This document shows, one piece after another, positions 1-30,210 of a DNA stretch of 30,210 nucleotides. Under the pieces are notes generated by a model that searched no databases, had not been told where the DNA came from, and saw only the letters and a program-made list of their open reading frames with translations. The translations under genes were made by a program, and so were the position numbers. Where the stretch lies: positions 1 through 30,210 of IMG/VR virus record IMGVR_UViG_3300047678_000130; one strand, written 5' to 3'. The DNA is from a virus. Numbering within the stretch: position 1 is the first letter of the stretch; each line of letters begins with the position of its first letter.

Positions 1-621
1 CGTTGCGGTTTCGACCTGATTTACGCCTTGGCTTGCTCGATTGATGCGAATGAAAGCCTGCGAGCTGTACGCCCACTCGCGATCGGCGGTAACCGGCGGC
101 GACGTGTATCCAGCCGGATCTTTCGCATTCTTTCCGCTGCCCATGTACTGAGCAGCGACCTTGAGACGACCTTTTTTGCCGCCCGAGATCGAGAGCTGGG
201 TGCATACGATCGATGAATGTTTGCGCAAGAGCAAGCCGCCTAGCTTTTCGAGGTGCGTTCTCGACGGCAACTGCCGCGACACGTTCATCGACTGCGGCGT
301 GAATAGATGCTTAAACGGAGCGACTGCGTTTGAGACGCTGTACTGGCCGAGAGCATCTTTCAAGAAGTAACCGATGTCCTGAAACGTTAGATCCGGATTG
401 AAGTTGACGCCTGAACTTACCGTCGTCGCCCACTTGTCGCTCGCGATATCGCTTCCGTTGTCATAACCGGCGTCGTCCTCAAATTGCGTCGATAAATCCG
501 CGATACCGGGCGATGCGGAAATGATACGGCGAAAATCGTCTGCACTTGTGCGATCGACGCCGTAAGCCGTTTGGTTTAGTCGAGAGATAGACCGCTCGAT
601 CTGACTACTATCTGTTGGCAT
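1..621 (-). CDS. Phage tail tube protein, 3' end cut by window edge
   Basis: An uninterrupted minus-strand reading frame of 207 codons runs from an ATG at 621 off the left edge, so the C-terminus is missing. The protein begins MPTDSSQIERSISRLNQ. Its middle has the pattern seen in siphophage tail tube subunits: a segment on a protein layer (FQDIGYFLKDALGQY), then a PFKHLFTPQ stretch and a GGKKGRLKVAAQYMGSG beta-strand region. Tail tube subunits stack as hexamers to form the DNA channel of a long tail. It follows the connector genes and the putative tail terminator, the usual place for this gene, and starts 3 bases after the preceding stop. The assignment rests on pattern and gene order; a sheath or other major tail protein is a less likely alternative. 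Confidence 0.72.
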   Translation of the reverse strand, partial: MPTDSSQIERSISRLNQTAYGVDRTSADDFRRIISASPGIADLSTQFEDDAGYDNGSDIASDKWATTVSSGVNFNPDLTFQDIGYFLKDALGQYSVSNAVAPFKHLFTPQSMNVSRQLPSRTHLEKLGGLLLRKHSSIVCTQLSISGGKKGRLKVAAQYMGSGKNAKDPAGYTSPPVTADREWAYSSQAFIRINRASQGVNQVETAT

Positions 622-624
622 GAT

Positions 625-1005
625 TTATTCCGTCTCCTTGCTGGTGCTCAGTATTGCGTCGGCGACCGCCTCTTTGTTCGAAAGGGTTTCAGCACCTTCG
701 ATGCCGAGGGCGAGAGCCTTTTCGTTGAGGGCCGCTCGTGTCAAAGCCATCAATGATTCAAACGTATCCTCTGTCGGAGCTTGATCGGCTGCGGGTGCGG
801 TCAGTTCGTCAGTTTGGGTGACACCGCCGTCGCTGTCGCCTGAAAGCTCGAAGACCGGAACGGACTCGGTGCCGATCGGATGAACTGCTTTGAGAAGCTC
901 TTCCCCAAGCGCCGGGCTGACCTCGAGGTCAGAACCATCGTTTTGGAGAACTAATTCTCCGACTGTGAATTCTCGAATCTCGTTACTGCTAAATCTAATT
1001 TTCAT
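625..1005 (-). CDS. Small acidic structural-region protein with C-terminal HeH/Rho-N-like segment
   Basis: A 126-residue protein with an ordered N-terminal strand-rich part (MKIRFSSNEIREFTVGEL), a low-complexity acidic middle (about 50-85) and a helical C-terminus (about 86-126, LTRAALNEKALALGIEG then LSNKEAVADAIL). The C-terminal pattern of two helices around a short loop resembles the HeH/LEM or Rho N-terminal fold often appended to small phage head-tail proteins. The start has a good ribosome site (GGAAGG seven bases upstream). It overlaps the upstream gene by 11 bases and lies just before the tail tube gene, so a structural or assembly role is likely, but the exact function is unknown. 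Confidence 0.6.
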   Translation of the reverse strand: MKIRFSSNEIREFTVGELVLQNDGSDLEVSPALGEELLKAVHPIGTESVPVFELSGDSDGGVTQTDELTAPAADQAPTEDTFESLMALTRAALNEKALALGIEGAETLSNKEAVADAILSTSKETE

Positions 1006-1444
1006 TGTTTACCTTCCCGTAAAAATAAGTGGCACCACGATTACTTGCACCAAAGCTTGGCTCCCCAATTTCCCACTCATCGCCGTATGCCGAGCAGACG
1101 CCAGGAACGCCTGAACTCGCCATAAGCCTGAATATCTCTCTACCCATTTCAAAACTCTTTTCCTTTGCCTCTTCGATCCGAACCTCTTCCGGGTTATCAG
1201 CGTTCGACGGCAACGGCGAGACGATGCATTCAATTACAAAATCGACGTCCTGTTCTTCCCGGCTCGATTCGTGGGTTAATGCCCATCGGCCTGAGTAACA
1301 TTCAACGCGAATCACTTTGCGAGTGGCTACATCGATCGGACCTTTTAGCGAGCGATAGAGGACCGCGTCGGCTAAACATTCCGGTGCATCATCGTCGGCG
1401 ATGATCGCTTCGAGCCAGTCATAGATCGCGTTTCTGCTAATCAT
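995..1444 (-). CDS. Putative tail terminator / tail completion protein
   Basis: A 149-residue protein between the HK97 gp10-like gene and the tail tube gene, the position normally held by the tail terminator. It starts with a helical segment (ISRNAIYDWLEAIIADD), followed by alternating strands (VIRVECYSGRWALTH, DVDFVIECIV) and a helix (EAKEKSFEMGREIFRLMA), which fits the mixed alpha/beta fold of gpU/gp37-like terminators that cap the tail tube as a ring. The start overlaps the preceding stop by 4 bases (ATGA). The call depends on gene order and predicted fold rather than a diagnostic motif. Confidence 0.5.
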   Translation of the reverse strand: MISRNAIYDWLEAIIADDDAPECLADAVLYRSLKGPIDVATRKVIRVECYSGRWALTHESSREEQDVDFVIECIVSPLPSNADNPEEVRIEEAKEKSFEMGREIFRLMASSGVPGVCSAYGDEWEIGEPSFGASNRGATYFYGKVNNEN

Positions 1445-1869
1445 TGAACCTCACCACCAAAAATCTCTCGGGCAGCCGCTTCAATCGCCGGAATAACGAA
1501 CGGACGATCCATTCGAAACTCAAGAAATCCGACGTATGGAGCGTCAAATTTAACTAGCACGCGTCCGCGTCCGGTTCGAACCGCTCGGATCTTGTTGTAA
1601 AGTCGACCAGTGTCTTTCGCCGGCGGCTGACCTTTTGCGGATGCTCTGTGGAACATCTGACCGGGGCCGCGAGCTCGGACGCCTTGTACGCGTTGGCCAC
1701 GCTTGAACTTGCGTCTACGATAGATCCGTCCGCTCGGAACAGACTCGTCCATGATCCGACGAGAATGCCTGACGATCGCGTCGGCAAATCGCATCTGAAA
1801 ATCCTCACCGGCTGCCGCTAGAAGCAGCTGAGACTGCCCGACCTTTTTGGTGATAGCAAGCTGAAACAT
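1441..1869 (-). CDS. HK97 gp10-like head-tail joining / tail completion protein
   Basis: A 142-residue basic protein. The C-terminal half contains DTGRLYNKIRAVRTGRG followed by a strand region and APYVGFLEFRMDRPFVIPAIEAA, the typical end of HK97 gp10-family proteins (S/TGRL..., APYA..lEfG, RPF..PA...). Such proteins help close the head or finish the tail at the neck. The N-terminal half is very basic (RRRKFKRGQRVQGVRARGPG, about 50-70). It sits 2 bases after the preceding connector gene and overlaps the next start by 4 bases, forming part of the neck gene string. Confidence 0.65.
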   Translation of the reverse strand: MFQLAITKKVGQSQLLLAAAGEDFQMRFADAIVRHSRRIMDESVPSGRIYRRRKFKRGQRVQGVRARGPGQMFHRASAKGQPPAKDTGRLYNKIRAVRTGRGRVLVKFDAPYVGFLEFRMDRPFVIPAIEAAAREIFGGEVQ

Positions 1870-1871
1870 CG

Positions 1872-2330
1872 TTAACCCCGTTCGATCAGGAATGTCTCGC
1901 TCGCTGCATTCGATGTTGTTGTTTCGTATGCAGCGAGCGAGTTATTAGCTTCGCCGATCAGCGTCGTCCGCCATTGGTTGATCTCAATAGGTGTCAGATA
2001 TTCATTTGTGATCTGACCGCCCGACATTCCCGGTGAGCCGGCGTCCTGTTCGCGTTTTACCTGACCGCTTCGGCGTATCCGGGTATTGACATTCATCAAC
2101 ACGTCAGCCATTGCGAGGTAGAGTACGCCGGCTTTGACCGAGTCAAAACGAAATGTTTCTTCGGCTCCAGATGGATCGTTATCAAAGATCGTTGAGTACA
2201 GATCAAAGCCGATCATCGCTTTGACCTTTCGGATCGCACCGTCGAGACAGAACTGAAGTCTTTGATCGTCGATCTCACTGACCGAAAACGAATTCTTCAG
2301 GTCTGTCAGCGACGGCGTGTTATCCGGCAT
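1872..2330 (-). CDS. Head-tail connector (gp6-like adaptor)
   Basis: A 152-residue protein placed two genes after the major capsid gene. The N-terminal part (SLTDLKNSFSVSEIDDQRLQ, then a helix CLDGAIRKVKAMIG) resembles DNA-packaging adaptor proteins of the gp6/gp15 type, which are mostly helical and bind under the portal as a dodecamer. A second helical stretch (SVKAGVLYLAMADVLMNVNTRI) fits the same all-helical fold. The surrounding genes (capsid before, gp10-like and terminator after) support a neck role. The start is an ATG at 2330, directly after the previous gene. Confidence 0.55.
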   Translation of the reverse strand: MPDNTPSLTDLKNSFSVSEIDDQRLQFCLDGAIRKVKAMIGFDLYSTIFDNDPSGAEETFRFDSVKAGVLYLAMADVLMNVNTRIRRSGQVKREQDAGSPGMSGGQITNEYLTPIEINQWRTTLIGEANNSLAAYETTTSNAASETFLIERG

Positions 2331-2335
2331 CGTTT

Positions 2336-2689
2336 TTATTCACCGAAGTACAGATCAGCGATCTGTTCCTTGTTTAGGTCGTCAGGTACGACCGAGATTC
2401 CCTTAGCACGAACTCGAACGACCATGTCAGCTTTGGACAGCTTCAGGAACTGAGATCTGGTCAGCTCGACCGCCTGAAGGCCCGACGATTCGTTGTTTGA
2501 GTCACTGTCAGACCCGTCACCTGAGTTGCCCGTCGACTCGCTTCCATTGCCCGAACCGAGATCTTCGACTGGTTTCGTGGCAGGCTCCGTGTAGACTTCG
2601 TGCAGACTCTCGTCAAAGTCTGCGACGTTGATGATGATGAATGGCGGTTCTCCTTTCCCGCCTTTGATTTTCATTGTTGCCGGTTGCAT
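2336..2689 (-). CDS. Capsid-adjacent small protein with acidic linker and C-terminal HeH/LEM-like segment
   Basis: A 117-residue protein with an N-terminal strand region (MKIKGGKGEPPFIIINVADFDE), a long Ser/Gly/Asp-rich linker (about 45-72) and a short helical C-terminus (LTRSQFLKLSKADMVVRVRA, then DDLNKEQIADLYF). It has the same three-part plan as the gene at 625-1005. The start could be the first ATG or the ATG five codons later (2674); neither has a clear ribosome site. Located directly after the coat gene, it may decorate or join the head, but no specific function can be given. Confidence 0.5.
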   Translation of the reverse strand: MQPATMKIKGGKGEPPFIIINVADFDESLHEVYTEPATKPVEDLGSGNGSESTGNSGDGSDSDSNNESSGLQAVELTRSQFLKLSKADMVVRVRAKGISVVPDDLNKEQIADLYFGE

Positions 2690-2700
2690 AGAATTTATTG

Positions 2701-2719
2701 GGGCGGCCTTTCACCGCCC
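2701..2719. other. GC-rich inverted repeat between coat gene and next gene
   Basis: GGGCGG (2701-2706) and CCGCCC (2714-2719) can form a 6-bp stem with a 7-base loop just downstream of the coat gene stop on the minus strand. On that strand the stem is followed by CCAATAAATT rather than a T run, so it is not a typical terminator. It may protect the coat mRNA 3' end or lower downstream expression. Confidence 0.4.
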
Positions 2720-2748
2720 TTTGAGAATGACGGGAATACCGTCTGTGA

Positions 2749-3909
2749 TTAACCTGCGATACGAACCGCAAATTCCGGACGGATCAGCTTGCATCCGTAG
2801 AGAACCGAAAATTCCCAGACCGTCTGCTTGTGCTGACGCGAGATCTCGAGTGCGAGCGTAATGCCAGTGACAGGATCGGTGATCTGACCGAACTCATTAC
2901 CGCCCGTGAATACAGAACCGTCAACTCGGCGGTTTGCGAACGCGAATGCTTCCGGGCGGAAGACCATATTCACAACGTGAGACGCACGAAGCGTCATCGC
3001 CTCACCACCGGCCTTTGCGGTCTTGAGAGCCGGGGATATCTGAGCGGTCGTATTACCGACCCCCAATGTGACATCCGCCAATACCGTATAGGTTTGGCTG
3101 TCACCGGCGAACGAAATGATGTCACCCTTAACGAGCGGTGAAGCGTTCGTCGCCTTCGCGATCGATACCGTGCCCGAGCGTCCGTTGTCGGTCGAGCCAA
3201 CACCGGCTGCCTGAGCTCCATTCACGGTTGCAGCACCTGCTGTCAGCACCGTCGAGGTATGCGTCGGGATCGCATCTTCCATGAACCAATCGATCCCGAA
3301 CTTACGCCCGATCTCGCCCTCGATCTTGGAGACTGCCGTACCAGCCTTGTCGGCATCCTGAAACGCAGCCAAGCTGAGAGCATTTGCCTCAGCGTCAGCG
3401 TTGAGCACGCCCTTGCGCATCGTCTTTGGACAGATCTGAGCGGCGAGTACTTTGCGGGCATCCGTCGCGGCCTGCGTCGTGGTTGCAAAAGGCGTGGTAC
3501 CTGCGGTCCCGACGTAGCCGTACACACCTTTGTATTCGGCTAAAAGATCAGCATTGACCTTTGCGGCAAGAGCACGAGCGGATTCCATAACCTGCATACC
3601 GCGGAAGTTATTGGAATCGATCTCGCCGATCTCTTTGTCGGTCAGATGGAAATCGGTTCGTTTCCATTTATCTAGCTTGAGCGGAACCGTGGGGATGATC
3701 TTACTTGCCGGTACCGGCGGCGTGTTGGACGGTACAACGTCGGTAACGTCCTGCGGCGCAGGCAGCGGGAAATCGATCGTGTCACCGAGCTTACGAGCCT
3801 CATCCTGATAGTTGGAGCTAACAAGCTGAGGCATCAAGCAGGTCTCGCGAAGGGTCATTAGACCCATCGCGATGATCTTCGGGATGATTGAAGTGAATTG
3901 GTTTGGCAT
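2749..3909 (-). CDS. Major capsid protein, P22 coat (gp5)-like
   Basis: A 386-residue protein that follows the scaffold gene. The N-terminal part (about 1-110: TLRETCLMPQLVSSNYQDEA, GDTIDFPLP, LDKWKRTDFHLTDKEIGEID) matches the N-arm and spine region of P22-type coat proteins with the HK97 fold. A later segment (VKGDIISFAGDSQTYTV, about 265-280) resembles the strand-rich part of P22 gp5 that includes KRGDKISFAG, and the C-terminus ends in VLYGCKLIRPEFAVRI, like the LWYGVNATRPE ending of gp5. It would form the icosahedral head shell around the scaffold. A ribosome site (AGGAG) lies about 15 bases upstream, rather far. Confidence 0.85.
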   Translation of the reverse strand: MPNQFTSIIPKIIAMGLMTLRETCLMPQLVSSNYQDEARKLGDTIDFPLPAPQDVTDVVPSNTPPVPASKIIPTVPLKLDKWKRTDFHLTDKEIGEIDSNNFRGMQVMESARALAAKVNADLLAEYKGVYGYVGTAGTTPFATTTQAATDARKVLAAQICPKTMRKGVLNADAEANALSLAAFQDADKAGTAVSKIEGEIGRKFGIDWFMEDAIPTHTSTVLTAGAATVNGAQAAGVGSTDNGRSGTVSIAKATNASPLVKGDIISFAGDSQTYTVLADVTLGVGNTTAQISPALKTAKAGGEAMTLRASHVVNMVFRPEAFAFANRRVDGSVFTGGNEFGQITDPVTGITLALEISRQHKQTVWEFSVLYGCKLIRPEFAVRIAG

Positions 3910-3974
3910 GGTTAGTTTTTGTTCTCCTAAATAAAGTTCAACTAGTCATGGCAAACCGCTTACGTCTGCCATTT

Positions 3975-4784
3975 TCAAACTGCTTTGACCTTGCCCGTAG
4001 CGAGGCCCTCAATGTTTACCGCCAGAGCATTTGGGTCGTTGGCGTTAACGACACCCGAACCCTTGAGCGTTTCACTTTGCCTTGACGGTGTTCCGCCGCC
4101 CGCTGCGGTACCGGCGTTAAACATTCCGGCGTACTCCTTGTTCGCCTTCAGGTCCTCAACAAGTTGTTCCGGCGTCTTGAACGCCGTGCCTTTGTACGCG
4201 ATCTCACCGTTCTCGACGACACGTTCGGCGTATTTTCCGAGATCCTCGTCGTAGACTACGGTGATGAACGATCCAAGAACGTGATCGGCGACTCCGTTAA
4301 GGTCGTGCTCATTTTTCAATTCGGCGATCTTTGTTCGTTTGATCGTCGAGATCAGGTGCTTTTCGGTCTCAGCTTTCGCGGCCTTTTCGGCCTCAGCTTC
4401 CGCCTTTGCAGCTTCAAGAAGCCGTGAATGTTCCTGTTTAACGCTTTCAAGCTTTGCGTTGTGAGTCTTTTCGAGCTCTTCAACGGCCGGCGTCCGACCG
4501 GACTTCAATATTTCTTCGATCTCTTCAGGCGTTTTACCGAGCTTTGTGTATTTCTCGACCTCGGCCGCCTTTTTGATCTTTTCGTCAAGTAATTTCGCGT
4601 TGTTATCGCTCAGTTTCTTGAGCTCTTGCTGAAGCGGGATAGCAAGCTTTCCGGCTTCGGCTCCGTCCATCGCGAGACGGTAAGTATTTGTTTTTTCGTC
4701 CTTGATAAAGCTGTCTTTTCCAAGAACCGTTTCGTCGGCCAGCGTATTGAACGCGGACTCTTCGATGATCGCCAACAATGGCAT
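3975..4784 (-). CDS. Capsid scaffold protein
   Basis: A 269-residue, highly charged protein directly before the coat gene. Residues about 45-155 form a long coiled coil rich in Lys, Glu and Ala (LQQELKKLSDNNAKLLDEKI, AKAEAEAEKAAKAETEKHLI). This is followed by a more folded part (about 160-215, including AELKNEHDLNGVADHVLGSF) and a flexible tail with Gly/Ser (AGGGTPSRQSETLKGSG). Coiled-coil proteins in this position act as internal scaffolds that guide coat assembly and leave or are cleaved before DNA packaging. The start has AAGGAG about 12 bases upstream. The 125 bases before it (4785-4909) hold no gene; an AT-rich stretch there might carry a promoter, but none is clear. Confidence 0.75.
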   Translation of the reverse strand: MPLLAIIEESAFNTLADETVLGKDSFIKDEKTNTYRLAMDGAEAGKLAIPLQQELKKLSDNNAKLLDEKIKKAAEVEKYTKLGKTPEEIEEILKSGRTPAVEELEKTHNAKLESVKQEHSRLLEAAKAEAEAEKAAKAETEKHLISTIKRTKIAELKNEHDLNGVADHVLGSFITVVYDEDLGKYAERVVENGEIAYKGTAFKTPEQLVEDLKANKEYAGMFNAGTAAGGGTPSRQSETLKGSGVVNANDPNALAVNIEGLATGKVKAV

Positions 4785-4909
4785 AGTGTTTCGTAGCTCC
4801 TTCCCACACGGGATCTGGTTTAGGTTTTAGGGTTGCGAGGCGGCACAACCCGCTTCAATTGATTTCAAGATACGATTACAACATGACGAATTTTTTTATT
4901 GTGTAACTG

Positions 4910-5182
4910 TTAACGTTCTGCGCCGTGGAAACTCGATTCGATGTGATCAGTTCCGAACTCATCGATGGGAAGATAATCACCGATCGAATCGACGAGCCCG
5001 TCAATATCGACGAACTCGCCATCGATCTCGGTAATGACATGATCAGAGTTGTAGTAGCCGGTGGCGTTTGGAAAGACTGATTTCAACAGCCTGTGAAATT
5101 TCAGGCATCCGCCGCTTTGATCGGCGTATCGCTCCGGGTAGATCTCGCGCAGCGAAGCTATGAATTCGAGCGGCGTAGTCAT
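4910..5182 (-). CDS. Conserved-looking small phage protein with Cys/His/Asp pattern
   Basis: A 90-residue protein in the head gene region. It has a Cys in SGGCLKFHRLLKSVFP (about residue 26), a His in NSDHVITEID (about 48) and Asp in GEFVDIDGLVD (about 59-61). The order Cys, His, Asp resembles a reduced papain/transglutaminase-like catalytic arrangement and similar small proteins are common in phage genomes, but catalysis is only an inference. The start overlaps the stop of the previous gene by 4 bases (ATGA), so the two genes are probably translated together. It may be a cysteine hydrolase active on the capsid or host, or only a structural protein. Confidence 0.55.
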   Translation of the reverse strand: MTTPLEFIASLREIYPERYADQSGGCLKFHRLLKSVFPNATGYYNSDHVITEIDGEFVDIDGLVDSIGDYLPIDEFGTDHIESSFHGAER

Positions 5183-5613
5183 TTGTCGTAAAGCTTTTCG
5201 AAGATAATTAATGCGAGATCCTGCGTAGCTGATTCATGGCGTTCGCGCAGGCCTTCTTGGAGTGAAGCGTTGAATTTCTCAGCCTCGTTCGACGGGCAGA
5301 GCAAGTTTATTTTGTCTCTCGAATAATCCGCGATCAGAGAAAGATGAATATGCAGAAGCTCGTGCAGCATTTGCATTGTCTTTTCTTCGTGTGACTGGTT
5401 GAGCCAGATCGTATAAAAATCCAGTACGACGTTGCGATAGTCATAATTCGCGTTTATCGAAATGGACGCTTCGCCGCTTGCGTTATCTGAACCCCAAAGG
5501 TTTATCCATACGGACTGAACCCATCCCGGCACAAGCCAAAGTGCTGGCTGCAAATATCGATCGATCTCGGCCTGAATATGAGGCTCTATGTTTTTATTCC
5601 AGTTAATTTTCAC
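5179..5613 (-). CDS. Putative zinc metallopeptidase-like protein (HExxH)
   Basis: The chosen start is a GTG at 5613, which shares one base with the upstream TAG (TAGTG) and has GGAG eight bases upstream; an upstream ATG at 5652 would overlap the previous gene by 40 bases and lacks this site. The protein is 144 residues. Its middle reads MQMLHELLHIHLSLIADY: HELLH fits the HExxH zinc-binding motif of zincins, with a Glu/His-containing helix following (EAEKFNASLQEGLRERHES). Such small zincin-like proteins occur in phage head operons, but their targets are not known. A metal ligand downstream cannot be fixed by eye, so activity is uncertain. Confidence 0.6.
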   Translation of the reverse strand: MKINWNKNIEPHIQAEIDRYLQPALWLVPGWVQSVWINLWGSDNASGEASISINANYDYRNVVLDFYTIWLNQSHEEKTMQMLHELLHIHLSLIADYSRDKINLLCPSNEAEKFNASLQEGLRERHESATQDLALIIFEKLYDK

Positions 5614-6293
5614 TATCGATACTCCAAAAAACACCGACAATAGTTCCGGCACTCGAGCGATCCGATGGGCGGCACATCATCGATCGACATCCAGATTCCC
5701 GCGTACGCGATACACCCTTTACAGCTTTCGGCAGCGGTTCGCATTCGTCTCGCCTCGGTGTAGCCGGCTGACTTCCTAATTGCATGGTGAACGATCGCGA
5801 ACGTGACGCCGGCGGCAAGTAGATAGGATTTCGCCCGAGCTTTGATCGTCGGTGTCGAGAGTTTCTTTTCCGGAATATCCTTGGCGAATTTATCGAGAAA
5901 CGCTCTTTCCTCGACGACTGCTGAGACAACCGCTTCGTTGGCGGCTGCCGCGGCGATCGATCCTGATCCGAGAGCGGCTGTCAGAATGTGCGATGTGCTG
6001 ACCACGCTCTTCATTTCATCGCGCCACTGTTCAAGTGAGATCAGGCCATTGGCCAGGCGGTCGGTCAGGATCACGATTCGATTGCCCGACGCAATACGTA
6101 TTCTGAGGATCTGTTCTCGGATCGTTTTGGCCGAGACGTAGCGGCCTTCGATGATGAAGGATGCTCTCGACGCGTCCCACAATACCGGCTTCGAGGTGGA
6201 TCGCAGGCCGAGGATGATGACCAGTGCTCCGCCGATAACTAGAGCGGCTTCCCGAGCTTTTTTCTTTTCCTGTTCGAGTTCTTCAACCGTCAT
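5613..6293 (-). CDS. MuF-like minor head protein
   Basis: A 226-residue protein immediately after the portal gene (4-base overlap), where minor head proteins of the Mu gpF/SPP1 gp7 type are found. The C-terminus has the mark of the family: SCKGCIAYAGIW, then DVPPIGSLECRNYCRCFLEY, with paired cysteines and a Pro-Gly turn. The N-terminal part has a hydrophobic helix (ALVIGGALVIILGL, about 17-30). These proteins bind the portal inside the head and influence DNA ejection or portal incorporation. It is shorter than typical MuF proteins, so only the core domain is present. Confidence 0.72.
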   Translation of the reverse strand: MTVEELEQEKKKAREAALVIGGALVIILGLRSTSKPVLWDASRASFIIEGRYVSAKTIREQILRIRIASGNRIVILTDRLANGLISLEQWRDEMKSVVSTSHILTAALGSGSIAAAAANEAVVSAVVEERAFLDKFAKDIPEKKLSTPTIKARAKSYLLAAGVTFAIVHHAIRKSAGYTEARRMRTAAESCKGCIAYAGIWMSIDDVPPIGSLECRNYCRCFLEYR

Positions 6294-7822
6294 TTGCCGG
6301 GATCGTTGTCGCTATCAGGATCGCTATCCGGACCGCTCTCAGGGCCGGGATCAGTCTCGCCGTCAGTGACGATCGTATTAACGGCCGCAATGCGCTTCAT
6401 TTCCTCGGCGGGATCAAAGCCCGGCGGCATATCAACCACTTGAGGCAACCACTGAAGAAATGTAAATAGCGACAGTTTGTTCGAATCGACCAGATCGCTG
6501 AAGAATTTGACCTGCTCCATCGTGAACGTGAGCCGGTCATACTCCATCTTCAGCTTTAGTTTTGTTCGCTGTTCGGCGTCGTCGAGGTCGATCGTCTTGC
6601 GGCCTTGGATCGCATTGAAATACTGAGCGGTGAGGTACAGGGCTTTTTCGACCGCATTCTCCCAGTCGCGAGCGAGGCGCGAGAGCTTTGACTGTCGTTG
6701 CCCGGCGGCGTCGATCACTTCCGTCGCCGTTCGGACCGTGGCCATCTCATCCGGCATCAGCATGCCGCTTCCGATCCGGGCCATTCGCTGCGAGATATCC
6801 TGATATCGCTGACGAGCTTTATCCAGTCCTTTACCCTCGATCTCAACGTAAAAGACGTTCGCTTTGTCGCCCCAGATCTTAAGGCCTACGCCTGGAGACG
6901 CGACCTGCAACGCGGCGGCCTCGACCGCGTCTTGCTTTTGATCGTACTTTTGGACGCGGATCGGCGTGCAGACGAGGTGGCAAATGCTGTCGTAATCGGA
7001 CGTCTGGTTGTAATGCAGGACGTTCAGCAACGCGAGCGTCAGCAACGGCGGCGATGCGTCTGGTCGTTTGATCGGAATAAGGTTTAGATCTTTGAGGCCA
7101 GTCTTGCCGCTGTCTTTCAGTAGATCAAACTCTTTCGTGCTCGGGTTTTCCTCAAATAACTCCCACGATCCGGGACGAAGTACGCGGTACCGAGTAACTT
7201 CTTTTTCGCCGTATTCGCCATCAGCCTCGAACGTCACTTCTTTGAAAGTCGCCTGAACCAATATGTCGCGTGAACCTTGTTTTTGATACCGAAAATTCAC
7301 AAGCTGAGACGCTTTGTAAAAAACCCAAAACGGACGGTCGCCGGCTCGATCGCGGAGCGTCGGCTTTTGGCCCGCTTCGACCTTCTCCTGCACTTCAGGT
7401 TTGAGCGGTGGAGCGTCGACGTAGATGTATCCGTTGCCGTCGCGCAGGAACATTTCAAAGTTGTCGATCGACCATGACCAAAGACTGTTTCCGCATAGGT
7501 CAATGTCGGTGAACATGTCCTCGATCTCGGGTACGACGTCATCAGGTTTTGGATCGGAGCGGAAGACCATCCCGGCGAACGTCTCGATCGTCAGGCGGAA
7601 TTCGTTCTCGAAAACACTGTTATTCTTTCGAGCGTTGTACTTTTTGTCGGGCTCTTGGTTGAAAGCTGGAAGGTATTCGACGCCACGGTTCCGAATATCT
7701 AGTGACGAGCCCCAGAGATCTTGAGTATACTTCCACGATGGAGCCAGCTTTTCGTGGATCGCGGATGTCTTACTCGGTAGATTATTTGGATCTTTTTCAG
7801 TAGAGGTTTTAGCTTTTGCCAT
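6290..7822 (-). CDS. Portal protein, DUF4055 family
   Basis: A 510-residue protein between the large terminase and the MuF-like gene. The N-terminal region carries YLPAFNQEPDKKYNARKNNS and FRLTIETFAGMVFRSDP, the signature of DUF4055 portal proteins (YLp...E....Y..R...a.f.N...t...l.GmvFrk.P). Portals form the dodecameric ring at one vertex through which DNA is packaged and leaves. The C-terminal tail is low complexity and rich in Asp/Pro/Gly (from about 488). Length is normal for the family. It begins 4 bases before the terminase stop region, consistent with a single packaging operon. Confidence 0.82.
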   Translation of the reverse strand: MAKAKTSTEKDPNNLPSKTSAIHEKLAPSWKYTQDLWGSSLDIRNRGVEYLPAFNQEPDKKYNARKNNSVFENEFRLTIETFAGMVFRSDPKPDDVVPEIEDMFTDIDLCGNSLWSWSIDNFEMFLRDGNGYIYVDAPPLKPEVQEKVEAGQKPTLRDRAGDRPFWVFYKASQLVNFRYQKQGSRDILVQATFKEVTFEADGEYGEKEVTRYRVLRPGSWELFEENPSTKEFDLLKDSGKTGLKDLNLIPIKRPDASPPLLTLALLNVLHYNQTSDYDSICHLVCTPIRVQKYDQKQDAVEAAALQVASPGVGLKIWGDKANVFYVEIEGKGLDKARQRYQDISQRMARIGSGMLMPDEMATVRTATEVIDAAGQRQSKLSRLARDWENAVEKALYLTAQYFNAIQGRKTIDLDDAEQRTKLKLKMEYDRLTFTMEQVKFFSDLVDSNKLSLFTFLQWLPQVVDMPPGFDPAEEMKRIAAVNTIVTDGETDPGPESGPDSDPDSDNDPGK

Positions 7823-7826
7823 GTGA

Positions 7827-9101
7827 TCAATACCATTCCTCTGAATCTTCGGAGCCGCTGCTGATAGGCTTTGTAAGATGCCAAGTAGCGTATCTCATTC
7901 CGTCGAGTAAATGGTTCAGGCCGCGTTGCGGTTCGTCGAGCCAGAGACCGTTCTTGTTCTTCCACGAATGTCCGTTGAGTTCAATGAAAAGGTTCTTGCC
8001 GCCACCGACAGGGCGAAGATCGTACTTCTTCACATTGTTGATCCCGGCCAATACGGATCCCTGCCCTTTCCAAGCTTCGATCACCCAGTAACCGGCCGCT
8101 CGGAGAGCGTCTGCGAACAACGGGCCCGGCTGAGCGTGGTCGTAGACGATCGGGATATTCTTGCTGACGCCAGTCTCTGCGCACCATTGTATGAACGACG
8201 GGATATCCATTTTTGCGGCGTACAACATTTCCTCGACATAGAGCTGCTTTCGGTCTTTGCCGTACTCGTCGACCAGTGCAACCTTGCACATTGCCACCGG
8301 ATCATTCCAACCGAGATCGAGCCCGTAAGCTTGCGGTACACATGGAAGTTCATTGACTTCCGAATAGTCGGGATATAGCAGGCCTTCGAGCCGCTTGCCC
8401 CACATTCCCTGTGCGTAGACGCGCCAGTGATTCGGATTCGTTATTTTGTATGCCTCAAGGCGAACCGCGAATTCCGTATCGATCTCAAGGAGTTTGATAT
8501 TGTCCTTGTAGGTCGTCTTGAAAATAAAATGCCCGGGGAGCCGCGGGATGTGGATCTCTTTATTGATGAAATGCTCGGCGTCGGTCGGATTATAGGTCAG
8601 CGTCCATTGCGTGAACCGAAATCCGCGCAGACGATCGCGAAGAAGGTTCAGATCATCCATCGACCGCATTTCTGTCGCTTCTTCGACCCAACCCCGATCG
8701 GCACCCTGAATTGATTTGATCTTTTGGACGTCGTCGAGGCCGAGAAAAATGAACTCAACATTCGTTCGGAGATTGCGAATGTAATACGGCGATGTTCCGA
8801 ACTTGAAACAGTCGTCGACGCCCCACTGATAGATGATGCTCTTGAGCTGTGAGTAGCAACTTTGGCCTAGACTGTTGTAGTAGCGGCGGGCAACTAACGT
8901 CTTTCGATTGCGTCGCCAATTCTGAAAGGAAAGAACGATCTCCTTCTGCGCGACGAACACGCTCTTACCGGATCCGGCGGATCCGAAATAATGAAGACAC
9001 GACTCCGGCCGCTTGAACGTCGGGATATAGACCGGGTTATAGAGGCCCGGATCCGAGAAATCGAAGACCTCTTCCCGCACGTTCGGTCCATCGAGCGGCA
9101 T
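7827..9101 (-). CDS. terL: Terminase large subunit (packaging ATPase and nuclease)
   Basis: A 424-residue protein. A Walker A motif, GSAGSGKS, lies at residues 40-47, and the Walker B/catalytic Glu region is ADRGWVEEATEM (about 134-145), both normal for the ATPase half of Terminase_3/PBSX-type large terminases. The nuclease half begins with AYGLDLGWNDPVAM (about 255-268), where the Asp is a likely metal ligand, and YDHAQPGP about 320 may be another part of the RNase H-like active site. The enzyme cuts concatemeric DNA and drives it into the prohead through the portal. It starts one base after the small terminase gene. Confidence 0.9.
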   Translation of the reverse strand: MPLDGPNVREEVFDFSDPGLYNPVYIPTFKRPESCLHYFGSAGSGKSVFVAQKEIVLSFQNWRRNRKTLVARRYYNSLGQSCYSQLKSIIYQWGVDDCFKFGTSPYYIRNLRTNVEFIFLGLDDVQKIKSIQGADRGWVEEATEMRSMDDLNLLRDRLRGFRFTQWTLTYNPTDAEHFINKEIHIPRLPGHFIFKTTYKDNIKLLEIDTEFAVRLEAYKITNPNHWRVYAQGMWGKRLEGLLYPDYSEVNELPCVPQAYGLDLGWNDPVAMCKVALVDEYGKDRKQLYVEEMLYAAKMDIPSFIQWCAETGVSKNIPIVYDHAQPGPLFADALRAAGYWVIEAWKGQGSVLAGINNVKKYDLRPVGGGKNLFIELNGHSWKNKNGLWLDEPQRGLNHLLDGMRYATWHLTKPISSGSEDSEEWY

Positions 9102-9102
9102 C

Positions 9103-9861
9103 CTATTCCTCCGTGTCTGGTTCGATCTCAGGCTCAGGCAGCTTTGGCATGATCACGCGGGTGACCGTTTCGAGCGGACCGCCGTCAGCTCCGGTGACCT
9201 CGACCTTCGTGGTCTTGTGGTTGTCGGTCAGGCGATCGATCAGATCATCCATTCGTTTCCAAATTCGATCGAGTCCGCGACTGAGCTTCTCGAAGTCATC
9301 CGGCGTGAGTTCGTGATTGCAGAGACGTTTGAAGTGTGCGAGTTCTACCCGCTGCATTTGATTTAGGCGCACCTGAATGAAGTTTTTGTACTTGATGGTG
9401 AACTCTTTGCGCAGCTCGTCGAGTCCGGCCTCAAGGTGATTGAACACCATCGCCCGGGAGCAGCCTTTTTCACCTTGGCTGGTCAGATGCTCGGAGATAC
9501 TGCGGATCGACGCCCCGCCTTCGCGCAGGTCCATGATCTTATTGCGAAGTTGGTATTTGTGGATCTCCGCTTCATCAGCCGCCTTCTTGCGTCGGCTAGA
9601 TCGCTCCTTTGCGGTCTGTTCTGGCGACTTCTTTATCGGTTTGAGATCAAGCGGCCGGGATTCACCGCGAGGCAATCGGGTCGAGGCGATCCTTTCATTC
9701 TCGGCTTTCTTAGCAGGATCAGCTTTGCGTCCTGGCTTTAGCGGTGGATCAAGCAAGACACCGTCTTGCTTAGTGATGATCGAGTTTCGACGACGGCGCG
9801 GACGCTCAATCGGTTCCGCATCCTGAGGCTCAGGCGTCGGCTCTTTGATCTTCATTGCCAT
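9103..9861 (-). CDS. terS: Putative terminase small subunit
   Basis: A 252-residue protein upstream of terL. The N-terminal third is basic and disordered (RRRRNSIITK, SSRRKKAADEAE). Residues about 105-150 look like a helix-turn-helix (NKIMDLREGGASIRSISEHL, CSRAMVFNHLEAGLDELRKE), then long helices with DKLSRGLDRIWKRMD-like pattern suited to oligomerisation. Small terminases recognise the phage pac or cos site and hand the DNA to TerL. The call follows from position and helix-turn-helix content; a separate regulator is possible. The start may be the first ATG (9861) or the one two codons later. Confidence 0.6.
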   Translation of the reverse strand: MAMKIKEPTPEPQDAEPIERPRRRRNSIITKQDGVLLDPPLKPGRKADPAKKAENERIASTRLPRGESRPLDLKPIKKSPEQTAKERSSRRKKAADEAEIHKYQLRNKIMDLREGGASIRSISEHLTSQGEKGCSRAMVFNHLEAGLDELRKEFTIKYKNFIQVRLNQMQRVELAHFKRLCNHELTPDDFEKLSRGLDRIWKRMDDLIDRLTDNHKTTKVEVTGADGGPLETVTRVIMPKLPEPEIEPDTEE

Positions 9862-9996
9862 AACTGATAATCAAGTCTAGGCGAGAGCGTTTTCTTATTG
9901 TCGATTGGAATTTTTCGGTAGCCTTACCGATGGTTGGAGCCTGCTTGAACTATCGTAAGGACAACTTCGTTTGATATTCGTCTTTTCGCTCTTCCC
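9862..9996. other. Intergenic gap between folE and the packaging operon, with a short hairpin
   Basis: No gene is visible in these 135 bases. TCGGTA (9915-9920) and TACCGA (9925-9930) form a 6-bp stem with a 4-base loop. It is not followed by a T run in the direction of folE transcription, so it is not a clear terminator. A promoter for the packaging and head genes is likely somewhere here because the next gene block has a different composition, but I cannot identify it with confidence. Confidence 0.35.
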
Positions 9997-10545
9997 TTAG
10001 ATCAACTGTAAGAACTCATTACGGGCAGCGGGATGATCCATAAACGCCCCCGTCATTTTACTGGTGGTAGTAATGACGCCCGGCTTCTGAACTCCCCGCA
10101 TACTCATACAAAGATGCTGAGCCTTCAACACGACTGCTACTCCCTGAGGATCTAAATGCTCGGTGAGATACTCTGCCACCTGCGTTGTAATACGTTCCTG
10201 GTTTTGCAGTCGGCGACTGAATTTCTCTAAAGTCCGCGCAAGCTTTGATAAACCCACGATCTTTTTATTCGGTATGTATGCAATAAATCCTTCACCAAAG
10301 AACGGGGCAAGATGATGTTCACAGAGGGAGTAAAACGGGATGTTGCTCTGTACGATGACCTCATCATATTGCTCCGCGTCAAAGGTCGTCATCGTAAACT
10401 CGGGCGGTGACAGGAATTCCTGTAAAAACCTTGAATAGCGAGCAGGCGTACTCAGCAACCCTTCTCGCGTCGGGTCGTCAACTGCCTCTAAAATTTGCCT
10501 TACAGCACCTTCCATAATTTGTGTTGTTGAACCGAGAGCCGCCAT
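9997..10545 (-). CDS. folE: GTP cyclohydrolase I (FolE)
   Basis: Catalyses the first step from GTP to 7,8-dihydroneopterin triphosphate, the entry to both folate and 7-deazaguanine synthesis; here the neighbours point to preQ0. Zinc ligands of the family are present: CEHHLAPFFGEGFIAYIP (Cys and His) and KAQHLCMSMRGV (second Cys). The region DDPTREGLLSTPARYSRFLQ is the conserved N-terminal core and VGLSKLARTLEKFSRRLQNQ the central helix. The first available ATG (10575) overlaps queE by 76 bases; I prefer the ATG at 10545, with a weak AAGAG site, though 10515 is also possible. It is the last gene of the cassette on the minus strand. Confidence 0.92.
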   Translation of the reverse strand: MAALGSTTQIMEGAVRQILEAVDDPTREGLLSTPARYSRFLQEFLSPPEFTMTTFDAEQYDEVIVQSNIPFYSLCEHHLAPFFGEGFIAYIPNKKIVGLSKLARTLEKFSRRLQNQERITTQVAEYLTEHLDPQGVAVVLKAQHLCMSMRGVQKPGVITTTSKMTGAFMDHPAARNEFLQLI

Positions 10546-11081
10546 TGTGGGTTGCTCTTGACCAGTTCGATGCAATGATCCAAATTCAAACGATTGATCT
10601 CAAATCCGTCCGAGTGAGGCGATAAATAATAATAGTCGGCCTCGATCGATGGCTGCGGAATCGCTTGCCCTGCGTGCCGCACATATCGCAGTTCATTGAC
10701 CCATTTGAAATTCTTTTGAATTACATGTTCAGCCACTTTCGGCGAAAGCGATACGTAATCCAAATTACTCGGCACGGGATACAGTCCGCTTGTTTCTATC
10801 GCCTGAAAAGTGCCGCCGAAATAATCCACTATCTCTTCAGTTAATTGCTGAGCCGGTTCGCCGCCAGTCCAAATGATACTTGCCCCGGGCGGTATCATCT
10901 CCGCGATCTCGCTCACCTGCATTTGCCTCCCGCTTTCAAACTCCGTGTCGCACCGGACGCCGGATGCGTAACAGGCATCTTTGGTTTTACATCCTTGTAG
11001 CCGCACGAATAGATTAGCGGTGCCGGCGCGGTGCCCTTCGCCTTGTAAGCTATAAAATATCTCGGTAACGTTAAGGTTCAT
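10500..11081 (-). CDS. queE: 7-carboxy-7-deazaguanine synthase (QueE), radical SAM
   Basis: Converts 6-carboxytetrahydropterin to 7-carboxy-7-deazaguanine using SAM and an iron-sulfur cluster. Evidence is the start MNLNVTEIFYSLQGEGHRAG with the family's N-terminal YSLQGEG, the cysteine-bearing loop FVRLQGCKTKDACYASGVRC followed by DTEF, and WTGGEPAQQ (TGGEP motif for SAM binding). The cysteines are spaced CX5CX6C instead of the usual CX3CX2C. At 193 residues it is a little short but complete (LSPK region and C-terminal SVQQHKLWKVL). It overlaps queD by 11 bases and folE by at least 16, indicating coupled translation. Confidence 0.9.
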   Translation of the reverse strand: MNLNVTEIFYSLQGEGHRAGTANLFVRLQGCKTKDACYASGVRCDTEFESGRQMQVSEIAEMIPPGASIIWTGGEPAQQLTEEIVDYFGGTFQAIETSGLYPVPSNLDYVSLSPKVAEHVIQKNFKWVNELRYVRHAGQAIPQPSIEADYYYLSPHSDGFEINRLNLDHCIELVKSNPQWRLSVQQHKLWKVL

Positions 11082-11424
11082 AAGTTGCCGATGTTCTGTC
11101 CGTCTCTTTTACCGTGACGTTTATCAGTTCAGGAATGAGATTTATATACTCATCAAATAACCTCTTTGCGATCAATTCAGCTGTTGGATTGAAATCAAAA
11201 ACATCGTTTAAGTGCCTGTGATCTAGTGCCTCATCCAAGTCTTGTTTGATAACACCTAACTCACGATAATCCCGTACGAATCCAACTGCGTTTAAGGTGT
11301 TGCTCCGAAGCGTTAGCGTTACCGAATAGTTATGCCCGTGGAGCCGGGAGCAAGGATGTTCGGGGCTAAGTCCTTCCAATTTATGGGATGCCGAGAATTC
11401 GAATGTCTTAGAGATAGTGAACAT
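11071..11424 (-). CDS. queD: 6-carboxy-5,6,7,8-tetrahydropterin synthase (QueD)
   Basis: Makes 6-carboxytetrahydropterin from the FolE product. The 117-residue protein has the zinc ligands of the family: His in FSASHKL (residue 14) and two in RLHGHNYSV (about 29-31). The catalytic Cys lies just before, in HPCSRLHGH. The later DHRHLND motif and the C-terminal TVKETDRTSATY (Glu for pterin binding) are also normal. Length is typical of bacterial QueD. It lies between the broken small ORF and queE, with an 11-base overlap with queE. Confidence 0.93.
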   Translation of the reverse strand: MFTISKTFEFSASHKLEGLSPEHPCSRLHGHNYSVTLTLRSNTLNAVGFVRDYRELGVIKQDLDEALDHRHLNDVFDFNPTAELIAKRLFDEYINLIPELINVTVKETDRTSATYEP

Positions 11425-11438
11425 TTTACAAACGGTCC

Positions 11439-11615
11439 TTATACCACTTCGTCCGGGGAGATCAGCCCATATTTCGCACTCAGAATAAACGTTTTATCGC
11501 AGTGCTGTTCTGAATAGGTGAACGCCTTGCGAAATAAATGCGAAGTGTATAAGTCTTTAGCCGGCCAGCTCCCAGTGCGTTTCAGTGCTGCTCAAGCGAC
11601 GAATCCGATCTTCAT
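11439..11615 (-). pseudogene. Broken or recoded DUF6884-like small gene between queC and queD
   Basis: A minus-strand frame starts with ATG at 11615, overlapping the queC stop by 4 bases (ATGA), and reads MKIGFVA, then an in-frame TGA (11592-11594), then AALKRTGSWPAKDLYTSHLF followed by RKAFTYSEQHCDKTFILSAK and YGLISPDEVV before TAA. The latter part fits the DUF6884 pattern (PA.dLYtS.LFrka..yae..Cd..fILSAK.GLl.PdeV). In that family a Cys is expected at the TGA position. There is no ATG, GTG or TTG restart after the TGA. The protein would also be short at its C-terminus (58 residues). It could be a nonsense mutation, a sequencing error, or a recoded stop such as selenocysteine; a decayed gene is the simplest view. 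Confidence 0.65.
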
Positions 11616-12277
11616 AACCACCCCGATGCCTTGGCTTCATAGAAACCCCTTGCCCGCAGTTGAGAGGCTGGGTTATCTAACTGGCCCATTCCCCACTCGT
11701 TCATAGTTAGATCGCCGTTATAGTCGGTCAATGTCTGCGTTCTGATCACCTCCACAATGTTCAGCTCCGCCGCGAGCTTCCAAGTCTCAGCTTTAGTCAG
11801 ATACATCAGAGGCGTATGAATTTTGAAAGTTGTGTCCATCGCTAGTGATGCCGTTATCCCTATCGAATCAATAAAAATCCGACGGCAGTCAGGATAGCCG
11901 CTGAAATCCGTTTGGCAAACGCCGGTCACTATATCGGCGATACCTTGCCCGTAAGCGAAGGATGCGGCAATCGATAAGAACAGCATATTGCGCCCGGCGG
12001 TAAATGACGCGGGTAGCGTTCCGTTGCGGTCGTGTCCGTTGTTGTGGTCTTTAGAGTGATCGGTAAGCGATGATCCGCCGAGCAGTCCGGCGATATTTAG
12101 GACGCGATACTCAACCCCTGCGAGTTCTGCGATCGTAGCCGCCTGCTCAAGTTCCGCCTTGTGCTTCTGCCCGTAATCGAACCCGATCGCAACAACCTCA
12201 TCAAACTCCCGAAGAGCCCAAAAAAGACAGGTTGTCGAATCCTGACCGCCTGATAGCAATACAATGGCCTTGCTCAT
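11612..12277 (-). CDS. queC: 7-cyano-7-deazaguanine synthase (QueC) without zinc cysteines
   Basis: Converts 7-carboxy-7-deazaguanine to preQ0 with ATP and ammonia. The P-loop-like SGGQDSTTC (residues 9-17) and the FDYGQKHKAELE segment are standard for the family, as are FTAGRNMLFLS and the GVCQTDFSGYPDCRRIFIDS region. The start at 12277 gives MSKAIVLLSGG and has GAGG eight bases upstream; a farther ATG (12313) is less likely. The C-terminus is unusual: where QueC normally has TCYNG...GCGxCPAC, this protein has TDYNG at 184-188 and GQLDNPAS at 198-205, so all four zinc cysteines are replaced (Asp185, Gln199, Asn202, Ser205). The fold otherwise looks intact (221 residues). Confidence 0.93.
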   Translation of the reverse strand: MSKAIVLLSGGQDSTTCLFWALREFDEVVAIGFDYGQKHKAELEQAATIAELAGVEYRVLNIAGLLGGSSLTDHSKDHNNGHDRNGTLPASFTAGRNMLFLSIAASFAYGQGIADIVTGVCQTDFSGYPDCRRIFIDSIGITASLAMDTTFKIHTPLMYLTKAETWKLAAELNIVEVIRTQTLTDYNGDLTMNEWGMGQLDNPASQLRARGFYEAKASGWL

Positions 12278-12360
12278 AAATGCACCTCTGCATATCGCTG
12301 AAACTTCACCCACTCGTTAAAGTTATGTTTATGCAGACGCGTAACATCTCCCACTCTCAT
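12274..12360 (-). CDS. Possible 28-residue ORF coupled to queC
   Basis: A short frame (MRVGDVTRLHKHNFNEWVKF...) starts inside the end of the dpdA-like gene and ends with TGA overlapping the queC ATG by 4 bases (ATGA). The overlap is the kind used for translational coupling, but the ribosome site is poor and no homology can be claimed. It may be a leader-type ORF or chance. Confidence 0.22.
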   Translation of the reverse strand: MRVGDVTRLHKHNFNEWVKFQRYAEVHL

Positions 12361-13015
12361 CCCTTTCGGTTTCCTTTGTCGGGCGTTCCGACGCCCGACA
12401 AAGGTCAATGACGCAGACGTTGCCGTACTTCCCGCCGACATTCCAAGTAGTTGAGTCCACGGAATAAAAACGATATTTGAACAGTAGCGGAACGGACGTA
12501 AACCCTAGCCCGTGAACCTTTGCCCCACGTTCCTTGGCTAAGTTAATCAGGGTGGGGAAAAACCTGTATTCGTCTTTCTTGATCTCACCCGACGCGATCC
12601 CGCCGATGGCAACATAATCATATTCTTCACACATCGCGAGCCAGTACGCTTGGCCTCTCGACTTATGCCAAACCGGAATGCTTTTCTTGTTGGTTAACGT
12701 CTCTAGCTTATCCCTCAACCGCTCGACCTCTTTCAGTCCCACAACGGAATCAATATCCAGCTCAAAGAACAGGTCGATGTTGTTCTCGTTTATAAATTGG
12801 GCGTATCGTTCGATATATTCATCCCAACCCGTAGTCTTTTTTTTATTTTGTATAAATGTGAACGCGCCGGAATCAAGCATATGCCGCGATTGCCGCACAT
12901 ACGCGCCATACGCACCGTTTTTATGTTCATAAAATGAACTCAACAAATAAATATCCTCGGTTGGTTCGCCCCAGTGTTTTTCGATAGTTTTGAACCCCGC
13001 CAAATAAACTTTCAT
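12329..13015 (-). CDS. dpdA: DpdA-like DNA guanine transglycosylase (TGT superfamily)
   Basis: DpdA enzymes exchange guanine in DNA for a 7-deazaguanine such as preQ0. The start at 13015 (MKVYLAGFKTIEKHWGEP) overlaps the upstream ParB-like gene by 4 bases (ATGA). Family-like motifs in order: HMLDSGAFTFI (Asp48), FFELDIDSV (Asp87, Asp89), SIPVWHKSRG (113-121), DYVAIGGIASGEI (133-145) and KVHGLGFTSV with YSVDSTTW (Asp187). These resemble a TIM-barrel TGT with candidate catalytic Asp48 and Asp187. At 228 residues it is shorter than tRNA TGT (about 370) and lacks its C-terminal zinc site, as expected for the small phage type. Its position beside folE/queD/queE/queC supports DNA rather than tRNA modification. 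Confidence 0.82.
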   Translation of the reverse strand: MKVYLAGFKTIEKHWGEPTEDIYLLSSFYEHKNGAYGAYVRQSRHMLDSGAFTFIQNKKKTTGWDEYIERYAQFINENNIDLFFELDIDSVVGLKEVERLRDKLETLTNKKSIPVWHKSRGQAYWLAMCEEYDYVAIGGIASGEIKKDEYRFFPTLINLAKERGAKVHGLGFTSVPLLFKYRFYSVDSTTWNVGGKYGNVCVIDLCRASERPTKETERDESGRCYASA

Positions 13016-13617
13016 AGCCCACACAACGCCCACACCGCCGCCTCATACGTCTTGCCGTGCTTTAGCAAAGCCGCTTTAACAAGCTCGATTTCGTCAAGTC
13101 CGTAATGCAAAACTATCTTTTCCTTATCCTCTTTCTCCTCCGTATCCTCAATAAACAATCCGTCTAGATCCGGCATCGGTTCAAAGGACGGCACATCTAA
13201 GCCCCAATCTCCAAGCGGCAGATCGGACCATTCCCCGTTTGCAAGGACATCCCAATCCCACGATCCGCCGCTCGAATTGGCGACGATGCAGGCCTGTTTG
13301 AATTCCCGCTTTGTAAAGGCAACCTCCCGATAAGCGAATTTCTCGCCACCGTAAGTGATGAAACCGTGAGCCAGTGTCTTTTGCGGCGTAGGCTGATCAA
13401 ACCGCTCGACGACCTCGATCTCGCAGCCGTCCATGATCTCGCTACGCATGTTCCCGCCGAGATAAGCCTTATTTTTAGTGCAATAAACGACCCCCGAGAG
13501 ATCGCCGAGCGTTTCAAGGTGCTTTTTGAGCAACTCGAACTGTTCACCGGTAATTTGGCGAGGATTGGCGGTATATTTCCGGCTTTTATCTATCCGTTGC
13601 GGAGTGTCGGTTGGCAT
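13012..13617 (-). CDS. ParB/Srx-like domain protein
   Basis: A 201-residue protein with a ParB N-terminal-like fold: NPRQITGEQFELLKKHLETL, then GGNMRSEIMDG (about 54-64; the G-x-x-R turn of ParB-like nucleotide-binding proteins) and later KREFKQACIVANSSGGSWDW and LPLGDWGLDVP. This pattern is usual in phage proteins that have a ParB-like domain fused or adjacent to DNA modification enzymes, but no methyltransferase domain follows here. The C-terminal part is acidic and helical (FIEDTEEKEDKEKIV). The gene overlaps the dpdA-like gene by 4 bases, so the two are probably co-translated. A role in choosing DNA sites for modification is an inference. Confidence 0.68.
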   Translation of the reverse strand: MPTDTPQRIDKSRKYTANPRQITGEQFELLKKHLETLGDLSGVVYCTKNKAYLGGNMRSEIMDGCEIEVVERFDQPTPQKTLAHGFITYGGEKFAYREVAFTKREFKQACIVANSSGGSWDWDVLANGEWSDLPLGDWGLDVPSFEPMPDLDGLFIEDTEEKEDKEKIVLHYGLDEIELVKAALLKHGKTYEAAVWALCGL

Positions 13618-13648
13618 TGTAGGAGTGATTATGCAGCGAAAGACTGCA

Positions 13649-14320
13649 TTATTGTCCGATCTTCATGGCGGTGCCGAAAAAGCCCTGAAGTTCGCCACCC
13701 GGACGCACGTCTGGGTTGGCCTGAATGCGGATCGCGATAAAGCCTGAGTTGTCGTAGCGAAACTTGATCGTCGAGTCGATCGGCATCTTATTCTCGATCG
13801 CTTCATTTAATTCGCGAAGGAAGCGTGTGCGATCATCGGCGTGGATCCGTGCAACGTAGCTGCGGTGAGTAAGATCGGTCTCTTCGGCGTCAAGGATCTC
13901 CCGGAAAGCGCAGTTTGCAAACGTGAGATGGCCTGCGGCGTCGAGTTCAAAGATCGGCTTGGTGTTGGTTTCGTCCTGATGACGAACGCGGGCCTGAATA
14001 TGTTCGACCTTTCGATCGATCCGACAGACCATGTCTTTAACGCTGGATCCGCCATTGGTGCGGAGCTCAGCGTCAATGCGATTGATCTTTTCGCCAAACT
14101 CGTCAAATTTGGATATCAAGCCATCAAGTTTTTGGCGACGTGACGCCCTCGGCGTGATCCATTTTTCCTTGAACGGTTGCCATCCATCGACGCGGATGTC
14201 CTTGATCGCTTTGATCGCGGCGGCTAAGAGTACAAGTAGAGAAAAGCCGCCTGCGATGATCTCGAAGGCGGTTATCGTGTAGCCGAATATTTCCATGGCG
14301 ACTAAGTGAATCGTGGGCAT
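13649..14320 (-). CDS. Membrane-anchored PAS-domain protein
   Basis: A 223-residue protein with a single N-terminal membrane segment (about 13-37, FGYTITAFEIIAGGFSLLVL then LAAAIKAIK), a helical linker (about 60-115, ISKFDEFGEKINRIDAELRT, SVKDMVCRIDRKVEHIQARV) and a C-terminal PAS domain (about 120-220: PIFELDAAGHLTFANCAFRE, then RIHADDRTRFLRELNEAI and a strand IKFRYDNSGFIAIRIQA). There is no kinase or cyclase domain. Similar TM-coiled coil-PAS proteins occur in other phages, with no known function. It is near lysis genes, so it may be a holin-like or sensory lysis protein, but this is speculation. Start uncertain (14320 or 14296). Confidence 0.7.
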   Translation of the reverse strand: MPTIHLVAMEIFGYTITAFEIIAGGFSLLVLLAAAIKAIKDIRVDGWQPFKEKWITPRASRRQKLDGLISKFDEFGEKINRIDAELRTNGGSSVKDMVCRIDRKVEHIQARVRHQDETNTKPIFELDAAGHLTFANCAFREILDAEETDLTHRSYVARIHADDRTRFLRELNEAIENKMPIDSTIKFRYDNSGFIAIRIQANPDVRPGGELQGFFGTAMKIGQ

Positions 14321-14329
14321 GATTTGAGT

Positions 14330-14758
14330 TTAGAAATTGATGATCCCGATTTTCTTCGGGCGAACGTGCTTGAGAAGCACTTCGATGATCGCGGTCTGGC
14401 GAACGTTCATCGTCTCGCATCCGACCAGCTGACCGGTCTTTGTCGCAAGTTCTGTTTGCGTTCGTGTTAGAGCTTCCTTAAGATCAGCCTCATTTTTCCC
14501 GGCCGTTGCTCTAACATCGGCGATGATCCGGTCTTTTTCGGTTAGAGCATCGGTTAGAACGATTACCTTTTCTTTCGTCGCGTCGAGCTCGCGTCTGTTC
14601 TCGGCCGCAGCGTTGCCGGCGGCTTGGGTAATGCACAGCGTTCCGGCCGGCATCTCAACACCGGAGCACGGTGACTGAGCATTCGCGGAGATAGTAAATG
14701 CGAAATATACGAGTAGCGTTAATACGGCTATTTGCAGTTTTCGGGAATTAACAAACAT
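14330..14758 (-). CDS. Secreted coiled-coil protein, spanin-like (outer partner?)
   Basis: A 142-residue protein with a signal peptide (MFVNSRKLQIAVLTLLVYFA, then FTISANA before QSPCSG), followed by a long coiled coil (about 50-115, AAENRRELDATKEKVIVLTD, ALTRTQTELATKTGQLVG). It overlaps the upstream membrane-anchored coiled-coil gene by 31 bases, in a different frame, an arrangement often seen for Rz/Rz1 spanin genes. It has no perfect lipobox (the Cys is three residues after a likely cleavage site), which weakens the outer-spanin call. The start has GAGGA seven bases upstream. A structural lysis role is likely, but the exact class is open. Confidence 0.5.
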   Translation of the reverse strand: MFVNSRKLQIAVLTLLVYFAFTISANAQSPCSGVEMPAGTLCITQAAGNAAAENRRELDATKEKVIVLTDALTEKDRIIADVRATAGKNEADLKEALTRTQTELATKTGQLVGCETMNVRQTAIIEVLLKHVRPKKIGIINF

Positions 14759-15153
14759 TCTAGTTCCTCACTTGTGACATCGCGGCCGTTTGATTTTGCG
14801 TCGGCGATCTTATCGTCAACCTCCCGGATCTTCGCCCAGATCGCTGCCTGCTTTGCGGTCTTGTCCTGCTCCGATATCGTATTTCGGCCGTCGACAGTCC
14901 TGACCACACCTGCGTTCTCTTCGATTGTTTTGCGGAGTTCGGCTCGGCGCTCGACTTCGTTCGCTTTGTTGATCTTCTCGATGTTTTTGAGATCGAGTTT
15001 AGGTGGTTTATTGCAGGCTCGGTAGGTGAAAAGGCAGACCATGATCACGGTCAGACTGACGATCGCGATGATCACAAACGACACAATTCGCCGAGCCTTT
15101 TCAAAATCAAGGTCGAAAAATTTCATCAACAAGGTTGCAACGGCGAATACCAT
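14728..15153 (-). CDS. Membrane-anchored coiled-coil protein, i-spanin-like
   Basis: A 141-residue protein with an N-terminal membrane segment (about 25-46, VSFVIIAIVSLTVIMVCLFT) and a charged, helical remainder (about 55-130, NIEKINKANEVERRAELRKT, REVDDKIADAKSNGRDVTSE). This is the layout of an inner-membrane spanin (Rz), which spans the periplasm from the inner membrane and disrupts the outer membrane with its partner in the last lysis step. It is near an endolysin gene and overlaps a secreted coiled-coil gene. A Cys near the end (LECLLIPENCK) might make cross-links. The start may be 15153 or ATG 15126. Confidence 0.48.
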   Translation of the reverse strand: MVFAVATLLMKFFDLDFEKARRIVSFVIIAIVSLTVIMVCLFTYRACNKPPKLDLKNIEKINKANEVERRAELRKTIEENAGVVRTVDGRNTISEQDKTAKQAAIWAKIREVDDKIADAKSNGRDVTSEELECLLIPENCK

Positions 15154-15198
15154 GGCAAGTATTCTGCCCGAAACGAGCGTTTTAGTGTCGTAATGTCC

Positions 15199-15393
15199 TT
15201 ATTCGCAGGAAATAACTTTGAGATCTTCGTACCAATACGGTTCGTCGCAGATTTGCTCACCGTCTCGTCCGAGAACCTCGACGGATTCGAGGCGTCCGGT
15301 ACCGCCGGTGACGGTCGGTTTGGACGACGCGGCTGCTGAGAGTCCGAGTGATAGAGAAGTGCCGATCAGGATTCCGATGACTAGATTTCGCAT
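15199..15393 (-). CDS. Small secreted protein
   Basis: A 64-residue protein; the chosen start gives MRNLVIGILIGTSLSLGLSA with a signal peptide, and the mature part is short with two Cys (QICDEPYWYEDLKVISCE) that could form a disulfide. A longer frame start (15465) would run through the terminator hairpin and is less likely. No ribosome site is seen, and a TATAAA-like stretch lies just upstream, so the gene may be expressed from its own start after the terminator. Function unknown; being among lysis genes may be meaningful. Confidence 0.45.
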   Translation of the reverse strand: MRNLVIGILIGTSLSLGLSAAASSKPTVTGGTGRLESVEVLGRDGEQICDEPYWYEDLKVISCE

Positions 15394-15404
15394 ACAGAAT
15401 TTAT

Positions 15405-15448
15405 ACACAAAAAAGCCTTGCACCGAAAGTTGAGCGGCGCAAGGCTTT
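15405..15448 (-). terminator. Rho-independent terminator
   Basis: On the minus strand AAAGCCTTGC (15448-15439) pairs with GCAAGGCTTT (15421-15412) in a 10-bp stem, extended inside by three more pairs after a mismatch, and the stem ends in a six-T run. It lies downstream of the secreted-protein gene ending at 15489, so it would end transcripts that carry the endolysin unit. Confidence 0.85.
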
Positions 15449-15488
15449 ACTGCATAGGGTCTCATAAATTGTAAAAAGCTATTTGGTC

Positions 15489-15860
15489 CTAAACGTCTGC
15501 ACGAGCAAAATGATCGTGCCCGAGTCCGTTGTAAGTGCTTTGTTTCGACTTCTCCTTAACAACCGCTAATTCATTGCGGCCGATGTCAGGTGCTTCGTCG
15601 ATCGAAAGAAATGTTGGAGCGATGATCCGTTGCATGTTGGTGGATCTGGATATCGCCTCGGTTTTATTTGATTGCAAAGCAGTTTCGGTAAGTTCGAACG
15701 CCGTAAAGCGTTGAACCATCACGGCTTGCTCATTTAAAAGCAAAACCGATACTTGATCACCCGGCCCGCAAGTCGCCACTTTTTGGCTCTCGAATGAGAA
15801 CGAAAAAACAGCAATGACGCTGGCCACGAGCAAGAACATCGTGAATAAGAGTCTTTTCAT
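15489..15860 (-). CDS. Secreted protein of unknown function
   Basis: A 123-residue protein that starts MKRLLFTMFLLVASVIAVFS with a clear signal peptide and AAGGAG six bases before the ATG; the longer frame to 15920 lacks such a site and overlaps the upstream gene. The mature part has no motif that I recognise (GPGDQVSVLLLNEQAVMVQR, then APTFLSIDEAPDIGRNEL). It is just downstream of the endolysin, suggesting a lysis-related or cell-surface job. It is followed by a strong terminator. Confidence 0.6.
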   Translation of the reverse strand: MKRLLFTMFLLVASVIAVFSFSFESQKVATCGPGDQVSVLLLNEQAVMVQRFTAFELTETALQSNKTEAISRSTNMQRIIAPTFLSIDEAPDIGRNELAVVKEKSKQSTYNGLGHDHFARADV

Positions 15861-15904
15861 TGATTTCTCCTTAGATTTGAAATTCATCGAGTTAAGATGA
15901 CGGA

Positions 15905-17131
15905 TTAAATACTTTTCCATTCGATATCGCGTCGGTCGATCGCTGTATTGGCCAGAACTTCATAACCGACACGCTTGTTCTTCTTCCATGAGTCGATCAG
16001 GAAGTGAATAACGCGAAATGCTAGATAACAGGCGCATGCGATCGCGACGATGACCGCTAGTTTTGAGATAACAGCGATCACCCAGGACGGCCAGCCGGAC
16101 GCTTGCTGAGCGTAAGTCGCCAGTGATTCAAAACCGAGATTACCGCCGGTCACCGCGATGAGATCGCGTTTGATCGTTGCCCAAAAGCCGATGCCGTTGT
16201 AAGGCTCAGGCTCTGTGACCTCAGCCGGTTTGCCGTCACCGATGACGGCCCCGGAGTCCGCAACCGCCTCCGGTTTCGGCAATCCGACAGATTGTAAGGC
16301 AGGCTCTTGAGGTAGGCTGCTTGTCGAACCCGCGGGTTCTTGCTCTGTCGAAATTGGTCCGATGTTGTCGACCAGATGATCGATGTCGGATTCCGCAACG
16401 TAGAATACTTCGCCGTCGATCTCACGCTCGTAGTCGACTGCCGCGAGCTCGTCAAAACTCTCCTGCGGAAGAGCGGTTGGTAACGCGATGCGTTTAGGCA
16501 ACTCGGCCGACAACCCGAATCGCTTGCGGTGACTGTCGCGGGCATATTTGCCCTGCAGACGCATTTCGTTGCAGATCGCATTCTGCTCGAGGCCGCGTTG
16601 TTCGAGGATCTCGGCGAACTCCAGTGCACGATCGTAGACGTCACGGGAATAGTCCTTTCCGGTTGTAGTTGAATCGACGTTCTGACTGTTCGAGAAATGG
16701 TAATGTGCCCAGCGTCCGCAGTTGTAAGCTGCAGTCGCGACACGCCGGAGATCTTCGGAGTCAACGGCTCGGCCGACGAAGAACCGGCTGCGGACCTGCG
16801 TTCGCTTGCCGACGCAGTTTGCAGTGTCCCTGACTTTCGAGATGTAGATATCGACGCCGCGACGGATCGAGGGTTCGACGTTTTGCGGCGTCCACTGTTT
16901 GGCGTAGACCGGATCAGTTCCGATGTCGACCTGCATTACTCCGAAGCCGTTGTATTTGCCGTTACGATAATCGCCTTTGATGTTCTTGAGGTTGGTTTCG
17001 CGGCTGCCGATCGCGAGAAGGTGCGCAGTGGTCGTGCCTGCTCGGACGGCCTCGCGTTGGAACCACGAAAGCCAACCGTTTGTCACTACACGGTTGAACT
17101 GGATTTCAAGGTCTCGTCGGGTTGCTCTCAT
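15905..17131 (-). CDS. Endolysin (lysozyme-like) with C-terminal membrane segment
   Basis: A 408-residue protein. Residues about 1-190 form a goose-type/SLT-like lysozyme domain: HLLAIGSRETNLKNI with the likely catalytic Glu45, YNGFGVMQVDIGTDP, and VATAAYNCGRWAHYHFSNSQ. A variable, acidic and Pro-rich linker follows (about 215-330). Near the end is a hydrophobic segment (about 346-382, WVIAVISKLAVIVAIACACY then LAFRVIHFLID) ending in a basic tail (SWKKNKRVGYE). The enzyme cleaves cell-wall glycan at lysis; the membrane segment could hold it until release, or make it act partly as a holin. The gene starts at an ATG with AGG five bases upstream. Confidence 0.78.
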   Translation of the reverse strand: MRATRRDLEIQFNRVVTNGWLSWFQREAVRAGTTTAHLLAIGSRETNLKNIKGDYRNGKYNGFGVMQVDIGTDPVYAKQWTPQNVEPSIRRGVDIYISKVRDTANCVGKRTQVRSRFFVGRAVDSEDLRRVATAAYNCGRWAHYHFSNSQNVDSTTTGKDYSRDVYDRALEFAEILEQRGLEQNAICNEMRLQGKYARDSHRKRFGLSAELPKRIALPTALPQESFDELAAVDYEREIDGEVFYVAESDIDHLVDNIGPISTEQEPAGSTSSLPQEPALQSVGLPKPEAVADSGAVIGDGKPAEVTEPEPYNGIGFWATIKRDLIAVTGGNLGFESLATYAQQASGWPSWVIAVISKLAVIVAIACACYLAFRVIHFLIDSWKKNKRVGYEVLANTAIDRRDIEWKSI

Positions 17132-17195
17132 GAATGCCTATTGTGGGATAGGCGATCCGTTTAATGTGGCGTTGGCTCAATTCAGATAATTCGGG

Positions 17196-17369
17196 TTATT
17201 CGGAGCGACGGCGAGCCGCAGCGCGTTCGGTCTCATAGCGTGAGTTTGCCGCTCGGCACGGCGTGCAACGACAACCGGAAATATATTTCAGACGGTCGCC
17301 GCATGACCGGTTTTTCGCCAGGTCCTTAGCGGTTTTAAGCTGTCGTCCTTCGATCTGCCAGGCTGTCAT
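17196..17369 (-). CDS. Small cysteine-rich phage protein
   Basis: A 57-residue minus-strand ORF, too short for usual gene lists, begins MTAWQIEGRQLKTAKDLAKN and continues with SCGDRLKYISGCRCTPCRAA. The cysteine pattern C-x(9)-C-x-C-x2-C may bind zinc, and similar short CGTR.RY..GCRC..CR.AN proteins occur in phages of several hosts. It starts seven bases after the ParB-like gene, with GGTGAG near. No function is known; DNA binding is possible. Confidence 0.6.
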   Translation of the reverse strand: MTAWQIEGRQLKTAKDLAKNRSCGDRLKYISGCRCTPCRAANSRYETERAAARRRSE

Positions 17370-17375
17370 GTCTGC

Positions 17376-18428
17376 TCACCATCCATCATAAAAACCTTCC
17401 ACGACCGGGTCTTTCCAGTCGGACTCACTCCGCTCGACGATCGCGTAGATCTTCTTTCGAGCGCCGCGGGCCTCATCGGTCTTTCCGCCCTGCATCAGGA
17501 CCTCGATCATTCCGTGATCTAGCATCTGGCTGATCGTCGCATCGAATTTGTTCGACTCGACACCTGAAGCCTTTCGGCAATCGGTGTGCTCAGCCTGCCC
17601 GGTGCGGATCGCGGCAATGATCCGATCGTAGTTGCTCACCGTTTCCTCAGAGAGCTCGGTTTGAGCAAGCTCCTCGATCGCGTCCATCAGGAATCTCTGG
17701 TGCGCCGGGAACTGCTGACCGACGAGCTGGATCGCGGCAAGGAAGTTCTCGTCCGTATCAGCTACGCCGGCCGAGCACACAACGCAGACCTTTCCGCCTC
17801 GCGTCGCATTAACGAGCGACTTCTCCCGGATCTTGCTCAGCAGTTTTTTAGTCTTGCTTCGGCCGGCCTTGATCAGTCGCTTTTGCCGATACTTCGGAAG
17901 TTTCGAGAGATCGGACGCGGCACTCACGCTAATCTCACCGGCCTCGACCTTCTCGATCAGTTCCGGAACCCCGTCGCGAACTATTCGCTCTGCGGATGAA
18001 ATGCTTCGCGGACTGACGTTAAGTAACTGAGCCGCGTGGTTTTGCGTGATCGATCCGCAAATTTGCGTATCCTCGCCGACGCTGAACTGATTGTCACCAC
18101 GTTGCATATTCGTGATCTTCTGAGCGACCATCGCACGTTGCGATTCATTCAGATGCCGGCGGTTGAGATTGAGGCTGACGACAAACGCGACAACCGAACC
18201 CGAACCGCTCCATTCCTGAAACTTCGGCTCGATCCCGAGATCCTGACAGGCGTTGTAGCGATTCCGGCCGTCGATGATCTTGTCATCGTGGAGCCAGATC
18301 GCCTCACGCTGACCGTTCGCCTCGATATCCGAACGAAGACCGGCAAACTCCGTCTCCGTCATAAGCGGGAACATATCCGCGATCGGGTGGAATTGCTTGG
18401 CCGTTTTTGTTACCTGTGATTCAGACAT
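17376..18428 (-). CDS. ParB-like DNA-binding protein
   Basis: A 350-residue protein with a ParB/Spo0J N-terminal domain (about 15-115): FAGLRSDIEANGQREAIWLH, IIDGRNRYNACQDLG (the ParB box with GRNR) and LNLNRRHLNESQRAMVAQKI. A helix-turn-helix follows (about 130-165, QNHAAQLLNVSPRSISSAER) and then SVSAASDLSKLPKYRQKRLI. The C-terminal part has a pattern like a winged helix (about 285-345). ParB-like proteins bind sites on DNA and some use CTP; in phages they act in partition, regulation or as antirepressors. No ParA gene is in the window, so a regulator of phage genes or replication is more likely than partition. Confidence 0.75.
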   Translation of the reverse strand: MSESQVTKTAKQFHPIADMFPLMTETEFAGLRSDIEANGQREAIWLHDDKIIDGRNRYNACQDLGIEPKFQEWSGSGSVVAFVVSLNLNRRHLNESQRAMVAQKITNMQRGDNQFSVGEDTQICGSITQNHAAQLLNVSPRSISSAERIVRDGVPELIEKVEAGEISVSAASDLSKLPKYRQKRLIKAGRSKTKKLLSKIREKSLVNATRGGKVCVVCSAGVADTDENFLAAIQLVGQQFPAHQRFLMDAIEELAQTELSEETVSNYDRIIAAIRTGQAEHTDCRKASGVESNKFDATISQMLDHGMIEVLMQGGKTDEARGARKKIYAIVERSESDWKDPVVEGFYDGW

Positions 18429-18531
18429 TGCGTATTTACTCGCGTTTAAGTGTTTGAGCTGTCAACATTTTTCCGAAATCTGAAAATTTTGGACGTCCAC
18501 GATCATTGGTTTGCGGACGTTCGCCCGAGCC
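18429..18531. other. Short intergenic gap upstream of the ParB-like gene
   Basis: There is no gene here. On the minus strand a TTGACA lies about 36 bases before the ParB-like ATG, but no matching -10 box is at the usual distance. A GGACGTCC palindrome is present at about 18492-18499. A promoter is plausible, not proven. Confidence 0.3.
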
Positions 18532-19677
18532 TCAAGTCGTGTCCACGGTCTCGAATACACCGGTCTCGATCTCCCACTCGAACGTGAACTCGCCTAATCC
18601 GAGTCCTGTAAGAGCTTCGTAGATCGTTTCGGAATAGACCTCACGAACCCAGTCGTGAGTGATCTGATCTGCCCTGACCTTGAAGGCGTTCTTGTCGGCG
18701 TTTAGGCCATCGAAGATGATCTGCTTGAACCACGAATTGAACGGATCGAACGGGATCTGTTTGGCGATCAGGTCCAGAACTGCTCGGAAGAGTTCGCGTT
18801 CTTCCGGCGTCGATGGATCGGGCGGCCGTCGCGGTCGCGGCACGACGGCCGGCTGCGATTCGGATTCGACCCGTATCGATTCGGGTTTGGGTTTTGTCGC
18901 TGCCCGGCCGAGTGCTCCGTGATGATTCGGGATTCCGTGGCAGTACCACTCACGAGCCCAGGCGTAGTTGATCGGACGGAAGCCGCGGCCCCGCCACTCG
19001 ATAAAGCAGTTTCGGAGGCGGCTGGTGTCTGGGTTGTCGCCGATCTCAGCGATGAGGACATCCCAGATTTCTTTCGGAGGGTAGATAGAGGCGATCTCGC
19101 GGATCGCTGCTATCGCCGGATGCTTCGATCGCTCGTCGCCGTTTTTGGATCCTGTGGGAACGGACGCTTCGTCCGCTCTCTTAGAAATAAATGGTTTAAA
19201 CGGTTCATCCTTATATGCACCCCCGTTTTTGTCCAAAAATTGCACCTTTTCTGCATCAAAATTGCACCTTTTATCGTCCGTAAAAGGTGCAGTGGGCTGC
19301 ACCTTTTCTGCGTCAGAATTGCACCTTTTATCATCGCTAAAAGGTGCAATAGAATGCACCTTTTCTTCTTCCGCGATCGTGGTATTTTTTTCATTAAAAG
19401 GTGCAGTGGGGTGCACCTTTTTGAGTTGATATGAAGATAGATGTCCGCGTCCCCGGCCTCTGATCACGTCAACATATCCGAGCTCGCTCAATTTCTTGAT
19501 CAGAGTCTGAGTTTGACGTTTTTCCTTTCGGATCTTTCTCGACAGCAATTCGGTCCCCGGCCAGCATTTACCGTCTGAATCAGCATGATCAGCGATCGCG
19601 ATGGCGATCAGTAAGAGCGTTCCGTGTAGACGTTTATCGTCGTTGTCTAAGAAATAGCCGATCCATTGTGCCGACAT
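18532..19677 (-). CDS. Replication initiator: winged helix plus DnaA N-domain-like C-terminus
   Basis: A 381-residue protein. The N-terminal part (about 1-85) is a winged-helix domain of phage replication proteins: QWIGYFLDNDDKRLHGTLLL, then CWPGTELLSRKIRKEKRQTQ. The middle (about 86-150) is a set of 19-residue repeats coded by the iteron DNA (KVHSIAPFSDDKRCNSDAE, KVQPTAPFTDDKRCNFDAE). The C-terminal part (about 315-370, FDPFNSWFKQIIFDGL, AFKVRADQITHDWVREVYSE) resembles domain I of DnaA (W...L..l....l.l.vpn.f..dWi...y...i..al), used to recruit helicase. The whole fits a phage O-like initiator binding its own origin. The start at 19677 gives MSAQWIGYF. Confidence 0.75.
   Translation of the reverse strand: MSAQWIGYFLDNDDKRLHGTLLLIAIAIADHADSDGKCWPGTELLSRKIRKEKRQTQTLIKKLSELGYVDVIRGRGRGHLSSYQLKKVHPTAPFNEKNTTIAEEEKVHSIAPFSDDKRCNSDAEKVQPTAPFTDDKRCNFDAEKVQFLDKNGGAYKDEPFKPFISKRADEASVPTGSKNGDERSKHPAIAAIREIASIYPPKEIWDVLIAEIGDNPDTSRLRNCFIEWRGRGFRPINYAWAREWYCHGIPNHHGALGRAATKPKPESIRVESESQPAVVPRPRRPPDPSTPEERELFRAVLDLIAKQIPFDPFNSWFKQIIFDGLNADKNAFKVRADQITHDWVREVYSETIYEALTGLGLGEFTFEWEIETGVFETVDTT
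19241..19421. repeat. Iteron array within the initiator gene: probable replication origin
   Basis: Nine exact copies of the 10-mer TGCACCTTTT: six forward (starting 19241, 19263, 19298, 19320, 19355, 19412) and three reverse AAAAGGTGCA (19282, 19339, 19396). Three 26-bp inverted pairs, each AAAAGGTGCA-N6-TGCACCTTTT, begin exactly 57 bp apart, and each forward copy is often followed by another 22 bp away. The 57-bp period is 19 codons, so the reading frame is kept. An AT-rich stretch is at 19383-19399. Position inside the initiator gene resembles the lambda O/ori arrangement. The site is likely where the initiator binds. Confidence 0.8.
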
Positions 19678-19730
19678 CTAAATCTATTACCTCGTAATGA
19701 AATCAGCGGGACGAGCCCGCGTTGATACAG

Positions 19731-20285
19731 CTAAGCGTTCGCCGCTCGGGTTTTGAGTTCTTCTTTGATCTCGACAGCGAGTTCGGCGATCACCATTTCC
19801 GCCTGAAAGTATTTATTACCTGATTCCGGATCGATCGAGAGCTCATCCTCGAACTTGTGCATCAGACCCATGACGGACTTCTTTTGTTCCTTCTGATCTG
19901 CCTGGAGTTCAAGGATCTTCATTGTCGTCGCCCGGTACGTAAGAACTGCCGATCTGAGATCCTCCAAAACTGCGTCCTTCGTATTCGGCAAGATCGGCTG
20001 AGCGGCTTTCAATATCTTCGGCCGTCGCGGTTCATCGTCAACGACTGTGAGGTCTGACATTTGGTGCGTGACCGGCGGGCCAGCCGCGAGCTTCACTTGT
20101 GTGCTCAGGGCTGCTATTGATGAGGCATGCCCGACCTTGCGATCGCCGTTGATCTCGAATGCGGACCATCCGGTGTCACCTTGCTCAGCTCGCCAGCCGA
20201 GTTTCCTTAATTCATCGACCGTGGCGACCTCGAGCATTGCGGCTTTTCCGATCGGTTTACCCTTCTTTTCAGCTTCTACTGACAT
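19731..20285 (-). CDS. Hypothetical early protein with C-terminal coiled coil
   Basis: A 184-residue protein between the initiator and the RusA-like gene. The N-terminal half (VDELRKLGWRAEQGDTGWSA, GHASSIAALSTQVKLAAG) has a small mixed fold with no motif that I recognise. The C-terminal half (about 105-175, DAVLEDLRSAVLTYRATTMK, LELQADQKEQKKSVMGLMHK) is helical and likely forms a coiled coil. Its place among replication genes suggests a role in DNA replication or recombination, but nothing more specific can be said. Confidence 0.5.
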   Translation of the reverse strand: MSVEAEKKGKPIGKAAMLEVATVDELRKLGWRAEQGDTGWSAFEINGDRKVGHASSIAALSTQVKLAAGPPVTHQMSDLTVVDDEPRRPKILKAAQPILPNTKDAVLEDLRSAVLTYRATTMKILELQADQKEQKKSVMGLMHKFEDELSIDPESGNKYFQAEMVIAELAVEIKEELKTRAANA

Positions 20286-20303
20286 AATTTAATCTCCCGG
20301 ATG

Positions 20304-20675
20304 CTAGAGCAGTCCCAGCACCTTGATCTCAACCTCTACGCGTGGATGTTTCGGGTCTTCGAACCGAAATCCGTGATCTTCGACGATCTGTTTATCGTCT
20401 ACGTAAACGACGCCCTGAAGAGCGTCATATAGAACTTTTCTGCGGTTATGGAAGTCGCCGGCTCGTCGTGCCCTGAATACCTTGACAGTGACCGCGACGT
20501 CTGAATAGATCAGTGTGTCGATCCCGGCGATGTCTTTGACGAGCTGCTTATAGATCTTCGCCTCTTCCGATACATAAGTGACCGCTATACCGCGCTTGGT
20601 CACCATCGTTCGCCAATAGCGATTGGACGACGGCGGCATCGGCAGGATCAGGTTCACAGTTCTCGGCTCGGCCAT
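20304..20675 (-). CDS. rusA: RusA-type Holliday junction resolvase
   Basis: Cuts four-way DNA junctions, usually made during phage recombination and replication. The 123-residue form from ATG 20675 begins MAEPRTVNLILPMPPSSNRY; PPSSNRYWR is the family's N-terminal motif. The catalytic region RRAGDFHNRRKVLYDALQGV then YVDDKQI follows the RusA order D-x-x-N...K...D-L...DD, giving Asp and DD metal ligands. E. coli RusA is 120 residues, so this start fits better than 20714, which would put the start inside a strong hairpin. Neither start has a good ribosome site. Confidence 0.85.
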   Translation of the reverse strand: MAEPRTVNLILPMPPSSNRYWRTMVTKRGIAVTYVSEEAKIYKQLVKDIAGIDTLIYSDVAVTVKVFRARRAGDFHNRRKVLYDALQGVVYVDDKQIVEDHGFRFEDPKHPRVEVEIKVLGLL

Positions 20676-20693
20676 AAAATTTAGAAATAGTGC

Positions 20694-20868
20694 CGCACCG
20701 CTTCGGGAAACCATCCGAGCGGTGCGGGACAGGAGATGAGGCAGCCTTGGGTCTACCTCACCAATTTCGCCGGGAGACTGACCGGCGAACCCAATATGTT
20801 CTCAACATCAACGGTGATTACCGTTGGTTTCTAAAGAAGGGCGGCTATTGATCGCAATATAACCGCCC
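20694..20868. other. Cluster of stem-loops between ssb-like and rusA genes, including a probable terminator
   Basis: No gene is visible in this gap. Four hairpins follow one another: GCACCGC...GCGGTGC (20694-20725), TTCGCCGG...CCGGCGAA with an 8-base loop (20766-20789), CAACGGT-GATT-ACCGTTG (20809-20826), and GGGCGG...CCGCCC with an inner TATTG/CAATA stem (20839-20868). The last one, on the minus strand, is followed by TTCTTT and looks like a terminator for the ssb-like gene. The others could fold into a structured RNA. Confidence 0.5.
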
Positions 20869-20900
20869 GCGAGTCGTCACCTCAGAGGAGTAAGTGACAT

Positions 20901-21764
20901 CTAAAACGGAATGTCGCAGTCGGAGCAGTCGCATGCGGCCCCGTGGCGTCCGTCTGCGGTTGTAGCCGCAGGTTTCTCGGCGATCGTGCTCGGTACATTA
21001 GTCGGCGACGTCTCGCCGGGATGCCCATGCCGGTATTCTCCGGCATGGGCTGCGGCTGCTTGAGCCTGTGGCGGTCCGGAGTGCGTCGGTTCGGTCTGAT
21101 CGTATTGCGTGTCCTCAGATGACGATTCGGACGGCTTCTGTTCGAAATAGGCGTTTAGATACGCTTGCAGCTGAACGTCGAGATCAAGCGCGGAATTGTT
21201 GGTTTCGTCGCTCACCTTATCCGACCAGCTGAATACAGGCTGATAATATGTTATGTTTCCGTTCTGCAGCGGTTCAGATCGTCCGCTGATCGTATGAACG
21301 CCTGAGCAGGTGCCGCGTCCTTTGTTGAAATCAAACCACGCGGCACCGGCGGCACCCTGAAGTTTGAGCATTCCGATCTGAAGTGTTTTGTTCTCGTCGT
21401 AGAACGCACAGAAGATCGCGTTAACGAATTTCACTCCCTGAAGCTTTGGTTTGATATCGCCCCAATACCCGGTTGCCTCGGTGACTGTGTGCTTGCCGGT
21501 TCGCGACCTGACCGTGAACGCCTCTTTCTTTAGATTGTGCGGACGGACCATGTTGGAGAAGTACTTGACATATTCGTTGAACTTCTTCGTCCCGCCACCC
21601 GCCATCGCGAGAACGTCGCGCACCAGGAACCGGAACGGAAACGGGACATCGATGCTTTGTTTGAGATCTCTGTCGTAATACGACAGTTCGCCTTTATCTG
21701 CTCTCCATTGAAAGAACCGCGTTGCCGGATTTGTTAAATTTACTTGTGGATTTGATCTACTCAT
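20901..21764 (-). CDS. Putative single-stranded DNA-binding protein
   Basis: A 287-residue protein that ends DCSDCDIPF, the acidic tail with IPF of bacterial SSB proteins, which binds replication partners. The front part (about 1-195: NPATRFFQWRADKGELSYYD, FPFRFLVRDVLAMAGGG, MVRPHNLKKEAFTVRSRTGK) is a strand-rich domain that I have seen in phage proteins near recombinases; it is not the standard OB-fold SSB. A flexible, Gln/Pro/Ala/Ser-rich linker (about 205-275) follows, as in SSB. The neighbouring rusA and initiator genes support a ssDNA-binding role in replication or recombination. Confidence 0.65.
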   Translation of the reverse strand: MSRSNPQVNLTNPATRFFQWRADKGELSYYDRDLKQSIDVPFPFRFLVRDVLAMAGGGTKKFNEYVKYFSNMVRPHNLKKEAFTVRSRTGKHTVTEATGYWGDIKPKLQGVKFVNAIFCAFYDENKTLQIGMLKLQGAAGAAWFDFNKGRGTCSGVHTISGRSEPLQNGNITYYQPVFSWSDKVSDETNNSALDLDVQLQAYLNAYFEQKPSESSSEDTQYDQTEPTHSGPPQAQAAAAHAGEYRHGHPGETSPTNVPSTIAEKPAATTADGRHGAACDCSDCDIPF

Positions 21765-21806
21765 TTAGCTGCCTCGTTTTGTTGTCATGCGCCGTGACCA
21801 CCTCGG

Positions 21807-22040
21807 CTAAGTCAATCTTCTTCGTCGCTTCGGCGGCGTAAGGCTCTCGACCGCTCGAAGTTTCGACAGGATGTTCTCGCTGATCACGGCCGCTCCGCTT
21901 TTTGAGAGCCACAGGAGATATCCGTGATCGAAGTCGGCGACGTTTTGGACGGTCTCGCCGGCGTATTTCCCGAATGGCAAAAACTGTTGAAAGCTATCGA
22001 TCTGAAGAATCTCGCGATGTTGTGGATTGCTTCTGCTCAT
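21807..22040 (-). CDS. Small protein with ExoX C-terminal-like (DUF3820-type) domain
   Basis: A 77-residue protein from ATG 22040 (MSRSNPQHREILQIDSFQQF). The segment LPFGKYAGETVQNVADFDHG then YLLWL follows the pattern FGKYKGkt..eva..DpgYL.Wl, found at the C-terminus of exodeoxyribonuclease X and in small DUF3820 proteins of phages. There is no nuclease domain. It may bind DNA ends or a partner. A TTG at 22046 could also be the start, but it is not favoured. It follows the gene at 22049 closely. Confidence 0.55.
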   Translation of the reverse strand: MSRSNPQHREILQIDSFQQFLPFGKYAGETVQNVADFDHGYLLWLSKSGAAVISENILSKLRAVESLTPPKRRRRLT

Positions 22041-22048
22041 AATCAATA

Positions 22049-22330
22049 TCAGTCGCGGAAGTTCACCATCCGCGATCGTTCCATTCCTTCTAAGATCTTC
22101 CGTGCGTTATCCGGCGAAAGGCTGTCGACGCTGTCTGCCGACACTCCGTGCTGTTCGAAATACTTCCGTTGCAGGTCGTCGTTCCAGCCGATGCCGTCGA
22201 GTCCTTGCCGGACAAAGATCGCTCGGATCATGTCGCGGGCTTCGCCGATCGTTCGCGGCCTGGTCGGCTTCCGCTCGAGTTCCCCGTTCCTTCCGATCTG
22301 AAATCCCTCGGGTATCGCCTTACCGCTCAT
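22049..22330 (-). CDS. Hypothetical early protein
   Basis: A 93-residue, mostly helical protein (GEARDMIRAIFVRQGLDGIG, DDLQRKYFEQHGVSADSVDS). It overlaps the preceding gene by 4 bases (ATGA) and sits in the early leftward operon. No motif is recognised. The charged C-terminus (ARKILEGMERSRMVNFRD) could bind nucleic acid, but that is a guess. Confidence 0.5.
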   Translation of the reverse strand: MSGKAIPEGFQIGRNGELERKPTRPRTIGEARDMIRAIFVRQGLDGIGWNDDLQRKYFEQHGVSADSVDSLSPDNARKILEGMERSRMVNFRD

Positions 22331-22815
22331 TGAGACCTCATGTTCTGCACGTTCGAACTTTCATCGAGCTGGGCAAGCCGCCTGAGCACGATGCTCTCGA
22401 TCCCGCTATTTATGTCCTTTCCGATCTCGACCGCGTGAAGGATCGCGTGACATTCGCGCCGGTCGAGTTGGCGGTCGCCGATCGAGTCGAGGATGACCGA
22501 TGTTGAATCGGCCTCGGCTCGGATCTTGATCGAAAGCTGTTCAACAAGATCGTCAACGCTGTTATCCGACGTGCTTCCTGCTCGCTCTACGATCGAATGA
22601 AGATCTCGGAGCCATATTTCGACCGGAGCACCGGCTCGGGCGGCAGACAAAAACAGATGTCGAAACGGTTGATATGGATCCTTCGAATCACCGTTCTTGA
22701 TCGCGTAAATGAACTTATCCTCGCAGGGATATTCTTTGGAGATCGGACCAACGTGACACTTGAGTGCTTCATAGGTTTCGTCCGATCGGCCATACGTGTC
22801 TTTTGGTCTTGGCAT
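22327..22815 (-). CDS. Hypothetical first gene of the early leftward operon
   Basis: A 162-residue protein, the first sizeable gene after the main leftward promoter. It begins MPRPKDTYGRSDETYEALKC and is mainly helical (PFRHLFLSAARAGAPVEIWL, RAGSTSDNSVDDLVEQLSIK). I do not recognise a family. In temperate phages this position often holds a regulator or anti-host protein, but no helix-turn-helix is clear. The gene follows a promoter-leader of about 190 bases. Confidence 0.5.
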   Translation of the reverse strand: MPRPKDTYGRSDETYEALKCHVGPISKEYPCEDKFIYAIKNGDSKDPYQPFRHLFLSAARAGAPVEIWLRDLHSIVERAGSTSDNSVDDLVEQLSIKIRAEADSTSVILDSIGDRQLDRRECHAILHAVEIGKDINSGIESIVLRRLAQLDESSNVQNMRSQ

Positions 22816-22818
22816 GTT

Positions 22819-22932
22819 TTACTTGAATTTCCCGGTAATTTTTCTAGTGCTACGATCCGGCGAATCAATGAGAATGATTGGCATGGGAACTAGTCGTGAA
22901 TTTTTATCAGGCCGAAAGGCTGCAAAACTCAT
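22819..22932 (-). CDS. Possible 37-residue leader ORF
   Basis: In the leader of the early leftward transcript a short minus-strand ORF begins MSFAAFRPDKNSRLVPMPII and stops three bases before the next gene's ATG. The tight spacing hints that it is translated, but there is no ribosome site and no known relative. A GTG four codons upstream is another possible start. The remaining bases up to 23009 show no gene. Confidence 0.28.
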   Translation of the reverse strand: MSFAAFRPDKNSRLVPMPIILIDSPDRSTRKITGKFK

Positions 22933-23009
22933 GTCCGCGTTCACCCAAAATCCGGGGCTGATCCGGATATTTTCCTGTCAATTTCTTCGTCGATCCTCGA
23001 TGTCTGCTA

Positions 23010-23040
23010 CAAATATAAAGATATTCTTTATATTTGTCAA
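23010..23040 (-). promoter_or_regulatory. Leftward early promoter with embedded 27-bp palindromic operator
   Basis: On the minus strand a TTGACA (+ strand 23040-23035) and TATATT (23017-23012) are separated by 17 bases, a near-consensus sigma70-type promoter. A perfect inverted repeat with half-site CAAATATAAAGA fills 23010-23036, so a bound repressor would cover both boxes. The identical 27-bp sequence occurs at 26686-26712. The promoter points to the early and late genes on the left. Confidence 0.82.
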
Positions 23041-23048
23041 TCAAAATC

Positions 23049-23061
23049 AAAGAATCTCTTT
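23049..23061. promoter_or_regulatory. Operator-like site AAAGA-N3-TCTTT
   Basis: AAAGA (23049-23053), ATC, TCTTT (23057-23061) followed by AGTT matches the core of the other operators. It lies between the cro-like stop and the 27-bp palindrome and probably belongs to the same set of repressor sites. Confidence 0.6.
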
Positions 23062-23080
23062 AGTTATATGGAAAAATACA

Positions 23081-23311
23081 TTAGGCAGCCGGATCGATTT
23101 TGACGTCCACCGTCAGATCGTCGTAGCTTACACCAAGTGCCGTGAGAAGGAACGGAAGCTTCTTGACAGACGTCATATTGTTGCCGCGTTCCCAATTATA
23201 CAGGTCTTGCTCAGAGAATCGGCCGGCGCCGGCGGTCACGATATCTTGTCGGGTCCGGTCGCCTCGGGCTTTTTCGATCAGTTCGGGGCTCAACATCTTC
23301 ACTTTGTCCAT
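23081..23311 (-). CDS. Cro/CI-type XRE-family regulator
   Basis: A 76-residue protein consisting of one helix-turn-helix domain: ELIEKARGDRTRQDIVTAGA, then GRFSEQDLYNWERGNNMTSV with the recognition helix, and a C-terminal helix (KKLPFLLTALGVSYDDL). It is divergent from the larger repressor gene, as Cro is to CI. Its promoter (23319-23347) ends only seven bases before the ATG, so the mRNA is probably leaderless. It likely helps choose lytic growth by binding the operators with core AAAGA-N3-TCTTT. Confidence 0.72.
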   Translation of the reverse strand: MDKVKMLSPELIEKARGDRTRQDIVTAGAGRFSEQDLYNWERGNNMTSVKKLPFLLTALGVSYDDLTVDVKIDPAA

Positions 23312-23318
23312 GGAGTCA

Positions 23319-23347
23319 AATATAAAGATTTCCTTTAGTTATGTCAA
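23319..23347 (-). promoter_or_regulatory. Promoter of the Cro-like gene with operator
   Basis: On the minus strand TTGACA (23347-23342), 17 bases, then TATATT (23324-23319). The spacer holds an imperfect operator (TATAAAGA...CCTTTAGTT on the plus strand, 23321-23340). The start codon at 23311 lies seven bases after the -10 box, so transcription would begin at or next to the ATG. Confidence 0.8.
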
Positions 23348-23383
23348 CCATCTCTTTAGTTGAGCGAAAATGCGGTCACAAAG

Positions 23384-23398
23384 TAAAGTTATTCTTTA
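23384..23398. promoter_or_regulatory. Operator-like site before the repressor gene
   Basis: TAAAG (23384-23388) and CTTTA (23394-23398) form an inverted repeat with a 5-base centre, one mismatch from the AAAGA-N3-TCTTT core. It ends six bases before the repressor ATG, suiting autoregulation. No clear -35/-10 pair for the repressor is seen. Confidence 0.5.
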
Positions 23399-23403
23399 TT
23401 TAT

Positions 23404-23814
23404 ATGAATTATGGTGAGCGCCTAAAATCTGTTCGTAAAGCCCGGGGCCTGACCCAGGAGCAGTTAGCCGAAAAGGTCTCCGCGGCTGGCCATACAGTCT
23501 CGTCGTCATACGTGAGCATGATCGAGCGTATTTATGAGAAGCGGCTCGACGGGCTGCCGACGCGCCCCGCTAGACGGTTCGTAGAACTGGCTGCCAAGAT
23601 CCTTGATGACGACATTAACGAAGCCCTAATGGATGCCGACTATGCGCCGCTCGATCGTGAACGGTTTCGTCAAGACGATGGAATGTTTAGCGGTTGGGAT
23701 AAGGTGCCGGAACATCTTCGGCCACTCGCTCGAAAGCAAGTTCAGGCAATCATCGAATCGCTGATCGATAATGAGGACAATGACACGGATTACATAGACG
23801 ACGCCGGACATTAG
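23404..23814 (+). CDS. XRE-family repressor (ImmR-like)
   Basis: A 136-residue protein from ATG 23404 (MNYGERLKSVRKARGLTQEQ); the longer frame to 23341 runs through the operators and is unlikely. Residues 1-65 form a clear XRE helix-turn-helix (LTQEQLAEKVSAAGHTVSSS, YVSMIERIYE), then an acidic C-terminal part. It lacks the peptidase domain of LexA/CI repressors. The next gene is an ImmA/IrrE protease, the usual partner that cleaves such repressors on induction (as in ICEBs1 and related phages). No Shine-Dalgarno site is visible, so the mRNA may be leaderless. Confidence 0.82.
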   Translation: MNYGERLKSVRKARGLTQEQLAEKVSAAGHTVSSSYVSMIERIYEKRLDGLPTRPARRFVELAAKILDDDINEALMDADYAPLDRERFRQDDGMFSGWDKVPEHLRPLARKQVQAIIESLIDNEDNDTDYIDDAGH

Positions 23815-23863
23815 TTTCCGGTTAACAAGTGGTTCTACATATAACAGCACGAGGAAGACGAAG

Positions 23864-24316
23864 ATGAACCAGCTACTCCCGAGAATTCGAGAAGCATTTC
23901 CGCATTTCAACGAACGAGCCGTAACCGAGGAAGATTTTTGGCGAGCAGCCAAACGCGAGAAGATTATAGTCAGGTCAATGCCGCTTGTCGTCGACGGCTA
24001 CTATCAACGGAAAAATGGACGACACTTTATTCTGATCAACCGAAACCTGACCGGTGTCGCATGGCTGTTCGCTGCGTTGCACGAATTTTGTCACTATCTG
24101 TTTCACGAACCATGTGGTGGTGACAACTATGTTCTCTATCGGAACGGCCGGCCGCACCAAGACAGCCGCGAACGTCAGGCCGATGCATTTGCATTGATCG
24201 CCCTGATCCCGGCAACGGAACTTAAACAGGCCCGGCTTGCCCATGCGTATCCTGATGAATGGGCTGAGAAGGTTTTGGCCGAGCGAGAAAAGATCTATTG
24301 GAGTCATAGAATATGA
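23864..24316 (+). CDS. ImmA/IrrE-type metallopeptidase
   Basis: A 150-residue protein with HEFCHYLFH (about residues 85-93), the HExxH zinc motif, and ERQADAFALIALIPATELKQ further on, where the Glu/Asp complete the site in this family. It starts MNQLLPRIREAFPHFNERAV and has GAGGAAG before the ATG. In phages and ICEs this peptidase cleaves the ImmR-like repressor and so triggers the lytic or transfer state. It lies 50 bases after the repressor gene and overlaps the next gene by 4 bases. Confidence 0.88.
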   Translation: MNQLLPRIREAFPHFNERAVTEEDFWRAAKREKIIVRSMPLVVDGYYQRKNGRHFILINRNLTGVAWLFAALHEFCHYLFHEPCGGDNYVLYRNGRPHQDSRERQADAFALIALIPATELKQARLAHAYPDEWAEKVLAEREKIYWSHRI

Positions 24317-24831
24317 GGCACATCACCGGGCGGCTCAGATCATTGATATTAGTTACCTGCGCTCTCACGCTCTCGATCGGAGCTCAGGTCAGCGAAAGCA
24401 AGGCTGAAAAGAAACAGCGCGAAGCGCAGGAAAAGAAGATGGAAGTCTCGCTCCGGCAGTTGTCGCTATTTCCTCAGACATACGCCAATGAAACGCGGCG
24501 GCTCAAACGAGTTCTGCTCGGCCCAATGCGTCAGCAGTCGTTCGGCACCGATCGAGTTTATGTGCTCGATGCGAAACAGGACAAAACTCAGATCTACAAT
24601 TCTATTCGCCGCGATTCGTTTGCGATCGTTGCCGACGATAAGACCGCACGACTGATCGATCAATACTACGAAAAGCACAGCGACACTTTTCGGGAGTACT
24701 ATCCGGCGAACGTTATGCTTACGATCTCGAAGCTTGAGAGCGAGGGAAACCAGGCGTATATCGGCAAGGTCGGGTGCATACAGTTTTTGGGTTTATTTGG
24801 TAATATCTGGGATAGGATCAACTGCCAATGA
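24313..24831 (+). CDS. Secreted protein in the lysogeny operon
   Basis: A 172-residue protein with an N-terminal signal peptide (LRSLILVTCALTLSIGAQVS, about 8-27) and then a charged, mostly helical and mixed region (KAEKKQREAQEKKMEVSLRQ, DRVYVLDAKQDKTQIYNSIR). It overlaps the ImmA stop by 4 bases, so it is co-expressed with the repressor in lysogens. No family is recognised. Exported proteins in this place are often superinfection exclusion or lysogenic conversion factors, which is an inference. Confidence 0.6.
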   Translation: MRHITGRLRSLILVTCALTLSIGAQVSESKAEKKQREAQEKKMEVSLRQLSLFPQTYANETRRLKRVLLGPMRQQSFGTDRVYVLDAKQDKTQIYNSIRRDSFAIVADDKTARLIDQYYEKHSDTFREYYPANVMLTISKLESEGNQAYIGKVGCIQFLGLFGNIWDRINCQ

Positions 24832-25055
24832 AAACGTCACCGGCATGGTATTGCTTCAAATGCGGAATGTTTAATGACCCGCAGTTTGATTCGTGTGAAG
24901 GGTGCCTCCGCCCTGATCGAATGAAAGCGATTTCACGCGAGGCCGCGGCAGAGCCGGGTCTATTTTGGTACTGCGAAAGCTGTTTCGTCGGAAACCCACC
25001 TGTTCGATCGTCCTGCTGGTCGTGTCACCTTATTCGAGTCTCAGCAAATGCCTAA
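24828..25055 (+). CDS. Double zinc-ribbon protein
   Basis: A 75-residue protein with two similar zinc-finger units: WYCFKCGMFNDPQFDSCEGC (about 7-26) and WYCESCFVGNPPVRSSCWSC (about 47-66), each C-x2-C...C-x2-C, like RanBP2-type/zinc ribbon fingers. These bind nucleic acid or protein. It overlaps the secreted-protein gene by 4 bases and closes the lysogeny operon. It may regulate host or phage genes in the lysogen. Confidence 0.65.
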   Translation: MKTSPAWYCFKCGMFNDPQFDSCEGCLRPDRMKAISREAAAEPGLFWYCESCFVGNPPVRSSCWSCHLIRVSANA

Positions 25056-25335
25056 CCCAACACTTGGAGCTAAATCCATCCTGAAAGAAACCTGTCCGCT
25101 TTTTGTCCACTTGTTGCGCATAGTTTGTATAGTTTGCTAAGTTTGGACTCAACTAAAATACTGTAAACATCGAACTATCGCGTGTTTTCAAAGGTTGGTG
25201 AAAATCTGAATGGTGCCCCCGGTAGGATTCGAAGTAATGTTATAAGTGTCTTATTTACAAAACTTAGGTATTTCTGCACCGTGAAACTTGTCCGCTTTTT
25301 GACCATTCCGTTAATGGAACGACAAAAAACTAAAC
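25056..25335. other. Non-coding attP-like region between lysogeny operon and integrase
   Basis: No gene is visible. It holds the tRNA-like core (25211-25233) and two copies of TGTCCGCTTTTTGNCCA (25093-25109 and 25289-25305), 196 bp apart and one mismatch different, on either side of the core. These look like integrase arm sites. Between them ATAGTTTGTATAGTTTG (25120-25136) gives a short tandem TAGTTTG repeat, perhaps for Xis or a host factor. Confidence 0.6.
25211..25233 (-). other. att core: 3' end of a tRNA gene
   Basis: Read on the minus strand this is TTCGAATCCTACC then GGGGGCACCA: the T-loop, T-stem 3' side, acceptor strand and CCA of a tRNA. Only these 23 bases are tRNA-like; the bases before it (toward the integrase) are not. 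Phages that integrate into the 3' end of a tRNA gene carry just such a fragment. The acceptor predicts a tRNA beginning GCCCCCG. Confidence 0.8.
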
Positions 25336-26538
25336 CTACCGTCCCTTAAATATATCAATAAATTCTTCTGCGCTCATAGCACCGGTTCGCACTTTCTCGT
25401 AGATCTCTGCGAGCGGAAGTGAGGGCTTGTTGCCGTACAATCTCCGCATTGCTTTACCGCGTTCTTCTTCGGACGCGTGGGAATAGTAGTCGACCATCTC
25501 CTTGCTCGCGTGGCCGGTGAAACTCGCGGCCGTCGCGATATCCGTGACCCTGACGAGCCGGCTTGTGAACGAGTGGCGATTTGAATGAAAGGTCACGCCA
25601 TGACGCTCGTTTCGACCGTACCTGATCCCGTTCACCTCGCAGGCTTCGCGAACCAGGTCTTCAACCGTGTGGCGCGAACACTTGAGATCGAATATCCGAT
25701 CGGAGCTCGAGTCTTTGATCGATTCATCTAGTATCGTCACAACGCGATCAGGAAGTTCCGGCAATACGCTGACCGTATCCGTCTTCCAACGCACGACGGT
25801 GAGTTTCCGGCGCTTGCGATCGTAGTCAGACTTAAGTAGCTTTTCGATCTCGCCGATCCGAAGACCGAGCATCCATGCCAGTTCAAACATTCGCGCCACG
25901 ACCGGCCGGGCCGCGACTCGCTCCGGACGTTCTCGAACTCGCTGCCTAACTGATAACGTCGCGACGATCGCGGCTGCCTCATCGTGAGTGATCTCGCGCC
26001 GCGAGCGTTTCCCCCTCGACACCTTCGGCCGGACGACCGGAGCCTCGAAATCTTCCTGCATCTGAGGAAAGATCAGTGAGGCTCGATTGAACGCGCTCGA
26101 CAGTTCGTTGATCTCTCGGTTGATCGTCTCTGGCTTTACGCCGTCGAGTTCCCTAGTTCTTATATATGCGCGGAAATGGGCCTTGCCGACGGCAGTAATA
26201 CCGATGTCGTAGTCGAGCAAGGATTCAAAACATCCGTAGATCCGCTCGCAGCGGATCCGGGTGCGATGTGAATCCAGTTCCTGCATTCTAGCTTCGAATA
26301 ACTGAGATACGGTTGGCTCGTGCCCGTTATCCGTTTGAGCGATGCCGGCCGCCGCGTACGTCTTCTTGCTCTTGATCTGAGCCGCGAAACTCTCAGCCTC
26401 TGCTTTCGTCGGAAATACCGTTCGGATCCGCTTGCCCCGCGATCGTATATCCACACGATATCCGACGTAGCATTTTGTCGCCGCGTCGTATCGGAGCTGC
26501 GGCTTGCGCCGCGCAAATGTAACCCGAGAAATCCCCAT
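25336..26538 (-). CDS. int: Tyrosine recombinase / phage integrase
   Basis: A 400-residue protein. The C-terminal catalytic domain (about 200-370) has ELAWMLGLRIGEIEKL with the first catalytic Arg, VRWKTDTVS with Lys, HSNRHSFTSRLV with the His-x-x-Arg pair, TGHASKEM with the next His, and MVDYYSH with the nucleophile Tyr. The N-terminal part (about 1-70) is an arm-binding-like domain and about 75-170 a core-binding domain. It carries out integration and excision at the nearby attP. The 3' end faces the att site. An operator (26574-26594) lies upstream, so int may be under repressor control. Confidence 0.92.
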   Translation of the reverse strand: MGISRVTFARRKPQLRYDAATKCYVGYRVDIRSRGKRIRTVFPTKAEAESFAAQIKSKKTYAAAGIAQTDNGHEPTVSQLFEARMQELDSHRTRIRCERIYGCFESLLDYDIGITAVGKAHFRAYIRTRELDGVKPETINREINELSSAFNRASLIFPQMQEDFEAPVVRPKVSRGKRSRREITHDEAAAIVATLSVRQRVRERPERVAARPVVARMFELAWMLGLRIGEIEKLLKSDYDRKRRKLTVVRWKTDTVSVLPELPDRVVTILDESIKDSSSDRIFDLKCSRHTVEDLVREACEVNGIRYGRNERHGVTFHSNRHSFTSRLVRVTDIATAASFTGHASKEMVDYYSHASEEERGKAMRRLYGNKPSLPLAEIYEKVRTGAMSAEEFIDIFKGR

Positions 26539-26573
26539 TTCTCTTTATTTTGCTATTTTTAGTTGTCAGCACC

Positions 26574-26594
26574 AACTAAAGACTTTCTTTAGTT
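26574..26594. promoter_or_regulatory. Operator upstream of the integrase
   Basis: AACTAAAGA (26574-26582) and TCTTTAGTT (26586-26594) form a perfect 9-bp inverted repeat around CTT. It shares the AAAGA-N3-TCTTT core of the lytic operators. A weaker related half-site lies at about 26656-26665. Confidence 0.72.
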
Positions 26595-26681
26595 TTTCAG
26601 CGTTTATTGCGTATTTACGGGCATTACACGGCACTTTACACCTATATTTCCCCACAAAACTAAAGAAATCCTGATTATTTG

Positions 26682-26712
26682 TTGACAAATATAAAGATAT
26701 TCTTTATATTTG
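26682..26712 (+). promoter_or_regulatory. Rightward promoter with 27-bp palindromic operator
   Basis: TTGACA (26682-26687), 17 bases and TATATT (26705-26710) form a near-consensus promoter. The 27-bp palindrome (26686-26712) is identical to that at 23010-23036. The following gene starts at 26723, 12 bases after the -10 box, so its mRNA would have almost no leader. The same protein would repress both promoters. Confidence 0.82.
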
Positions 26713-26722
26713 AAATATAACG

Positions 26723-26923
26723 ATGAAACTAAAACGAGAACCAAGAAAGCAAATGAGGATAAAGGAAGCTGCGCGGCTGCTTGATGTGAGTCCATCAACC
26801 TTTAGGAATCTGATCGCCGAACGCAACCTTCAAATCGTTCAGCGAAAGCCAGGGACAACGAGTCCGATCAAAGTTTTCGAGGCTCAAATAAAAGAGATCG
26901 CCCGTGAGTGGGGGATCTTGTAG
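26723..26923 (+). CDS. Small MerR/excisionase-like helix-turn-helix protein
   Basis: A 66-residue protein with a helix-turn-helix: MRIKEAARLLDVSPSTFRNL then IAERNLQIVQRKPG, the pattern of excisionase/MerR-like proteins. It sits divergently from the integrase, where excisionases or early regulators are common. Its promoter is covered by the repressor operator, so it is likely made on induction. It may assist excision or control early rightward genes; the former is a reasonable guess. Confidence 0.65.
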   Translation: MKLKREPRKQMRIKEAARLLDVSPSTFRNLIAERNLQIVQRKPGTTSPIKVFEAQIKEIAREWGIL

Positions 26924-27000
26924 GAACTAAAAGAAATGGAGAGTGCACCCGTCAAAGTAACACTCTCCGACACCACCTTTACCACTTAGAGGCAGAAAAG

Positions 27001-27207
27001 ATGGCATTAACAAACTCTACAACCGAAGCCGACCTTCGGTCAATTCGACAACGCGAACTGGACGTTCTCAATGAACTGGACGAGATAGAGAGCAGAGGTT
27101 CCGGCCTAGGCCGTGAGATCGTCAAAATCCTAACCCGAACGCTCGAAACGCTCTACGACATCGACGACATCATTCAACGACAAAATCCACAGGAGGATCA
27201 GAAATAG
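27001..27207 (+). CDS. Small hypothetical helical early protein
   Basis: A 68-residue protein from ATG 27001 (MALTNSTTEADLRSIRQREL), preceded by GAGG; the longer frame from GTG 26908 overlaps the previous gene and is not favoured. It is mostly helical (DVLNELDEIESRGSGLGREI, VKILTRTLETLYDIDD), suggesting a coiled coil or dimer. No motif is recognised. It is part of the rightward early block. Confidence 0.5.
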   Translation: MALTNSTTEADLRSIRQRELDVLNELDEIESRGSGLGREIVKILTRTLETLYDIDDIIQRQNPQEDQK

Positions 27208-27209
27208 CT

Positions 27210-27431
27210 ATGTATTTGGAATCACCGGAAAACACACGTTACGCGGCCGAGAACAAAGGCTTCGGGCCAACAGAGAGCCCGGTCTCGACCACCACGTCAG
27301 ACGACATTCGCAAAATGGCTGCCGCGAAAGTAGCCGACCGACGCAATGCCGGAGAGTATGCAAAGTTCCTCAACGAGCCCGGAGTGACCATTCATCACGA
27401 TGGCGTGCTGGAAATACCGATAGGCAGCTAA
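27210..27431 (+). CDS. Small hypothetical early protein
   Basis: A 73-residue protein (MYLESPENTRYAAENKGFGP) with an N-terminal disordered part and a C-terminal segment (KVADRRNAGEYAKFLNEPGV, then HDGVLEIPIGS). An AGGAGG site is 14 bases upstream. No relation is recognised. It lies between two early genes, with short spacers. Confidence 0.45.
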   Translation: MYLESPENTRYAAENKGFGPTESPVSTTTSDDIRKMAAAKVADRRNAGEYAKFLNEPGVTIHHDGVLEIPIGS

Positions 27432-27452
27432 CTAAGAAAACGGAGAAAGAAA

Positions 27453-28799
27453 ATGAACTACGAACAACCCGCGATCAGCGATAACACCGACACTGAATTT
27501 GACGACCTGATTGGGCTGAACGGCCCTGAAGCGAAAGCCGCTGCCGAAGAACGCGAGGCACAGCGCAAGAGCGAGGTCGCCGACCTATTGCAACGTAACG
27601 GAGTCACACCGGAAGCGATGTCGACCGAACCTGTGAAGGACTGGGCCGATGCCCTACGAGAAGAAGCCTCTTTTGAACCGGCACCGCCGAAATCGCACTT
27701 AAACGAAACCGCGACGAAAATTGCTGACGACCTCGTGCCGACTTTCGGTGAGGCCTTAAAGCCTTATGAGCAAAGTGCGATCGCTTACGGGTTTCCCCCG
27801 GCGGTCGATGCACTTATCACCAAGACCGGCATTGACGAGGAACGAGCTGAAATGGTTCTCATTAATTTCCGTCAGGCGTTCCAGCTAGCCGGTGCATGGG
27901 CTCAAAAAGCACAGGGACTCGTCGTTACCGACGAGTCCCAGACTGAAATGATTGCAGAGGCCAAGCGACTGCACAAGATCGTTCGCGACGACCGGATCAA
28001 CGTCGAAAAACGCCGCAAAGAGCTCAAGGAACGACCACTCCGCGAAGGCCAGCTTATCGACGGTGTCGCTAATGTCTATAAGGATCTGCTCGAACCGATC
28101 GAGACTCATCTTCTGAAAGGTGCGAAGTTTGTCGAGAACCTTGAGGCTGAAAGAAAAGCCAAGCTTGCTCAGGAGCGCGGAGCAAAACTCGCGTTGTTTG
28201 AAGTAGACCCAAAAACATTCTCAAATCTCGGCGATATGACCGACGAGGCGTTCGCGATCGTCTATAGCGGTGTTCGCCAACAGTATCAAGAAATTCAGGC
28301 TGAAGCTGAAGCTCGATTAAAAGCGGAACGAGAACGCGAGATCGAGAACGAACGGTTGCGTAAAGAGAACGAACGACTCGAATCTGAGCGAGCCGCTGAA
28401 GCTGCCCGAGCCGCAGAGCAACAACGCATTGCCAACGAAGCAACAGCCAAGCTTAAAGCCCAACAGGAAGAGACTGATCGAAAAGAAGCTGAACGCAAGG
28501 CGGAAGAAGAAAGGCTTCGCTTAGGTCCCGATAAAGACAAACTCGTCGATCTCGCTCAACGGATCATTGAGATCACTCATGACTTGCCGGATGTCGATCC
28601 TAAATTCGACTGGCTATTAAGCGAGGTCAAAAGCGACCTCGGGACGATCGTTCGCAAGATACAAGTCCAAACAGAAAGGCTTGGATTCGTGGAGTCCGGG
28701 CTTCCCCCGACTCCACGCATACGGGGACACCATTGGTTTGTTTGGGTGGGGGCGGGGCTCCCCGTCACACCACGAATCCGGGGACACCGATCGTGCTGA
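27453..28799 (+). CDS. Coiled-coil phage protein, DUF1351-like
   Basis: A 448-residue protein with a long helical middle. About 165-230 (AEAKRLHKIVRDDRINVEKR, RKELKERPLREGQLIDGVAN, LLEPIETHL) follows the pattern of DUF1351-type phage proteins, often next to recombination genes. From about 283 to 355 a charged coiled coil dominates (EAEARLKAEREREIENERLR). A last small domain (about 360-410, DKLVDLAQRIIEITHDLPDV) precedes an odd tail (SGLPPTPRIRGHH, AGLPVTPRIRGH) coded by two palindromic repeats. The tail looks like a late addition by a repeat element. It may work with a recombinase, which is not visible here. Confidence 0.62.
   Translation: MNYEQPAISDNTDTEFDDLIGLNGPEAKAAAEEREAQRKSEVADLLQRNGVTPEAMSTEPVKDWADALREEASFEPAPPKSHLNETATKIADDLVPTFGEALKPYEQSAIAYGFPPAVDALITKTGIDEERAEMVLINFRQAFQLAGAWAQKAQGLVVTDESQTEMIAEAKRLHKIVRDDRINVEKRRKELKERPLREGQLIDGVANVYKDLLEPIETHLLKGAKFVENLEAERKAKLAQERGAKLALFEVDPKTFSNLGDMTDEAFAIVYSGVRQQYQEIQAEAEARLKAEREREIENERLRKENERLESERAAEAARAAEQQRIANEATAKLKAQQEETDRKEAERKAEEERLRLGPDKDKLVDLAQRIIEITHDLPDVDPKFDWLLSEVKSDLGTIVRKIQVQTERLGFVESGLPPTPRIRGHHWFVWVGAGLPVTPRIRGHRSC
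28688..28790. repeat. Two tandem REP-like palindromic units
   Basis: Unit 1 has CGTGGAGTC (28688-28696) and GACTCCACG (28709-28717) as a perfect 9-bp inverted repeat, followed by CATACGGGGACACC. Unit 2 is similar but imperfect, with GGGCGGGGCTCCCCGTCACA and then CCACGAATCCGGGGACACC. They sit at the 3' end of the DUF1351-like gene and add the repeated LPxTPRIRGH tail. This resembles REP elements moved by a TnpA-REP type transposase; no such gene is in the window. Confidence 0.55.
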
Positions 28800-28851
28800 T
28801 GAGACAAGTCAGAACCTTAGCCGCCCAAAACGGGCAAGGAAATCAAACGAA

Positions 28852-29205
28852 ATGAACCTGGGTAAAGAGTTCAATCAACTATTTATTGAGACAGCCGAGT
28901 TCGTTGCGGAAGAATCGTTCGGCCTATTTCGCCCATACCGAGGGTACTCGGGGCGGGCGATGTACGGTAGTCAGTGTTTCGGTGTCGAGATCGATCGCGA
29001 CATATCACCTGCAGGATTCGGAGCCGCGATGATGGCCAAAGCATACGAAGCAAATCAAAGAGGATTGTTTTTCCCAACATCATTCCTCAGTGATCTCCAA
29101 GGTGCAATGCTTCGGGCCCGCACGGATTCACTCGGCAATAACGTCATTCTCTACTTCCTTGAGATCAATGACGCGGCTCCGGCCGTTACGGAGGAAAAAG
29201 CATGA
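28852..29205 (+). CDS. Hypothetical early protein
   Basis: A 117-residue protein from ATG 28852 (MNLGKEFNQLFIETAEFVAE); a longer frame from 28681 reads through the palindromic repeats in another frame and is not credible. It is a mixed helix/strand protein (RAMYGSQCFGVEIDRDISPA, FGAAMMAKAYEANQRG, NNVILYFLEIND) of no known family. An AAGGA is 11 bases upstream. It overlaps the next gene by 4 bases. Confidence 0.55.
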   Translation: MNLGKEFNQLFIETAEFVAEESFGLFRPYRGYSGRAMYGSQCFGVEIDRDISPAGFGAAMMAKAYEANQRGLFFPTSFLSDLQGAMLRARTDSLGNNVILYFLEINDAAPAVTEEKA

Positions 29206-29705
29206 CAACCGGAACCAAAGCTATGCGCAGGAAGATCCGAGCGGTCTTGATCGACGTCGAGGCAAACGCAATATCAGACGTCCTTATTGAGCCGACGCTC
29301 CCTGTCTACTACGACTTACTGAAATGCAAATCGATCCGCAACGCGCAGATACGTATCGATGGGAACAATCTGATCGTCGACGAGGACGGTCTGCTAAAGA
29401 AGATCGAGAAGTTCTTCACTGTGCGCGGCCGTGGTTTCAATAACAGCGGCCTGATCGTCGGACCGATCGACGATCACGGAAACGAAACCAACGCGACTGT
29501 CACAGCCGACGATGTTCGACCGCTGATCAGAATTTTTCAGGTGAAAACGAACCAACCGAATGCAGAGCACGGATTAGGCGAGTACGCGTTACGGGAATTT
29601 AGGTCGAAACGATGTTGCGATCTCGCTATCCCGAGATACTGCGTTTGCCGTTTCTCGTGTTCCTGTGATTTTCACGGGATCACCTGTATTGGAACGCACG
29701 ATTGA
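29202..29705 (+). CDS. Conserved phage/plasmid protein of unknown function
   Basis: A 167-residue protein. The core (about 10-110) reads KIRAVLIDVEANAISDV, YYDLLKCKSI, GNNLIVDEDGLLKKIEKFFT, NNSGLIVGPIDDHGNET: the same order (IRA.LIDpea..., IY.Ll.C, lfVDdEGLLk...FF, L.G.GlvlG.dd.G.t) found in a common family on phages and plasmids without a known function. The last 30 residues are Cys-rich (RCCDLAIPRYCVCRFSCSCD) and unlike that family, perhaps added or of no role. It overlaps both neighbours by 4 bases or so. Confidence 0.62.
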   Translation: MTTGTKAMRRKIRAVLIDVEANAISDVLIEPTLPVYYDLLKCKSIRNAQIRIDGNNLIVDEDGLLKKIEKFFTVRGRGFNNSGLIVGPIDDHGNETNATVTADDVRPLIRIFQVKTNQPNAEHGLGEYALREFRSKRCCDLAIPRYCVCRFSCSCDFHGITCIGTHD

Positions 29706-29719
29706 AATTTGAGGACCAA

Positions 29720-30106
29720 ATGAATATGAAACGCTCCGTAGGATTAGCAACTGAGGAAATGATGCCCTGCCCGTCGTGCGACACTCTCACCTTCGAGATC
29801 GGCGACTGCTTCGCCTGTTCTTCGAAAAAAGGCGACGGGTCGGGACCGTGGACAGCCGACGAGATCACGCGAATGACGGAATTCGCTCGGGGTTTTATCA
29901 AGGCGTCGATGCAACACCGGAACGGATTATGGATCGATCTGCGAGTGCTGAACCTCGAACAAACGAAGCGTGACTGGGCGACGTTGTGCACGATCGTCCG
30001 TGAGTTCCGCGACGAATTTATGAACGACCCGGTCATGTCATTTTGCGGCCTTTTGGTGGCTGCGATGATCGGAGCGATTCTCGCCGGCCTCTGGCTGGCT
30101 GAATAG
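29720..30106 (+). CDS. Zinc-ribbon protein with C-terminal membrane segment
   Basis: A 128-residue protein from ATG 29720, with GAGG five bases upstream. It starts MNMKRSVGLATEEMMPCPSC, and the two pairs CPSC and CFAC (about 16-35) form a small zinc ribbon. A helical middle follows (ADEITRMTEFARGFIKASMQ), and the C-terminus is a membrane segment (about 107-126, MSFCGLLVAAMIGAILAGLW). It could link the membrane with DNA or a partner. No family is recognised. Confidence 0.55.
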   Translation: MNMKRSVGLATEEMMPCPSCDTLTFEIGDCFACSSKKGDGSGPWTADEITRMTEFARGFIKASMQHRNGLWIDLRVLNLEQTKRDWATLCTIVREFRDEFMNDPVMSFCGLLVAAMIGAILAGLWLAE

Positions 30107-30114
30107 ATATTGAA

Positions 30115-30210
30115 ATGTCGACAGCTGAAGCAATACACGAATTAGTAAACGCCGCATGGAGATTCTACGGCGGTAAGGGTGAGGTGGATTCGATCGTACT
30201 GCGCGGCAAG
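30115..30210 (+). CDS. Start of another early gene, cut by the window edge
   Basis: An open frame of 32 codons begins with ATG 30115, eight bases after the preceding stop, and runs to the edge (MSTAEAIHELVNAAWRFYGG, then KGEVDSIVLRGK). It is in the same direction as its neighbours. Too little is present to name it. Confidence 0.45.
   Translation, partial: MSTAEAIHELVNAAWRFYGGKGEVDSIVLRGK

Follow-up and report, generated by a model that had tools for sequence, protein, structure and literature searches.

Operon layout and gene content

The stretch of DNA that we analysed (hereafter the window) is a linear IMG/VR fragment of 30,210 bases. It holds a minus-strand operon in the order parB-dpdA-queC-queD-queE-folE, with the start of the first gene at position 13617. 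On the 3' side of the operon lies the gene for the terminase large subunit (7827..9101, minus strand; Pfam Terminase_3, E 1e-33), a neighbour conserved by synteny: the order parB-dpdA-queC-queD-queE-folE-TerL is kept in 58 of 89 close viral loci, though these and other loci counts include near-copies. An earlier note on this DNA had described a 7-deazaguanine cassette of five adjacent, mostly overlapping minus-strand genes. All five are present on the minus strand and the identity of the cassette holds, but queC and queD are separated by a gap of 187 bp, and the first gene of the operon had been missed; this ParB-like gene lies one gene earlier and overlaps dpdA. Also overlooked were a frameshift in dpdA, the lack of a zinc site in QueC, and a rearranged cluster motif in QueE. 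The five frames other than dpdA are intact. An Rfam scan returned no family at the gathering threshold, and thus no known preQ1 riboswitch.

The assignments of the synthesis genes are mostly straightforward. The gene folE (9997..10575, minus strand) encodes GTP cyclohydrolase I (Pfam GTP_cyclohydroI, E 8e-62; TIGR00063, over cut-off), and queD (11071..11424, minus strand) encodes 6-carboxytetrahydropterin synthase (PTPS, E 2e-29; TIGR03367, E 4e-24). Next to it, queE (10500..11081, minus strand) encodes 7-carboxy-7-deazaguanine synthase (TIGR04508, E 1e-27; PDB 4njg, E 5e-20), and queC (11612..12277, minus strand) encodes a preQ0 synthase of a zinc-less clade (Pfam QueC, E 8e-63; PDB 3bl5, E 3e-59).

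DpdA and its frameshift

As it stands, the dpdA frame (12329..13015, minus strand) encodes 228 amino acids and matches phrog_887 (E 9e-49), the family that also holds the DpdA proteins of phages CAjan and 9g, the two tested. A family profile built from 40 relatives recovers both of these proven DpdAs (9g, E 5e-33; CAjan, E 3e-30), while seven tRNA TGTs score only 0.08–1.7. Matches between the window protein and models of bacterial DpdA were weak. The sequence profile found nothing in the PDB, and Pfam gave a TGT match in 0 of the 40 family members, so that a fold comparison was needed. A Foldseek search with the model of one relative (L003, pLDDT 91.6) returned TGT 7a4x as its best PDB match (E 1.2e-4). 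By the modelled fold of this relative and the alignment, DpdA is predicted to be a TGT-type barrel with two catalytic aspartates. Asp48 and Asp187, the residues proposed in the earlier note, are both invariant across the 40 aligned relatives, and its assignment of the protein to DpdA rather than tRNA TGT is borne out by family profile and fold. The CBASS enzyme Cap10 was a close second to TGT among the PDB matches of the L003 model.

The earlier note had called this DpdA short. The 228-residue frame does exist, but its length is the product of a frameshift rather than natural. The conserved C-terminus of the protein lies in another reading frame (HNFNEWVKFQRYAEVHL; 12274..12441, minus strand), which shows, together with comparison with relatives, that the dpdA ORF is frameshifted; this other frame extends to 12274 and so into the queC ATG at 12277. 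At the frameshift sits a perfect 14-bp hairpin (12373..12404, minus strand), found only in this record and missing from relatives, in which the dpdA frame is intact. We considered a programmed frameshift as a feature of the clade and rejected it, as relatives read straight through. A search for the same phage elsewhere, using the 25-base stretch after the frameshift, gave no match and hence no second copy. Because the frameshift lies 3' of the intact catalytic core and removes the conserved C-terminus, dpdA in this record may have lost its activity, barring suppression of the shift or an error in the assembly.

QueC and QueE variants

The window QueC carries the SGGxDS, YxQxHxxE, RN, and YPDC motifs, and shares these with canonical QueC (PF06508 cluster 1; PMC13329287), along with the conserved Lys and, in the zinc region, the essential Tyr. 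Canonical QueC has four zinc cysteines, whereas all four of the C(x)8CxxCxxC motif are missing here; they are replaced in a C-terminal tail (TDYNG..NEWGMG..DNPAS; 11615..11728, minus strand). The pattern recurs among zinc-less QueC homologues: the tail is without any Cys in 123 of 127, SGGxDS and YPDC are present in 127/127, and YxQxHxxE is present in 126/127. In viral loci the cysteine-pattern counts are biased, because most of these loci were found via zinc-less QueC motifs. Zinc is stated to be needed for QueC function (PMC13329287), so activity of the zinc-less form is an inference; all of the residues that the same study found essential by mutagenesis are kept. Moreover, in 13 bacteria a chromosomal zinc-less QueC is the only strong QueC match and a full-length tRNA TGT is also present, which suggests that preQ0 is made in these bacteria unless it is salvaged. 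Zinc economy is an unlikely reason for the loss of the site, as inspection shows the zinc ligands of FolE and QueD to be retained.

QueE departs from its known relatives in a comparable way. Its best family and structure match is the Burkholderia multivorans-type QueE, which has a Cx14CxxC cluster motif, and its match to TIGR04508, the NCBIfam Cx14CxxC-QueE model (E 1e-27), falls below the model cut-off. The window protein has neither CxxxCxxC nor Cx14CxxC; instead it has Cx5Cx6C (C31-x5-C37-x6-C44; 10950..10991, minus strand), which is invariant in 56 sequences. The GGEP motif is found in 153 of 156 homologues.

The ParB-like gene

The first gene of the operon (13012..13617, minus strand) overlaps the start of dpdA and encodes a ParB-like protein (phrog_498, E 5e-9; phrog_620, E 3e-6), a candidate DNA partner of DpdA. 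ParB_N was found in 28 of 33 homologues, whereas the window protein gave no match at 0.001. Among 119 related dpdA loci, 72 carry a ParB-like gene in the same orientation as dpdA, in most cases overlapping the dpdA start. PADLOC gave no match to the protein at E 1, in a library from which the DpdB model is possibly absent, and we do not class it as DpdB. An AlphaFold (AF2) model was poor (mean pLDDT 64.7) and was not used.

In other phages, a ParB-like domain forms fusions with DNA methyltransferases or is encoded in overlap with them (PMC12783734), and in BS-TP3 and Javan394 such proteins occupy the same slot before the terminase. In bacteria, insertion draws on DpdB, a ParB-like ATPase (PMC12839542). 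We can tentatively imagine, as a possibility short of probable, that the ParB-like protein is a shared and interchangeable DNA-targeting partner for chemically unrelated phage DNA-modifying enzymes (methyltransferases, a carboxymethyltransferase, and DpdA) and acts just before packaging, with a QueC that makes preQ0 without a zinc site and a QueE that works with Cx5Cx6C.

Proposed modification system and alternatives

The operon is likely a phage DNA 7-deazaguanine modification system. FolE, QueD, QueE, and QueC of a dPreQ0-type cassette are all present and would convert GTP to preQ0, the zinc-free QueC and the respaced three-cysteine QueE presumably keeping their normal reactions. DpdA, a small enzyme of TGT fold, would then put preQ0 in place of guanines in the phage DNA, with dPreQ0 as the simplest product, potentially protecting the genome from restriction. 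The ParB-like protein is probably its partner on DNA, either a clamp or an NTP-using protein comparable to bacterial DpdB. Because the terminase genes directly follow the operon, the two proteins perhaps act shortly before packaging.

Phages CAjan and Rosebush make dPreQ0 with this minimal set of genes (PMC6884629), so the kind of system is already known. Phages use such genes to exchange the guanine of their DNA for a modified base on which restriction enzymes fail. By analogy with these phages, dPreQ0 stands as the simplest predicted product, as had been suggested from the sequence, and the gene content points to it as probably the modified base, in what is probably a novel version of the 7-deazaguanine system of phages. 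QueF, Gat-QueC, and ArcS were all absent among the scanned proteins of the 30,210-base fragment; as the record is a fragment, the absence of QueF and an amidotransferase holds for the fragment alone. A real QueF is encoded near folE in 6 of 23 relatives.

These six relatives suggest that products vary within the clade, and the final base could be dADG or another derivative if conversion by the zinc-less QueC ends at the amide or if further processing follows by a phage or host enzyme not seen here. The route of QueC to preQ0 passes through ADG (PMC13329287), phage MED16 is reported to contain dADG (PMC8306585), and the zinc site has been lost. We regard this outcome as unlikely, however, given that every mutagenesis-essential residue is kept and that bacteria with a tRNA TGT and only a zinc-less QueC imply synthesis of preQ0, salvage aside. 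Far less credible still is a role in host tRNA queuosine or salvage, in which case the DpdA-like protein would be a tRNA TGT. The preQ0 pathway is common to tRNA modification and the fold of DpdA is that of TGT, yet the protein groups with DNA-acting DpdAs, its relatives are about 245 amino acids long versus about 380 for TGT, and dpdA is coupled to the ParB-like and terminase genes.

Two further explanations concern parts of the operon. The cassette may have decayed in this phage, leaving dpdA a pseudogene and preQ0 either made but kept out of DNA or not made. The lost C-terminus and the hairpin unique to this record would fit such decay, which we nonetheless find rather doubtful: the other five frames are intact, the DpdA catalytic core is complete, and one frameshift alone, in a contig from a metagenome and with no second copy found for comparison, can stem from the assembly. 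It is also conceivable, though we lean against it, that the ParB-like gene is unrelated to DpdA and only shares its operon, for example as a packaging-region regulator or a partition-like protein. ParB-like genes precede the terminase in DpdA-free phages too, and none is annotated beside dpdA in CAjan, 9g, or BcepGomr; since the DNA of CAjan and 9g is modified all the same, an adjoining ParB gene is not generally needed. The frequent overlap with dpdA in related loci and the fusions to methyltransferases elsewhere argue instead for the partnership with DpdA.

Comparison with known systems

The dPreQ0 systems of Escherichia phage CAjan and Mycobacterium phage Rosebush (PMC6884629) have the same five enzyme types and, like the window, no amidotransferase. 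Relative to these, the window has a coupled ParB-like gene, a compact pre-terminase operon, a zinc-less QueC, a Cx5Cx6C QueE, and an integrase; DpdA is also smaller, at about 245 amino acids in relatives of the window versus 306 in CAjan. The dG+ system of Enterobacteria phage 9g shares a DpdA homologue, FolE, QueD, and QueE, but 9g has Gat-QueC and makes dG+, whereas no Gat domain was found in the window record. The bacterial Dpd system (DpdA, the ParB-like ATPase DpdB, and DpdC) likewise combines a TGT-type enzyme with an adjoining ParB-like protein; its DpdC and restriction genes have no counterpart found in the window record. In Fusobacterium phage phiFN37, a ParB-like gene overlaps a closely related dpdA, which has a queuosine precursor transporter beside it and no que synthesis genes within the stretch read.

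The basic cassette is known; the variant features are the zinc-less QueC, the Cx5Cx6C QueE, and the coupled ParB-like gene. The clade offers a natural test of the zinc need of QueC, as 13 or more bacterial genomes seem to depend on the zinc-less form, and of the spacing changes that the radical-SAM cluster motif of QueE tolerates. A third test concerns the function of ParB-like domains next to the DNA modification enzymes of phages, described as unknown in PMC12783734.

Lifestyle context

The window also encodes a tyrosine integrase (25336..26538, minus strand; phrog_1, E 1e-42) and an HTH repressor-like protein (23341..23814, plus strand; phrog_3, E 1e-7; HTH_31), both of which had been recognized earlier, and the presence of an M78 protease was confirmed. 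An integrase occurs in just 1 of the 38 related virus records, most of them fragments, which agrees with the view that lytic phages are the usual carriers of such systems. Modification may play a part in entering new hosts. Here the system belongs to a phage that carries genes for an integrase and a repressor, and the same cassette is carried by a Cruoricaptor prophage (Bacteroidota).

The 7-deazaguanine cassette

The window (30,210 bases, class linear in IMG/VR) carries the five-gene minus-strand set described in the earlier note: folE (9997-10575), queE (10500-11081), queD (11071-11424), queC (11612-12277) and a dpdA-like gene (12329-13015). Each has a clear family match, far above chance. 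Pfam matches of GTP cyclohydrolase (FolE), PTPS (QueD) and QueC range from 1e-29 to 1e-63; for QueE the matches are NCBIfam TIGR04508 and PDB 4njg, and for the DpdA-like protein phrog_887 (9e-49). Overall, the cassette is real, its earlier interpretation was mostly right, and its kind is already known; it also has three variant features, for which we found no earlier report, and one lesion in the window copy.

The queC-queD gap (11425-11611) is 187 bp, and in many relatives the genes overlap there. The window's QueD is unlike that of most relatives, so queD may have been exchanged. A PAS-domain protein (Pfam PAS, E 3e-11) is encoded immediately upstream of the operon at 13649-14320.

DpdA identity and frameshift

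A DpdA profile built from 40 relatives recognises the proven DpdAs of phages 9g (5e-33) and CAjan (3e-30) and the DpdAs of BcepGomr (6e-34) and phiFN37 (4e-72), whereas seven bacterial tRNA-guanine transglycosylases (TGTs) score just 0.08-1.7. For the intact relative L003, AlphaFold2 gives a model (mean pLDDT 91.6) whose top PDB match is a tRNA-guanine transglycosylase (E 1.2e-4, TM 0.56); the CBASS enzyme Cap10 also ranks high. The protein thus does not group with tRNA TGT, the outcome that would have counted against the earlier reading. Asp48 and Asp187, proposed as catalytic, are both invariant in the alignment of relatives.

The protein had been read as a short DpdA-like transglycosylase; its shortness is not natural. 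DpdAs of relatives end in HNFxEWxKFxxYAExxL, and the window counterpart, HKHNFNEWVKFQRYAEVHL, sits in another frame that ends at 12274, its stop overlapping the QueC ATG at 12277. The gene is frameshifted, which makes this DpdA short; the catalytic core is encoded ahead of the break. Located at the break is a perfect hairpin with a 14-bp stem (12373-12404; folding z -5.5), whereas stems of this kind reach at most 9 bp in the 3' part of relatives' dpdA genes. An assembly error would account for the break, and so would a mutation at this quasi-palindrome; the frameshift stretch occurs in no other virus contig.

QueC without a zinc site

The available portion of Libby et al. 2026 (PMC13329287) gives the canonical QueC signature as SGGxDS, YxQxHxxE, VPxRN, YPDC and C(x)8CxxCxxC, states that zinc is necessary, and describes no zinc-less QueC with this signature. 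In the window QueC, SGGxDS, YxQxHxxE and YPDC are retained, VPxRN reads TAGRN, and the essential tyrosine adjoining the first zinc position is present, but the four zinc cysteines are all missing (zinc region TDYNG-DLTM-NEWGMG-QL-DNPAS). Among 127 zinc-less QueCs, all have SGGxDS and YPDC, 126 have YxQxHxxE, and 123 have a tail without any Cys. Carriers include viruses and bacterial genomes of Rhodothermota, Cytophagales, Planctomycetes, Poribacteria and others, with eight among 148 sampled genomes of Spirosoma's phylum. On a QueC tree computed without the zinc columns, two changes are enough to explain zinc presence. With many weak branches, the tree is compatible with a single loss but does not prove it.

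Of 17 genomes examined, 13 have a full-length TGT and, as their sole strong QueC match, a chromosomal zinc-less QueC, which makes it likely that zinc-less QueC is a working preQ0 enzyme. Spirosoma spitsbergense (L059) has dpdA-like/TGT-like genes near its zinc-less QueC, perhaps a bacterial Dpd island.

QueE cluster motif

The window QueE motif, C31-x5-C37-x6-C44-DTEF, is invariant in 56 sequences and differs from both motifs described in PMC4389238, the general radical-SAM motif CX3CX2C and the special QueE form CX14CX2C. None of the NCBIfam QueE models gives the protein a score that reaches its curated cut-off. Another viral form reads Cx3Cx18C, and bacterial QueE neighbours of zinc-less QueC, parsed in the same way, are mostly Cx20Cx3C.

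A ParB-like gene in the operon

The operon is longer than first proposed, with a ParB-like gene (13012-13617) overlapping the dpdA start. A homologue lies on dpdA's strand in 72 of 119 dpdA loci, in most with a 4-bp overlap at the dpdA start. ParB_N was detected in 28/33 homologues, and the profile matches solved ParB proteins at up to 2e-7. Across 89 viral loci with the zinc-less QueC type, 58 have the exact order parB-dpdA-queC-queD-queE-folE-terminase; folE is present in 84, with a same-strand terminase downstream within 5 kb in 73.

Bacterial DpdB is a ParB-like ATPase that serves preQ0 insertion (PMC12839542), and ParBc domains adjoin phage cytosine carboxymethyltransferases and are also fused to methyltransferases, their role there being unknown (PMC12783734). 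In Bacteroides phage BS-TP3, immediately ahead of the terminase genes, a methyltransferase gene is overlapped by one for a ParB-like protein; in Streptococcus phage Javan394, a methylase encoded close to the terminase carries a related domain as a fusion. We infer that the ParB-like protein is DpdA's partner on DNA. None is shown beside dpdA in CAjan, 9g or BcepGomr, so such a partner is not needed in every DpdA phage.

Fusobacterium phage phiFN37 (L206) also has a ParB-dpdA pair; a queuosine precursor transporter takes the place of the synthesis genes there, and two further ParB-like genes lie nearby. A 350-aa window protein (17376-18428) matches phrog_21315 (unknown) and the ParB-like phrog_4715.

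Predicted product and lifestyle

No QueF was found among the scanned window proteins. A true QueF lies near folE in 6/23 relatives, and weaker matches in the remainder resemble FolE cross-matches. The simplest predicted product is dPreQ0.

The integrase and HTH repressor reported for this genome were both found, together with an M78 protease. The integrase family is matched by only one of 38 related virus records, most of which are fragments. The same full cassette, with zinc-less QueC and Cx5Cx6C QueE, is present in Cruoricaptor ignavus DSM 25479 (loci L217/L218, 123-kb contig C9), where it adjoins terminase, portal, major head and tape-measure genes; the cassette thus occurs in a prophage. 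The prophage QueC is that genome's only strong QueC match, and the genome has a TGT too.

One palindrome with a CAAATATAAAGATATTCTTTATATTTG core occurs twice in the window, at 23009-23037 and 26686-26712, around the repressor/protease/integrase region; these are possible operator sites. Several iteron-like TGCACCTTTTA/TAAAAGGTGCA palindromes at 19263-19350, within the replication-initiation gene (18532-19677), mark a possible origin.
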